Of a stretch of DNA of 47,900 nucleotides, positions 1-47,900 are shown in pieces. The translations under genes and the position numbers were made by a program. How positions within the stretch are numbered: position 1 is the stretch's first letter; each line of letters starts with the position of its first letter. The DNA is taken from positions 1 through 47,900 of the IMG/VR virus record IMGVR_UViG_3300032431_000013; one strand, given 5' to 3'. The notes beneath the pieces were generated by a model. The model was not told where the DNA came from, did not search any database, and was given only the letters and a program-made list of their open reading frames with translations. This DNA comes from a virus.

Positions 1-92
1 ATGTCGTCTTCCATTTCCTTCATTTCCAACGCGAGGGCAGCAAGCGTGCGAGCGATTGTCTCAAGGCGGCGGGCAGTTTTTGCGTTGCTCAT
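1..92 (-). CDS. Small hypothetical protein, 3' end outside window
   Basis: The reading frame begins at ATG (92-90) and runs off the left edge after about 30 codons (MSNAKTARRLETIARTLAAL...). No domain is recognised; it looks helical. The start is chosen because a TATACT box at 104-99 lies exactly six bases upstream, the same geometry as the promoters at 47389 and 47684. The message is therefore probably leaderless, and no Shine-Dalgarno sequence is present. If the map is circular, this gene may continue into the partial frame at the right end of the window. Confidence 0.6.
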   Translation of the reverse strand, partial: MSNAKTARRLETIARTLAALALEMKEMEDD

Positions 93-139
93 GAGTTGAG
101 TATACAGGTCTAGAGAGGCACTGCAATAGACCTGTATAC
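93..139 (-). promoter_or_regulatory. Promoter inside a 13-bp inverted repeat
   Basis: On the minus strand, TTGCAG (126-121), 16 bases, then TATACT (104-99), six bases, then ATG at 92. The -10 lies inside a perfect 13-bp inverted repeat, GTATACAGGTCTA (100-112) and TAGACCTGTATAC (127-139), separated by 14 bases. A dimeric regulator could bind there and cover the promoter. The element contains TCTAGA, as do the promoters near the right end. Confidence 0.6.
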
Positions 140-149
140 GATTTCTGAA

Positions 150-365
150 TTAGGCTGTGAACGCCTCACACCATACAGCGTCCGCACCAAATGCTCGAAT
201 GTGCCGGCTCTCTGCCGTGTCCACGATTGCCGTCCAGCCGTAGCCTGCTGCGCGCACTGCCGTTTTTGCGGCCTTCTTCGCGGCTCGAATCGAGGCGTGC
301 TCTACGCGCTCGGTCGAGAGGCCCATGCTGTAATTGACCAGGTTGCTCGTAATTACGTTTTTCAT
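150..365 (-). CDS. Small hypothetical protein, paralogue of the 418-600 gene
   Basis: 71 residues with no known domain. The region 'RAAGYGWTAIVDTAESRHI' matches 'KAAGFGWTARIESEGMERI' in the next gene upstream, and both are preceded by a basic helix of the KRA/KKA type. The two are small tandem paralogues. The ATG at 365 follows a hairpin (375-400) that is almost identical to one before the gene at 45953. Function unknown; position suggests an early small-protein gene. Confidence 0.65.
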   Translation of the reverse strand: MKNVITSNLVNYSMGLSTERVEHASIRAAKKAAKTAVRAAGYGWTAIVDTAESRHIRAFGADAVWCEAFTA

Positions 366-400
366 ACCGCGAAAGCCCCCGGGCTTGGTAGCGCGGGGGC
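366..400 (-). promoter_or_regulatory. Repeated hairpin directly before a start codon
   Basis: On the minus strand GCCCCCG (400-394) pairs with CGGGGGC (381-375) around the loop sequence CGCTACCAAGCC, followed by TTTCGCGGT and ATG. The same element occurs at 45954-45988, with A-T replacing G-C at the loop-closing pair, so the pairing is kept. It could end transcription from the upstream gene, or hide the G-rich strand that might act as ribosome binding site. Confidence 0.6.
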
Positions 401-417
401 GGACAGGGCGACGGGGT

Positions 418-600
418 TCAGGCGGGGATTGTGATGCGCTCCATGCCTTCGGACTCGATGCGGGCGGTCCAACCGAATCCGGCCGCTTTGAGAGCTTTAC
501 GCATGGCGCGCTTGGCCAGGCGGAGGTTGGTGAATTCCTGCCCCTTCTCCCGGGCGAATGGGGGGAGGACGAGGTATGCGGTGTAGATGGTTTTGGTCAT
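418..600 (-). CDS. Small hypothetical protein with AAGFGWTA motif
   Basis: 60 residues from ATG at 600 (MTKTIYTAYLVLPPF...). A basic helix (LRLAKRAMRKALK) leads into 'AAGFGWTARIESEGMER', shared with the next gene at 150-365. An in-frame GTG at 639 would add 13 residues. That GTG lies six bases after a -10-like TAGATT, so either start is possible. I prefer ATG 600, because the leader from 639 matches a leader at 46258 whose GTG is out of frame with its gene. Confidence 0.65.
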   Translation of the reverse strand: MTKTIYTAYLVLPPFAREKGQEFTNLRLAKRAMRKALKAAGFGWTARIESEGMERITIPA

Positions 601-673
601 TTTCGTTTTTCCCTTTTTCTCTGAAGCTCTCTGCCTCACCCCTGTAATCTAATCTTGTACTCACCGAATGCAA
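600..673 (-). promoter_or_regulatory. Promoter and 5' stem-loop leader of the 418-600 gene
   Basis: On the minus strand TTGCAT (673-668), 16 bases, TAGATT (651-646), six bases, GTG (639). The predicted message would start at or near this GTG. The first bases form a small hairpin (TGAGGC, loop AGAGA, GCTTCA), followed by an A-rich stretch with AAGGG before ATG 600. The leader at 46258 has the same layout and a perfectly paired stem. The -35/-10 region includes a GTACTCAC box (657-664). Confidence 0.5.
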
Positions 674-682
674 GTCCTGATT

Positions 683-919
683 TCAGTTTATTTTTTGCAC
701 CTGCAAATCGGCGGCCTTGCCCACAGCAATCAGATACTCACACCAGACCCAAGACCACTTGCCACCACAGCCAGCGATGCGCGCGGCTAGCAGGCTTGAC
801 GCTGTGTGGGCACCCGAGAGCAAGGCGCGCACGTCATCCCCAGGCGACACCCCTTCGACGATCACGCATGCCGCATTGTCTAGACTCAACTCGACGCCAC
901 CGATTGTTACTGTTGTCAT
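683..919 (-). CDS. Small protein of the 'I-x-G-[IV]-x-x-S' paralogue family
   Basis: 78 residues. The start (MTTVTIGGVELSLDNAACVI) resembles the starts of the products at 46854-47075 (NVNIDGISFSPRTAELI) and 46009-46224 (NVIIDGIAFSPATARLI). The C-terminal half also shares an aromatic 'W-x-EY' segment with the 47075 product (WCEYLIAVGKAA versus WHEYVSAVAIAA). This suggests a small phage-specific family with unknown function. ATG 919 follows a CATAAT box by exactly six bases, so the message may be leaderless. Confidence 0.6.
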   Translation of the reverse strand: MTTVTIGGVELSLDNAACVIVEGVSPGDDVRALLSGAHTASSLLAARIAGCGGKWSWVWCEYLIAVGKAADLQVQKIN

Positions 920-953
920 TCGTTGATTATGGTGAGCACAACGCGATAGTCAA
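920..953 (-). promoter_or_regulatory. Leaderless-type promoter of the 683-919 gene
   Basis: Minus strand TTGACT (953-948), 16 bases, CATAAT (931-926), six bases, ATG (919). This is the best -35 of the set. No ribosome binding site fits between the predicted transcription start and the ATG. A GTACTCAC box, as found near other promoters here, lies just upstream at 962-969. Confidence 0.6.
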
Positions 954-1064
954 AGAGTTTCGTACTCACACAACTTTAAGGTAGGTCTAACACCTACACC
1001 AAAAGCTGTGTGTATAAGAAGGTCAAACATAGATTTTTTGGAATCTGCCAAAAGGACGCTGTAA

Positions 1065-1140
1065 GGGCCGATTGAAAGTCTAGGCTACCCTTGCCGCCTA
1101 GCGTCGCCAATCGGCCCGTAGCGGTCAATCTCGAGCCGCT
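1065..1140. ncRNA. Candidate structured RNA or cruciform element
   Basis: A perfect 10-bp inverted repeat, GGGCCGATTG (1065-1074) with CAATCGGCCC (1108-1117), encloses a perfect 6-bp repeat, CTAGGC (1080-1085) with GCCTAG (1096-1101). It is followed at once by AGCGG (1120-1124) with CCGCT (1136-1140). Such nesting without a coding frame suggests a folded RNA or a protein-binding cruciform. The transcribed strand is not known and no known RNA family is recognised. Confidence 0.4.
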
Positions 1141-1365
1141 GTGTCGTGTTCGTTGGGTGGGTTGGGTCTCGGGTCCGTGTGCCCACATTGATGGGTGCCT
1201 CCCAAGAGATTCGATTATTGACCCTGTGGTTGGCTTTGGTCAGGAAATAATTAATGACCCTGGACCCCCTCCCGGTTAGTTAAAAGTATAACGTTATATT
1301 CGACCTCGGGGTCGAGACCTGGGGTTTTCCAAATCCGAACTTTCGGTAATGGTGTCAAAATGCTA

Positions 1366-1645
1366 AAACAGCCATGCTAAATCACACATCATGCCATTTT
1401 GGGTATTAACTACTGTTAACTCTATTATTATTGCATATATATATACTATATTTCTTCTAATTCTTGGAGTATGGTGCTACTTCAAGGTGGCTGTTTTTAC
1501 AATCAAGGTCTATTTCCTGCCTCATTTATAGCCAGTGTTTCTTACAACACTACTGAAAAAGTAGGCTTCAAGCACTAGAACTGTTAATAGCCGAAACAGC
1601 CATACACGTATGGTCAAAGGGGTCGAAAAGGCTGTTTTGGGTATT
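1366..1645. repeat. AAACAGCC boxes in an AT-rich block
   Basis: AAACAGCC occurs at 1366-1373 and 1594-1601, and its complement GGCTGTTT at 1489-1496 and 1630-1637. TTTTGGGTATT occurs at 1397-1407 and 1635-1645. The boxes flank a strongly AT-rich segment (about 1405-1460). The arrangement resembles initiator-binding sites around an unwinding element. The tail and replication genes are far away, so a promoter role cannot be excluded. Confidence 0.4.
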
Positions 1646-1652
1646 GGAAAAT

Positions 1653-1708
1653 AGACTACGGTTGCTGTGTCTAGGGGTTGTTTTTTTCCTAGTGTCTAAA
1701 CGTAGTCT
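1653..1708. repeat. Nested inverted repeat before the first methyltransferase
   Basis: AGACTACG (1653-1660) pairs with CGTAGTCT (1701-1708), and inside them CTAGG (1671-1675) pairs with CCTAG (1688-1692), with a T-rich loop. It ends 16 bases before the GTG start of the next gene, so it could be an operator or a transcription attenuator for that gene. Confidence 0.5.
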
Positions 1709-1712
1709 GTGG

Positions 1713-1724
1713 TAGCGTACTAGG
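1713..1724 (+). promoter_or_regulatory. Possible weak leaderless-type -10 before 1725
   Basis: TAGCGT at 1713-1718 is followed by exactly six bases and GTG 1725, the same spacing as the clearer promoters. TAGCGT is also the apparent -10 of the leftward replication operon (39261-39256). No good -35 is visible at 16-18 bases upstream, so this site is tentative. Confidence 0.3.
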
Positions 1725-2327
1725 GTGCAAAACCCAAAACATAGCGACCTAACGGTCGAACATTACACCGACATTCAAACAATCATTGCCGCAACCCGGA
1801 CCATGGGATCAATAGATCTCGACCCATTCTCGTGCGCACAGGCTAACGAAGTGGTTCGGGCTACCAAGTATTTCTCACTCGCAGACGACGGCTTCTGTCA
1901 GTTCTGGCACGGAAATGTATTCGTGAATCCGCCGGGCGGTTACCTCCGACCATCACCCTACAGTACCCAAATCGAGATCGACCGCATTAAAGGTATATCT
2001 ACGCACTACGGGACCAAAAGCACGGCAGCCGCGGCATGGGGTAAGGCCGTCTCTCAGTTCGAGAAAGGCAAGAGTCAATCTGTGGGCACTGGGGTCAGTC
2101 AGCTCATTTTCCTTGGCTTCAATATTGAGCTACTCCGCACGAGCCAAACCTGTCACAAGAGCGCGCTAGACTATGCAGTATGCGTGCCAAAGAAGCGACT
2201 GTGCTTCATTAGCTCGGATGCGGAGTCGCAAAACTCGCCACCACACGCTAACGTCATCGTCTACATGGGTGACAATGTGGAGTCATTCCGTGACAATTTC
2301 ACTCGCATTGGAGCGGTGAAGATTTAG
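1725..2327 (+). CDS. Phage N6-adenine DNA methyltransferase (Dam/PF05869-like)
   Basis: 200 residues from GTG. 'IDLDPFSCAQAN' (about residues 30-41) and 'VFVNPPGG' (about 66-72) match the layout of phage DNA N-6-adenine methyltransferases, with NPPG as the catalytic [DN]PP[YWFG] motif. The protein should transfer a methyl group from S-adenosylmethionine to adenine in DNA, probably to protect phage DNA from restriction or to mark it. It stands alone between the non-coding region and the promoter of the next operon. There is no clear ribosome binding site; TAGCGT lies six bases before the GTG. A second adenine methyltransferase lies at 3445-4140. Confidence 0.8.
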   Translation: MQNPKHSDLTVEHYTDIQTIIAATRTMGSIDLDPFSCAQANEVVRATKYFSLADDGFCQFWHGNVFVNPPGGYLRPSPYSTQIEIDRIKGISTHYGTKSTAAAAWGKAVSQFEKGKSQSVGTGVSQLIFLGFNIELLRTSQTCHKSALDYAVCVPKKRLCFISSDAESQNSPPHANVIVYMGDNVESFRDNFTRIGAVKI

Positions 2328-2368
2328 TTCTGGACTTCTGTACTCACGAGACTAAGCTTGACTCTCAG
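2325..2368 (+). promoter_or_regulatory. Promoter of the 2369-6102 operon (34-base repeated element)
   Basis: TGGACT (2331-2336), 16 bases, TAAGCT (2353-2358), then ATG at 2369, so the leader would be only a few bases long. About 34 bases here recur almost exactly, in opposite orientation, at 44079-44112 before the leftward gene at 44070. The copy includes a GTACTCAC box (2340-2347) between -35 and -10. The two operons are probably controlled by the same factor. Confidence 0.6.
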
Positions 2369-2542
2369 ATGACCAAAGAACTCGCAAAGTTGAAGGCCAA
2401 TAAATCACGCGCCTACCGTGCGTTTCACTCTGAGAATCAGGGCCCGCCCCACTCTCGGGCGCTCGCCCTGTGGGATGAGTACCAAGCGGCCGACAAGGCT
2501 TTCCGCGAATGCGTGCGCAAAGAACAAGGGGTGAGCGAATGA
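2369..2542 (+). CDS. Small hypothetical protein, first gene of the left operon
   Basis: 57 residues (MTKELAKLKANKSRAYRAF...), charged and helical, no known domain. The ATG lies only about ten bases after the predicted -10, so it would have almost no leader. Its stop overlaps the next start (ATGA at 2539-2542), which argues for a real, translationally coupled gene. Function unknown. Confidence 0.6.
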   Translation: MTKELAKLKANKSRAYRAFHSENQGPPHSRALALWDEYQAADKAFRECVRKEQGVSE

Positions 2543-2913
2543 CCGATGAAGAAATCATAAAAAAGGCCTGGGAAATCGCACGGGCCAACACAGACGAGAA
2601 AATCAAGATTGCTCTGCGAATGGCGAAAAGCGCTAGATTGGCCCAAGAAGCCGCCGCTGTGGCTCAAACGGAGCAAGAGGCCGCGAGAGCAGCGATGATT
2701 GCTCCACGTAGCCCCGACGCGCGGGCCTACGTGCTCACGATCACCCTTCGGGTCAATGGGACGGTCGAGGTGGTGCCCAGTCGCGAGGGCCACCTGGTAT
2801 CACTGCGGAGAGTGTGCGATTCGGTGGCAGATGCGGAGAACTATGCTAGAATTCTGACTGCGGGACTTACAGAAGGCCGTAATGATGTGAGTGTAATTAA
2901 GGTTTACTTATGA
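2539..2913 (+). CDS. Hypothetical protein, Ala/Glu-rich helical N-terminus
   Basis: 124 residues starting MTDEEIIKKAWEIARANTDE. The first 60 residues form a charged Ala-rich helix; the rest (AYVLTITLRVNGTVEVVPS... and YARILTAGLTEG) looks like an alpha/beta domain. No family recognised. ATG 2539 is preceded by AAGGGGTGAG, a good ribosome binding site, and overlaps the previous stop. An upstream ATG at 2509 in the same frame is less likely. Confidence 0.65.
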   Translation: MTDEEIIKKAWEIARANTDEKIKIALRMAKSARLAQEAAAVAQTEQEAARAAMIAPRSPDARAYVLTITLRVNGTVEVVPSREGHLVSLRRVCDSVADAENYARILTAGLTEGRNDVSVIKVYL

Positions 2914-3278
2914 GCGCTGTAGAAGATTTGCTAGCAAGCCTCGATTGGGCACCCCCTCGCAAATACACCCTGGACGAATACTGTGTGCGGGCAGACATAA
3001 GGGAGCTACTAAGTGATGCGATTGCGGCCGACGCTAGGGAGGCTAGCCAAAACTTGGAATGCAGAACTTGCGGCGTTCGTGGCCGAAAAGCGGCCAGGGC
3101 GAAAGGCGAAACCAATTTGAGCCAGCGCAATGTCGAGCGGGCGATTGTCGCGCGTCGAGCCGCGTCGGATCGTCATGATCTGGCAATTGAAGCCTTGCGC
3201 CAAGCCAATTATGATTATCTAGACGCGAAAGCAGACGAAGATAAGGCTCGACGCGCGGCAGGCGGGAAGGCGAAATGA
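2910..3278 (+). CDS. Hypothetical protein with one Cys pair
   Basis: 122 residues. A CxxC (ECRTCGVRG, about residues 49-57) may bind a metal. The C-terminal half is a long Ala/Arg/Glu-rich helix, probably a coiled coil. It overlaps both neighbours by ATGA, so it is translated with them. No known family; role unknown. Confidence 0.65.
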   Translation: MSAVEDLLASLDWAPPRKYTLDEYCVRADIRELLSDAIAADAREASQNLECRTCGVRGRKAARAKGETNLSQRNVERAIVARRAASDRHDLAIEALRQANYDYLDAKADEDKARRAAGGKAK

Positions 3279-3448
3279 AGTACCCGGACAAGCGGCCGCA
3301 GATACAATTGAGCCGTAGTGAATTCGATGCACAACAAGAGGAGTTAGCCGAAGCTTGGAATGCAGAGCGGGCCGCGTTCGCCGCGGAAGTAGCGGAATTC
3401 GAGGCGGCAAAGGCGGCCTGGGCGAAGAAGAAAGCTGAGGCGAAATGA
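3275..3448 (+). CDS. Small coiled-coil hypothetical protein
   Basis: 57 residues, starting MKYPDKRPQIQLSRSEFDA; the rest is an Ala/Glu-rich heptad-like helix ending AKKKAEAK. The 'FDAQQEE' segment recurs in the 4394-4609 product, so the two small proteins may be related. ATGA overlaps at both ends support its reality. No function can be assigned. Confidence 0.6.
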   Translation: MKYPDKRPQIQLSRSEFDAQQEELAEAWNAERAAFAAEVAEFEAAKAAWAKKKAEAK

Positions 3449-4140
3449 GCACCACTCGCGTTGGCCCATTCTTCAAGCAATTCGGCTCGAAATGGAGTGC
3501 CGCGAAACTGTACCCCTCGCCGCGATACCCCACGATCGTCGAGCCGTTTGCGGGCGGAGCGGGCTACTCGTGCATGCACTCGGCGCATGACGTTGTGTTG
3601 TACGACACAGACCGAAACATTGCGGCCCTTTGGCAGTGGCTAATAGGGCACGCGACGGAAGACGCGATTCGGGAGATACCGTTAGGTCTCGCGGAGGGTA
3701 CAGATATCAGAGAGACGGGGCTTGCACCCGGTCAGCAATTGCTGCTCAAACACTGGCAACGCACGAACAACGTCGGAGAGTGTTGGACCATTTCATCCTG
3801 GGGTAGCAAGCCCGGTCAGTGGACAGCGTCAACGCGCGCGCGCATCGCAGACCAAATTGGCGCCATCAAACATTGGCGATTCGGACCGCCTGACTACAGC
3901 GTTGCAGCGACTTATTTCGTCGACCCACCGTATCAAAACAACTATGCCTACAGGCAGCCAGCAATGGATTTTGAGAGACTCGGCCGCTGGGTGCAGGCGA
4001 TACTACAAGGTCAGGTCATTGTCTGCGAGGGAGGTGACGCGCCATCCTGGCTGCCCTTCGTACCGCTCGCAACCCGCGTAACGTCGCGACGCAAAGCGTC
4101 AAACAACCATCACTGCCGCGAGTGGATTTGGACCAATTAG
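3445..4140 (+). CDS. D12-class N6-adenine DNA methyltransferase
   Basis: 231 residues. 'VEPFAGGAGYS' (about residues 32-42) is the AdoMet-binding FxGxG motif, 'VLYDTDRN' (51-58) is motif II-like, and 'FVDPPYQNN' (158-166) is the catalytic DPPY. The order FxGxG before DPPY is that of the alpha (Dam/D12) class. The protein should methylate adenine in a short DNA target. It is somewhat shorter than host Dam (about 270-280), so the target-recognition part may be reduced. It overlaps the previous gene by ATGA. It is unrelated in layout to the methyltransferase at 1725. Confidence 0.88.
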   Translation: MSTTRVGPFFKQFGSKWSAAKLYPSPRYPTIVEPFAGGAGYSCMHSAHDVVLYDTDRNIAALWQWLIGHATEDAIREIPLGLAEGTDIRETGLAPGQQLLLKHWQRTNNVGECWTISSWGSKPGQWTASTRARIADQIGAIKHWRFGPPDYSVAATYFVDPPYQNNYAYRQPAMDFERLGRWVQAILQGQVIVCEGGDAPSWLPFVPLATRVTSRRKASNNHHCREWIWTN

Positions 4141-4148
4141 GAGAGCAA

Positions 4149-4397
4149 ATGACCGAGTCCGAAATATTCGACCGTGCAGATTTTTACAGCGCGAGCGACG
4201 ACCTTTCCGAGCTGCGGTTTACGCAAACGCGCGAAGTGATCGACGACATACACTCACACACTCTCGGCCCGCACGAAGGCTGCACCATTTATGCCTGGAC
4301 CCGTGTCCCTGCCACATTGAAGTACCACTACGAGAGGGTGGCGGAGCGCGATTATTCGGCCGAAGAAGTGCGGGCGATTGCAGGAGAGAGCAAATGA
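4149..4397 (+). CDS. Small hypothetical protein
   Basis: 82 residues starting MTESEIFDRADFYSASDDLS, acidic N-terminus, with 'HEGCTIYAWTRVPA' in the middle. No domain is recognised. ATG 4149 follows GGAGAG at a good distance, so I prefer it to the in-frame ATG at 4122 inside the methyltransferase gene. Its stop overlaps the next start by ATGA. Confidence 0.6.
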   Translation: MTESEIFDRADFYSASDDLSELRFTQTREVIDDIHSHTLGPHEGCTIYAWTRVPATLKYHYERVAERDYSAEEVRAIAGESK

Positions 4398-4609
4398 CCG
4401 ACGATGAGCCGGAGGTGAAATATCTCGCAGAACTACAGGCCATGTATCTGGCCTTTCGCCCGCAAAACATCGCGAACCCGAGGGAAGCCGCGCAGCACAT
4501 CAGCAACCTACGCGCGTTTGATGCGCAGCAAGAGGAGCGGATTGCGACTCTCACCGCTCGCGTTGAGGAACTGGAATTACGGCTCAAGGCCGGATGCCTC
4601 AGAGACTAA
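4394..4609 (+). CDS. Small coiled-coil hypothetical protein
   Basis: 71 residues. The last third (RIATLTARVEELELRLKAG) has a clear heptad pattern and should form a coiled coil; the 4869-5138 product has a similar 'TLTARVTELEVE' segment. Coupled to the previous gene by ATGA. Possibly an oligomerising accessory protein; function unknown. Confidence 0.6.
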   Translation: MTDDEPEVKYLAELQAMYLAFRPQNIANPREAAQHISNLRAFDAQQEERIATLTARVEELELRLKAGCLRD

Positions 4610-4620
4610 GGAATAAGCAA

Positions 4621-4866
4621 ATGAGCAACACGGAACGGGTCGCAAACTTTTGCGCGATGATCCAGGACTTCAAAGGCCCAGGAGTGGACCTACTCAAGGA
4701 GAAGTTGGCAGACGACCTTGACGAAGGCGACGCTGCTATCGAACTAGTCGTCGAGTTTAAGGCGGAATTTGCGGCGCGTCGCAAACGCGATCTTGATATA
4801 ACGCTACTAATTGATACACTGGCAGCTGCAAGTAGAGCACTTGCAAAGAGATTTGCGGGAGATTGA
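4621..4866 (+). CDS. Small hypothetical protein
   Basis: 81 residues, MSNTERVANFCAMIQDFKGP at the start, mostly helical and acidic in the middle (DDLDEGDAAIELVVE). No family recognised. AAGGAATAAGCAA before ATG 4621 supplies a ribosome binding site, so the in-frame upstream ATG at 4594 is less likely. Confidence 0.6.
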   Translation: MSNTERVANFCAMIQDFKGPGVDLLKEKLADDLDEGDAAIELVVEFKAEFAARRKRDLDITLLIDTLAAASRALAKRFAGD

Positions 4867-4868
4867 AA

Positions 4869-5138
4869 ATGATAACACACGAAGAGCTGGAAGCCATCCT
4901 CGGCCCAGTGTGCTCGCCCGAGGAAGCGGCTAGACGAGTCGCATGGGCGCGCCTGGAGCTGGCACGGATGAGTGGCAAAAGTGCGTGCGACTCATCCTGC
5001 CACGCTGTGATTGGCAGCATGCTCAAGGCGCACAATGTCCTAGAGGCTGAACGCGATACACTCACAGCGCGAGTTACTGAGCTTGAAGTTGAGCGTGAAG
5101 CGCGCCTTGCGCAATGGCGTGGTGTGTTTAAGTCATGA
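4869..5138 (+). CDS. Small coiled-coil hypothetical protein
   Basis: 89 residues (MITHEELEAILGPVCSPEEA...), ending in a heptad-patterned helix (TLTARVTELEVEREARLAQ). ATG 4869 has GGGAG seven to twelve bases upstream; the in-frame TTG at 4863 is less likely. The stop overlaps the next start (ATGA). The shared C-terminal motif with the 4394-4609 product suggests that the small coiled-coil genes of this operon may have arisen by duplication. Confidence 0.6.
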   Translation: MITHEELEAILGPVCSPEEAARRVAWARLELARMSGKSACDSSCHAVIGSMLKAHNVLEAERDTLTARVTELEVEREARLAQWRGVFKS

Positions 5139-5620
5139 ACCCTCACACTGTGGGCATGGCCCACTCGGAGGATGAGAATCAAGGCGCGCTGTTTTCATGG
5201 CTGAACATGGCAAGTCTTTGGGGAGTGCAAATGGCCAACGAACCTAGAGCCTACACTGAACTAGGGTTCGTGAAAAAACACGGCATGCTACCGCCAACAC
5301 GCATCGGTGCACTGCGGTTTGCATTTGCCGTGCCAAACGGTGCGCATATGAACTCAGCTCGAACCGCTGCAATCATGAAAACCAAGGGGATGAAAAACGG
5401 GGTCCCTGATATTTTCGTGCCAACTCGAACAAGTCGCTACGCGGGACTCTTCATCGAACTCAAATCGGCTAACGGTGCAAAAGTCAAAAGTGGAAAAACG
5501 CACATTGAGCAAACGATTTGGCGTGACGCATTACGATCGCTCGGCTATCGTGTTGAGTCTGGAGTGGTCGGATGGCACAATGCCCGAGACCTAATTCTAG
5601 AACACATTAAGGAGGATTGA
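5135..5620 (+). CDS. VRR-NUC domain nuclease
   Basis: 161 residues. 'MKNGVPDIFVP' (about residues 89-99), 'GLFIELKSANG' (108-118) and the later Gln in 'IEQTIWRDALRSLGYRV' form the PD-(D/E)xK core of virus-type replication-repair nucleases: Asp of PDI, ELK, then a Gln in the following helix. 'FAVPNGAH' near residue 65 is also typical. Such proteins cut or process branched or ended DNA during replication and recombination, and usually act with other proteins. Stand-alone phage VRR-NUC proteins are commonly about this size. ATGA overlap with the preceding gene. Confidence 0.88.
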   Translation: MNPHTVGMAHSEDENQGALFSWLNMASLWGVQMANEPRAYTELGFVKKHGMLPPTRIGALRFAFAVPNGAHMNSARTAAIMKTKGMKNGVPDIFVPTRTSRYAGLFIELKSANGAKVKSGKTHIEQTIWRDALRSLGYRVESGVVGWHNARDLILEHIKED

Positions 5621-5622
5621 AA

Positions 5623-6102
5623 ATGACACGAGTAGCACGACCCACGGGAAAGCAGACCACTCTAGACCAAGTTGATTACCACGTAGCACCTGAAGACGAG
5701 GATACCAATAGCCCGCCCGAGATCGACGGACTGGTCTACGTTCGCCCCAAGCAAATTCGAGGCCCCCAGCGACCACGAGTCCCGAAGCCGCTCGCATTCC
5801 AGCTCGACTCGCTGGAAGTCGGCAAGGCTCGACTTGTCCCCAAGTCCAAGCTCGCGGAACTTGAAGTCGCAATCAAAAAGGCAAAGCTTCGATTCAGTGA
5901 ACAGTCGGGAGTCATTGAGCAGCGCGGTTCTCGACGGGTCGAGCGGAAGATCTACACCCGGACTTTTGGAATCATGCCTCTCCCGGAGGAGCATTTTTCT
6001 CAGCTGACCCCCGCTGATATCTCTCGGATCTTCAAGGGTGATGCCAGCCAAACGACCAAGCCAGTTGCAGGCGACGTTTACGCTTGCGTGCGTCGTTCCT
6101 GA
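5623..6102 (+). CDS. Hypothetical protein, last gene of the left operon
   Basis: 159 residues. The N-terminal third is polar and Pro-rich (residues 1-60), the middle (GKARLVPKSKLAELEVAIKKAK) is a basic helix, and the end is mixed. No known family. ATG 5623 has a near-perfect AAGGAGG at 5609-5615, the strongest ribosome binding site of the operon, so the protein may be made in large amounts. A terminator follows. Confidence 0.65.
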   Translation: MTRVARPTGKQTTLDQVDYHVAPEDEDTNSPPEIDGLVYVRPKQIRGPQRPRVPKPLAFQLDSLEVGKARLVPKSKLAELEVAIKKAKLRFSEQSGVIEQRGSRRVERKIYTRTFGIMPLPEEHFSQLTPADISRIFKGDASQTTKPVAGDVYACVRRS

Positions 6103-6144
6103 GACTAGTATAAACGGGCCAAACGGCTTTGCGGCATTGGCGGA

Positions 6145-6180
6145 AAGGGTCATACTCATGGTGAGTGTGGCCTTTTTTTT
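6145..6180 (+). terminator. Rho-independent terminator of the left operon
   Basis: GGTCATACTC (6148-6157) pairs over ten positions, three of them G-U, with GAGTGTGGCC (6163-6172) around a five-base loop, followed by eight T (6173-6180). AAA before the stem can extend the pairing into the T run, so it may also work from the other side. Confidence 0.85.
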
Positions 6181-6305
6181 GACTAGTGTTCCTGTGGCAA
6201 TCTGCTACAGTCGACATGTCCACACGCATTACCCTTACTTGCTGCACCTCATGGGGTTTTAATCCAATGACGCATCGAAGAGTTATAGGTAGGTCGTTCG
6301 ACCAC

Positions 6306-6338
6306 AACGGCCCTCTAGCTTTCGAGCTTTGGGCCGTT
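6306..6338 (+). promoter_or_regulatory. UUCG-capped hairpin before the lysis genes
   Basis: The 190-base gap before the lipoprotein gene holds AACGGCCC (6306-6313) pairing with GGGCCGTT (6331-6338), and inside it AGCT-TTCG-AGCT (6317-6328). It is followed by GCCTTT rather than a true T run, so it could be a weak terminator or an RNA-stability element. No clear promoter is seen in the gap. Confidence 0.5.
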
Positions 6339-6371
6339 GCCTTTACCCGCCATTTGTGTCAATTGTCAGCA

Positions 6372-6620
6372 ATGCGTTTCTTCTTCCTCATCGCTTGGGC
6401 CGGTTGCATGCTGATAGTAGGTTGCGCCCAACCCATCGGCCCCCTAACCCCCGCTGATTTGACGACGGATCAAAGGGAGTGTGTCGCGGCTTCAAGCGCG
6501 GTGGCCTGGGCCGAGTTCGCAATGTGTGAGGCCTACAGCCCGCCAAAGAGAGACGGGGATTGCAGCACACAATCGATCAACGCTCGTGAGTTGGTTCGGC
6601 ATGAGGCTTGCATTCAATGA
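6372..6620 (+). CDS. Small predicted lipoprotein of the lysis region
   Basis: 82 residues from ATG 6372. The start is a typical lipoprotein signal: MRFF, a hydrophobic core, then the lipobox IVGC with Cys at about residue 19. The mature part is about 64 residues with three further Cys, which could form a disulfide, and few other features. It lies just before the endolysin and overlaps the next gene by ATGA. A spanin-type role is possible from position, but it is not Pro-rich like classical Rz1, so this is only inference. The longer frame upstream to 6186 is unlikely. Confidence 0.6.
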   Translation: MRFFFLIAWAGCMLIVGCAQPIGPLTPADLTTDQRECVAASSAVAWAEFAMCEAYSPPKRDGDCSTQSINARELVRHEACIQ

Positions 6621-6796
6621 TTCCGCTCACAATCTGGGGAGTCGCTCGCGAACTCTGGCCCCTTGTGCGGGAGCTGGTAGTAGCTGCAATTTCCGGCCCA
6701 AGCGTGGCTGGGCGTAGACGGGCAGAATTGGCGCTTGTCCGACTCATGGCAAAGGCCGATGAAGTGGCCATGAAAAAACTTCGTGGCGAGCCATGA
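6617..6796 (+). CDS. Small amphipathic protein of the lysis region
   Basis: 59 residues: a hydrophobic N-terminal half (MIPLTIWGVARELWPLVREL then VVAAISG) broken by charged residues, and a basic C-terminal half. It could lie on or in the membrane and might be a small holin, but no clean membrane segment is visible. ATGA overlaps at both ends tie it to the lipoprotein and the endolysin. Confidence 0.5.
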   Translation: MIPLTIWGVARELWPLVRELVVAAISGPSVAGRRRAELALVRLMAKADEVAMKKLRGEP

Positions 6797-7335
6797 AGCA
6801 CCCAAAGGACAGATTTCAGTGGAGCCCGGGTGCCATCGCCATGATCTATTTTTTAGATCCGAGCATGCGCCCTTGCCTACATCGGGGAATTGAGATTCTG
6901 AGTGAGGCGACGGATGGGGTTGATGTGGCTCTCGACCAAACCCTTCGTACGCCACAGCAAGCGGCAGCTAACGCCAAGAGTGGCGCGGGCATCATCAATT
7001 CGATGCACCTTCCCAACTCGCGTGGTCACTCCCGGGCCTTCGACTTTCGAACTGTGGGCAAGAGCCAGGCAGCCCGCTATGCGCTTGGACCCTTGCGTAT
7101 CATTCGAGGCGCAATGCTACAGGCATTTGATGAAGCAAAGGTCATTGTGCGCAGTGGAAGCGATTGGAACTGTAACGGCATCGAAATTGCTTCCGATATG
7201 GCAGAGAGAGGCCAGCGTGTGGATTTGGTCCACATTGAGCTAGTCGAATCTACCCACCACAGATACCAAGCTGCCCTTTCAGCGAGAATTCGAAGGATTG
7301 CGGCACGCCAAACCGGAACACAGTGGCCACTATGA
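6793..7335 (+). CDS. Endolysin, peptidase M15-like (peptidoglycan peptidase)
   Basis: 180 residues with no signal peptide. 'LRTPQQAAANAKSGAG' (51-66), 'SMHLPNSRGHSRAFDF' (70-85) and 'VDLVHIEL' (143-150) match the zinc peptidase family M15 of phage endolysins: His72, Asp84 and His147 as zinc ligands, with Glu149 nearby. The 12-residue His-to-Asp spacing is the longer form known from phage members. The enzyme should cut peptide bonds in the cell wall at the end of infection. Because it lacks a secretion signal, it needs a holin or similar partner; candidates are its neighbours. Confidence 0.85.
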   Translation: MKHPKDRFQWSPGAIAMIYFLDPSMRPCLHRGIEILSEATDGVDVALDQTLRTPQQAAANAKSGAGIINSMHLPNSRGHSRAFDFRTVGKSQAARYALGPLRIIRGAMLQAFDEAKVIVRSGSDWNCNGIEIASDMAERGQRVDLVHIELVESTHHRYQAALSARIRRIAARQTGTQWPL

Positions 7336-7598
7336 AACTCATTCGTGAGGCACTAACCTATTTTAAGCGGCTTTTACGTTCACACGATACGCGGCTAGCC
7401 CGGTTGGAAGCCCACGTTGAGGCCGGGCAACGGGAAACGCAACGTAAACTCGACGTGTTGATTTCCAGAATACCCGCGTTTACCGTCGAAACGGTTCGAG
7501 AACTGGACAATTTGCCAGAAACAGCAGATAGTGTTCGGCGTCATGATGAATGGATCCGGGCCGAACAGGCAAAGCAACGTGGAAAAAATCCTCACTGA
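7332..7598 (+). CDS. Small coiled-coil protein of the lysis region
   Basis: 88 residues, highly charged, with a heptad-like helix (RLARLEAHVEAGQRETQRK). No membrane segment or signal. It is coupled to the endolysin by ATGA. No family recognised; it may assist lysis or belong to the head cluster. Confidence 0.55.
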   Translation: MKLIREALTYFKRLLRSHDTRLARLEAHVEAGQRETQRKLDVLISRIPAFTVETVRELDNLPETADSVRRHDEWIRAEQAKQRGKNPH

Positions 7599-8052
7599 TC
7601 CAGTGCCGGGAATCGATCCAACGGAAGACGCGCTAGAGTTGCGGCGAGAACGCAAGCGCTCTGCTGATGCGTTGCTAGAGCTTGACCAGCTACTACCGGA
7701 TACCCTATTTGACGTTGACGTCGATTTCGACGATGAGACCCAAGCAGGGCAGCCTGGCCGTAGACCCATCACTTTAAGTGGAGCGGAAGACGCTTGCCAA
7801 TTTCCAAACAGCGAGCGGCCCACCACTACAGGCGGAGCAGTAGCTACTGAGGTCAGCAAATCCCTCGTGCGCGTGTTGCGCATCTTTCAAAGTCAGTGGC
7901 TACAGTTCGCTTTGATGGCCATGGTTTTGACCATGACTACCATCATAGTGTTGGCCTGGATTCTCAAAAGCCAAACCACGATTTTGATCGGTGGCAAGCC
8001 TGCAACCCCCGCACAAGTGGAGGAAATCAAGAAGCCGCCATCGGGGGGTTGA
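7579..8052 (+). CDS. Predicted single-pass membrane protein, possible holin
   Basis: 157 residues from GTG 7579, which overlaps the previous gene by 20 bases; upstream starts at 7531-7546 are possible. An acidic N-terminal part (including DVDVDFDDE) is followed by one clear membrane segment (about residues 108-129, LQFALMAMVLTMTTIIVLAW) and a short Pro/Gly-rich tail. Position after the endolysin makes a holin or lysis-control role plausible, but the long N-terminus is unusual and there is no direct evidence. Confidence 0.5.
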   Translation: MEKILTDPVPGIDPTEDALELRRERKRSADALLELDQLLPDTLFDVDVDFDDETQAGQPGRRPITLSGAEDACQFPNSERPTTTGGAVATEVSKSLVRVLRIFQSQWLQFALMAMVLTMTTIIVLAWILKSQTTILIGGKPATPAQVEEIKKPPSGG

Positions 8053-8083
8053 TTGATCTCGTGCCATCGGTCATCTTGTAGGC

Positions 8084-8527
8084 ATGTCCGACGTTGACGA
8101 CGATTTGGCAATGCGGAAAAAGGCCTTTGCGCTCGCATTGTTGAAACAGCCAGGCGTCCCATTTGCGGCCGCTTGTGCAGTAGCCGACACAAGCGAAGAG
8201 CGATTGAAAATCGCGCGTGATTGGCCAACAGATTGTGACGTGCTCCAAGCCATGATCGACTTGGAGGAAGAGGCGCAGCCAACGCGCAATGACGTTTTGC
8301 AATTGAGTTGGGAAAAGTTACAGATGGCAGATGGCCGCGACTTCGCCGCTATCCTCAAAACATACAGCGAGATCAGAGGATGGGACGCAAAGAAAACCGA
8401 GTCAGTAGCAGCTGCTCAGACTAACGTTTTCGTGTTGAGAGAGGCTAACTCTGATGCGGAATGGGAGCGCCATGCAATTGACGAACAACGAACGCTCACT
8501 GCTAGCGGCACTACCGTCGAACACTAA
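8084..8527 (+). CDS. Terminase small subunit (probable)
   Basis: 147 residues. It begins with a helical segment resembling a helix-turn-helix (KKAFALALLKQPGVPFAAACAVADTSEE, split here as residues 12-22 and 23-39), followed by acidic helices. It precedes and overlaps the large terminase gene. Small subunits recognise the packaging start on phage DNA and load the motor. Sequence alone is weak; the call rests mainly on size, the N-terminal DNA-binding-like part and location. Confidence 0.65.
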   Translation: MSDVDDDLAMRKKAFALALLKQPGVPFAAACAVADTSEERLKIARDWPTDCDVLQAMIDLEEEAQPTRNDVLQLSWEKLQMADGRDFAAILKTYSEIRGWDAKKTESVAAAQTNVFVLREANSDAEWERHAIDEQRTLTASGTTVEH

Positions 8528-10016
8528 AGTCATTTGGAAGCCCCTGCAAGGCTCGCAGACGCGGGCACTCGACTCTAGGGCCCGAATCACTCTGTATTGC
8601 GGGACGCGTGGTCCTGGCAAGACTGAAGCCCAGCTAATGCGCTTCTTGAGACATGTTGGCAAGGGCTACGGCTCGCGTTGGATTGGTGTGATCTTCGATC
8701 ACCATTACAAGAATCTGAACGATCTAATCGAGAAGTCTAAGCGCCTGTTTTCTCAATTTAACGACGGCGCTAAATTCCTCAGTTCGAATTCTGATTTGAA
8801 ATGGGTTTGGCCTACAGGTGAGCAGTTGTTATTTCGAGCTGCCGCTAAGCTGCGCGACTATGACGATTACCATGGTCATGAGTACCCATTTATTGGGTGG
8901 AACGAACTAACTAAGTACGCATCGCCCGAACTGTTTCGGAAAATGCTTTCGACGAACCGAGTCACTTGGGAGCGCCCACCAAAAGGACAACTCGGTTGGG
9001 ATGTACCAGACCCACCGTGCGAAGTTTTTGCTACAACTAACAGCTATGGTGTCGGTAGAAATTGGGTCAAACGCGAGTTCATTGATCCAGCACCTTACGG
9101 TAAAATTCAGCGCAAATCGGTAACACTTGATAAACCAGGCTCACCTGGGGTCATGATTAGCGTTGAACTAACACAAGTCGCGCTCTTTGGGTCTTGGAAA
9201 GAAAACCCGTATCTTCCCGCCGAATACATCGCGGAAATGATGCAAGAGCCAAATGAAGCATTGCGTGAATCGTGGGTCAACGGCTCTTGGGATATTGTTG
9301 CAGGTGGCGCATTCGATGACGTGTGGGACCCGCGAGTTCATATTCTGCCACGCTTCAAAATCCCAAAAGGTTGGCGCCTAGATCGAGCATTCGACTGGGG
9401 TTCAACCCACCCATTTTACGTTGGCTGGTTTGCTGAAAGTGATGGGGAGACACAAGCGACCATCGACTTCAATGGTCGCTCGTTTGCATTTTGCCCGCCA
9501 AAAGGCTCACTCGTGTTGTTTGCGGAGTGGTATGGTGCCCACAAGACCAAACACAACGCAGGAACTAAAATGAGTGCTCCCGACATTGCCGCGGGCATAC
9601 GCAAATATGAAAAGGCCATGCTTGAAGTTGGGTGGATTGATGGCAGTGTCTCACCTGGACCGGCCGACGATCAAATTTGGGGAGTGACCCAAAGCGACGA
9701 ACTCACCATCGCGCAGAAATTTAGCGAAGCTGGAGTCGAATGGGAACGGGCACACAAGGGTGTTGCTGGTCGAAAAAACGGCCTCGAACTTGTGCGGGCG
9801 ATGTTCATTGCCGCAAAAAGGCGGGAGGGAAAAGGACTCTGGTTTATGCGGCACTGTCAAGCTAGCATCACCACACTGCCAAGCCTTCCGCGAGACGAGG
9901 ATGACATGGAAGACGTTGACACCGACGCCGAAGATCATCCGTACGACGCAATTCGATATCGTGTGGTTTCCTCGACTCAAAAAGTCACCAAATCCCCAAC
10001 CGTTCAATTTTTTTAA
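8472..10016 (+). CDS. Terminase large subunit (DNA packaging ATPase/nuclease)
   Basis: 514 residues from ATG 8472. Walker A is 'CGTRGPGKTE' (43-52). The Walker B-like segment is 'YPFIGWNELTKY' (138-149), with Asn where Asp is usual before the catalytic Glu145. 'RAFDWGSTHPFYVGW' (about residue 303 on) fits the first metal-binding Asp of the RNase H-like nuclease, with acidic residues near the end (DTDAEDHPYDAIRY) as later ligands. The protein drives DNA into the procapsid and cuts it. It overlaps the small subunit gene by 56 bases in another frame; GGGAGCG before the ATG supports the start. Confidence 0.92.
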   Translation: MQLTNNERSLLAALPSNTKVIWKPLQGSQTRALDSRARITLYCGTRGPGKTEAQLMRFLRHVGKGYGSRWIGVIFDHHYKNLNDLIEKSKRLFSQFNDGAKFLSSNSDLKWVWPTGEQLLFRAAAKLRDYDDYHGHEYPFIGWNELTKYASPELFRKMLSTNRVTWERPPKGQLGWDVPDPPCEVFATTNSYGVGRNWVKREFIDPAPYGKIQRKSVTLDKPGSPGVMISVELTQVALFGSWKENPYLPAEYIAEMMQEPNEALRESWVNGSWDIVAGGAFDDVWDPRVHILPRFKIPKGWRLDRAFDWGSTHPFYVGWFAESDGETQATIDFNGRSFAFCPPKGSLVLFAEWYGAHKTKHNAGTKMSAPDIAAGIRKYEKAMLEVGWIDGSVSPGPADDQIWGVTQSDELTIAQKFSEAGVEWERAHKGVAGRKNGLELVRAMFIAAKRREGKGLWFMRHCQASITTLPSLPRDEDDMEDVDTDAEDHPYDAIRYRVVSSTQKVTKSPTVQFF

Positions 10017-10025
10017 GGTCCACAA

Positions 10026-11636
10026 ATGCCTACAGGAGTGAAGTTTACCCGACCCGAAGTGGACCGGTTACTTGGACAGTACCAACTGATTCGCGATGCA
10101 ATTGCAGGCGAAGCGACGGTCAAAGAGTGGGGGGAAACCTATCTGCCTGATCCCTCGCCGTATGCTTGCGATTCGACCCAAAAAACTTGGAGGTATAAGG
10201 GATATAAACAGCGCGCTGTTTTTTACAACGCCACTCGTCGAACGAAGGCGGGCCTAGTTGGCCAGGTTTTCACGAAGGACCCTGAAAATACATTCGAGGG
10301 TTTGGATCAAGTCAAATTGAGCGCGAGCGGGGACGGCGTTACGCTGGTTCAGCAAGCCAAGCTCGCGGTTGAGCAGGTGCTTTGCTACTCGCGAGCTGGG
10401 TTGCTTGTGGATTTTCCGTCGCAAGAGTCCCAAACATTTACGCGAGCCGATGAAATGGAGGGGCGTCTCCGGCCCACAATCACGCTGTATGAGGCGAGAG
10501 ACATTCGCAACTGGAAGACCCGCGAGGAAGGGGCCGAAGACGTGGTGACCCTTGTGGTGCTCAAAGAACGTCATCAAGTTCCAGCCACGGATGACCCTGA
10601 ATTTTCGACCGTTCTTGTGGTCAAATTTCGAGTGCTCCGATTGACTGATACCGGAGTAATTCAGCAACTATGGGGGCCTGTAGAACCGCCTTCTTCGCTA
10701 TCGTCACAAGCGCGAGTTGAGCCAAACGAACTTTCGTCATACACGCCTGAAACGAGTGTCAGGATGACTGACAAGTCCGGTGCACCCCTGAAGCGAATTC
10801 CGTTCAAATTCATTGGTCTAACCAGCAACGGAATTGAAGTCGAAGACCCTGCATTTTACGATTTGGCGTCACTCAATATGGCCCACTATCGCAACTCGGC
10901 AGATTACGAAGAATGCTGTTTCATCGTCGGTCAACCCACTCTTTTCGGGTCCGGATTTTCGGATGCGTGGTTGGAAAAGAACGGAAATAAGATCCAGTTC
11001 GGCTCTCGTGTGGGCATCTTTGGGCCAGCTGGCTCCACTCTTGAAATCTTGCAAGCTGAAGCCAATATTATGTTGAAAGAAGCGCTCGATCAGAAAGAGT
11101 CGCAAATGGTTGCGCTTGGAGCAAAATTAATTGAGCAAGGCGCCACTGGTGACAAGACGGCGACGGAAGCCAAAATCGAAGCAACCGCAGATGGGTCTGT
11201 TTTGCAGAGTGCCGCCCGCAACGTTTCCGCAGCTTACCAGTGGGCGCTAACGCTCTGTCAGGAGCTTTTTGGCGTGGTCCCTGAGGTAGCGCCCGAGAAA
11301 GAGGCAAAGCCTTCCAGCACTGACGACAAGGAGAATACCGACGAAAAAGAACCTGAGCAAAAAGAAGCCATCTTCAAACTGAACGACGATTTCGACATTT
11401 CGAAAATGAGTGCACAAGAGCGCTCGGAAGTGCTGAAAGCGTGGCAAGCTGACGGGCTCAGCTGGACCGAAGTTCGATCGCTGTATCGTCGCATGGGTTG
11501 GGCCACGCAAGACGACGAAGAGGCGAAGAAAGAGATTGAGGAGCAGGCGGCAAAGGCGACGGAAAACGAAGTTAACGCAGCGGGCGAGCTTGCACGAGTA
11601 ACGGCGGAAAATGCTCCAGAACCAAAGAGCCCTTGA
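10026..11636 (+). CDS. Portal protein (DUF4055-like)
   Basis: 536 residues. The N-terminal part (YKQRAVFYNATRRTKAGLV, residues 60-78; VFTKDPENTF; then RAGLLVDFP and RPTITLYEARDIRNW) matches the DUF4055 portal family. A dodecameric portal forms the DNA entry at one capsid vertex. The C-terminal 100 residues are highly charged (KPSSTDDKENTDEKEPEQKE) and probably flexible. AAGGTCCACAA gives a ribosome binding site. It sits between terminase and the Mu gpF-like gene, the usual order. Confidence 0.88.
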   Translation: MPTGVKFTRPEVDRLLGQYQLIRDAIAGEATVKEWGETYLPDPSPYACDSTQKTWRYKGYKQRAVFYNATRRTKAGLVGQVFTKDPENTFEGLDQVKLSASGDGVTLVQQAKLAVEQVLCYSRAGLLVDFPSQESQTFTRADEMEGRLRPTITLYEARDIRNWKTREEGAEDVVTLVVLKERHQVPATDDPEFSTVLVVKFRVLRLTDTGVIQQLWGPVEPPSSLSSQARVEPNELSSYTPETSVRMTDKSGAPLKRIPFKFIGLTSNGIEVEDPAFYDLASLNMAHYRNSADYEECCFIVGQPTLFGSGFSDAWLEKNGNKIQFGSRVGIFGPAGSTLEILQAEANIMLKEALDQKESQMVALGAKLIEQGATGDKTATEAKIEATADGSVLQSAARNVSAAYQWALTLCQELFGVVPEVAPEKEAKPSSTDDKENTDEKEPEQKEAIFKLNDDFDISKMSAQERSEVLKAWQADGLSWTEVRSLYRRMGWATQDDEEAKKEIEEQAAKATENEVNAAGELARVTAENAPEPKSP

Positions 11637-12549
11637 TCTAGTCATCGCTAAGGCTTTGCTCGCAAGACGGGCAGAGTTGGGCATTGAACGAGACGCTGAA
11701 ATTCAGCTAGCTAGCTATTTGCGCCGAGTGCTCGAATCGCTGAAAGGTCGCGTCATGCGCTCGGATTTCAGCAACATGAGCAAGGGCGAGCTGCGCTCAA
11801 TTATGGTCGAATTTCGAGCTAACGAAATGAAGGCTCGTCCTGAATTTGCCGCAGCATTGCTCGCCTTACTCATCGGGTTTGGGGTTCGTGAGGTTGCGCT
11901 ACAGCGCGCGCTGTGGACTTGGGCGGGCAAGGCCAAACCGAACCCCTTGATCGTCCTAGCGCCAGAAGAGGCCGATTCCGCTTGGGTGAAATCGGCAACC
12001 CTAACAACCATCACAGGTGATGGTCTTGTGGTCGGTGACTTGATGCATGGGTTTTTTGGCGGAGTGGTTGCTGGGGTGTCCAAAACACTTCGCGCGGGTA
12101 TGGCGACCAATCAACCATCTGGTGAGATTGTGGCGGCTCTCAGCAAAACAGGGAGCACTTCGGGTAGGTTAGGGGCTTTCATTTCCACGGCCCTAGTTGC
12201 AGCTGCGGCAGCTGCATTCGTGCGATTTGCAGGACGGGCAGCACCACGTTATATTTGGGTGAGTGTTCTCGATTCTGGCACCACGGATATTTGTCGGAGT
12301 TTGGACGCAAAAACTTTCGAGGTTGGCAAGGGCCCCAAACCCCCGATGCATGTTCGTTGTCGATCGACAACTGCACCCTACACAGCACAAGATACGCCTG
12401 CAAAAGTAGGATTGATTTCTAAATGGTTACTAAACCAGGGTCAGAGGGAACGCTTGGCTATGGTTGCCGCAAGCGCACTCACTTTCGACCAATATCAAAG
12501 AGAGTTGATTCGATATGCTGAAAAAAACATTGACGAAAGCCGGATTTAA
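11611..12549 (+). CDS. Mu gpF-like minor head protein
   Basis: 312 residues. The C-terminal third carries the hallmark of the family: 'WVSVLDSGTTDICRSLDAKTF' (split; about residues 216-236), then 'PPMHVRCRSTT' (about 247-257), that is a Cys and a P-x-H-x-x-C-R motif that may bind metal. A hydrophobic Ala-rich stretch lies just before. These proteins join the head near the portal and aid morphogenesis. It overlaps the portal gene by 26 bases and the next gene by 35 bases. Confidence 0.85.
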   Translation: MLQNQRALDLVIAKALLARRAELGIERDAEIQLASYLRRVLESLKGRVMRSDFSNMSKGELRSIMVEFRANEMKARPEFAAALLALLIGFGVREVALQRALWTWAGKAKPNPLIVLAPEEADSAWVKSATLTTITGDGLVVGDLMHGFFGGVVAGVSKTLRAGMATNQPSGEIVAALSKTGSTSGRLGAFISTALVAAAAAAFVRFAGRAAPRYIWVSVLDSGTTDICRSLDAKTFEVGKGPKPPMHVRCRSTTAPYTAQDTPAKVGLISKWLLNQGQRERLAMVAASALTFDQYQRELIRYAEKNIDESRI

Positions 12550-13261
12550 GAAACTTGATGAATCTCTACACGCGCTCTACCTGGAAAAGGACGGGGCGTA
12601 TGTGCTGGATCTAGAAGGTGCGGAGGATGAGGAATCCCAAGCGGCGGCCTTGACGCGCTCGCTTGAAGCCGAGCGGAAGCGCGCAAGTGAACTAGCGGCA
12701 AAGCTCAAAACCCGCGAGGATGCCGACGACGAAGCCCAGCAAAAGCTGGATTCGAAAAAGGGGGACGTCGACGCTTTGGAAAAGAGCTACAAGACCAAGA
12801 TCGAAAAAGCAGATCTTGCCCACAAGGCTGAAATCACTCGGTACAAGAGCGCCATTTCCAAAAGCATGATTGAAGCCGAGGTCGGCAAACTTGCAGGTGA
12901 GTTCGTTTCGCAGAAGGCGGGAGAGGCCTTGCTTCGTGGTCGTTTTGCAGTCGATTTCGAAGAAAGTGCAGAGGGCGATTTGAAGCCCGCGCTTCGGGTG
13001 CTTGACGAACACGGGAAACCCACAGCAAGTAGTGTTTCGGACCTGCGAAAGGAGTTCTTGACGAATAAGGAATTTTCAGCAATCCTTAAACCCGACTCCA
13101 AGGCTTCCGGTGGTGGCAGTGGTTCAGGCGGTTCGGTGGACCGTCTGAAGAATTCCGAACATAACCAGAAACCGCTTTTCGAGCGTTCGCTCGATGAGCA
13201 AGTAGCGCACCTGCAATCTATGCGTGACGCGCGAGGAGAAATGACCAATGGCACTCAGTGA
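12515..13261 (+). CDS. Capsid scaffolding-like protein
   Basis: 248 residues. A short N-terminal domain is followed by a long charged coiled-coil region (about 45-115), then a compact segment and a Gly/Ser linker (GGGSGSGGS) before a short C-terminal tail. This layout and the position directly before the major capsid gene are those of phage scaffolding proteins, which shape the procapsid and are then lost. No protease motif is seen. Confidence 0.75.
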   Translation: MLKKTLTKAGFKKLDESLHALYLEKDGAYVLDLEGAEDEESQAAALTRSLEAERKRASELAAKLKTREDADDEAQQKLDSKKGDVDALEKSYKTKIEKADLAHKAEITRYKSAISKSMIEAEVGKLAGEFVSQKAGEALLRGRFAVDFEESAEGDLKPALRVLDEHGKPTASSVSDLRKEFLTNKEFSAILKPDSKASGGGSGSGGSVDRLKNSEHNQKPLFERSLDEQVAHLQSMRDARGEMTNGTQ

Positions 13262-14231
13262 TCTAAGAGTTTACCACGACGAAGCATACGGATATTCCAC
13301 GGAACTACTGAACGAGCGCGTTCAGGTTTTCAACGCAGCCACGAATAACGGCATTATGCTCGATGTTCCGCGTGCTGGGGCGAACAACGGTTCCTTCAAT
13401 ACCCGTAGTTTTTGGAATAAGGTTACGACGACCAGGCGCCGCAATGCATTTGCGATGACTGCAATTTCGGACCAGGTCATGACGATGAATGATATGTCGA
13501 CGGTCAAGATTGCCGCCGGAACGCCCCGTGTGTTGTATGAGAAGGGCGATATTGATTGGATGACTGGCGGTTCTGGTGATCGCGATGCGGCTCTTGTTGC
13601 GTTTGCTCAGCAACTCGCAATTGATCGATTTGCGGACATGCTTTCACGTGGCATTGCTGCATACACGGCAGCCGTAACAGCGGTAGCCACGAACTTTCTC
13701 AACGTTTCTGCGCTCACTCTTGGAAATGAGCTTTTTAGCCCGCGAAGTGCGCTTACTGCAAAGCAGCGACTGGGCGATGCTCAAACCCGCGTGGTTGCAT
13801 GGTTGGTAAACTCTAAGCAATACAACGATTTTCTCTTGGGTAATTTGACCAACCCCGGAACGTTGTTTACTTGGGAGACGGTTAACGTTGTTCGTGACGT
13901 AACCGGAACGCCTATTATTATTACCGATTTGCTGCCTATGGTTGCTGGCTCGCCCAACACCTACAATGCAATTGGTTTGACGTCGGGCGCTATTGTGATT
14001 CAACAGAACGCAGATTACCAGTCGACCGCAGTTGATATTACGGGACTTGAGCAAATCCGCACGGCCTTCCAAGCCCAGTGGAGTTACAACTTGGGTATTA
14101 AGGGGTTCACTTGGGATAGGGTCAACGGCGGACCTTCCCCGACCAATGCCGCCATTGCTACGGCAACCAACTGGGATAGGGTCTCGACGGATTTCAAGGA
14201 TTTGGCCGGAGTTGTACTCCGTACTCAGTAA
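13248..14231 (+). CDS. Major capsid protein
   Basis: 327 residues. The tail end 'LGIKGFTWDRVNGGPSPTNA' and 'TATNWDRVSTDFKDLAGVV' is typical of a family of siphovirus coat proteins with an HK97-type fold. The protein forms the capsid shell. GAGGAG before ATG 13248 is a strong ribosome binding site. A strong terminator follows, as often after coat genes. No N-terminal delta domain is obvious, in agreement with a separate scaffold gene. Confidence 0.85.
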   Translation: MALSDLRVYHDEAYGYSTELLNERVQVFNAATNNGIMLDVPRAGANNGSFNTRSFWNKVTTTRRRNAFAMTAISDQVMTMNDMSTVKIAAGTPRVLYEKGDIDWMTGGSGDRDAALVAFAQQLAIDRFADMLSRGIAAYTAAVTAVATNFLNVSALTLGNELFSPRSALTAKQRLGDAQTRVVAWLVNSKQYNDFLLGNLTNPGTLFTWETVNVVRDVTGTPIIITDLLPMVAGSPNTYNAIGLTSGAIVIQQNADYQSTAVDITGLEQIRTAFQAQWSYNLGIKGFTWDRVNGGPSPTNAAIATATNWDRVSTDFKDLAGVVLRTQ

Positions 14232-14248
14232 GTGGAGTAGCGTCTAGC

Positions 14249-14280
14249 AAAGAGGCCGACTAAACGCGGCCTCTTTTCCT
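14249..14280 (+). terminator. Terminator after the major capsid gene
   Basis: AAAGAGGCCG (14249-14258) pairs perfectly with CGGCCTCTTT (14267-14276) around an eight-base loop, with TTTTCCTT partly in the stem. It probably lowers read-through from the capsid gene into the connector and tail genes. Confidence 0.85.
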
Positions 14281-14307
14281 TAAAACCCCTAAAGCGAGAT
14301 TTTGAAA

Positions 14308-14730
14308 ATGGCACTAAGTAGCAATCCTACCAATTTGAGCATTCTTTATTTTATCAAACAAATGGTACCGACGAAGGAAGAGGCGTTCTCAATCGCAGAA
14401 CTCGACTTCCCCGTCAAAGTTCGCAACGCAGCCGCTAGCGCCGGAGAGACCCCCGAACCGTGTGACGGTGTCATGGGCGCGGTACCCATCGAATACGAGG
14501 GTTTTCCTCACGGCCCAAGCGCCATTTCGGAAGACAAGAAAAATCGCAAAGCCAAGATCAAGGCGATGCGTGAAGACACGGAATCCTTCGAACTTGGTGC
14601 TGTGGAAAAGGCACTGAGTGACGATCGCGAAATCGAGCGAAGCCGTGTTCTTGGCGAAGAAGTTGAGCGCCAGAAGAAGGGCAAGAAGGGCGATGCGCCG
14701 CTTCCCCCTTGGGATCCAAATCAGGGCTAA
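14308..14730 (+). CDS. Hypothetical protein after the coat gene
   Basis: 140 residues from ATG 14308. A hydrophobic start (NLSILYFIKQMV) is followed by a mixed region and a long charged helix, ending in a Lys/Pro-rich tail (KKGKKGDAPLPPWDPNQG). Position between coat and connector genes suggests a structural or assembly role. I do not recognise its family. Confidence 0.6.
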   Translation: MALSSNPTNLSILYFIKQMVPTKEEAFSIAELDFPVKVRNAAASAGETPEPCDGVMGAVPIEYEGFPHGPSAISEDKKNRKAKIKAMREDTESFELGAVEKALSDDREIERSRVLGEEVERQKKGKKGDAPLPPWDPNQG

Positions 14731-14753
14731 ACCTGTAGGCACGAAAGACAGCA

Positions 14754-15275
14754 ATGCCGACGATCATCATTGAAGACGGAACTGGAATAGCAAACGCCAA
14801 CTCGTACGTTAGCGTTGCAGAACTTCGTGTTTTCGCTGATGGTCGCGGCGAGTTGCTTTCGATAGATAATGACGTAGTAGCCCGATTGTTGATTCAGGCA
14901 AGTGATTGGATTCAAGCGCAAGAGGCCATGGGGCTTTTGATTGGTGAGCGCGCGCACGACTTGCAAGCTTTGGCATTTCCTAGGAAATGGTCTGTGTATT
15001 GTGAGTCTGCTTATCCGTTGCTTGATGGTAATGTGGTACCCATCAACATTAAAACCACTCAGAGTTTCTTGGCGTTAAGTGCCGCTCGTGGCCTTTCCCT
15101 CATGCCTGATTTCGTGTCAACCGACTCGATCAAGCGCGAGAAGGTGGGCCCGCTAGAAACCGAATATTTTCAGAGTTCGATGGTTGGGCCTAGTTTAACT
15201 GCGGCCGAATCGTTCTTCTCATATTTTCTGAAGTCTCTTCAAACCGGTGGATCAATTCGAGTTGATCGGGCATAA
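14754..15275 (+). CDS. DnaT-like-domain protein, probable head-tail adaptor
   Basis: 173 residues. 'IIEDGTGIANANSYVSVAEL' at the start and 'LQALAFPRKW' (about 72-81) match the phage family annotated as putative DnaT-like ssDNA-binding domain. Despite that name, in this gene order (after the coat, before tail genes) it most likely acts as a head-tail connector (gp6-like adaptor). The stop and the next start share bases (TAATG). Confidence 0.75.
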   Translation: MPTIIIEDGTGIANANSYVSVAELRVFADGRGELLSIDNDVVARLLIQASDWIQAQEAMGLLIGERAHDLQALAFPRKWSVYCESAYPLLDGNVVPINIKTTQSFLALSAARGLSLMPDFVSTDSIKREKVGPLETEYFQSSMVGPSLTAAESFFSYFLKSLQTGGSIRVDRA

Positions 15276-15703
15276 TGACATTCGCGGCTACTACAGCAAA
15301 CGATTTGGTTAGGTTGGTTTTTCAAGCTGTTAATATTGGGAGTTTGGCGGATAATGCATCTGCCGCCCCTCTGACCAACCTTTTTCTTTCGCTTCATACA
15401 GCCGATCCGAGCGGTGGAAATCAGAGCACTAGCGAAACGTCATATACTGGGTATGCACGTCTTGCTGTTATTCGTACAGCTGGTGGGTTCGCTTGTACCG
15501 GTAGAATTGTTACTCTTGTTGCGCAAGCTATTTTCGGAACTAGTACGGTAGGAACTCCTACAATTACGCATGCTGGCGTCGGTTATGCGTCGTCTGGGGC
15601 TACTAAATTAATTACATCCGAAGCGTTAGTTACGCCTAGAGTGATTACGGTTGGGGACGCCCCTCGAATCCAAATTAGCGATTTCTCGTTCACTTTGAAC
15701 TGA
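15275..15703 (+). CDS. Phage structural protein of the 'SLHTADP' family
   Basis: 142 residues. 'LFLSLHTADPSGGNQSTSET' then 'SYTGYARLAVIRT' is a recurrent phage family, often labelled tail fibre, found between head-completion and tail genes. The fold is probably beta-rich. It is expected to be a virion component, possibly at the head surface or neck; the exact place is not known. TAATG coupling with the previous gene. Confidence 0.7.
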   Translation: MTFAATTANDLVRLVFQAVNIGSLADNASAAPLTNLFLSLHTADPSGGNQSTSETSYTGYARLAVIRTAGGFACTGRIVTLVAQAIFGTSTVGTPTITHAGVGYASSGATKLITSEALVTPRVITVGDAPRIQISDFSFTLN

Positions 15704-15704
15704 C

Positions 15705-17048
15705 ATGCCTGATAATTTTGATCAGAAAGACGCGGCAAATGTTACTCAAGCCATTGCCGCGGATGATATCGGGAGCGTTCTTTACCAGCGCATCAAAGCC
15801 ACATTTGGCCCAGACGGCACTGCCACTGATGTTGACGCCCCGTTCGCCTCGCGCCTTCCTGTAGGCTCGCGTCAATCGGGAGAACTCTTCATCACTGGGC
15901 AAGGCGTACAATCGACGCTTGGGAACAACGTTCTAAATGCTGTAGCGGGCGCGACTGCCACTGATTTGATGCCCGATGGTACGGGCGGGATTAGATACCG
16001 TTCGTTTGCTGTACAGATTGTTGGCGGAGCAAGTATTAGCGCTGGCGCAGTGACGTTCGAGGGCAGCAACGATAACGTTACGTTTCACACACTATCCGTC
16101 TATGACGACGCGGTCATTACAGGCACGATCATTCAAGGCGCAATTACGATAGCTGCCAACACAAGTCGCGTGTTCTCGGGTAAGGCTCTCTACCGACATT
16201 TGAGGTGTCGCATTTCAACCGCTTTCGTTGGCGGCTCGGTTTTTATTCAGGCGTTCTCGATCGTCTCTCAAGGTGAGTATGTCCCGCGCGTTCAGTCGGT
16301 TGGCAACCCGACGACGGGCAACCTACAGGCAACCGTAACGTTGGGTGCTACAACGCTCACTAGTGTAACCACTGGCACTTCTGCCGCCAACCTAGGCAAG
16401 GCCGAAGACGGCCCAAATGCATCGGGTGACGTTGGTGTGTTTCAGCTGGGCGTTCGGCGCGATACCATAACGGCCAAAGCTTCACCGCGAACAAGTGCGG
16501 ATGGGGATTATTCCGAACTTGCAGTCACGCGCAACGGCGCGATCTTGACCAAGGATGAGGATACGCATCACAAGGCCTACAGGGCCTCATTCCAGGTCTC
16601 CCCAGCTGCAAGTGCAACGGACATTGCAGATATGATAGGTAATGCGACTTCGGACGCATTTATCACGCGCATCATAATTACTGGATTGCAAACGACGGCT
16701 GGTATAGTCGAAATATTTTTGGTGAGACGATCGACGGCAAACACACTTGGAACAAGAGTGCCTGCTACGGCAGTAGTTATGGATTCGGTAGATGCTGCGG
16801 CGTCATGCGTTCCCGGTGGTTACAGCGCCAACCCTACAACGGGAACTCTTGTCGGTAATATTAGACGCGAATATGTATTTGTTGGACAATCTACAAGTAA
16901 CAGCGTTGGTAGAATTGAGTGGAATTTTGGCGACAAATGTAAGCCAGTAATTATATCTGGCACGACGCAATGTCTAGCAATTAACTTGGGTGGTGTAACA
17001 CTCACTGGCGCTACGCTCAACGTTCAAATCGACTGGTACGAAAACTGA
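15705..17048 (+). CDS. Large beta-rich virion protein (possible decoration/fibre)
   Basis: 447 residues, rich in Thr, Ser, Gly, Val and Ala, with short beta-like repeats and few charged residues, as in phage surface proteins. A segment such as 'RKDTITAKASPRTSADGDYSEL'-like spacing (about residues 255-272) and 'LAVTRNGAILTKDED' is common in putative decoration or appendage proteins. Likely exposed on the virion head. No enzyme motif is seen. It starts two bases after the previous gene. Confidence 0.6.
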   Translation: MPDNFDQKDAANVTQAIAADDIGSVLYQRIKATFGPDGTATDVDAPFASRLPVGSRQSGELFITGQGVQSTLGNNVLNAVAGATATDLMPDGTGGIRYRSFAVQIVGGASISAGAVTFEGSNDNVTFHTLSVYDDAVITGTIIQGAITIAANTSRVFSGKALYRHLRCRISTAFVGGSVFIQAFSIVSQGEYVPRVQSVGNPTTGNLQATVTLGATTLTSVTTGTSAANLGKAEDGPNASGDVGVFQLGVRRDTITAKASPRTSADGDYSELAVTRNGAILTKDEDTHHKAYRASFQVSPAASATDIADMIGNATSDAFITRIIITGLQTTAGIVEIFLVRRSTANTLGTRVPATAVVMDSVDAAASCVPGGYSANPTTGTLVGNIRREYVFVGQSTSNSVGRIEWNFGDKCKPVIISGTTQCLAINLGGVTLTGATLNVQIDWYEN

Positions 17049-17054
17049 GCGTAC

Positions 17055-17681
17055 ATGTCGCTTCTGCTACTGAATCAACCGATTAGTTCGACCGTTAATT
17101 ATGTCGACATGGTTGTTTATGCGAGCGCGAATGGTTTATTAGATGTTAATGTAACGCGGCTTTTAGGTCTTGCAGCAAACCCATTCGCCACTGGAGACCT
17201 TAGTGTTGATTTGAGTCGTCTTGTAAGTCTTGCAGCAAACCCATTCGCCACTGGAACCCTGTACGTTCGACTAACGGGTAATAATCCCGACCCTGTTTTA
17301 GCCATATCAAATAGGTTTGATGGTATGCGTAACACTGCCCAAAGAATAATCGAGAAAAATGGCGAGCTTGCGAGCTGGCTAGTAAAGCGTGATGCGGGCG
17401 GACCAGCCTGGAACCCAACGGGCGCAACTGACGTAACACACGAAGTATTTATGGTTTTTCTACCAGTCGAACGCTTTGGTAAAGAGACGAAAACGGAGAG
17501 TGACACCGAACAACGTAAAGGTTCGATGTTGATCTACATGCCACCTGTGTCATTTGAACCTAGCGCAAAAGATGTAATCTTTCGTCCTGCTACCGGGAAA
17601 AACTATCGTATTGTTAGCCTTGACGCGGTTAGACCTAACAGCGAGCAAACCATACTTTACAAGATTTTGGTTGACGGATGA
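17055..17681 (+). CDS. Head-closure-like connector with duplicated N-terminal repeat
   Basis: 208 residues. The C-terminal half (about 85-208; VFLPVERFGKETKTESDTEQ, then KDVIFRPATGKNYRIVSLDA) looks like a head-closure connector domain. The N-terminal 80 residues contain 20-residue repeats ending LAANPFATG, encoded by a DNA repeat at 17167-17195 and 17227-17255 that is exact over 29 bases with a 60-bp period. The N-terminal part may be a small surface domain added to the connector. Confidence 0.6.
   Translation: MSLLLLNQPISSTVNYVDMVVYASANGLLDVNVTRLLGLAANPFATGDLSVDLSRLVSLAANPFATGTLYVRLTGNNPDPVLAISNRFDGMRNTAQRIIEKNGELASWLVKRDAGGPAWNPTGATDVTHEVFMVFLPVERFGKETKTESDTEQRKGSMLIYMPPVSFEPSAKDVIFRPATGKNYRIVSLDAVRPNSEQTILYKILVDG
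17167..17255 (+). repeat. Exact 29-base direct repeat, 60-bp period
   Basis: Bases 17167-17195 and 17227-17255 are identical and encode the second half of a 20-residue repeat in the connector-like protein. The intervening parts are similar in protein but not in DNA. This indicates a recent or gene-converted duplication. Confidence 0.85.
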
Positions 17682-18151
17682 TCAACACAATTGATGCGCA
17701 CGGTGAAATGAACGCCTACGCGCTAGGCGCAATTTTGGCTGCGGCAGCAGAACTAAGCGTCGATTTGTTAGCAACCGATGTGAGATTCGTTGGTGTGGAA
17801 GGGGCCGAAATACCCGATCCAAGTAGGTATTGGGCCCGCGTGTCAATCCACGCAATCTACAGCGGGAGAGGGACGCTAGGCGGTTCCCCCGGGCTACGTA
17901 GATATCAAACGGGGGGTTTGCTGTGGATTCAGCTGTTCGGCCCTAAAATTCAAGCAAATTCCTACTGGACTTGCCTGTCACTTGCGGCGAAGATCAGGGA
18001 AAGATTTGTGGGGGCGGAAACGCCAGGGGTCGTTAGGTTTCAAAACGACTTCGTCGATACGAGAACCCCGCAAGAAAATCAGTGGACTCGGGCGAATTTT
18101 CGAACTGAGTTTGAGTTTGAAGAAATCCTAGCCAACGGAAGCCTACCATGA
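17678..18151 (+). CDS. Tail terminator-like protein
   Basis: 157 residues, mixed alpha/beta (LAAAAELSVDLLATDVRFVG; YWARVSIHAIYSGRG; WTRANFRTEFEFEEIL). Size, the alternating pattern and location between head closure and the tail tube gene fit a tail terminator (neck) protein that caps the tube. Identification rests on context. It is coupled at both ends by ATGA. Confidence 0.65.
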   Translation: MINTIDAHGEMNAYALGAILAAAAELSVDLLATDVRFVGVEGAEIPDPSRYWARVSIHAIYSGRGTLGGSPGLRRYQTGGLLWIQLFGPKIQANSYWTCLSLAAKIRERFVGAETPGVVRFQNDFVDTRTPQENQWTRANFRTEFEFEEILANGSLP

Positions 18152-19686
18152 CGACCATTTCGAGCAACGTTACCGCCCTTTCTATCGCAGAAGAGACCAC
18201 TCTTAATGTTCTGCCTGGCACCCCTGTTTTCCAGCTTCTAGAGCCGAATTCATACTCGGATTTGGGTGGGGAAATCTCGGTGGTCCCGCGCAACCCGATT
18301 TCCCCTGATCGTCAACGTCGACGCGGGACGTTGAGTGATAGTGATGCTATGGCCGGGTGGAATAGCGATTTTACGCGAACGAATATGCTTCGGTACTTGC
18401 AGGGGTTCCTGTTCGCCGATGCTCGCGAGAAGGGGACCACAGCCCCGATGACTGGCCCTGCTCCTGTGGTCATGACCGCGACCACTGCAACGACTTTTAC
18501 AGCCGCAGCTGGTCTTGGTATTTTTGCAGCTAACGTGCTCGTATTTGCGTCCGGGTTTGCGCAAGCTGCAAATAACGGTTTTAAGTTGTTGAGCGCAGCA
18601 ACCGCAACGGTTTTGACGACTACTGGTAATGTTGTCGAAGCAGCACCGCCTGCAATTGCGAAAGTCGAAGCAGTTGGCCGACAATTCGCATCGGGTGATT
18701 TGGTTATCACTGTTGCATCGGGTGTTGTAACGATGACCAGCACTGCGAGTGCTCTTCCCACGAATCTTGTTCCTGGCGAGTGGATTTATATTGGAGGCGA
18801 TACACTCGTAACTCAATTCGCTACGTTTGCGCGCGGTATGGTTCGACTTCGAACCGTTTCCGCAGGTGCATATACATTTGACGATACTATTTTGCTTGGT
18901 GGGGTAGCCCCTGTAGCAGATGCTGGCGCCGCTAAGACGATCCAAATTTTCTTTGGAACGGTAATTCGAAATGAGTTCGACCCAACTCTGATCAAGCGCC
19001 GCACCTATACGGTCGAACGACAAATGGGAATTGGTTCAGCCCCTCCCAATGCCCAAGCGGAGTATATTAGTGGTTGTGTCCCCAACGAATTGACGTTCAA
19101 TTTTCCTGGGCAAGATAAAGTCACCACTGACATTACGTTCGTCGGAATGACAAGTTATCGCAGAAGCGGCAATGGCGCTGGTAACCTTATCCTGACCGGA
19201 ACACGATTGGTGTCCACGGATGAAGAGGCATATAATACGACTCAAGATTTTAAGTTTCAAAAACTGACAGTTGTACCTGTAGGTTCGAACGGAACCCCGC
19301 TATTTGCATTTGCCACTGATGCCACTATTGCCATCAACAATAACGTTGACGGCGACAAGGCGTTAGGCGTGCTCGGAGCAATCAATGCGCAGCCTGGAAC
19401 GCTTGAAGTTGGCGGGACGATTAACGCCTATTTCACGACGGTTGAGGCGCTCGACGCGGTTCAAAATAACGCTGAAGTTGCGTTCACGACGGGTTGTGTC
19501 TCCAAGAGAAATTTCGGGTTCATTGTGGACTTGCCCATGCTACAACTAGCGAACGGGAAGCCTCAGGTTTCCCTGAATGACTCGATCATCGTCCCCCTCG
19601 ATCTAGTAGCGAGCAGGGCTCCTAAGTTCGGGCATACCATTCTGATCAATTCGTTTCCCTATCTCCCGTCCGTCGCGGCTTCCTGA
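18148..19686 (+). CDS. Major tail (tube) protein
   Basis: 512 residues. It starts 'SNVTALSIAEETTLNVLPGT' and contains 'YTVERQMGIG' and 'NELTFNFPGQDKVTTDITFVG', typical of large siphovirus tail tube proteins. An inserted Thr/Ala/Val-rich region (about 110-260) is probably an Ig-like or extra beta domain. The protein polymerises into the tail tube around the tape measure. The following gene order (chaperone with frameshift, then tape measure) supports the call. Confidence 0.85.
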   Translation: MTTISSNVTALSIAEETTLNVLPGTPVFQLLEPNSYSDLGGEISVVPRNPISPDRQRRRGTLSDSDAMAGWNSDFTRTNMLRYLQGFLFADAREKGTTAPMTGPAPVVMTATTATTFTAAAGLGIFAANVLVFASGFAQAANNGFKLLSAATATVLTTTGNVVEAAPPAIAKVEAVGRQFASGDLVITVASGVVTMTSTASALPTNLVPGEWIYIGGDTLVTQFATFARGMVRLRTVSAGAYTFDDTILLGGVAPVADAGAAKTIQIFFGTVIRNEFDPTLIKRRTYTVERQMGIGSAPPNAQAEYISGCVPNELTFNFPGQDKVTTDITFVGMTSYRRSGNGAGNLILTGTRLVSTDEEAYNTTQDFKFQKLTVVPVGSNGTPLFAFATDATIAINNNVDGDKALGVLGAINAQPGTLEVGGTINAYFTTVEALDAVQNNAEVAFTTGCVSKRNFGFIVDLPMLQLANGKPQVSLNDSIIVPLDLVASRAPKFGHTILINSFPYLPSVAAS

Positions 19687-19687
19687 T

Positions 19688-19731
19688 CCTAGATGCCTTT
19701 CTAGGTGGGGTTGCGATGGCCTCACCTAGAA
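19688..19731 (+). promoter_or_regulatory. Two mutually exclusive hairpins around the chaperone start
   Basis: CCTAGA (19688-19693) can pair with TCTAGG (19700-19705). Alternatively TTCTAGGTG (19699-19707) pairs over nine bases with CACCTAGAA (19723-19731), placing ATG 19716 in the loop. The two structures share bases and cannot form together. This could set the amount of chaperone relative to the tail tube protein. Confidence 0.5.
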
Positions 19732-20147
19732 AGTTTGAAATCATGAGCATCAAAGCCCGTTTCGGAATCAACAAGGAACTTGCCCACACGAAGGGCGCAG
19801 AATGTGTCATTGATGAAATGACCTTTTTCGTTGGGTATAGAAGCCCCTCCAATCGAGTTTGGGCGAAGCTGTACGAGGAAGGGTGGAAGGCGCATCGCGA
19901 GGATTTGGAATCACTTTCCTCTGATCAAACGCTCGCCATCAACCAAGATATTTTTGCGCGAGCACTTATGCTCGGTTGGAAAAATGTAAAGGAATCGATT
20001 AACGATTCCGAATTGGTTACGTTTAGCGTTGACGAAGCAATTCGCCTATTTTCCGAATACCCGGAACTTTACTATGACTTGTCGCAATTCGCGGTTGACC
20101 GCGCGAATTTCCTATCTGGTGATGCAAAGGTCGACGCAAAAAACTAA
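19716..20147 (+). CDS. Tail assembly chaperone, short form (gpG-like)
   Basis: 143 residues, helical and acidic. It lies between tail tube and tape measure and ends with the slippery sequence A-AAA-AAC directly before its stop, as in lambda G/GT-type systems. The protein coats the tape measure during tail assembly and is not in the virion. ATG 19716 is preceded by AGGTGGGG; ATG 19743 is an alternative start. Start-site hairpins are described separately. Confidence 0.85.
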   Translation: MASPRKFEIMSIKARFGINKELAHTKGAECVIDEMTFFVGYRSPSNRVWAKLYEEGWKAHREDLESLSSDQTLAINQDIFARALMLGWKNVKESINDSELVTFSVDEAIRLFSEYPELYYDLSQFAVDRANFLSGDAKVDAKN

Positions 20148-20524
20148 TAGCGTATCTGGAACACGGTAGGGGGGTTGGGCCGCATGCTCGAACGATCATT
20201 CAGGGTCTGAGACAAGCCGGCCAACCCATTCCAGACAACCTAGCCAACCCACCAAAGCTTGCGCCCGGCCTAGAGCTGTATCTCCAAGCCTGGCTTAATT
20301 TGGACACCGAACGCATGCCATCCCAGTATGGGATTAGCCCCATTCCGTGGGGTGCAATCGAGCGATACGCGGTTGCGTTTGCTCTGAGTGATCCTGGCTA
20401 TTTTCATGAAGTTATTCGGGCGCTAGATGACTGGCATTTAACGTCTAGTGCGCAAAGAATGAAACCAAATGGCGCGACTAAAATCCCTTCGAAGCTTTCT
20501 CGCAAAGGAACTGGCGCGCGTTGA
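19716..20524 (+). CDS. Tail assembly chaperone, frameshifted long form (gpGT-like)
   Basis: A -1 slip at 20138-20144 joins the 143-residue chaperone to 126 further residues encoded from 20144 (L-I-A-Y-L-E-H-G...), giving about 269 residues. The added part ends with 'WGAIERYAVAFALSDPGYF' and 'VIRALDDWHL', which resembles the T domain of other tail chaperones; it has no good start of its own. The T part recruits the tail tube protein while G binds the tape measure. The coding region overlaps the next gene by 56 bases. Confidence 0.85.
20138..20144 (+). promoter_or_regulatory. -1 ribosomal frameshift site A-AAA-AAC
   Basis: The zero-frame codons are GCA AAA AAC TAA, so the heptamer fits the X-XXY-YYZ pattern exactly and precedes the stop by no bases. 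The -1 frame is open from here to 20524. A possible stem (20172-20181 with 20219-20227, one bulge) lies 27 bases downstream; this is further than usual, so its role is uncertain. Confidence 0.88.
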
Positions 20525-20894
20525 AAGCAAAGTTGCAAGAAGAGTTAATCGAGCCGTTGTTATAATGGTTCGAGAGTTGGCACTCGCAACACCCGTTGAT
20601 ACGTCGCAAGCTCTTTCGAATTGGATTGTTGGCATAGGGGTGAAAGACCCGAGTTTCATCACCCCTTGGGTTCCTGGACTAGGGGGATCGACGCAAAACG
20701 CAAGCGTTGCCGAAACTGTAGCGGCCGCAAAAGTAATGCTCACTGGGCGCAAATTTGGGACGCGTATTTTTGTCTCAAATTCAGCCCCTTATATTCGGAA
20801 GCTGAATGCTGGTAGTTCAAGACAAGCACCAGCGGGCTTCGTCGAGGGGGCCATAATGAAAGCTCGAATCTCACTGAGAGGAAAAGGCGAATGA
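20469..20894 (+). CDS. HK97 gp10-like tail component
   Basis: 141 residues. 'ATPVDTSQALSNWIVGIG' (about 40-57) and the end 'NAGSSRQAPAGFVEGAIMKA' match the gp10-like phage family: VDTG/S followed by the SxQAPxGF motif. These proteins complete or connect the tail. Position after the chaperone, instead of before the tail tube, is less common. It overlaps the frameshifted frame upstream and the tape measure gene downstream (ATGA). Confidence 0.75.
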   Translation: MARLKSLRSFLAKELARVESKVARRVNRAVVIMVRELALATPVDTSQALSNWIVGIGVKDPSFITPWVPGLGGSTQNASVAETVAAAKVMLTGRKFGTRIFVSNSAPYIRKLNAGSSRQAPAGFVEGAIMKARISLRGKGE

Positions 20895-23761
20895 GCACGG
20901 AACCTATTTCGATTGAAATCCAAGACAAGATTGCGTCATCGATTCGCGCCAAACTTGAAGAGATTTCCAGGTACGCAGATGCGGCCGATATGAACGTCGA
21001 GCGGCTGAAATCGAACCTAGCTAAGCTAGGAAGCCGCTCATCTGTGGGCAATAACCTAAAATCATCCTTTGAGGGCAACGCATCTGCGGCTCGCAACTAT
21101 GCCACGGCAACGGAACAAGCCACAGCTGCCATTAAGCGTCGAACAATCGCAACGGCAGCAGCAACAAGGCAACTAGATAAATGGCAAGCTGCCGAACGAA
21201 AGGCCAGCGCAACCGCCTCCCGAAGCGGAAGTAGAAGCGGTGGTGATTCATTTTCCGGAGGTTTGCCACTTGCGTCATTGACGAAGGCCGGAGCTATGGG
21301 CGCTGCTATTTATGCGGCAACGGAACTAACCGGTGAAATTATCAATCTCACCACAAGTTACCAGAAACTCCAAAATAAGTTGACCCCTGTTACCGGCTCA
21401 TTGGCGGAAACAGGGCCATTGATGCGTGAACTTAAAGACGTTGCTAACGCTACATACACTCCGCTTGATGCAACGGTTCAGGCCTATTCTCGTTTTGCTC
21501 GCGCTTTGGAATCGATCAATCATCCTGCTAGCGAAGCTATTGGGTTGACCACTACGGTCAACAAACTTTTGCGCGCTTCTGGCGCAACCGCACAGGAATC
21601 AGGGGCTGCATTGTTGCAGCTTTCGCAAGCATTTAATAAAGGCAAGCTGGACGGGGACGAATTTCGAACCGTCATGGAACTAATGCCTGCTGCGGCGGAT
21701 GCAATCGCTAAAGAGCTTGGCGTAACCCGTGGTGAACTTTTGAAGCTTGCTCCCGAAGGGAAAATCACAAGCGAAGTAATGGTTGCTGCATTCAAAAATG
21801 CAGAAGGTGCTTTAGCTCTTTTGCCGCAGCCCATCATGACGATTGATGACGCTTTCGTGAAACTGAAAACGAACGCCACGCTTTTTTTCGGAGAGTCCGA
21901 AACTTGGACTCGTATGGTTAGAGGTATGACCAAATCGGTTAACAGGCTCGCTGAAGCCATGGATGTTGTTGGGCCAAAACTATCATATGATGAAATGTCA
22001 GATGATTGGCAATCAAAAAACGCCGATAAGCTACTCGCGAAAACGAAAGCCGAAACGAAAGCGATCAAAGATCAAGCAGTATCGATTGAAGAACGAAATA
22101 AAGCATTCGGCGAGTTTCTAAAGCAACAAGAGCGGGACGTCGAGCTTGCAAAAATGAGTGAGGATGACCGAGCGATTGGTCAGAAGTTAGACGCGGTAAA
22201 GAAAAAAATCGTAATGACCCCCGAGGAAGAGGCCGCTACTGCTGGCATCATCCGCGCAAACTATTTTAAGACCAAAAAAACCTCGGGCGGGAAGGGTGTC
22301 GACCGTGCTGCGGAAATCGGAAAGGTTAACGAAAAACTAGCCGATGAAATCGCGCGTATGCATGAGTTAAGCGATGCTCGCGAAACCGCAGCTAAGTTCG
22401 ATTCAATTGATCAAACGCTACGCGGCAAAAAGATCCAACTCAACGAAGCTGAAACCGAATCGATCAAAACCGCCATTGCTTCGATCCAAACATACTCGCG
22501 CGTTCAAGCGGCGAGTGATGCGATGCTTGATGGTCGTATGGGTCCGGCCCGCGAGTATCTCGCCAATCTGGACGCGGCAAATGAGAATTACGAGCGCGGT
22601 ACGCTAGACCTTACGGCATACAATGAAGAGTTAGCCATCAATGAGCGAAAGCTCCGCATGGCGCAAAGAGCGCAAGACGAATCAGTTGACACCATGTTCG
22701 CCTACAACAAGGCGAGCGCAGATCAACGCGCATTGGGCATGCTCAATAGTCGCGAATTTGAAATCGAAAGCAAAGTTCAGCAAGTCGTAAACGATCAACT
22801 CGAAAAGGGTGTCGAACTTCGCGATATCAACACAGCCGCGATTCGCCGAAATGAGCTAGCGCTTCGGGATATGAACGAAGCCCGTGCGGCTGAAAATGAA
22901 ATCCTAGCTAATACCATCTACGCAGCAGATACCTTCAATCGATCTGCCCAAGCCTTGCAGAACGTCAAGGGTACGCCTGGAATGGGCAAATATGACGCTG
23001 GTCAAACCACGGAAATGATGGGAGGGGACACTGCAAGTGCAACCGAACCTTGGTTTCAAAAGCAGATCGAAGACCGCGAGGAGGGGTATCGTCGAATCGA
23101 TGAAATGCGGCGCCTCGATTTGATCAATGAGCAAACTGCATCGACGATGAAAATGCGGATTTGGCAAACCGAGCAAAACTCAAAACTCGACATTGCCAAG
23201 AGTTTCTTTTCGAATTTCGAGGGAATGCAGCGAAGTAACTCTGAGGAAATGGCCGCTGTGGGCAAAGCCGCCGCAATTGCTAACGCAACCATAACAACTT
23301 ACCAGGCCGCAAATGCCGCTTACGCGTCGATGGCGGGAATTCCAATTGTGGGGCCAGCGCTTGGGATTGCAGCTGCTGCGGGCGCAATTGCGTCGGGTCT
23401 AGCCAACGTCCAAGCGATCGCCAGTCAACCGACTGGATTTCAAGCTGGCGGTTGGACTGGCAACGGGGGGCGCTCTGACGTTGCTGGTGTCGTCCACGGT
23501 CAGGAGTACGTTATGGACGCTGCTAGCACTTCGAGGCTTGGTCGCGGCAACCTAGACGCGCTACGCAATGGTGATTCGTCTGGTGTTACAGGTGGCGGCA
23601 ACACGAGTAGCAAGGCCGCCAACGTTACGGTCAACGTCGCGTTGTTTTCGACCAAAGAAGACGCCGAAGCGTGGCTTGCAACTCGCGACGGGGAAAAACG
23701 AGTTGTCGAAATTGTGGCAGCTAACCGCAAATCTCTCTCGAAAGTCCTTACTGGATCATGA
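20891..23761 (+). CDS. Tail tape measure protein
   Basis: 956 residues. The N-terminal tape-measure domain (about residues 155-310; YTPLDATVQAYSRFARALES, LLQLSQAFNKGKLDGDEF, LMPAAADAIAKELGVTRGEL) is clear. A long charged helical part follows (about 330-780). The C-terminal hydrophobic stretch (AGIPIVGPALGIAAAAGAIA, about 815-835) and 'GVVHGQEYVMDAASTSRLG' are typical. It sets tail length and may enter the host membrane during DNA injection. At roughly 1.5 angstrom per residue, 956 residues imply a tail of about 140 nm. Confidence 0.92.
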   Translation: MSTEPISIEIQDKIASSIRAKLEEISRYADAADMNVERLKSNLAKLGSRSSVGNNLKSSFEGNASAARNYATATEQATAAIKRRTIATAAATRQLDKWQAAERKASATASRSGSRSGGDSFSGGLPLASLTKAGAMGAAIYAATELTGEIINLTTSYQKLQNKLTPVTGSLAETGPLMRELKDVANATYTPLDATVQAYSRFARALESINHPASEAIGLTTTVNKLLRASGATAQESGAALLQLSQAFNKGKLDGDEFRTVMELMPAAADAIAKELGVTRGELLKLAPEGKITSEVMVAAFKNAEGALALLPQPIMTIDDAFVKLKTNATLFFGESETWTRMVRGMTKSVNRLAEAMDVVGPKLSYDEMSDDWQSKNADKLLAKTKAETKAIKDQAVSIEERNKAFGEFLKQQERDVELAKMSEDDRAIGQKLDAVKKKIVMTPEEEAATAGIIRANYFKTKKTSGGKGVDRAAEIGKVNEKLADEIARMHELSDARETAAKFDSIDQTLRGKKIQLNEAETESIKTAIASIQTYSRVQAASDAMLDGRMGPAREYLANLDAANENYERGTLDLTAYNEELAINERKLRMAQRAQDESVDTMFAYNKASADQRALGMLNSREFEIESKVQQVVNDQLEKGVELRDINTAAIRRNELALRDMNEARAAENEILANTIYAADTFNRSAQALQNVKGTPGMGKYDAGQTTEMMGGDTASATEPWFQKQIEDREEGYRRIDEMRRLDLINEQTASTMKMRIWQTEQNSKLDIAKSFFSNFEGMQRSNSEEMAAVGKAAAIANATITTYQAANAAYASMAGIPIVGPALGIAAAAGAIASGLANVQAIASQPTGFQAGGWTGNGGRSDVAGVVHGQEYVMDAASTSRLGRGNLDALRNGDSSGVTGGGNTSSKAANVTVNVALFSTKEDAEAWLATRDGEKRVVEIVAANRKSLSKVLTGS

Positions 23762-26700
23762 CTCGCAAACTACTCTCCCAACCATTCGAAATTGGGCTAG
23801 TTGAAAAATGGCAATGGTCCACGGATGTACTGGTAGGTGTTACCAACATCGAGCAACGCATTGCACGTCGAGTCTACCCTCGCGAAACCATCAACGCTCG
23901 AATTCGGTTCGGGGTTGATGGTCAAAGCGAAAACCCTAGCGAAGTTGCGCTGAATGGTAAAGATGCGATTGTTAGATCGATTCGCGACTTGGCGCTCTCC
24001 GAAAATGAACTGACTTTGCCTATGTGGCAATACAGCGATCAACCCGCAATCGGAAGTTGGACTGTAAGCACGTCAACTCTCTCGTTTACGATGGCGGGTC
24101 TAACGCCATTTTTTGGGTTTGCTGGCGAAGGCGCCTTAGTTCAATTTGGCGATTCTTGGTTTCGAGGAACCATTCTTGCCTACAATACTGGGACGCGAGT
24201 CGGCTCTATAATATTTGCGACTGCCACAGGTGCAAGCATTTTGGGCTTGCGGTTGATTGTGCCGCTTCGGGACGCCCTTGCTAATTCAATGGGTCAGACG
24301 CAAGGGCGAGCAAGTGATTTTGCCTCAGTCAGCATTTCGGCAACGCTTAGCGCGGGAGCAAATCGCAATTCTGTTTCAGGTTTAGATGGCTCACTATACA
24401 CAAATCCGATCGCTGGTTTTTCATACCCTATTCTTTTACCTCGGATTCAGACTAGCGATCTTGATTTACGAATTGACCACGGTACGCAAACGGTTGACAA
24501 CATAACCGCCTTCCCCTTCTACAACACACAATGGGCCCAGCCTAAATATTCATTCAAGATCAAAGACGTTGTAAATCGTTACGATCGCTCGGATGATTGG
24601 GCCGACTGGAAGACGCTTCTTCAAAACCTCAGGGGCTCGCAGAGTGTCTTTTTCGTACCCACACGAAGGAGTGACTTTGCTATTAGCTCCGTCCCGTCCG
24701 CATCGTCGATCATCCTCCTAGGTCGTCAATTTTTCGACTTGTGGAATGAAACGAACCTAAAAGCAATAGCTCTCGATAACGGAGTCGATTTGATTCGAAT
24801 CCGCCAAGTCGTTTTTTGCGAATTGGACGACAACGGAAATAGTTCGTGCCAACTCGAAAGTACTACCGGGCTATCAATTCTGCCAATTCAAGTTTCGATT
24901 GCCTTTCCCTGCCGCATTAGTGGCGACGAAGTTACGCTAACCCACGACTCAAACACGACTACTATTGAATTTGGGGTCGAAACAGTTCACTTCACATTCA
25001 CCCCACAACTCCTGTCGACCCCCCTTGTTGAGTTGCGAACGGATGACCTAACCGCGTCGATAATTTCAAGCGAGTTTGACACCTTAACCAATACCGGATC
25101 GTTAGGTGGTACTTTCAACGCACCTGCATCTGCAAATCGACCGTTGGTTTCATACTGGCGTTCACGAAGAAGTGCTGACTTTCTAGCCGACGATGCAATA
25201 CAGACAAGCCTAGCTGTCAGCAATTTCAATTTCCTAATTGCTGACAATTCAAACTATACCCTAGTGGTCCGCTTCGAAGTAATTTCGAACGACGGGTCTA
25301 CTGATAGATTTTTAGTCTCTTCGACCACAAGCCCATTTCTACGGATCAAACTCAACCCTAATAATTCTATAACCGTAGACCGTAGAGGTCGTGTTTTCAC
25401 AAGCGCAGTCGGTTTGGTTGAAGTCGGTGGACGTTACACTTTGGTACTCGGAGTTACTCCTACCGCAGATCGTCTGTACCTTTCGGGCCCCATAACCAAA
25501 AACGTACAGATTGGTATTTCCACGGCCACCGTTGGAGCTAACGTTGCGATGGGTAGCGCGTTTGGATTTGGACGAACCACTTCATTCAACGCACGATCGC
25601 GAGTGTCGCATGCGATCGTGTATCCAACCGTGCTTTCGCTAACTCAACGTGAATATATCCGGGGCGTTCTCGAAACGCTTTGGCCAGATCGTGATCCTGT
25701 ACTTTTCCAATACATGGCCGACGATCCGCTAGCTGTGTTTTCGTCGAGCGAATTTAACTCGATTCCTGCAACTGGTGAATACTCGGGGACGATGCTCGCC
25801 CAATCGACCGGCCTGCAAGACGAGCCGAACCTGACAAGCCTCAATTCCAAACGCTCGCCACTATTTACGGGTGGGGAGTTTGACCCCAAAAAGGCCGCGA
25901 GTTCGGTCCCCTTTCTTTGGGCAAGTGCTGATAGAGGGGTTGTCTATTCGGGGCTTGGTCTAAATATCGGAGTTGGTTTGCAGGAAATGACGATTGCCGG
26001 AACGGGCAACGCGGACTTCCCACACATTCAAGCGCGATCTGTAGACGGGGGTGAAGTTGGATTCGCGTTCGTTCAGTTTTCCGTCGATGCTGGCGCTACG
26101 TGGCTACCTAGCGTGCAATCGGCAGTGAGCATGACGGTTGGACCATTCGCCGTAGGGTTGACCGCTGGCGTGACTTTGAGTGCAGGGGCGATTTGGTCTG
26201 CAAGAGCCCAAACTATCAACGATCAAACGAATCAGGCAAATAACCTGGTCAAGCAAAATAGCGGCTTTGCTCTATGGTCTACGTATCGCGCCGGAAGATT
26301 GGCATTTTTGCCGACTGCCGTTGCATATTTCGGACGATCGCTTTTGACCAACTCACGAGCCGTTAGTGGGCCAATGACGATGGTCTTGGTTGGAAACTTT
26401 GGTGCTTCGCCAGCTAGCAAAATTCTAACAGGCGGTGTCAATTTCATGCGAGATATCCGCACGGATAGCGGTTCCTTGCTTGGGCTTGTTTCAACTGTTG
26501 TGGCAACTTTAGTAAGTGCTGTTACTGCAAATAAAGACTTTATTATTATCGGCTCTTGGAATGGTGTAACTTCGACGTTGCGCGTAATTCAGGACGGTTT
26601 GAGCGATTTATCAGGAACCGTAAATCCAGGTGACCCAGCCGGATTAGCTTTAACCCAACTCGCTTGGGGCGCCCATATGACTGGTGTAAATCCAGCACTT

Positions 26701-27411
26701 GGTTACAAGATGGCAGCTATTTACGCTGGCGACGGTTTGATCAACGCGGCCGACCTCGAATATTTAACCGAAGGATTCAAGCTTGAATATGAATTCACTT
26801 CTAATTTTGCTAGCGATTATATCGACGCTTCTCTTTTGGGCGGAAACTCGCAACTAACATTTCTGCACAACAATACGCAAAACTATCAGATTAGTTTTGC
26901 GCTCGCCATTGGCAATCTGTTACCAACGGCCCAACCTACCGTTACCCTATTCGAAGCTGTAACTAGCGGCGGATTTGGTGTTAGGTGTACCGCAACGTTT
27001 GGTAATGGTTCGGTTAACGCTTCACTTTCGTTTTCAATTCTCGGCACAGGCTCGCCATTTACGACCATTGTTGATCTAGGCAAGCCTGGACCTGGCTATT
27101 CGGCAGTAGTTGAAATCAAATTTACTAGCGGTGGATCAAGTCAAGTTGTCGCTGTGGTTGACGATATGTCGCAAGCTGCAAGTCTTGCAGGCGCAATGAG
27201 CTACAGCGTGACCGCCCAGGGCAACCCCCTTCGTGTGGGCAAGGGTCGCGGGTTTGCGATTCCGGAAATGATCATTCGAAGTGATTTCACGTCCCAATCG
27301 TTGTACCTTCGGGACAAATGGTTCCCCAAACTTTGGGGGAATGCGCTCATGGGTCTAGGCCCAACCAACCCAGCGCTAACCAACCCCGAAAACTACGCAC
27401 TAACAAGTTGA
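23758..27411 (+). CDS. Distal tail protein fused to duplicated lectin-like domains
   Basis: 1217 residues. The N-terminal part (about 1-420; WQWSTDVL, NIEQRIARRVYPRET) resembles siphovirus distal tail proteins. It is followed by two related modules, beginning near residues 430 and 655, which share 'SSEFDTLTNTGSLGGTF' and 'SSEFNSIPATGEYSGTM' and then beta-rich, concanavalin/LamG-like sequence ending in a helix. A third beta-rich part closes the protein (about 1010-1217). The additions probably bind surface sugars and help host recognition. Such a large fused distal protein is unusual. Confidence 0.65.
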   Translation: MTRKLLSQPFEIGLVEKWQWSTDVLVGVTNIEQRIARRVYPRETINARIRFGVDGQSENPSEVALNGKDAIVRSIRDLALSENELTLPMWQYSDQPAIGSWTVSTSTLSFTMAGLTPFFGFAGEGALVQFGDSWFRGTILAYNTGTRVGSIIFATATGASILGLRLIVPLRDALANSMGQTQGRASDFASVSISATLSAGANRNSVSGLDGSLYTNPIAGFSYPILLPRIQTSDLDLRIDHGTQTVDNITAFPFYNTQWAQPKYSFKIKDVVNRYDRSDDWADWKTLLQNLRGSQSVFFVPTRRSDFAISSVPSASSIILLGRQFFDLWNETNLKAIALDNGVDLIRIRQVVFCELDDNGNSSCQLESTTGLSILPIQVSIAFPCRISGDEVTLTHDSNTTTIEFGVETVHFTFTPQLLSTPLVELRTDDLTASIISSEFDTLTNTGSLGGTFNAPASANRPLVSYWRSRRSADFLADDAIQTSLAVSNFNFLIADNSNYTLVVRFEVISNDGSTDRFLVSSTTSPFLRIKLNPNNSITVDRRGRVFTSAVGLVEVGGRYTLVLGVTPTADRLYLSGPITKNVQIGISTATVGANVAMGSAFGFGRTTSFNARSRVSHAIVYPTVLSLTQREYIRGVLETLWPDRDPVLFQYMADDPLAVFSSSEFNSIPATGEYSGTMLAQSTGLQDEPNLTSLNSKRSPLFTGGEFDPKKAASSVPFLWASADRGVVYSGLGLNIGVGLQEMTIAGTGNADFPHIQARSVDGGEVGFAFVQFSVDAGATWLPSVQSAVSMTVGPFAVGLTAGVTLSAGAIWSARAQTINDQTNQANNLVKQNSGFALWSTYRAGRLAFLPTAVAYFGRSLLTNSRAVSGPMTMVLVGNFGASPASKILTGGVNFMRDIRTDSGSLLGLVSTVVATLVSAVTANKDFIIIGSWNGVTSTLRVIQDGLSDLSGTVNPGDPAGLALTQLAWGAHMTGVNPALGYKMAAIYAGDGLINAADLEYLTEGFKLEYEFTSNFASDYIDASLLGGNSQLTFLHNNTQNYQISFALAIGNLLPTAQPTVTLFEAVTSGGFGVRCTATFGNGSVNASLSFSILGTGSPFTTIVDLGKPGPGYSAVVEIKFTSGGSSQVVAVVDDMSQAASLAGAMSYSVTAQGNPLRVGKGRGFAIPEMIIRSDFTSQSLYLRDKWFPKLWGNALMGLGPTNPALTNPENYALTS

Positions 27412-27415
27412 TATT

Positions 27416-28177
27416 ATGCCAATTTCAGCATTTAGCGAAATCATCGAGAGTGTTTTCCGGTACGTCAACACGGGCCCGAACTGGCGCTTGAAAAATACAG
27501 TAGGCGACACGAAAGTAGTCGATGGGGTCGACATTGCGGGGCCTATCCCGCTTGCGACGCTTGCACTACCCATCCCCCTGACGTCGCTGGCGACGCAAGC
27601 CGCATTCAGCCTCATTGCCAACCTCACGGGCAGCACGGCTCTCCCCACCGCCACCCTTGCCGGTACCGATGGCCACGTTTTGAGGCGCCTTGCAGGGGCG
27701 CTAGCCTTTGGTCTACTTGACTCGACTTCGTTTGCCGACGAAGTGATCACACCCAACAAGAGGGCGCAAATCCTCCGAACGTATACATTAACCGCTTCAG
27801 CACTGGCTTCCGCAGCAACCATTACAATTGCAGCGGTTGAGACTTCGGGGACATGGGCAGCCGTTGCTAGCAATCGTCAACAAGTACCTGAGGCTGGGCT
27901 GTATGAAATTACTGTGTACGCACAAGCAACTAATACTAATACTGGCGCTAGAGTTTATTCCGGCATACAGGTTACCAGAAATGCAATTAACCAGTTTGCC
28001 AACGAAGGTACTAGGTTTAGTACCGCAGCAATTGACTCAATACCGATAGTTGGTTCGTGTTTCGTTCGCATTACAACCCCAGCTTCCGAGTTGATTGATT
28101 TTCGAACCGTGCTTAGTGCTGGAACAGTCACATTTGATAGCAGTTCTCGTGCTGTTATTCGCAAGGTTGCCAAGTGA
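27416..28177 (+). CDS. Tail fibre-like protein with jelly-roll C-terminus
   Basis: 253 residues. A middle segment 'GTDGHVLRRLAGALAFGLLD' is common in phage fibre proteins. The C-terminal about 110 residues (VPEAGLYEITVYAQ, then SGIQVTRNAINQF and VGSCFVRITTPASELIDF) resemble a C1q/TNF-type trimeric jelly roll. It is probably a trimeric appendage on the tail tip. It starts four bases after the distal tail gene. Host-binding is inferred from fold and place. Confidence 0.6.
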   Translation: MPISAFSEIIESVFRYVNTGPNWRLKNTVGDTKVVDGVDIAGPIPLATLALPIPLTSLATQAAFSLIANLTGSTALPTATLAGTDGHVLRRLAGALAFGLLDSTSFADEVITPNKRAQILRTYTLTASALASAATITIAAVETSGTWAAVASNRQQVPEAGLYEITVYAQATNTNTGARVYSGIQVTRNAINQFANEGTRFSTAAIDSIPIVGSCFVRITTPASELIDFRTVLSAGTVTFDSSSRAVIRKVAK

Positions 28178-29067
28178 GCGAATATGGCTCAACTAGCGTT
28201 CCTGTGGAAGTTTACTTTTTCGAGATTGCAGGAATTGGCGTTCGACTTTACACAAGCGACAATGTTCCACAACTAGCCCAAACTATCAATTATCAACCGT
28301 TACCGGGTTTAAAGTCTTCAAAAATCCCAGTTCCAACGAATTCGGAAGCGGTTGATATCACGATCCAGATTCCCGCCTCACACAGCTTGACACGACTTGT
28401 CGGTTTATTTAGCACCCCCGCACAAGTCAAGGTGACACTAAAGCGCTATCAACGAACCGACATGAACACCCCCGTCCTGACTTGGGTGGGGATCATGAAA
28501 ACAGCCAGCGTCAAAGGTGGGCTTTGCACAATGCAGTTCCCATCGGCAATGGCTACCAACTTTGGGATTTCAATCCCAAAAGAGGCGATTCAAAGCCCCT
28601 GCAATTGGACGCTTTTCGACTCACGTTGCAAGTTATCCAACGCTGCATTTCGGATCACAGCAATGGGCTCTAACATTGCCTACAATGAGCCTTACGGTCA
28701 GCAACTTGGACGAAACTACGTATTGCGCGGAACTTTCGCGAGCAATCCGTATAACTTAGAAACGCTAAAGGGCGGAACTATTCGGGTTACGACGGGCGGT
28801 AGATCTGAAACGAGAACTATAAATGCTGTTTTCAAAAATAACGGTTCACTTGGCTACAGCCTTGAATTCCCCTCGATCATACAGCTGAACGAACAATTGA
28901 GCGCTTGGACAGATACTAGTTCGGTGGAAGTTTTGCCAGGTTGTGACAACTCCCTGGAAACTTGCAAAAAATACATCAATGTTCGAAACCACGGCGGATT
29001 CCCGCTAGTGCCCACAGAGAAGATGAACCCTTTTCGAGTCGATATGTCGAGAGTAGGTAAAAAATGA
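28174..29067 (+). CDS. Baseplate hub/tail tip protein (DUF2163, BR0599-like)
   Basis: 297 residues. 'CNWTLFDSRCKLSNAAF' (about residues 148-164) and 'VLPGCDNSLETCKKYINVRN' (about 250-269), followed by GGFP, are hallmarks of the DUF2163/BR0599 family, with conserved Cys residues that may bind metal. In siphoviruses these lie between distal tail and J-like proteins at the tail tip. ATGA overlaps at both ends. Confidence 0.82.
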   Translation: MSEYGSTSVPVEVYFFEIAGIGVRLYTSDNVPQLAQTINYQPLPGLKSSKIPVPTNSEAVDITIQIPASHSLTRLVGLFSTPAQVKVTLKRYQRTDMNTPVLTWVGIMKTASVKGGLCTMQFPSAMATNFGISIPKEAIQSPCNWTLFDSRCKLSNAAFRITAMGSNIAYNEPYGQQLGRNYVLRGTFASNPYNLETLKGGTIRVTTGGRSETRTINAVFKNNGSLGYSLEFPSIIQLNEQLSAWTDTSSVEVLPGCDNSLETCKKYINVRNHGGFPLVPTEKMNPFRVDMSRVGKK

Positions 29068-32039
29068 TTTGGGCTATTGTTATCATTGCTGCGGTAGCCA
29101 TTGGTGCCCTAACAACGGCGCTATTCGGGGCGTTCAAGAAGGCCCCTGGTGAGACGCAAGAGGGGTCTTTGACGGGCCCTAGGTCCAGTTTTGGCGACGC
29201 TATCCCCATCATTATCGGGACGATGCAAGTTGACTCGCCTATCACCATTGCCGCGACTTGTTTTTTTGGATCTAAGGTTTTGAGCGGAGATCCAGACACT
29301 TGGGACGGGCAAATCATCGATCCTGATATCGTCAACGAGCCTTCATATTACCCAGCACAGAAGGCCGCTATCCAATACGCGGGAGCGCTTGATATTGTTC
29401 TCAGTCAACGACTTTTCAAAAACAACGCCCCGTTGTCTACCCTGAGACTCCGCAAGATTTGGTATGGTGACAACCTATTGTGGAGTGGCGAAAACTGGGC
29501 AACCCCCCTAACATATTCCAGCGACTTGCTTTCAGCCGACCCAAATGTATTGGGTCCCGATAATGGCCTTAATTATCCAGGGGGTGTGACCGATACGGGT
29601 AACGCTGGGCCCAAGGCTTGGTATTTCGGCGGATATGAAACCCAGACAACAGAAGGCGAAGCGACTAGTCTGATCGGCGCGTATTTGTTCGGAGTAGGGT
29701 ATCCTGGGTACAACGGAACTCGATACACTAAATCACAAGGTCTCGACCGCATTCGATTTTATTGCGGAAACGGAAACGAGGAAATGAATCCGTTTTTTCT
29801 CAGTCAAGCTGGCCCCCTTTTGGGTTCGGGTGATTATCCCGCATACTCGAATCTTGCGCGATTGGTTTTCTCTAACTTCTTTTTCGGTCTTGGGCCAAGC
29901 ATTCGCCCCATAACCGCGGAAATAACTCAGAGTTGCCCTGCTGCGGAAATTGGCGATGTGTCGGGCCTCATGCAAAACGGGCGCGATGTTAACCCCGTTT
30001 CGTTCCTCTATCAGTTACTGACAAATACACAGCTAGGTGGGTCGCCAAAAGTGCCAGCGATTGATCTTGCTGATTGGTCAATCGCTCGTGCGGCGGTTGC
30101 GGCGGATGGTTTGGGCCTTTCGTACCGCATGCAATCGCGCGTTAAACTTAGCAGCGTTATCGACCAAGTTTTGCAACATATTGATGGTATTCTCTATCAA
30201 GAGCCAACTTTAGGAACGCTCAAGATTGCACTCAATCGCGACCTACTTCCGAACGCCATCGTTCCGAAGTTCACGGCCGCTGATATGTTAGAGCCACCGG
30301 AAATCGAGAAGACCACTTGGGAGGCAACTGTATCTCAAGCCCGCCTTACATTTTCGATGCGTGGCCTAGCGGCTAACGGAATGACTGCTCAAAACGTAGC
30401 AGTTGCAAAAGATCCGGGGTTAGCTAACGACAATCAAGTCGACACTCTTGACGATCAGATTGACACCGTGTTTGATCCTTTGGTCGCTAATTTACTTGCG
30501 GCTCGAAAGCTCGCGATTGCAAATACGCCGCTTCTCAAAATTACGCAAAAGTTCAAGCGCAGTGCCGATGCTATGGGGTTGCGACCTCTAAGCGCCTTCG
30601 ATTTCGATTATCCGGAATGGGGTATCGTCAAAATCAGATGCCGCGTGGTCTCAATCGATTTTGGCAACCTTGAAGACAACGCCGTTTCGATCGTTGCGAT
30701 CCAAGACAGGTTCGTACCTGCGCCTATTGTTGCGGCACCCAAACCGCCACTCAACATACCTGTAACGCTCCGGCGCCCGGATGTGACGATTGCCAATTAT
30801 CGTATGGAGGCCGCTCCGTATGCTCTGGCGCGTTGCGGCATTCAGGGTGACGCAAGGCGAGTGCTTTCGACGGCAACCATGATTGGTGTTTATGGCGCTC
30901 CTAAAGGTGAGCTTTTCGACCGTTTCATGATGATTGCCAAGCGCCCGTACGTCGGTGCAAATTTTTTCTCTTGGCAATTGAGAGACACAACAGACAACAT
31001 TATTTTAGAGACGAAACTTGTTCCCTACACCAATAGCGGGACACTAGATACAACTATAGCTTCTCAAACTGCGACGACCACTGGTGTTGTCGGAGGATTC
31101 ACAATTTCTGGAATTGACGGTAACGCCATCGCACGAATGACCAGCGGGCTTAAACGCGATGGTCGTAACGTGGTATTGATCGATTCGGAATACCTACTAA
31201 TCGAAACGTTTACAATCCTATCCGCCACTTCCATTTCCGTGACTAATGCCCATCGCATGCTTTGGGATTCACCAAACGCACCAACCGGCCCGAATTGGAT
31301 TCCAGTTCACAACATTGGCGCAACCGTTTGGTTTTTCGATCTCCGTGATCAAGCCGGGATGGCAGCTCGACTTTCAGCACCAATCGCGTCCAATGCGTTT
31401 ACATTGACCGCTGCTTTCCCCTCGCCCTCTGGTCCGTTCGATCGTCCATTTGCAGCTGGGTACGGAACCGCCCGCTATCAAGCGATTTTGGCAAATGCTG
31501 ACTCTTTGAAAAACAACCTAAAGGTAACAGCGTCCGCTGTAGTTTTGGCAGATCGAGCTAACAACCCATACCCGACAAGACGCACGGCAATTGATGGGCC
31601 AAGTAACTTTCCTGATCTATTCGTAACGTTACCTAGTGCATCTAGCACTTTAGATATTGATCTCGAGCCGCCCTCGGGTTATCAACCCGGACTAAACCCA
31701 AGAGAAGGTTTCGATATTTTCCCGTTTGATTCTTCCTTATACATAACTAGTTATGAGGAGGAGATATTTCCTCTTTTGGTAGGTGCTAATTACGCCCCTG
31801 CAACTTGGCTAAAAGACAACTTCAAGGTTTGGTATAGAATACCAGCATTGCCCGCTTTTGCAGCGTTACGCAACGCACCTGCACAGATTGGGTCTGGCGG
31901 TCTATATAGATTCACCTTTCCAACTGGACTTAATTCAAGAACAGTCGAAGTATTTATTGCTAGATCTTTCGATCACCCGTATGGTTATGCAATGCTCGGC
32001 CAAGCGCGTGCAATCACAATGACTTTGAATCGCGTCTAG
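29064..32039 (+). CDS. Central tail tip protein (gpJ-like)
   Basis: 991 residues. The start contains a hydrophobic segment (MIWAIVIIAAVAIGALTTAL), common in this family. Residues about 385-545 (VLQHIDGILYQEPTLGTLKI, then a polymer of beta strands to IDFGNLEDNAVSIVAIQDRF) match the phage tail tip domain of J-type proteins. The C-terminal half is beta-rich and probably exposed. It should be the central hub or host-specificity protein. It is the last gene of the tail operon and its stop overlaps the polymerase stop on the other strand. Confidence 0.8.
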   Translation: MIWAIVIIAAVAIGALTTALFGAFKKAPGETQEGSLTGPRSSFGDAIPIIIGTMQVDSPITIAATCFFGSKVLSGDPDTWDGQIIDPDIVNEPSYYPAQKAAIQYAGALDIVLSQRLFKNNAPLSTLRLRKIWYGDNLLWSGENWATPLTYSSDLLSADPNVLGPDNGLNYPGGVTDTGNAGPKAWYFGGYETQTTEGEATSLIGAYLFGVGYPGYNGTRYTKSQGLDRIRFYCGNGNEEMNPFFLSQAGPLLGSGDYPAYSNLARLVFSNFFFGLGPSIRPITAEITQSCPAAEIGDVSGLMQNGRDVNPVSFLYQLLTNTQLGGSPKVPAIDLADWSIARAAVAADGLGLSYRMQSRVKLSSVIDQVLQHIDGILYQEPTLGTLKIALNRDLLPNAIVPKFTAADMLEPPEIEKTTWEATVSQARLTFSMRGLAANGMTAQNVAVAKDPGLANDNQVDTLDDQIDTVFDPLVANLLAARKLAIANTPLLKITQKFKRSADAMGLRPLSAFDFDYPEWGIVKIRCRVVSIDFGNLEDNAVSIVAIQDRFVPAPIVAAPKPPLNIPVTLRRPDVTIANYRMEAAPYALARCGIQGDARRVLSTATMIGVYGAPKGELFDRFMMIAKRPYVGANFFSWQLRDTTDNIILETKLVPYTNSGTLDTTIASQTATTTGVVGGFTISGIDGNAIARMTSGLKRDGRNVVLIDSEYLLIETFTILSATSISVTNAHRMLWDSPNAPTGPNWIPVHNIGATVWFFDLRDQAGMAARLSAPIASNAFTLTAAFPSPSGPFDRPFAAGYGTARYQAILANADSLKNNLKVTASAVVLADRANNPYPTRRTAIDGPSNFPDLFVTLPSASSTLDIDLEPPSGYQPGLNPREGFDIFPFDSSLYITSYEEEIFPLLVGANYAPATWLKDNFKVWYRIPALPAFAALRNAPAQIGSGGLYRFTFPTGLNSRTVEVFIARSFDHPYGYAMLGQARAITMTLNRV

Positions 32040-33913
32040 CCCGTGACTAGGGTTCTGCGAAAGCGGAACCCTACATCGGTTAGCATTTGCTCGGTCCTTC
32101 GGATGTACTCCCCTAGGTCAACGTCATCTGGCCTGACTAGGGGCAAGCGCATCATGGGTTGACCGTTGTCGGAATCGGCAACGGCGTTTCCGTTTTCAAC
32201 GTAGGTGATTGGGCCAGGACTAGACTTGGACCAATACCACCTAGCGACTCGCCCCAACGACTCGCCGTCCTTTTCAGCGCCACCCTTTACTTTGCGCACG
32301 GTTGCGAATTTGTGAGGCTCGCACTCATCTTCGATCGAGTCGGAAATCGGAATCCGATAATTCAGAAATGCGTGCAACGCCTCAACGCAAACGATAGCGG
32401 TTGGATTCTTGTGGAAACGAAAAATTGAGTTTTCTTTCCACGGGTTCGAAAACGCCCCCTTGGCTTTGACCTCGCCATCCGGTTTGACCGCAACGTAGTT
32501 ATTGACGTCGCGCGCGTAGTAACCTTGGTAGCGCGTCTCCTCGGTGACAAGGGATGTGACCCCCTCCCACCACAAGATCGCGCGTTGGTACGCATCGTCA
32601 AGCCTCTGTGGGCAAAGCATGACGATACCGTCGGTGTTAGCCGAGATCACTTGAATGCCATCTGCCTCTAGTCGCTCAATCAACATGAGCAAATACAGTT
32701 GCCCCGAAAGAGTCACTTGAAGCAAAAGTTGCGGGGCGTAGAGTAGCGACCATTTCGAGCCGAATTTGCCAAACGACCCATTCACAACGATCTTGAGACT
32801 CTCGGACATAGGCTTGTCACCGCGCTTTTTTGCCGCGAGACGATCAGCCAAAATCGAAGCATAAACATCTAAAAATGCTTCGCCGAGTTGACTTGGGAAC
32901 AATCGTTGATTGATGATAATGCTCGGGTAGTAGCTAGCCACATCGCGATCGAGAATGCGCAAACCGTCGCAGTCTTGGTAGCTGACGCGCTCCTCTGTAG
33001 AGTGCAAGCCCCCGGCGCCCATGCGATAAACACCAGAACCGATGCGGATTGGCAAACCTAGCCAATCGGGCGGCATTGGGTTGCCTTGCGCATCGATCTC
33101 AAATGGGTGGGTGGCAAGTTGCGTAAGTCGATTTTGCAAGTCGACCGTTTCAAATTTCACTTCAGGAGGAACACGATAGCAAACTACCTTACCTGCCATT
33201 GTCGGTGGTCGCGGGAGTTTCGAGCCGCGCAGAGTCGCCAACTTTTGCGAAATGACGGATTCTGCGATTTGCGCATCTGACTTAGATCGCAAATCAACTC
33301 CGTACATTTTGCCCATAGTCTCGCGCAATTTAAGTTGCTCTGAAAGTGCATCGGCTAGCATTTGCGTACCAGCCAAATCGTTTCCGCAATAAAGGCGAAC
33401 TGTTGTCATTTGACTACTGGTGAGCTTCGTTCCAGGTTCGAAGGGTAGATCTTGGATCGTCTCCGCATGCATTTGCGACATTCGCATTTTAAGCGAACCG
33501 GTCAGAGGAACCACTTCCTGAAGATCGATATGGTTGAATTGATCTGGTATTTTCAACTTCCAATGATTTTCGAAATCCCAACGTCGAAGATTGCCCACAA
33601 TGATCGATTGGCTCATTTCATAGATCGTTGCGCAGCTGGCACCTTGCAAGATTCCGGCTGTGATCAGCAAATCATATCCGCTCGAATTGAATCCTGTTAA
33701 ACGAAACCGGTACAGAATCCAACTGAGTTTTGCTAAATCAATACGCTCATCTTCGCGCTGTTCTAGTATTACGATCTTGCCCGATAGCTTATGTCGAAAG
33801 GCAACCATGACGAAGTTTGGAAACACTTCGATATCAAAAACGAAGTCGTCACCTACAGGACATGCAGCTAACTCCCCATCGGTCATCAAATTAAGCATCG
33901 TCAATTGTCCCAT
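32036..33913 (-). CDS. Family B-type DNA polymerase with 3'-5' exonuclease
   Basis: 625 residues from ATG 33913 (TTG 33919 and ATG 33898 are alternatives). Exonuclease motifs: DIE (27-29), 'GFNSSGYDLL' (74-83) and 'YCGNDLAGTQ' (175-184). Polymerase motif A is 'DRDVASYYPSII' (322-333), motif B 'KIVVNGSFGKFG' (374-385), motif C 'SANTDGIV' (424-431). Motif C has NTD instead of DTD; the catalytic second Asp is kept. At about 625 residues it is short for family B and lacks a clear uracil-reading N-terminal domain. It copies the phage genome, probably with the primase/helicase at 39537. Confidence 0.9.
   Translation of the reverse strand: MGQLTMLNLMTDGELAACPVGDDFVFDIEVFPNFVMVAFRHKLSGKIVILEQREDERIDLAKLSWILYRFRLTGFNSSGYDLLITAGILQGASCATIYEMSQSIIVGNLRRWDFENHWKLKIPDQFNHIDLQEVVPLTGSLKMRMSQMHAETIQDLPFEPGTKLTSSQMTTVRLYCGNDLAGTQMLADALSEQLKLRETMGKMYGVDLRSKSDAQIAESVISQKLATLRGSKLPRPPTMAGKVVCYRVPPEVKFETVDLQNRLTQLATHPFEIDAQGNPMPPDWLGLPIRIGSGVYRMGAGGLHSTEERVSYQDCDGLRILDRDVASYYPSIIINQRLFPSQLGEAFLDVYASILADRLAAKKRGDKPMSESLKIVVNGSFGKFGSKWSLLYAPQLLLQVTLSGQLYLLMLIERLEADGIQVISANTDGIVMLCPQRLDDAYQRAILWWEGVTSLVTEETRYQGYYARDVNNYVAVKPDGEVKAKGAFSNPWKENSIFRFHKNPTAIVCVEALHAFLNYRIPISDSIEDECEPHKFATVRKVKGGAEKDGESLGRVARWYWSKSSPGPITYVENGNAVADSDNGQPMMRLPLVRPDDVDLGEYIRRTEQMLTDVGFRFRRTLVTG
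32048..32073. terminator. GAAA-loop hairpin at the convergent junction
   Basis: TAGGGTTCTGC (32048-32058) pairs with GCGGAACCCTA (32063-32073), ten standard pairs and one G-U, around a GAAA tetraloop. No T run follows. It lies inside the C-terminal codons of the polymerase gene. It may stop or protect rightward tail transcripts, since the two operons leave no free space between them. Confidence 0.5.
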
Positions 33914-34901
33914 GCGCAAGCCCTGCTACAACACCACGCGACTTGTTCGCCTTGTGGAACCAATAGACAATAGGCAGACCCCTTCGATTGGTCATCGCTA
34001 CCTGCTCTGCTACAAATTTTAGCGCTTCCAAAACTGAAAATTCGAACTCACCTTCGATGGCCCCAACTTCGCTGCAAGGAATGAGCGCTAAGGCTGTGTT
34101 GACTTCGACTTGAAATCCGACGAAGGGGATGGCCGTTACCATTTTGCTAGAAGACAACTTTTTGGCTCGTTTCAAGGCCAAGAAAAACTCAGGTAAGATC
34201 GGCGCAAATTGGTTGTAGGCAGGAAAGCCGCCAATCTCGACGTCTTCGCATGGTGCACGCGGCCCGCCGGTGACCACAAGCGGGCCGTTTGGCCCTGCTC
34301 CTAGCAGAGCTAGGCGCCAGGCGTCTCCAACCGCCACGGACCAACCTAGCGCGTTCGGAGTGCTCGAAAGTTTGACGATCAAGTCATACGAAATCGTGAC
34401 TTCGCGTTTAATATCTTCGCTCAAATATCGTTCAGCCATGCAAAACGGAGAAAATAAAGTTAGCTTTTTATTTTGGACAGAGAGAACGGCATCAGGAACC
34501 ATTTTTGCCATTTCAGCCAGCGGCAATAAATCACCTAACGTTATGGAAGTCGGCATCGCGGGGAAGTCGAATTTTGCACAATGCGATGTGACCGGAAGAC
34601 TGATTTCCAAAGCATCATGACGAACATGCATCGATGGGCCATCAATCGTAAACAATAGTTCACCGCGCGCGTCTTCAATTGCCGACAACAATTGTAGGCC
34701 GTTGACCGCGTGACCGTCGAGATTGTGCGATTCGACACCTAGCGAGATCATGCAAATTGGGCCTTCGAACCTTGCTTGCTCCCCTTCGAAAACGACAACA
34801 TCGGACCCTTTCATCCCCGCGAGCTTGAAGAATTTTAGCGCAGAAAATAGGCGAGGGGATGGGTGTGATACTAATGCTTGTCCGCGTCTTTTGGTGGCCA
34901 T
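33891..34901 (-). CDS. Hypothetical replication protein, possible sliding clamp
   Basis: 336 residues, alternating beta and helix, no catalytic motif. 'ISLPVTSHCAKFDFPAMPTS' in the middle recalls the 'DFP' region of bacterial beta clamps, and length and position between polymerase and helicase fit a processivity clamp. The similarity is weak and the clamp idea is inference. CAGGAATAAAA before ATG 34901 is a good ribosome binding site. The 3' end overlaps the polymerase start by about 23 bases. Confidence 0.55.
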   Translation of the reverse strand: MATKRRGQALVSHPSPRLFSALKFFKLAGMKGSDVVVFEGEQARFEGPICMISLGVESHNLDGHAVNGLQLLSAIEDARGELLFTIDGPSMHVRHDALEISLPVTSHCAKFDFPAMPTSITLGDLLPLAEMAKMVPDAVLSVQNKKLTLFSPFCMAERYLSEDIKREVTISYDLIVKLSSTPNALGWSVAVGDAWRLALLGAGPNGPLVVTGGPRAPCEDVEIGGFPAYNQFAPILPEFFLALKRAKKLSSSKMVTAIPFVGFQVEVNTALALIPCSEVGAIEGEFEFSVLEALKFVAEQVAMTNRRGLPIVYWFHKANKSRGVVAGLAHGTIDDA

Positions 34902-34903
34902 TT

Positions 34904-36517
34904 TTATTCCTGGGAAATGAGTTCGGGATACTTGCCGCCGATTAGCAGCGTGATAAATTTTGGAGTCCGTAGCATTTTAGTTTTGGTCAGTGCTTCCGCC
35001 ACGGTAGCAGGCACGGACTCGGGCGAGCGATCGGCCCACCACCGTCTAGCCAGTTTGACGCCCCATGGTTTTACGCTTTCTAGTGCAACGAACTCCGATG
35101 CACTATGAGAGCCAGCCAAGTATGTGACGCGAAGCGTGTTGCCGCTTGCGCCTTGATGGTTGCGATAGGTAACAGCGGTGACTGCAATCCTCTGCTTTAT
35201 TTTGGGAACAATTCCAGCAATAACCACATCGCTAGACGCGTTTTCTTTGAGTTGGGTTTTGAACTCAAATTCAAACTCGCACGCAATGCAAAGCCGCGCC
35301 GTTGTATGGTTGAGAGTGTGGCAGTTTTGGCACTCTTTAACCGGAGGTGGCTCGCCTGTTTTCTCCCCAGCCTTGCGTGGAATTGTTGGATCGTTGATTG
35401 GGCCTAGTCGTTTTACGTTGCCTGCAAAATCCAGCACGAGACAGTTCTTTTTGCCCGGTGACATACGGGTCCCGCGCCCGAGCATCTGGACGTGTAGAAC
35501 CACAGAACGAGTCGCGCGAAGCATCGCAATTAGATCGATTTCTTTGACGTTAAATCCAGTAGTCAACTTGTTTGCGTTGACTAGGGCGCGAACCTTACCA
35601 GCTCGAAAACTCGCGATGGCCTCATCGTTGGCCGATTGTGTGCGCTTGGAATGTACGATTACGGCCGATACTCCGTGCGCCTCTAATATCTCACCAATCG
35701 ATTCGACGTGAGCAATACCAGCTCCGAAAACGAGCCATCGCTCACGATCGCCACCTAGCTCTAACATTTCGCGCACTGCCCCAATCGTAATTCGTTCTAC
35801 GTTGGTGACCGCTTCTAGCTCTTTCAGATTGAACTCGCCTGCAATCGTGCCAACTTTGCTAACGTCAATTTCGGTTGACGTTGTGCGTGGAATGAGGGGT
35901 GCGAGATATCCTCGATCAACGAACCAATTGAAGCCCGCCAGTGTAGTTCGATCGTAACTCATGGCCGTGAATAGTGGCCCGTCTGTCAAGCGCCCCTGTT
36001 TTTGCCGGTACGTTGTGGCGGTTAGCCCAATGACCCGTAATTTTGGGTTGGCTAAACGTAGCGCGCTCAAAACGAACTGATAAGTCGTCTCGTCTTCCGG
36101 TGGAATTGTGTGCGCCTCATCGACTATTAGCAGATTGATAAACCCAAACGGATTGGGCTCCTTTGCGCGTTTCAACGTGCTCGCAACACTTTGCACCATT
36201 CCGAAAATGATCTTCGATCGGGTGTCCTTTTGCTTCATTGCTGCCGCGTGAATGCCCACAGGAGCACCTGGCCACATCCCAATCAACTCCTCTGAGTTTT
36301 GCTCGATCAACTCCTTCACGTGAGCCAGGACCATGACGCGGCATTCAGCGGGCCGTTTGAAAATCCACTGTAAAAGTAGCGCGATCACAACGCTTTTACC
36401 CGTTCCTGTGGGCAAACCGATCAGGGGGTTTTCGTTCGGGTTTTTGTGGTCCCGAAACCAGTGCATCGTTTCTTCGACCGCTTCTAGTTGGTAGTCGCGA
36501 GGGACAATCGTGCTCAT
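34904..36517 (-). CDS. Superfamily 2 DNA helicase (RadD/SSL2-like)
   Basis: 537 residues from ATG 36517. Motif I 'GLPTGTGKSV' (34-43), motif II 'LLIVDEAHTIPP' (129-140), motif III 'GLTATTYR', and motifs V/VI 'ANKLTTGFNVKEID' and 'QMLGRGTRMSPGKKNC' are present. A zinc-finger-like CxxC-x(11)-CxxC (CQNCHTLNHTTARLCIAC) follows the helicase core, as in RadD. The rest is a phage-specific C-terminal region. It should unwind or remodel branched DNA in replication or recombination. The ATG overlaps the stop of the nuclease gene (ATGA). Confidence 0.9.
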   Translation of the reverse strand: MSTIVPRDYQLEAVEETMHWFRDHKNPNENPLIGLPTGTGKSVVIALLLQWIFKRPAECRVMVLAHVKELIEQNSEELIGMWPGAPVGIHAAAMKQKDTRSKIIFGMVQSVASTLKRAKEPNPFGFINLLIVDEAHTIPPEDETTYQFVLSALRLANPKLRVIGLTATTYRQKQGRLTDGPLFTAMSYDRTTLAGFNWFVDRGYLAPLIPRTTSTEIDVSKVGTIAGEFNLKELEAVTNVERITIGAVREMLELGGDRERWLVFGAGIAHVESIGEILEAHGVSAVIVHSKRTQSANDEAIASFRAGKVRALVNANKLTTGFNVKEIDLIAMLRATRSVVLHVQMLGRGTRMSPGKKNCLVLDFAGNVKRLGPINDPTIPRKAGEKTGEPPPVKECQNCHTLNHTTARLCIACEFEFEFKTQLKENASSDVVIAGIVPKIKQRIAVTAVTYRNHQGASGNTLRVTYLAGSHSASEFVALESVKPWGVKLARRWWADRSPESVPATVAEALTKTKMLRTPKFITLLIGGKYPELISQE

Positions 36518-37389
36518 GCGATACTTGTCCACGCAGGACAAGCGGAGTCAATGCGCTCTGCTGTTAGTGGTACCGCTAGATCACAATACCATTTCCCGTC
36601 CGCTACTGGTTTTGCGTGTAAGCATGATCGACAATTGCGATCTGGCACCCCTTCGTTAAATCGGCACAAGGGTTTGAATTTACACCACCTGCATTTCTCA
36701 TCCGAGACATTTCCCGACACACGAGGGGGTGCTTCTTGCTGGCCTATGATTCTCAAACCTCGGCGAATTGAGGCCTTGCCCCGCTCTTGGTTAATCTCGA
36801 CAAGTTGAACGAAAATTTGATCGTTGTCTTTGCAAAGCGCGATGTAGAGCGCGTGTTTGATTTCCAATGCGACACCATAGGTTTCGAATTGAGTAACGTG
36901 CTCGGGTTTGGAAATCTCCAAACCTTTTTTCTCCAAAGCCAAAAATGATTTCAGATTGTGAGTTTTCGCTTCAAGAATGCACACCAACCCGCCGAGTGCA
37001 GGTGTTAGTTTTATGATAGCGTCGACGGAACCGCCCAGGTGCCCATTGTCAGATCGAAATGCAAAAGGCCGTCCAGTTTTCGGGTCAACTCGCCAAACCT
37101 TGTCGCAAATCTCCTCCATATAGGCAATAAGGCGATCTTCTTCTGAATGACCGCGACTGAAGAGTCGTTGCATGCGCCCCTCACTATCGATCGTCTCGCC
37201 CGTATCACGGTTGAATCTGAGATAGGATTCGGTACCAACCCAACGGAAACCATACCAAATTTCCCGGTCACATTGACGGCCCAGTACCGACGCCCCAAGA
37301 TGCGTTCGACGTGGATCGTCATCGCCTAGCGTTTTGCAAAACGTATCAATTGCGGCCGCAATTTGTTTGGAAATAACTTGTAGGTCCAC
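36514..37389 (-). CDS. PD-(D/E)xK exonuclease, RecB/Cas4-like, with Cys clusters
   Basis: 291 residues from GTG 37389. 'RGHSEEDRLI' (79-88), 'GGSVDAII' (119-126) and 'CILEAKTHN' (137-145) give the nuclease core (His81, Asp123, Glu140, Lys142). Cys40 in 'LGRQCDREIWY' together with Cys233, 236 and 242 could hold a 4Fe-4S cluster as in Cas4/AddB nucleases. A second set (Cys253, 256, 269, 284) may bind zinc. It probably makes single-stranded ends for the recombination proteins encoded just upstream. The GTG lies next to the tRNA terminator, so the gene may depend on read-through. Confidence 0.85.
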   Translation of the reverse strand: MDLQVISKQIAAAIDTFCKTLGDDDPRRTHLGASVLGRQCDREIWYGFRWVGTESYLRFNRDTGETIDSEGRMQRLFSRGHSEEDRLIAYMEEICDKVWRVDPKTGRPFAFRSDNGHLGGSVDAIIKLTPALGGLVCILEAKTHNLKSFLALEKKGLEISKPEHVTQFETYGVALEIKHALYIALCKDNDQIFVQLVEINQERGKASIRRGLRIIGQQEAPPRVSGNVSDEKCRWCKFKPLCRFNEGVPDRNCRSCLHAKPVADGKWYCDLAVPLTAERIDSACPAWTSIA

Positions 37390-37394
37390 ACCCG

Positions 37395-37425
37395 AAAAGC
37401 CCCGCCCCCGTTTGAAGGGCGAGGC
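37395..37425 (-). terminator. Rho-independent terminator after tRNA-Tyr
   Basis: On the minus strand GCCTCGCCC (37425-37417) pairs with GGGCGGGGC (37407-37399), nine pairs including one G-U, followed by TTTT (37398-37395). It lies between the tRNA and the GTG of the nuclease gene. It may both define the tRNA 3' end and reduce transcription of the nuclease, helicase and polymerase genes. Confidence 0.75.
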
Positions 37426-37427
37426 GG

Positions 37428-37509
37428 TGAAACGTGCTGGATTCGAACCAGCGAGGCATTAAACGATTGGTTTACAGCCAACCCCCTTCGACCGCTCGGG
37501 CAACGTTCC
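37428..37509 (-). tRNA. tRNA-Tyr (anticodon GTA)
   Basis: On the minus strand the acceptor GGAACGT (37509-37503) pairs with ACGTTTC (37435-37429), with one G-U. The D arm is CCC...GGG with GAGCGGTCGAA. The anticodon stem GTTGG/CCAAT encloses CTGTAAA, anticodon GTA. A long variable arm and the T arm GCTGG-TTCGAAT-CCAGC follow. The long variable arm is expected for bacterial tRNA-Tyr. Only CC of the CCA end is encoded, so the host must complete it. It lies inside the leftward recombination operon. Confidence 0.92.
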
Positions 37510-37513
37510 ATTT

Positions 37514-37531
37514 GCCCCGTATTGCCGGGGC
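37514..37531 (-). other. Small hairpin between the DUF669-like gene and tRNA
   Basis: GCCCCG (37514-37519) pairs with CGGGGC (37526-37531) around six bases, five bases before the tRNA 5' end. It could be a signal for processing the tRNA from the polycistronic transcript, or a weak terminator. Confidence 0.5.
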
Positions 37532-37547
37532 CACGCATGGCCTACCT

Positions 37548-38135
37548 TCAATCCCAGGGGTTCGAATCCCCTTCAATCTCAGCCGTCGACGTCGACGCAT
37601 CGGAGATTTGAGGGGCAGATGCTGCCGTAAACGGATCAGACTCGGCTACGGCCGGCTTAGAGTTGCTAGAGGGTCGAAATGAGGAGTCCCATGGCTTGGT
37701 ACCATCGGCCGATGAGTAGCCGACAACCTCAGTCCAACCCTTGAGCTGCGCTTCCTCTCCGTCCTGCAAGGCGACGTGAACGCGATGCGGGCGATTGGCG
37801 TAAAGACGAGTGTTCGAAGAATCCTGCAAACCGATGCCGCAAACGAACGCGATGCGGGCTAGGTCGCGTTTTGCGATTTCAACCGCCTTCGGGGTTTGAT
37901 TGAATAGATTTAGCCTCAGAGTAAATTCCTTTCCGTCGTGCGGCCCACCTGTGATTCGCTCGCTGAACGTCAGCATGCCGTTTTCGGGATTCGATACCGA
38001 CTTGTCAAATCGACTCCCGACGATCACGCATAGATGCCCGTGCTCATCTGATACCGGCCAGCCTTTCCCGCCCTCGCGTAGATCGCCCTGTTGATTTGCA
38101 AAAAATGGTTCTTTGAGTGTGACGAAGTCTGACAT
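37548..38135 (-). CDS. DUF669-like protein, probable single-strand DNA-binding partner
   Basis: 195 residues. The core 'GGPHDGKEFTLRLNLFNQTP' (about 63-82), then 'AVEIAKRDLARIAFVCGI', matches DUF669 proteins found next to Sak-type ATPases and nucleases. The last 50 residues are Ser/Ala-rich and end with an acidic tail and NPWD, as in many single-strand binding proteins. It probably binds single-stranded DNA or assists annealing. It follows the ATPase gene with one base shared (TAATG). Confidence 0.72.
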   Translation of the reverse strand: MSDFVTLKEPFFANQQGDLREGGKGWPVSDEHGHLCVIVGSRFDKSVSNPENGMLTFSERITGGPHDGKEFTLRLNLFNQTPKAVEIAKRDLARIAFVCGIGLQDSSNTRLYANRPHRVHVALQDGEEAQLKGWTEVVGYSSADGTKPWDSSFRPSSNSKPAVAESDPFTAASAPQISDASTSTAEIEGDSNPWD

Positions 38136-38818
38136 TATTTCGATGCTTTCGGCTTATTGATCTTGTTGAATAGATAGGTCAAATCGGGTTTTTCAAGTTC
38201 GGCCAGACGACCCGAGCGATCGCGAGTGATAGTCGTAACGTCGGGCATTACCTGTAGGCACTTGAGGGGCTTATAGTTGGTTCTCGCGTCTGTGATTTCT
38301 CCGTAATGTACCATCACATCGAATTCATAAGGGACGACGAAACCAAGCGCTTTTCCTGGCATATAAGGGGCCCTAACGCTAATTTCGTTCTCTTTCTGAA
38401 CGTCAAGTTTTGCCGTAACGTACACATTTTTGGATAGGCCTTTTAGCTGCCCAACAACCTTTCGCACGAAATCCGCCATCGCCCCGTATGCCTGCATTCC
38501 GTGCGAGTGTTTTTTCAACTCACGTTCGACAACTATTTCCGCGAGTTCGCTTATCGAATCGATGCATACGGTTTCGTATTTCGTCATTTCCGATGACGAA
38601 GAAATAAACTTCAAAAAATCGCATACTAACTCGTAAGTGTAACACTCGACCGCTGCTACGTTAGAGCCGCGCAATGACAAGGCCCCCTTTTCAGTCAGCA
38701 TGACCAAGGGCTTTGGGGCCGTAGCTGCAAGGGGCGTTTTGCCCATACCTGGGCGCCCGTAGCAGAGCACGTTAGGCCCAATGCGTTGGGCTATGGAATC
38801 CGCAGTGACGATCTTCAC
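38135..38818 (-). CDS. Sak4-like recombination ATPase (AAA_24)
   Basis: 227 residues. Walker A is 'CYGRPGMGKTPLA' (19-31) and Walker B-like 'YETVCIDSISEL' lies near residue 81. The single-RecA-core layout, length and gene neighbours (DUF669-like protein, exonuclease) fit Sak4-type single-strand annealing proteins. These act with a single-strand binding protein in phage recombination. ATGA coupling to the upstream gene. Confidence 0.82.
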   Translation of the reverse strand: MKIVTADSIAQRIGPNVLCYGRPGMGKTPLAATAPKPLVMLTEKGALSLRGSNVAAVECYTYELVCDFLKFISSSSEMTKYETVCIDSISELAEIVVERELKKHSHGMQAYGAMADFVRKVVGQLKGLSKNVYVTAKLDVQKENEISVRAPYMPGKALGFVVPYEFDVMVHYGEITDARTNYKPLKCLQVMPDVTTITRDRSGRLAELEKPDLTYLFNKINKPKASK

Positions 38819-39246
38819 TTGGGCGCCTTGGGGGGCTTGATTTCAAGAGTCGGCATTGCCGGCTTTGCGACGATCACACGGCCGAGCATCAATCGGAGAT
38901 TTTCGGGAGCCGCCTTGTATGCACTGAGAGATAGCTCGGGCTTCCATTTGACCATTCGAGCTGCCTCCGCCTCTTCCACCGGCCCGAGCGCCTCGATCGC
39001 CTCCAAAGCTGCACGGCATGCATCGACACTTTCGAACGAATGGTTGATTTTCGAAACCATCGAAACTTTCCAACCCTTCGGGAGTGGGCGGTGTTCGGTC
39101 CCCTCGCGCAGCTCCCCCTCGCCGAGGTCGAAAACAACGTCCGCCACCAAACGCCGCAACGCGTTTTCGGTTGCCGTTGCAGCCGCAGCTTCTTTTCGAG
39201 CGTTCGCCCATTTGCCGACTAGTGCGGCCTTTTCGTCGTCATTCAT
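38815..39246 (-). CDS. Hypothetical protein, first gene of the recombination operon
   Basis: 143 residues: an N-terminal charged helix (EKAALVGKWANARKEAAAAT), a mixed middle 'LPKGWKVSMVSKINHSFES', and a Pro/Lys-rich end. Proteins of this type often precede phage Sak4/RecT genes, but their role is unknown. ATG 39246 lies only nine bases after the -10 of a good promoter, with no Shine-Dalgarno sequence. Confidence 0.65.
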   Translation of the reverse strand: MNDDEKAALVGKWANARKEAAAATATENALRRLVADVVFDLGEGELREGTEHRPLPKGWKVSMVSKINHSFESVDACRAALEAIEALGPVEEAEAARMVKWKPELSLSAYKAAPENLRLMLGRVIVAKPAMPTLEIKPPKAPK

Positions 39247-39284
39247 TGTTCTCGGACGCTAGCGCGCCCATTTCAGACTGTCAA
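39247..39284 (-). promoter_or_regulatory. Leftward promoter of the replication/recombination operon
   Basis: Minus strand TTGACA (39284-39279, consensus), 17 bases, TAGCGT (39261-39256), nine bases, ATG 39246. The -35 overlaps the first operator-like repeat (39281-39295), so a bound repressor would block it. Confidence 0.7.
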
Positions 39285-39314
39285 ATATATTTGCACCGCT
39301 CAAATTTATTTGCA
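39281..39314. promoter_or_regulatory. Two operator-like repeats in the divergent region
   Basis: TCAAATATATTTGCA (39281-39295) and TCAAATTTATTTGCA (39300-39314) differ at one base and are spaced 19 bases apart. The core CAAATATATTTG is a perfect palindrome in the first copy and nearly so in the second. They overlap the leftward -35 and the rightward -35. The likely ligand is the XRE-type protein encoded next to them. Confidence 0.7.
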
Positions 39315-39338
39315 TGCGTCCCGTTTAGAGGTTAGTAG
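39310..39338 (+). promoter_or_regulatory. Rightward promoter of the HTH/primase operon
   Basis: TTGCAT (39310-39315), 17 bases, TAGTAG (39333-39338), then ATG at 39347. The -35 overlaps the end of the second operator repeat. The leader would be very short. Confidence 0.5.
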
Positions 39339-39346
39339 TGGGCACC

Positions 39347-39553
39347 ATGACTTCTGGCCTACTGGCTCGCGCTCGTACGTTGATCACGCGAGCCAAACGC
39401 GAGGGGATCAATCTCGGAGACATAGCTCGGGAAATTGACGTGTCTAACGCCTGGATTAGCGCATTTCGTCTCGGAAAAATCCCAAATCCAGGCGTGTTGA
39501 CAATCGAAAAACTGATCCGTGCACTGGAGGTAGCCCTTGGCAATTCCCGCTGA
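39347..39553 (+). CDS. XRE-family helix-turn-helix regulator (Cro-like)
   Basis: 68 residues from ATG 39347 (GTG 39338 is possible). 'LGDIAREIDVSNAWISAFRL' (about 25-44) is a helix-turn-helix of the XRE class, followed by 'TIEKLIRALEVALG', the typical last helix. There is no extra domain, so it resembles Cro rather than CI. It probably binds the two CAAATnnATTTG-type repeats directly upstream and sets the balance of the two divergent operons. It overlaps the primase start by 17 bases. Confidence 0.82.
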   Translation: MTSGLLARARTLITRAKREGINLGDIAREIDVSNAWISAFRLGKIPNPGVLTIEKLIRALEVALGNSR

Positions 39554-41861
39554 ATTGCAGGCGTACCGCCAGTGGGTTGTTTGGAGATTGGAGGAAAGGT
39601 CAGGGTCCGCAAAACCGACCAAAATTCCGTATTCGCCCGTTCACGGTTTCGCTGCAAGCGTGACGAATCCATCTGACTGGGGTTCGTTTGAGGACGCGGA
39701 ACAATACGCGGATAAAGAAGGCTTCAATGGTGTGGGTTTCGTCTTGGCGAAATCCGACCCGTTTACATTTATTGATCTCGACGCAACGCAAGTTCCAGAA
39801 GATCGCGAGCTGCAAAGAAAAATCGTCGAGAAATTCAACTCGTACACAGAGCGAAGCCCTAGCAAAAAAGGCGCGCACATCATCGTTCGTGGCATTGTGC
39901 CCACAGGCCGTCGTCGTCGTTCCGTCGAGATCTATTCGTCCGATCGCTACATGACAATGACCGGGGACGTTGTTCGCGACGTCGAGATCGTGGACGGCGG
40001 AGCTGCCCTATCGTCACTGTACGACCTGCTCTCACCCCCGATCAAGAGCATCGCAAATCACACGGAGGAGCCAGACACTGGTAACGACGCAGAGATTTTG
40101 CGTTGGGCCGGGGACGCCTCAAATGGAGAGTTATTTAGGGCATTGTGGGCCGGAGATTGGGCATCGCGCTATGAGAGCCAGTCCCAAGCGGACTACGCTC
40201 TGATCTCGATATTGGGACACTACACTTGGAGTCGTCTGCAAGTACATCGGCTATTTCTCGCGAGTGGTTTGGCCAATCGCCAGAAATCCCACAGGGCAGA
40301 CTATGTTAGCAAGATGTTAGATGCATGCTTTGACAACAAGCCCCCTCGCATTGACGTTGCGGCGGTACTTGCCTCATTGCTCGCGGTACAAGACGCCGAC
40401 ACAAGCGAATTCGAGATCGTGGACAATGCACCCCCTGAGTGTGAGCCGACGTTCCCCAAGCCCCACGTTGCGCCACCACCGAAGGCATCCGCCAAGATCC
40501 AAAAATCGTACCCATACCCAACTGGCATCGTTGGTGATTTGGCCGAATTTATTTACGCCGCAAGCCCGTATCAGTTGAGAGAGGCCGCACTCATGGGAGC
40601 CTTGTCATTGGTCGCGGGCATGGCAGGGCGGTGTTTCAACGTGAGCGGGACCGGCCTGAACCAATATTTCATTCTGATCGGACCTACAGGGGTAGGTAAA
40701 GATTCCGCTCAAATCGGCCTGAATGTATTCCGTCAGATTTTCGCTGAAGTGCTGCCAACCGCGCTCGCGTTCGTGGGCCCGGGCGAAATAGCATCCCCGC
40801 AAGCGTTGACCAAGCATCTGGCCGAGCACCCTTCGTGTGTTAGCTACTCGGGAGAAATTGGACACCTAATCCAGGAAATGAGCACCCCCGAAGCAGTTGG
40901 GGTCAAGCAAGGCTTGAAGCGCCTTTTGCTCCAAATCTACTCGCTTAGCGGAGCTAACAAATCGCTAGGTGCCACGATCTATTCGGACAAGACGAAAAAT
41001 GTGGAAACTACTCGTTCGCCGTCGTTCACTTGGGCCGGAGAGACTACCCCCGATGGTTTCTACCCGAACATAGATGAGCGAATGGTTAGAGAAGGGCTCA
41101 TTCCTAGATTTCTGATCATAGAGACGAGCAACGTTCGACCCCCGCTGAACAAGTCGCACAAGTCGATCAAGCCTTCGACCCAGCTACAAGCGGCTATGGT
41201 TGACCTTGCGCATCATTGCGTGACTCTCAATGCAGCAAATCGAGTGAGCGAAATTCCATTTGCAAGTGTCGAAGCCGAGTCCATTTTCGATGACTTCGAA
41301 GTGTATTGCAGCAAGAAAATCAACAGTGCTGATCGTGATATCAAGCGGGCATTTTGGACTCGCCAAAACCTCAAGGCACTGAAACTCGCGGGCTTGATTG
41401 CCGTCGGTCAGAAATTCGCGAAACCTGCAATCGACTCCGATACGGCGCGATGGGCAATCCGGATTTGCGTGCAAGATGTGGAGAACATGCTTGCACGTTT
41501 CGATGCCGGGGAAATCACAATGGGCGATTCAGAAAATCAGCAAATCGACTATGTGATCGAGCGGGTTCGAATGTGGATGCTCTCACCCTGGGTCAAAGTG
41601 GCCAGCTACGCGCCCGGGCCTGGTGAGAAAATGCACGCTGGAAGGGTCATTCCCTACGGCTACATTCAGCGCACCTGTGTTGGCGTCTCCTCGTTTCGCA
41701 GAGATCGACTAGGTTCTACCAATGCAATCAAGCGTGCTGTTCAGCAACTGCTAGATCGTGGCGATCTCATAGAAACACCTAAGTCCCATCTGGCAGAGCA
41801 GTATGGGACAACCTCAAAGGCATATATGGTCGGAAATATGAGCGCCTTTCGGCTAAAGTGA
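39537..41861 (+). CDS. Primase-polymerase/helicase fusion (NrS-1-like with DUF3987-type ATPase)
   Basis: 774 residues from TTG 39537, supported by GGAGG at 39526-39530. The N-terminal primase-polymerase part has 'TKIPYSP', the DLD of 'FTFIDLDATQ' (80-82), His114 in 'KKGAHIIVRG' and 'SVEIYSSDRYMTMTGD' (129-144). Then comes a helical domain typical of NrS-1 polymerase (SQADYALISILGHYTWSRLQ, about 216-235). After a Pro-rich linker, an ATPase domain with Walker A 'IGPTGVGKDS' (381-390) follows. It likely primes and unwinds at the replication fork. Confidence 0.85.
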   Translation: MAIPAELQAYRQWVVWRLEERSGSAKPTKIPYSPVHGFAASVTNPSDWGSFEDAEQYADKEGFNGVGFVLAKSDPFTFIDLDATQVPEDRELQRKIVEKFNSYTERSPSKKGAHIIVRGIVPTGRRRRSVEIYSSDRYMTMTGDVVRDVEIVDGGAALSSLYDLLSPPIKSIANHTEEPDTGNDAEILRWAGDASNGELFRALWAGDWASRYESQSQADYALISILGHYTWSRLQVHRLFLASGLANRQKSHRADYVSKMLDACFDNKPPRIDVAAVLASLLAVQDADTSEFEIVDNAPPECEPTFPKPHVAPPPKASAKIQKSYPYPTGIVGDLAEFIYAASPYQLREAALMGALSLVAGMAGRCFNVSGTGLNQYFILIGPTGVGKDSAQIGLNVFRQIFAEVLPTALAFVGPGEIASPQALTKHLAEHPSCVSYSGEIGHLIQEMSTPEAVGVKQGLKRLLLQIYSLSGANKSLGATIYSDKTKNVETTRSPSFTWAGETTPDGFYPNIDERMVREGLIPRFLIIETSNVRPPLNKSHKSIKPSTQLQAAMVDLAHHCVTLNAANRVSEIPFASVEAESIFDDFEVYCSKKINSADRDIKRAFWTRQNLKALKLAGLIAVGQKFAKPAIDSDTARWAIRICVQDVENMLARFDAGEITMGDSENQQIDYVIERVRMWMLSPWVKVASYAPGPGEKMHAGRVIPYGYIQRTCVGVSSFRRDRLGSTNAIKRAVQQLLDRGDLIETPKSHLAEQYGTTSKAYMVGNMSAFRLK

Positions 41862-42161
41862 GAGAATTCGTTCTTCAAGCGCTTGCAAAAAATGCGACAA
41901 TTGGACGGCTGAAAGTTCGACGGTGGCCTCTAGTATGCCCACACGCAAACCTCCGTTGCGGAGAGGCTCCACTGTTAACACCCCCCTAACATCGCTCAGG
42001 AGTCGGCCTAGCTCGAAACAGTCGAGGATGCGTCGAACTAGCGCGATGAGGTCTAGTCGGAGCATCCTGTAGGCACGATTAGCTACCCGTAATTCAGTCA
42101 TTCGTCCTGGCCCCTTGATCAACAACACGGGCCGAAGTTTGATTACCGCTGGGCAAGTCAT
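41853..42161 (-). CDS. Hypothetical protein
   Basis: 102 residues from ATG 42161 (MTCPAVIKLRPVLLIKGPGR...), Leu/Arg-rich, mixed helix and strand, no family recognised. GGGGAAG lies before the ATG, and the start overlaps the stop of the upstream gene (TGATG). Its 3' end overlaps the convergent primase gene by nine bases. A longer frame up to 42290 is unlikely. Confidence 0.6.
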   Translation of the reverse strand: MTCPAVIKLRPVLLIKGPGRMTELRVANRAYRMLRLDLIALVRRILDCFELGRLLSDVRGVLTVEPLRNGGLRVGILEATVELSAVQLSHFLQALEERILSL

Positions 42162-42415
42162 CACTTCCCCAGTGCACGCGCAGAGCGCAAGTCCAGCTGC
42201 AATTGATGGCCAGCCGCTGTTAGTCGATACCAAATGCAGCCATAGGAGAGTTTGATCAACCCTCGTTTTTCCAAAGCTCTCGCCGTGCAAATTCTCATTG
42301 CCGATTTGCCACTATTGTACGTTCTACGCGGCTCATCCCAAGGTCGGTTATTTCCAAGTGACAGTTCGGTCAGCATCCTAATAGATGGGTCACTTAACGG
42401 TCGAAGTCGTTTCAT
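42161..42415 (-). CDS. Small winged-helix-like protein
   Basis: 84 residues. 'AMRICTARALEKRGLIKLSY' followed by 'CIWYRLTAAGHQLQ' has the pattern of a winged helix-turn-helix (recognition helix, 'ALEKRGLI', wing, 'LTAAG'). It could be a DNA-binding regulator, but it could equally be a small adaptor. ATGA overlap with the upstream gene. Confidence 0.6.
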   Translation of the reverse strand: MKRLRPLSDPSIRMLTELSLGNNRPWDEPRRTYNSGKSAMRICTARALEKRGLIKLSYGCIWYRLTAAGHQLQLDLRSARALGK

Positions 42416-43149
42416 TGCGCGCCGATCATCAGAGCAAGTTGGTCTGCTCCATTTTGAGTTGGGGTGTGGCCTGTAGCGAGTTCTAAGCGCGGTGGCTGGT
42501 CATTGATGAATCTCCGCCCACCCATCGCGTAAAGCGCTGTACGGTCAGCTAGACCCAACCATTGGGTTTCCCAAAATCGACAGTAACCGGCGCCGCTCAC
42601 AATCCGATTGTATTTGTAAAGTTGTTTCGTGAATGGAAATAGTCCAAACTTGGAGCTGACCTTGTCAACTATCATGCCATGCGGGATTGAACTTGTGGGC
42701 AAGCTCGCTATTTCATCGGGATCGGAATGCAACACAAGCGCACGTTGCCTCAAATAGGGGTGCGGTGGTGGGGCCATTTCGTCTCGATTGCAGTACACAA
42801 GGGGCTCGATCGCTACGTCGCAATTGTAGGGTACGATTGGCTCTATCGCGATTACCCTGCTTTTTTTATCGCGACAATCGAATGCATTTTTGCACCAATA
42901 GGTAGGCATCCACCGAAGAAGCGTCCACGTTTCACCATTGCGCCAAAACCACTCTTTAAAGCTTGGTAGATCAATATCTACCAAGACAAGGTCGAAAGCG
43001 CGCACTGCTATAGGGTCGGCTGTAATGTCGAACTTGGTAATTGTCGCGTCCACTTGATTGCGAACCAACGCGCGTTCAACGGAACGAAACATTACTTCAT
43101 GACCCAAACCCAAAATGTGTGGTGGGTAAAACCAGCCTACTTTGATCAT
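42412..43149 (-). CDS. Glycosyltransferase-like protein (GT-B type, tentative)
   Basis: 245 residues. The start 'VGWFYPPHILGLGHEVMFRS' recalls the 'GxGH..R' N-terminus of GT-B enzymes. 'IVSGAGYCRFWETQWLGLAD' (about 183-202) resembles the 'aGYN.f.E....g' donor-site motif of MurG-like glycosyltransferases. The middle is shorter than in full enzymes (usually about 350). It might glycosylate phage DNA, a phage protein or a host surface molecule. The call rests on two short motifs and is uncertain. Confidence 0.45.
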   Translation of the reverse strand: MIKVGWFYPPHILGLGHEVMFRSVERALVRNQVDATITKFDITADPIAVRAFDLVLVDIDLPSFKEWFWRNGETWTLLRWMPTYWCKNAFDCRDKKSRVIAIEPIVPYNCDVAIEPLVYCNRDEMAPPPHPYLRQRALVLHSDPDEIASLPTSSIPHGMIVDKVSSKFGLFPFTKQLYKYNRIVSGAGYCRFWETQWLGLADRTALYAMGGRRFINDQPPRLELATGHTPTQNGADQLALMIGAQ

Positions 43150-43331
43150 GCTAGCCTCTTTTGCAGTTGCTCAATTACCGATTGGACCAAAGTAAGCTTT
43201 CGGTTCGCACTAACTATTTCCGCGTCAAGTCTGCTAACCCGCTCTAGCTCAAATGCAATGAGTCTGATTTCGTCATGGCTTGCGCGTTGCTGCCTCATGT
43301 TGTCCCACGCTTGGGCAACTTCACGCGCCAT
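43146..43331 (-). CDS. Small coiled-coil hypothetical protein
   Basis: 61 residues from ATG 43331 (MAREVAQAWDNMRQQRASHD...), one long helix with a heptad-like end (LTLVQSVIEQLQKRLA). TAATG coupling to the lipoprotein gene upstream and ATGA coupling to the next gene support the frame. No function known. Confidence 0.55.
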   Translation of the reverse strand: MAREVAQAWDNMRQQRASHDEIRLIAFELERVSRLDAEIVSANRKLTLVQSVIEQLQKRLA

Positions 43332-43864
43332 TATTGCGTGACCTCGGCAACCCAGGCGATATCGTCTGCTGTTACTCGCGTTGCGCATGCATTACCCTCG
43401 CGCATGATCGCGGACGGGTCCCCTTCTCCCGCTGGTAGCTTGGTGTAGGTGGTCGCGAACGCCGACCCGATGGCGCTCATTGCGCTCGACTTGGCGCACT
43501 GGTAACCGGCGGCATCGTCTGCCACCCAAACGACGGCGAGGGAGTAAACAGAGCCGGTGTGCCAACCATCACCGTTTGGGTGAGACGAAAACGGGCGAAC
43601 GTGAATGAATCTAGGGTCATTCACATTGTCAACAATCGTCGTGAAAATATTCGATTGTGGAAGCGCTTCCCGCCACTCGTTTAGTGCATCCATGAAGAGT
43701 GTCATTTGTTCAGTGGTCAGATCTGGCGAAACGCCAAAGTTAATTTCGACTCCCGCGCCTACCGTGGGGTCAGTGTATCCGTCGTCTGTACCCCCTTCGA
43801 CACCCCCGCAAGCGATTGCGCAAAGTCCAAAAATCAAGGCTGAAATTGTAATGATGTTTTTCAT
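43331..43864 (-). CDS. Lipoprotein resembling an inactive matrixin-type peptidase
   Basis: 177 residues from ATG 43864. It starts with a lipoprotein signal (MKNIITISALIFGLCAIAC, lipobox AIAC with Cys at about residue 19), then an acidic linker. The mature part ends with 'GDPSAIMREGNACATRVTAD' and 'DIAWV', which recalls the 'SIMY...T.DDI' end of matrixin-like proteins. The expected HExxH zinc site is absent; the equivalent stretch reads 'IGSAFATTYTKLP'. It may be a non-catalytic membrane-bound protein, for example acting on superinfecting phages. This comparison is by eye. Confidence 0.6.
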   Translation of the reverse strand: MKNIITISALIFGLCAIACGGVEGGTDDGYTDPTVGAGVEINFGVSPDLTTEQMTLFMDALNEWREALPQSNIFTTIVDNVNDPRFIHVRPFSSHPNGDGWHTGSVYSLAVVWVADDAAGYQCAKSSAMSAIGSAFATTYTKLPAGEGDPSAIMREGNACATRVTADDIAWVAEVTQ

Positions 43865-44070
43865 GATGTTAGCTCTTTTCCAGTTTCGAATGATGTTCCC
43901 GTGTGGCGTTCCCATTGTCGCTTAATTGCGTCGGGGTGATGATTGCAAGCTCCCGAGCCCTTACGATGCGGAAACCAATATCCGTGACAATCGCACGGCG
44001 CGCCTTGTTTTTTCCGTCGCGATTCGCGCTTTCGGAGTTTTGCGGCTCGTTTTTCTGTTATCCGCCCCAC
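43861..44070 (-). CDS. Small Cys/His-rich protein, possible zinc binding
   Basis: 69 residues from GTG 44070. A very basic N-terminus (KRAAKLRKRESRRKKQ) is followed by 'CDCHGYWFPHRKGSGACNHH', with three Cys and four His that could bind zinc. It may bind nucleic acid. The GTG lies exactly six bases after a TAAGGT -10 box, so the message is probably leaderless. It overlaps the lipoprotein gene by ATGA. Confidence 0.65.
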   Translation of the reverse strand: MGRITEKRAAKLRKRESRRKKQGAPCDCHGYWFPHRKGSGACNHHPDAIKRQWERHTGTSFETGKELTS

Positions 44071-44112
44071 CTCTGTACCTTAGTCTCGTGAGTACAGAAG
44101 TCCAGAATTAAA
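44071..44112 (-). promoter_or_regulatory. Second copy of the 34-base promoter element
   Basis: Minus strand TGGACT (44104-44099), 16 bases, TAAGGT (44082-44077), six bases, GTG 44070. From 44079 to 44112 the sequence matches 2325-2358 reversed, with one or two differences. It contains GTGAGTAC (44088-44095), the complement of GTACTCAC. Confidence 0.65.
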
Positions 44113-44299
44113 TGGGGCCGTTTGGTTTATTTCGATGACTGACCCAACGGTCCAAAAGTTCGCGGATAATTTCAGCTAGAGATTCCGTCGGGTACAGCGC
44201 CCCTCTGTAGCGCTCTGACTCCTCAGGGGTGACTCTGATCTGGATTCGATCGCTGGATTTCTCGCCCCGGTCGGGTGGGCGCCCTTGTTGATTTTTCAT
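44108..44299 (-). CDS. Small ribbon-helix-helix-like protein
   Basis: 63 residues from ATG 44299. After a polar N-terminus (KNQQGRPPDRGEKSSD) comes 'RIQIRVTPEESERYRGALYP' and 'SLAEIIRELLDRWV', that is a strand followed by two helices, the pattern of ribbon-helix-helix DNA-binding proteins. It could control one of the repeated operators. GGAG lies nine bases before the ATG. Confidence 0.6.
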   Translation of the reverse strand: MKNQQGRPPDRGEKSSDRIQIRVTPEESERYRGALYPTESLAEIIRELLDRWVSHRNKPNGPI

Positions 44300-44300
44300 T

Positions 44301-44582
44301 TCAAAAACTCCAAAACAGGCTAGGTCCAACGGCGTCGAATTCGATGGCCACCATTCGAGGTTGCTCAAAACCGTGCGCGCTTGACTGGTCTTCTACCAAC
44401 CTCCACACGAATTCATGGTTCACCCGACTGATCACGGTGACCTCTCTACCCTCTGTTTCGATCGATTCCTGCATAATTGCTCCGTCCTGGTAATCAAACC
44501 GGATTAAAGGCCGAATTGCTATTTTTGCCAAATTTGCAAATGTTTCCAAACTAGCGTTCATCCGTCCAGTGATAGGGTTCAT
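44301..44582 (-). CDS. Hypothetical protein
   Basis: 93 residues from ATG 44582 (MNPITGRMNASLETFANLAK...), with beta-like segments 'REVTVISRVNHEFVWRLVED'. No family recognised. The ATG overlaps the stop of the upstream gene (ATGA), which decides the start over 44618. Confidence 0.6.
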   Translation of the reverse strand: MNPITGRMNASLETFANLAKIAIRPLIRFDYQDGAIMQESIETEGREVTVISRVNHEFVWRLVEDQSSAHGFEQPRMVAIEFDAVGPSLFWSF

Positions 44583-44818
44583 TGCTGGACTCCAAAAGCG
44601 TACGATAATGGCAGCCAATGTGTGATGGCGTCGTGCTTAATTGTGCAGGTAAAAGGGGAGTTTATATAGTAGCAGCCGCCGTGCGAATCGGCGTCCCATC
44701 TGAGGATTTGCCAACTCTCACAACCAACCGAAAAAATGACGTATGCGAAACAGTCGTCTTCGGGGCCGTTGACGCCCCAGGGCATCGGCTCGGTTTTTAT
44801 CTCGAATTGTTCATTCAT
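44579..44818 (-). CDS. Hypothetical protein
   Basis: 79 residues, rich in aromatic residues (FAYVIFSVGCESWQILRWDA, then GGCYYINSPFTC), probably a small beta domain. No family recognised. It is the first gene of the leftward accessory operon. Upstream DNA contains GTACTCAC (44866-44873) and GAGTACAGAAGT (44838-44849), parts of the repeated promoter element. Confidence 0.6.
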   Translation of the reverse strand: MNEQFEIKTEPMPWGVNGPEDDCFAYVIFSVGCESWQILRWDADSHGGCYYINSPFTCTIKHDAITHWLPLSYAFGVQQ

Positions 44819-44932
44819 CTTGATTTAGAAACTAGTAGAGTACAGAAGTGTGCGCTAGCTAAATCGTACTCACCGAAGTCGAATTTTAGAAATCAAAATT
44901 AACGCGAATGATACGCATCTTCATTACAGTGG
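44819..44932 (-). promoter_or_regulatory. Intergenic region with GTACTCAC-type boxes
   Basis: No gene is seen. It contains GAGTACAGAAGT (44838-44849) and GTACTCAC (44866-44873), motifs also present in the 34-base element at 2325 and 44079 and near 657 and 962. A leftward promoter for the 44818 gene is expected here, but the -10 and -35 are not clear. Confidence 0.4.
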
Positions 44933-44955
44933 CAAAGGAAAGGGCCCGAAGGCCC
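44933..44955 (-). terminator. UUCG terminator after the 44970-45170 gene
   Basis: Minus strand GGGCC (44955-44951), TTCG, GGCCC (44946-44942), then TTTCCTTT. The same hairpin core ends the genes at 47201 and 47496. Confidence 0.7.
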
Positions 44956-44969
44956 CCTCTTGTCTCAGC

Positions 44970-45170
44970 TCATGCAGCGTGCCCACCCGATGTGCCTACA
45001 CAGCCGGTCCAAGCTACCACTGTGAGGGGGGCGCCCAGCTTGCGGCTCATGGCGGCGACCTTGGCCTGGGCTGCCTCTTCCGTGCGGCACTTGCCGTAGT
45101 GATTCGTGTTGTCGTCAAGGCGGACGATGGCAAACCAGATGACTGTGGAGGTCTTTGCTTCGTTGTTCAC
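44970..45170 (-). CDS. Small hypothetical protein in a one-gene cassette
   Basis: 66 residues from GTG 45170 (VNNEAKTSTVIWFAIVRLDD...), an alpha/beta pattern without known family. The start is chosen because TATAAT (45182-45177) lies exactly six bases upstream; a frame opening at GTG 45185 would lie upstream of the transcription start. The gene has its own operator, promoter and terminator. Confidence 0.62.
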   Translation of the reverse strand: MNNEAKTSTVIWFAIVRLDDNTNHYGKCRTEEAAQAKVAAMSRKLGAPLTVVAWTGCVGTSGGHAA

Positions 45171-45243
45171 CCCTTGATTATACACGTCTAGAGCAGGGCT
45201 GCCAGGACTAAATGAAGGTCTAGTGCATTCAGGCCAACGGGCC
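45171..45243 (-). promoter_or_regulatory. Operator-promoter cassette before 45170
   Basis: Minus strand, in order: hairpin GGCC-CGTT-GGCC (45243-45232), operator CTGAATG-N11-CATTTAG (45232-45208), -35 CTGGCA (45205-45200), 17 bases, -10 TATAAT (45182-45177), six bases, GTG. This is one of four cassettes of this type. Confidence 0.75.
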
Positions 45244-45253
45244 GGTGATACTG

Positions 45254-45541
45254 CTATCCATTCGCGTTATTCAAGATTCCGCGCAACCGCTCCACCTTGC
45301 GAGCCAACACTCGCCAAGCGTCCGGATTCATCGCGCCGAGCACGACCAGAAAAACGTCGGCCGCTTCTTCGTCGACCTCAGCTTCCGTTCCTCGGCCCCG
45401 CTCACGTCGAGCAATTGCGGTAATCAGTTCGCCGCATTCCTCAGTGATCATATTGTCCTGTCCGACGTCGCCGAAAACCGATCGCGCTTTTTGCGCAAGG
45501 TCGAAGGCTTGAATAACCAAATCTATGTTTAATGTAATCAT
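45254..45541 (-). CDS. MazG-like nucleotide pyrophosphohydrolase
   Basis: 95 residues, mostly helical. 'ITEECGELITAIARR' (32-46) and 'EVDEEAADVFLVV' (55-67) give the EExxE...ExxD metal-binding pattern of MazG/all-alpha NTP pyrophosphatases. Such phage enzymes remove particular nucleotides or lower alarmone-type signals during infection. It overlaps the upstream gene by ATGA. Length is that of single-domain phage members. Confidence 0.8.
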   Translation of the reverse strand: MITLNIDLVIQAFDLAQKARSVFGDVGQDNMITEECGELITAIARRERGRGTEAEVDEEAADVFLVVLGAMNPDAWRVLARKVERLRGILNNANG

Positions 45542-45753
45542 CGGCCGGCCAGCCGGTCTAGACGAGGGAAGTCGGCCCGAAGGTGACGTAGGGCCTCTAG
45601 GCTAATGCCGAGATCGGCGGCTGCGGCAGTGAGCGTTGGTCGAAGGCGCATTGCATCGGCTATCAGGCGCTCGGCATTATTTTCAAGTGACTGAAACGGC
45701 CCCGCAAGCGCGGCGCGTAGGACATTGATCGGGGCGGAGGAGTGGGGTCTCAC
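45538..45753 (-). CDS. Small helical protein, HTH-like
   Basis: 71 residues from GTG 45753. 'RPTLTAAAADLGISLEALRH' has the look of a helix-turn-helix (ALA...LGIS...LR). It may bind DNA. The GTG overlaps the upstream stop (GTGA), supporting the start. No larger family is recognised. Confidence 0.6.
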   Translation of the reverse strand: MRPHSSAPINVLRAALAGPFQSLENNAERLIADAMRLRPTLTAAAADLGISLEALRHLRADFPRLDRLAGR

Positions 45754-45953
45754 GATGCCACCCCGAACTCTCGCGACAGCTCGGCGTCGGAATACGTTGG
45801 GTCGCCTTCGTGTAGGCCGTGCGAAAACATGCAGTACTCCTGCCCTCGAAAGTCGCGAGGCCAGACACCGGCGCAGCCCAGGCGCTCGATCTGCGCCGGC
45901 GTAAGATCGACGGTTGCGCCGCTGGGTGACTGATAGGTGATGACTTGGTTCAT
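45750..45953 (-). CDS. Small hypothetical protein
   Basis: 67 residues from ATG 45953. It opens with two strands and a short helix (ITYQSPSGATVDLTPAQIER), then has 'GAGVWPRDFRGQEYCMFSHG'-like aromatic content (residues about 36-54) and a charged end. No family recognised. The gene starts right after the repeated hairpin at 45954-45988. Confidence 0.6.
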   Translation of the reverse strand: MNQVITYQSPSGATVDLTPAQIERLGCAGVWPRDFRGQEYCMFSHGLHEGDPTYSDAELSREFGVAS

Positions 45954-45988
45954 ACCGCGAAAGCCCCCAGGCTTGGTAGCGTGGGGGC
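45954..45988 (-). promoter_or_regulatory. Repeated hairpin directly before a start codon (copy 2)
   Basis: Minus strand GCCCCCA (45988-45982) pairs with TGGGGGC (45969-45963) around CGCTACCAAGCC, followed by TTTCGCGGT and ATG 45953. The copy at 366-400 has G-C at the loop-closing pair where this copy has A-T; the rest is identical. Confidence 0.65.
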
Positions 45989-46008
45989 GGGGTTGGGTGG
46001 GGTGGGGT

Positions 46009-46224
46009 TCAGCCGGCCAGCTCGACGAAGTATGCATCCCAAGCCGCGGCAGCTTCACTTTCAGCCCCAACCAACTCGCCTCGCGCGCTGCATGCCGTCT
46101 CGGCATCCGCGTGGTTCCGCGTCTCGGACACCGAGATTTGCGCGCCCACAAGAGCCTCACGGCTGCGGATGAGGCGAGCCGTTGCGGGAGAGAATGCGAT
46201 TCCGTCGATAATTACGTTTTTCAT
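46009..46224 (-). CDS. Small protein of the 'IDGIxFSPxTAxLI' family
   Basis: 71 residues starting MKNVIIDGIAFSPATARLIR. The start matches the 46854-47075 product and, more weakly, the 683-919 product. The second half is Ala-rich helical and ends 'WDAYFVELAG'. Function unknown. The message should start near 46258 and carry a 5' stem-loop before the gene. Confidence 0.65.
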   Translation of the reverse strand: MKNVIIDGIAFSPATARLIRSREALVGAQISVSETRNHADAETACSARGELVGAESEAAAAWDAYFVELAG

Positions 46225-46320
46225 GATTTTGCCTTTTCTCTGAGGCTCTCTGCCTCACCCCTTGATTATACACGTCTAGAGCAGGGCTGCCAGAACTAAA
46301 TGAGGCTCTAGAGCATTTAG
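46225..46320 (-). promoter_or_regulatory. Operator-promoter cassette with stem-loop leader before 46224
   Basis: Minus strand: operator CTAAATG-N11-CATTTAG (46320-46296), -35 CTGGCA (46293-46288), 17 bases, TATAAT (46270-46265, consensus), six bases, GTG (46258). That GTG is out of frame with the gene. The leader begins GTGAGGCAGAGAGCCTCA, a perfect 6-bp stem at the 5' end, followed by AGAGAAAAGG and ATG 46224. Confidence 0.75.
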
Positions 46321-46322
46321 TT

Positions 46323-46532
46323 TCATGGGAACCCCGCCCAGGCCCAATTGGCCCAGGCTTCGCGCTCGATTGCCAATGCTGCCTCCCAGGCCTCCCAATC
46401 GCCCTTTGCCGAGCTGCGGATGGCAGTGTTCCGAGCTAGCGACCTGGCCTCCCAAGCGTCGCGCCATGCGCCCTCTAGGCCCAATGGCTGATCAAAGCGC
46501 TGTATCCTCGCCACGATTTCTGCTGGGGTCAT
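46323..46532 (-). CDS. Small Trp/Ala-rich helical protein
   Basis: 69 residues from ATG 46532 (ATGA with the upstream gene). It contains repeated W-containing helical units: GAWRDAWEARS, GDWEAWEAALAI, EAWANWAWAG. About one residue in ten is Trp, which is unusual. It may insert into or lie on a membrane, or bind a protein groove. The stop lies two bases from the operator of the next cassette. Confidence 0.6.
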   Translation of the reverse strand: MTPAEIVARIQRFDQPLGLEGAWRDAWEARSLARNTAIRSSAKGDWEAWEAALAIEREAWANWAWAGFP

Positions 46533-46705
46533 GCTGCGGGCGGCAGTGTCAGACGGTAGGCGGCCCATGCCGATTTGACCCGTCGCTCCATTTCGTACAT
46601 CACTTGCTCGGCTTCATCGCAGAGCACATGGGCTCTCTCCACTGCCAGCTTCGCGGCCTCCTCAGCGCGGGCAGAGGCGAGCCAGGCCTTGTGTTCGTCG
46701 GTCAT
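46529..46705 (-). CDS. Small helical protein
   Basis: 58 residues from ATG 46705 (MTDEHKAWLASARAEEAAKL...), one long charged helix. ATGA overlaps at both ends place it in a four-gene operon. Similar in character to the 46702-46857 product (Ala-rich, W-containing), so they may be related. No function known. Confidence 0.55.
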   Translation of the reverse strand: MTDEHKAWLASARAEEAAKLAVERAHVLCDEAEQVMYEMERRVKSAWAAYRLTLPPAA

Positions 46706-46857
46706 CGCCTGGCCCGGCCCATAGCCAATGCCCTGGCCTCCGCATGCAATCGGCGAGTGTCCGCCTGTACCCACACGCGATGAGCCTCTTTTGCAGCCTT
46801 CGCCGCAGCCTGGGCTGTAGCCATTGCCTCTCGCCATGCCGCTTCCTCGGGGCTCAT
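46702..46857 (-). CDS. Very small Ala-rich helical protein
   Basis: 51 residues from ATG 46857 to TGA 46704-46702 (MSPEEAAWREAMATAQAAAK...), ending in a basic tail (MGRARR). ATGA overlaps with both neighbours are the main evidence that it is a gene. Probably one continuous helix. Confidence 0.55.
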   Translation of the reverse strand: MSPEEAAWREAMATAQAAAKAAKEAHRVWVQADTRRLHAEARALAMGRARR

Positions 46858-47075
46858 GACACACCTGCCGCGATCGCTACAGCCGAAACGTACTCGTGCC
46901 AGTTCTCGGACTCCTCAGGGCCGCCTGTCAGGCACAGCGCCAAGAGTGAAGCCTTCGAACACATCCCAGCTTTGAGTATGGCAACGTCAGCGATCGGGGT
47001 AATGCTATTTTCCAAAATCAGCTCCGCCGTCCTGGGCGAGAATGAGATACCATCAATATTTACGTTGTTTTTCAT
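46854..47075 (-). CDS. Small protein of the 'IDGIxFSPxTAxLI' family
   Basis: 73 residues from ATG 47075, starting MKNNVNIDGISFSPRTAELI. It is the closest relative of the 46009-46224 product at the N-terminus, and its C-terminal 'NWHEYVSAVAIAAG' resembles the end of the 683-919 product. It is the first gene of a leftward four-gene operon. Function unknown. Confidence 0.62.
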   Translation of the reverse strand: MKNNVNIDGISFSPRTAELILENSITPIADVAILKAGMCSKASLLALCLTGGPEESENWHEYVSAVAIAAGVS

Positions 47076-47107
47076 GGAGCTTTTTCTGGGGCAGTGGGCC
47101 CCCGGGT

Positions 47108-47160
47108 AGGTTAGCACGGTCTAGTACGGCACTGCAATAGAGCGCGGTATGATTTGTCAG
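47108..47160 (-). promoter_or_regulatory. Promoter-like module before 47075
   Basis: Minus strand TTGCAG (47137-47132) with a weak TAACCT (47113-47108) 18 bases on. The flanks (GGCACTGCAATAGA and GTATGATTT on the plus strand) match the module at 116-145. It lacks the CTAAATG operator and the six-base spacing. Confidence 0.4.
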
Positions 47161-47175
47161 ATGGGCCAAGCGGCC

Positions 47176-47191
47176 GGGGCCCGAAGGCCCC
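47176..47191 (-). terminator. UUCG terminator after the 47201-47389 gene
   Basis: Minus strand GGGGCC (47191-47186), TTCG, GGCCCC (47181-47176), ten bases after the gene. No clear T run follows, so termination may be partial. Confidence 0.6.
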
Positions 47192-47200
47192 CTCTCACTT

Positions 47201-47389
47201 TCAGCGAGCCGCAATCTTCTTCGCGCATTTCAGGCAGAGCACCATCCACATATTTCCGTGTACGTCTTCCTCGCTGTAGTAGGCCATCGGCGCCCCCTTG
47301 CCGCAGCACTCGCACGAGTGTTTGAGCATGCGGCCGGACGAGTCGCGAAGGTCGGAGCGGAGGATTTGGGAGTCGGTTGCGGTCTTCAT
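47201..47389 (-). CDS. Small zinc-ribbon-like protein in a one-gene cassette
   Basis: 62 residues. 'SCECCGKGAPMAYYSEEDVH' and 'MVLCLKCAKKIAAR' provide two CxxC pairs, a likely zinc ribbon. ATG 47389 lies exactly six bases after TATACT, so the message should be leaderless. The gene has its own operator, promoter and terminator. It could modulate a host polymerase or bind nucleic acid; this is inference. Confidence 0.68.
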   Translation of the reverse strand: MKTATDSQILRSDLRDSSGRMLKHSCECCGKGAPMAYYSEEDVHGNMWMVLCLKCAKKIAAR

Positions 47390-47462
47390 GAGTTGAGTAT
47401 ACAGGTCTAGAGAGGGAGTGCCAGGACTAAATGTACTAGAGCGTCATTCAGGCCAACGGGCC
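47390..47462 (-). promoter_or_regulatory. Operator-promoter cassette before 47389
   Basis: Minus strand: hairpin GGCC-CGTT-GGCC (47462-47451), operator CTGAATG-N11-CATTTAG (47451-47427), -35 CTGGCA (47424-47419), 17 bases, -10 TATACT (47401-47396), six bases, ATG. Confidence 0.78.
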
Positions 47463-47473
47463 GGGTTGACCAA

Positions 47474-47487
47474 GGGCCCGAAGGCCC
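47474..47487 (-). terminator. UUCG terminator after the 47496-47684 gene
   Basis: Minus strand GGGCC (47487-47483), TTCG, GGCCC (47478-47474), then TTGGTC, starting nine bases after the gene. No long T run. Confidence 0.6.
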
Positions 47488-47495
47488 CCGTGGTC

Positions 47496-47684
47496 TCAGG
47501 TGGGGTCGTCGGAGCTGCCAGCCTCGAAGTCGCCTGCCCACCATGCGTCTGCAATGTGGCTGGGAACGTCGGCCTCAGCCTTGACCTGCTCCAATGTGGG
47601 CACTCGGCCGAGGTTGCTCATGATGCCCCAGCAAGTCGTCTCAAGCTCGTTCATCTGCTTCTTCGTGATTCGCGTCGTCTTCAT
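47496..47684 (-). CDS. Small helical protein in a one-gene cassette
   Basis: 62 residues (MKTTRITKKQMNELETTCWG...), with 'LGRVPTLEQVKAEADVPSHI' in the middle, suggestive of a helix-turn-helix, and an acidic tail (SSDDPT). ATG 47684 lies six bases after TATACT. The longer frame to 47882 crosses its own promoter and is rejected. Function unknown. Confidence 0.62.
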   Translation of the reverse strand: MKTTRITKKQMNELETTCWGIMSNLGRVPTLEQVKAEADVPSHIADAWWAGDFEAGSSDDPT

Positions 47685-47757
47685 GAGTTGAGTATACAGG
47701 TCTAGAAAGGGAGTGCCAGGACTAAATGAAGGTCTAGAGCATTTAGGCCCACGGGCC
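47685..47757 (-). promoter_or_regulatory. Operator-promoter cassette before 47684
   Basis: Minus strand: hairpin GGCC-CGTG-GGCC (47757-47746), operator CTAAATG-N11-CATTTAG (47746-47722), -35 CTGGCA (47719-47714), 17 bases, -10 TATACT (47696-47691), six bases, ATG. It is nearly identical to the cassette before 47389. Confidence 0.8.
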
Positions 47758-47760
47758 GGG

Positions 47761-47900
47761 TTACCCCATCGCAACCGTTGCAATGTCGGAGCGATACAGA
47801 TTGCAGCCAGCTGTGTCTTCGACCGTGGCCGTTGCGTGATTCCGCATGCGGGCTGCAAGTATGTTCGACGCCGACATTGCAACTGAGATTTCCTTGCGAA
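47761..47900 (-). CDS. Partial small protein, 5' end outside window
   Basis: The frame is open from the right edge to TAA (47763-47761) and encodes at least 45 residues (...RKEISVAMSASNILAARMRN...). 'MRNHATATVEDTAG' vaguely recalls 'TRNHADAETACSA' of the 46009-46224 product. The stop is followed by the hairpin of the next cassette, as expected for a gene end. If the map is circular this may be the C-terminus of the gene starting at 92. Confidence 0.5.
   Translation of the reverse strand, partial: RKEISVAMSASNILAARMRNHATATVEDTAGCNLYRSDIATVAMG

Follow-up and report, generated by a model that had tools for sequence, protein, structure and literature searches.

Layout of the locus

The window, a 47,900-nucleotide stretch of viral DNA (positions 1 to 47,900 of IMG/VR record IMGVR_UViG_3300032431_000013), carries four units, W1 to W4, each with a 25-bp palindrome upstream of a promoter (Table 1). 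The palindrome, CTRAATG-N11-CATTTAG, is present in four exact copies, all at the positions given by a sequence-only reading of this DNA, and the 47.9-kb record holds no further site with one mismatch or fewer. No exact palindrome arose in 300 first-order Markov windows, and the recurrence of this element at several promoters within the phage is thus beyond what chance gave in the simulations. Each site is embedded in a 72-nt (~70-bp) repeat with 78-86% identity among W1 to W4, so the four are not independent of one another. In W2, the likeness to the other units starts at the 25-bp site itself, indicating that site and promoter form one module. As DNA, the palindrome stem is weak (0 to -2.6 kcal/mol), which argues against a role in structure alone. 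Rfam gave no family over the site region, a tRNA being the sole match in the window.

Three of the four units resemble self-contained cassettes. In line with the sequence-only reading, a GGCC-N4-GGCC inverted repeat precedes W1, W3 and W4 and is absent at W2, and the genes of the same three units are followed by a GGGCC-TTCG-GGCCC hairpin that W2 lacks. W1, W3 and W4 thus each have their own promoter and a terminator-like hairpin, the hairpins being without a long T run. The description of the repeat as a one-gene cassette fits only these three, since W2 has several ORFs downstream and no hairpin.

Table 1. Coordinates of the sites, promoters, genes and hairpins in the window
Feature	Position	Strand	Remarks
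W1 site CTGAATG-CACTAGACCTT-CATTTAG	45208..45232	(-)	palindromic, 25 bp
W2 site CTAAATG-CTCTAGAGCCT-CATTTAG	46296..46320	(-)	palindromic, 25 bp
W3 site CTGAATG-ACGCTCTAGTA-CATTTAG	47427..47451	(-)	palindromic, 25 bp; centre reversed compared with W1, W2 and W4
W4 site CTAAATG-CTCTAGACCTT-CATTTAG	47722..47746	(-)	palindromic, 25 bp
W1 promoter CTGGCA-17-TATAAT	45177..45205	(-)	CTAGAC in spacer
W2 promoter CTGGCA-17-TATAAT	46265..46293	(-)	
W3 promoter CTGGCA-17-TATACT	47396..47424	(-)	
W4 promoter CTGGCA-17-TATACT	47691..47719	(-)	
W5 promoter ATTGCA-17-TATACT	99..127	(-)	no 25-bp site; CTAGACC within spacer; ATG start 6 nt after -10
W1 gene	44970..45170	(-)	GTG start 6 nt after -10; predicted leaderless
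W2 first gene	46009..46224	(-)	~40-nt leader with GAGGC-N5-GCCTC hairpin
W3 gene, 62 aa	47201..47389	(-)	CxxC pairs; predicted leaderless
W4 gene, 62 aa	47496..47684	(-)	predicted leaderless; homologues in L155 and L156
GGGCC-TTCG-GGCCC hairpin 3' of W1 gene	44942..44955	(-)	putative terminator
GGGCC-TTCG-GGCCC hairpin 3' of W3 gene	47177..47190	(-)	
GGGCC-TTCG-GGCCC hairpin 3' of W4 gene	47474..47487	(-)	
Inverted repeat GGCCCGTTGGCC	45232..45243	(-)	abuts W1 site
Inverted repeat GGCCCGTTGGCC	47451..47462	(-)	abuts W3 site
Inverted repeat GGCCCGTGGGCC	47746..47757	(-)	abuts W4 site
Ribbon-helix-helix protein 44108, 63 aa	44108..44299	(-)	best candidate regulator (inferred)

Promoters and predicted leaderless starts

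With no mismatch allowed, CTGGCA-N17-TATAMT occurs exactly four times in the window, always on the minus strand and 2 bp from a palindrome, as had been claimed for all four units; the 300 Markov windows together yielded one such promoter. Related promoters lacking the palindrome are found at about 99-127 (W5) and at 47120-47138. A second CTAGAC lies inside the promoter spacer in each of W1 to W4. A sigma54 promoter (TGGCAC-N5-TTGCW) was also considered and ruled out, since the -12 GC is missing.

In W1, W3 and W4 (three of four window units), exactly 6 nt separate the -10 hexamer from the start codon downstream, and the same gap recurs in two or three units of related contigs, L155a and L156c among them. 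At this distance the W1, W3 and W4 mRNAs should be leaderless, with +1 coinciding with the start codon, and these predicted starts give exact putative transcription start sites. This geometry had not been remarked on in the sequence-only reading.

Conservation in two viral contigs

The operator-promoter module was also found in two viral contigs, L155 and L156, both 18-kb fragments, bringing the total to nine units and bearing out the repeated promoter-gene-terminator cassette as real and conserved. All nine units on the three contigs have an unchanged promoter-proximal arm, CATTTAG, set exactly 2 bp from the -35; the distal arm is degraded to CTATCAG in L155a and L156c. The sequence-only reading had made its case depend on conservation of the site alongside the promoters: the outcome is mixed, since the palindrome does stand in all five relative units, whereas the window itself contains related core promoters without it.

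Between the W4 cassette and L155, DNA identity is 87% over the stretch from upstream hairpin to terminator, with no match outside it, and homologues of the W4 gene lie behind the same operator-promoter in L155 (92% aa identity) and L156 (85%). The virion genes of L155 and L156 are of the contractile-tail kind, with no homology found to those of the window, so that the three contigs represent at least two virion types. Shared as they are by contigs with unrelated virion genes, the cassettes move between phage types, and W4, shared with L155, is a unit transferred between otherwise unrelated phages. The module was absent from all 17 phages related to the window through the primase.

When viral_contigs was scanned, CTAAATG-N11-CATTTAG matched at least 119 stretches; among the matches listed, a promoter adjoined the palindrome only in L110 (the same as L155), and several others looked like Fur boxes or coding sequence. 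L147 and L148, matched by the arm plus -35, are low in GC, lack the left arm and were set aside as chance, while L150 has the palindrome and no adjoining promoter. Patterns of the core promoter only gave nothing useful. No match came from blastn of the region against phage and plasmid records, and phages likewise gave none to the W4 gene or the ribbon-helix-helix (RHH) protein in tblastn searches.

Arms and centre of the site

The 11-bp centre is inverted in W3, L155b and L156b, with the orientation of arms and promoter unchanged. Compared with the others, the inverted centres are identical at 7-9 of 11 positions as reverse complement and at 0-2 in the forward direction. Since the centre flips and the arms and promoter do not, the arms look like the recognised part, and the relevant property of the site looks to be its symmetry, as for a dimer on the arms. 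The inversion had gone unremarked in the earlier reading, which placed CTAG in the centre. The tetranucleotide is indeed present, but off-centre within the N11, at positions 10-13 in W1, W2 and W4 and, owing to the reversed centre, at 13-16 in W3 (sense strand). CTAG as a rare, and hence telling, signal was ruled out, with 173 copies observed against 150 expected.

Across diverged units the arms agree at 14/14 or 13/14 positions, the CTATCAG copies excepted, while many promoter pairs agree at only 16-31 of 40. Variation in the centre is roughly that of the promoter, so conservation in part reflects common descent.

A candidate regulator

Three products, 44108, 42161 and 39347, had been put forward for binding tests. 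The RHH protein 44108 is the best candidate, being the only one with a homologue in both operator-bearing relatives; neither 42161 nor 39347 has any in L155 or L156. RHH homologues were missing from all 17 primase-related records, and a scan of viral_contigs for the family matched only L155 and L156. A profile of four RHH proteins matches ParD (5ceg, E 1.4e-4) and ParG (1p94, E 0.0098) over the strand and both helices of the solved proteins. No Pfam RHH family matched above the cut-off; a single homologue gave a weak hit to ParG (E 0.14). The AlphaFold model of 44108 places two helices rightly at a poor pLDDT of 64 and had no match in Foldseek; the strand is one that only the dimer forms.

RHH proteins of phages and plasmids are mostly repressors, and RHH repressors usually autoregulate. 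No operator was found near the 44108 gene. For this reason, and because the accessory region travels together and the relatives are fragments, co-occurrence of site and RHH gene is weak proof of a link; any accessory gene used as query finds the same two contigs.

Interpretation

Because two contigs of a different phage kind carry the same modules, the 25-bp element is probably a shared control site, with a putative protein partner. Tentatively, we consider it a good possibility that it is an operator for a phage-encoded dimeric regulator, likely RHH 44108, by which early accessory genes are tuned or turned off. The operator would occupy roughly -62 to -38 in strong sigma70-type promoters of small, presumably early accessory genes; three of these four promoters would each serve one gene in a leaderless cassette. 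A dimer, most likely of 44108, would bind the two 7-bp arms and act on these promoters jointly. Binding at the site, the RHH identity of the protein, the early timing of the genes and repression as the effect are what we infer. Observations against this reading include the position of the site clear of the core promoter, where a lone repressor site is seldom found, and the degraded distal arm in L155a and L156c.

That a phage activator near -50 recruits RNA polymerase to a sub-optimal -35, in a geometry like that of P2 late promoters and Ogr, seems unlikely. The site does lie wholly upstream of the -35 as a spaced palindrome, CTGGCA and ATTGCA are mediocre -35 elements, and P2 late promoters have TGT-N12-ACA Ogr sites (PMC3931495). 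However, the -10 is perfect or near-perfect at 17-bp spacing, so the promoters should fire unaided; W5 has a poorer -35 yet no site, and no Ogr- or Mor-like protein was recognised among those window proteins that were scanned. Recognition by a host transcription factor or nucleoid protein, in phages sharing a host type, appears no more probable than an activator. Adaptation to one host would explain a site common to contigs with unrelated virion genes, and the RHH gene has no operator beside it, but a scan of 84,980 species genomes, which covered the arm, -35 and CTAGAC string rather than a host regulon with other promoters, gave a single match, in Proteus. That genome is without the exact 25-mer, and the match was taken as chance.

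Less likely again is that no regulator exists and a promoter cassette has been duplicated and passed around, with the palindrome a by-product (hairpin-prone DNA, a transcript-end hairpin or a duplication scar). The entire 72-nt unit is repeated, the centre flips as a hairpin loop would, the related promoter W5 is in position without a site, and two copies have a broken arm. Yet the arms are better kept across diverged units than neighbouring promoter-spacer positions, the site-promoter distance is constant throughout, and the hairpin is weak. Palindromic arms around a directional centre found in both orientations, together with homology blocks of cassette size, would suit a recombination site that shuffles cassettes. 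This we rejected as very improbable: the three records contain no tyrosine-integrase or resolvase family match (controls worked), and the flank order is unchanged despite the flipped centre, unlike in site-specific inversion.

If it is a true operator, the site would unite these presumably early genes in a small regulon, in a phage group without a close relative in the phage collection searched, and would name one small protein as candidate regulator. It would also show a route by which phages acquire genes that come connected to a control circuit they already have. More doubtful is the broader proposal that unrelated phages share a plug-in format in which a palindromic operator and a strong promoter precede a leaderless single gene followed by a hairpin, with every such unit under one co-carried, trans-acting RHH regulator; newly acquired genes would then come at once under the phage's own timing.

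Comparison with known systems

Through its profile match, 44108 is assigned to the fold of the RHH repressors Arc, MetJ, ParD and ParG, which bind sequences other than the 25-bp palindrome. The cassettes resemble phage morons in being small accessory genes, each equipped with a promoter and a terminator-like hairpin, that move between otherwise unrelated phages. They differ in that several have a common upstream palindrome and predicted leaderless starts, and in that the phage has no recognised integrase. As at the P2 late promoters, a spaced inverted repeat stands at each of four promoters, which in P2 are coordinately controlled (PMC3931495); the P2 repeat is TGT-N12-ACA and serves late operons, whereas no Ogr homologue was recognised here among the proteins scanned. 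Mycobacteriophage cluster A stoperators likewise present one site type in many copies per genome (PMC9283540). Stoperators lack symmetry, and the repressor that binds them is monomeric and also halts elongation (PMC9283540), while the present sites are palindromic and found at promoters only, within one region. In Bacillus phage SPbeta, the SPBRE is a conserved element at the promoters of about 10 genes, most of them without a known function; it was identified computationally before being matched to the repressor MrpR (PMC10516654). The likeness lies in one short conserved element repeated at several phage promoters; SPBRE is a 15-bp motif of a temperate phage, read by a protein of tyrosine-recombinase fold, in contrast to a 25-bp spaced palindrome with an RHH candidate in a record with no integrase or resolvase match. 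The element described here probably adds to a type of phage regulation that is already known and is not a new type.

Palindrome-promoter units in the window

The palindrome, CTRAATG-N11-CATTTAG, lies 2 bp upstream of a CTGGCA-17-TATAMT promoter in four units of the window, W1-W4, and the positions assigned to all four sites and promoters by the sequence-only reading proved exact when re-found in the sequence. Elsewhere in the 47.9-kb virus record the palindrome is not found, either exactly or with one mismatch. Among 300 Markov-simulated windows, exact palindromes were never seen and exact promoters only once in all 300 together; the four copies are not independent, every one lying within a 72-nt repeat (78-86% identical). 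The hairpins described in that reading are present at W1, W3 and W4 and missing at W2, whose upstream sequence has nothing obvious in common with the other units, which argues that site and promoter form one module. At W5 (99-127), promoter and start are kept and the site is absent, which shows that the promoter also occurs without it. A perfect 13-bp inverted repeat, GTATACAGGTCTA-N14-TAGACCTGTATAC (92-140), overlaps the W5 promoter.

Palindromes of the window and the two contigs carrying further units
Feature	Record	Palindrome at	Strand
W1	window	45208	minus
W2	window	46296	minus
W3	window	47427	minus
W4	window	47722	minus
L155	IMGVR_UViG_3300020219_000094		
L156	IMGVR_UViG_3300020180_000153		

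A second promoter-like block, TTCTGGACTTCTGTACTCACGAGACTAAG, is shared by two distant places (44095, minus strand; 2340, plus strand), and GTACTCAC has five occurrences in total, most of them between small genes (657, 962, 2340, 44866 and 44095); these blocks are possibly a second regulated promoter class.

Genome surroundings

The gene content resembles that of a tailed phage: a DNA polymerase of its own, a primase, a helicase, a Cas4-like nuclease and a Sak4-like protein are encoded on one side, and the terminase, portal, major head and long tape measure proteins on the other. Its terminase shares ~50-55% identity with counterparts in phages including Halfdan and Paracoccus phage vB_PmaS-R3, and no match to tyrosine integrase or resolvase families was found in the record. 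A tRNA-Tyr (GTA) gene (37426-37509) lies within the replication region. The palindromes sit at the right end, among a minus-strand run of small genes that are probably early, judging by where and on which strand they lie and by their promoter type. Further minus-strand small genes occupy the left end, and one of them has a promoter of this type. Because both ends (1-950 and 43000-47900) share these features, they may be contiguous in the actual genome, the linear record being a cut of a circular or permuted one. Also in the right-hand region are a small protein (43331-43915) that resembles a lipoprotein in its signal peptide and lipobox-like cysteine (LCAIACGG) and, between W2 and W1, a MazG-like nucleotide pyrophosphohydrolase domain (45254-45541; Pfam PF03819, E 2.3e-5).

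Relatives and cassette exchange

We scanned 2.9 million viral contigs with the operator, an arm plus promoter, the W4 gene product and the RHH (ribbon-helix-helix) family. All four scans converged on the same two contigs, L155 and L156, which bring the units to nine (W1-W4, L155a, L155b, L156a, L156b and L156c); the few other matches were judged to be chance. The operator, whose presence in related phages the sequence-only reading had proposed to check, thus recurs in L155 and L156, and both it and the RHH protein are absent from all 17 phages related through the primase; a lone one-mismatch palindrome occurs in one of them.

Between the W4 cassette and L155 there is a 290-bp match at 87%, which runs from the upstream hairpin as far as the terminator-like one and stops there; the remaining blocks common to the window and these contigs are likewise gene- or cassette-sized. 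No similarity was found between the virion genes of L155/L156 and those of the window: their terminase and head proteins differ, and their tail sheath is distantly related to proteins of Thermus, Meiothermus and Myxococcus phages. Whole operator cassettes are therefore exchanged between phages with unrelated virion genes.

Predicted leaderless starts

The -10 hexamer stands exactly 6 nt from the start codon in W1, W3, W4, L155a and L156c, and by reading in W5, a spacing that, with standard sigma70 geometry, predicts transcripts beginning at the start codon. These predicted leaderless starts are a noteworthy feature of the units. In L156a a GTG stands at this spacing, but the likely gene begins further on. 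Leaders with a GAGGC hairpin and ribosome-binding site occur in W2, L155b and L156b. A leader, GGGTGAGGCAGAGAGC(C/T)TCnGAGAAAAAGG, with a small hairpin is common to window 46227-46261 and 605-642 and L155 4446-4480, and stands before several unrelated small genes.

Site variation and the candidate regulator

Eight units were compared; over the stretch read, L156b does not differ from L155b. All carry CATTTAG as the promoter-proximal arm, at a constant distance from the -35; the distal arm is either CTAAATG or CTGAATG, with CTATCAG instead in L155a/L156c. In W3 and L155b/L156b the 11-bp centre is inverted (7-9 of 11 positions match the other units when read as the reverse complement, only 0-2 forward), with arms and promoter in normal orientation; the centre is thus tolerated either way round, as would fit recognition of the arms by a symmetric dimer. 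The inversion plausibly arose by replication slippage across a small hairpin; the hairpin formed by the site has little stability (0 to -2.6 kcal/mol as DNA).

Of the three regulators put forward from sequence (the 44108, 42161 and 39347 products), only the one at 44108, the RHH protein, is represented by homologues in both contigs with the operator (two in L155 and one in L156, at 39-47% identity). A profile of the four proteins matched ParD (E 1.4e-4) and ParG (E 0.0098) among PDB structures; Pfam yielded no significant match, and the single-chain structure model is weak. In L155/L156 an HNH gene separates the operator cluster from the RHH gene, which is located a short way upstream. A search for an operator near the RHH gene found none. 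Since accessory genes travel together, joint presence is weak evidence. Host-factor recognition of the site and a P2 Ogr-type activator acting there are both unlikely; that there is no regulator at all seems more doubtful still. Judged from the sequences compared, we tentatively favour an operator to which a dimeric protein of the phage, probably the RHH protein, would bind so as to tune or shut off early promoters.

Comparison with known systems

Accessory genes that come with a promoter and terminator of their own, like the window's cassettes, are known as morons. The palindrome probably belongs with the multi-copy phage operators already described: SPBRE of SPbeta, a 15-bp motif bound by MrpR (PMC10516654), the mycobacteriophage stoperators (PMC9283540), and TGT-N12-ACA in P2 (PMC3931495). 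No papers on RHH-controlled early phage promoters were found in the open-access full-text literature. With multi-copy operators and morons already known, the predicted leaderless starts and the cassette exchange are what stands out here.
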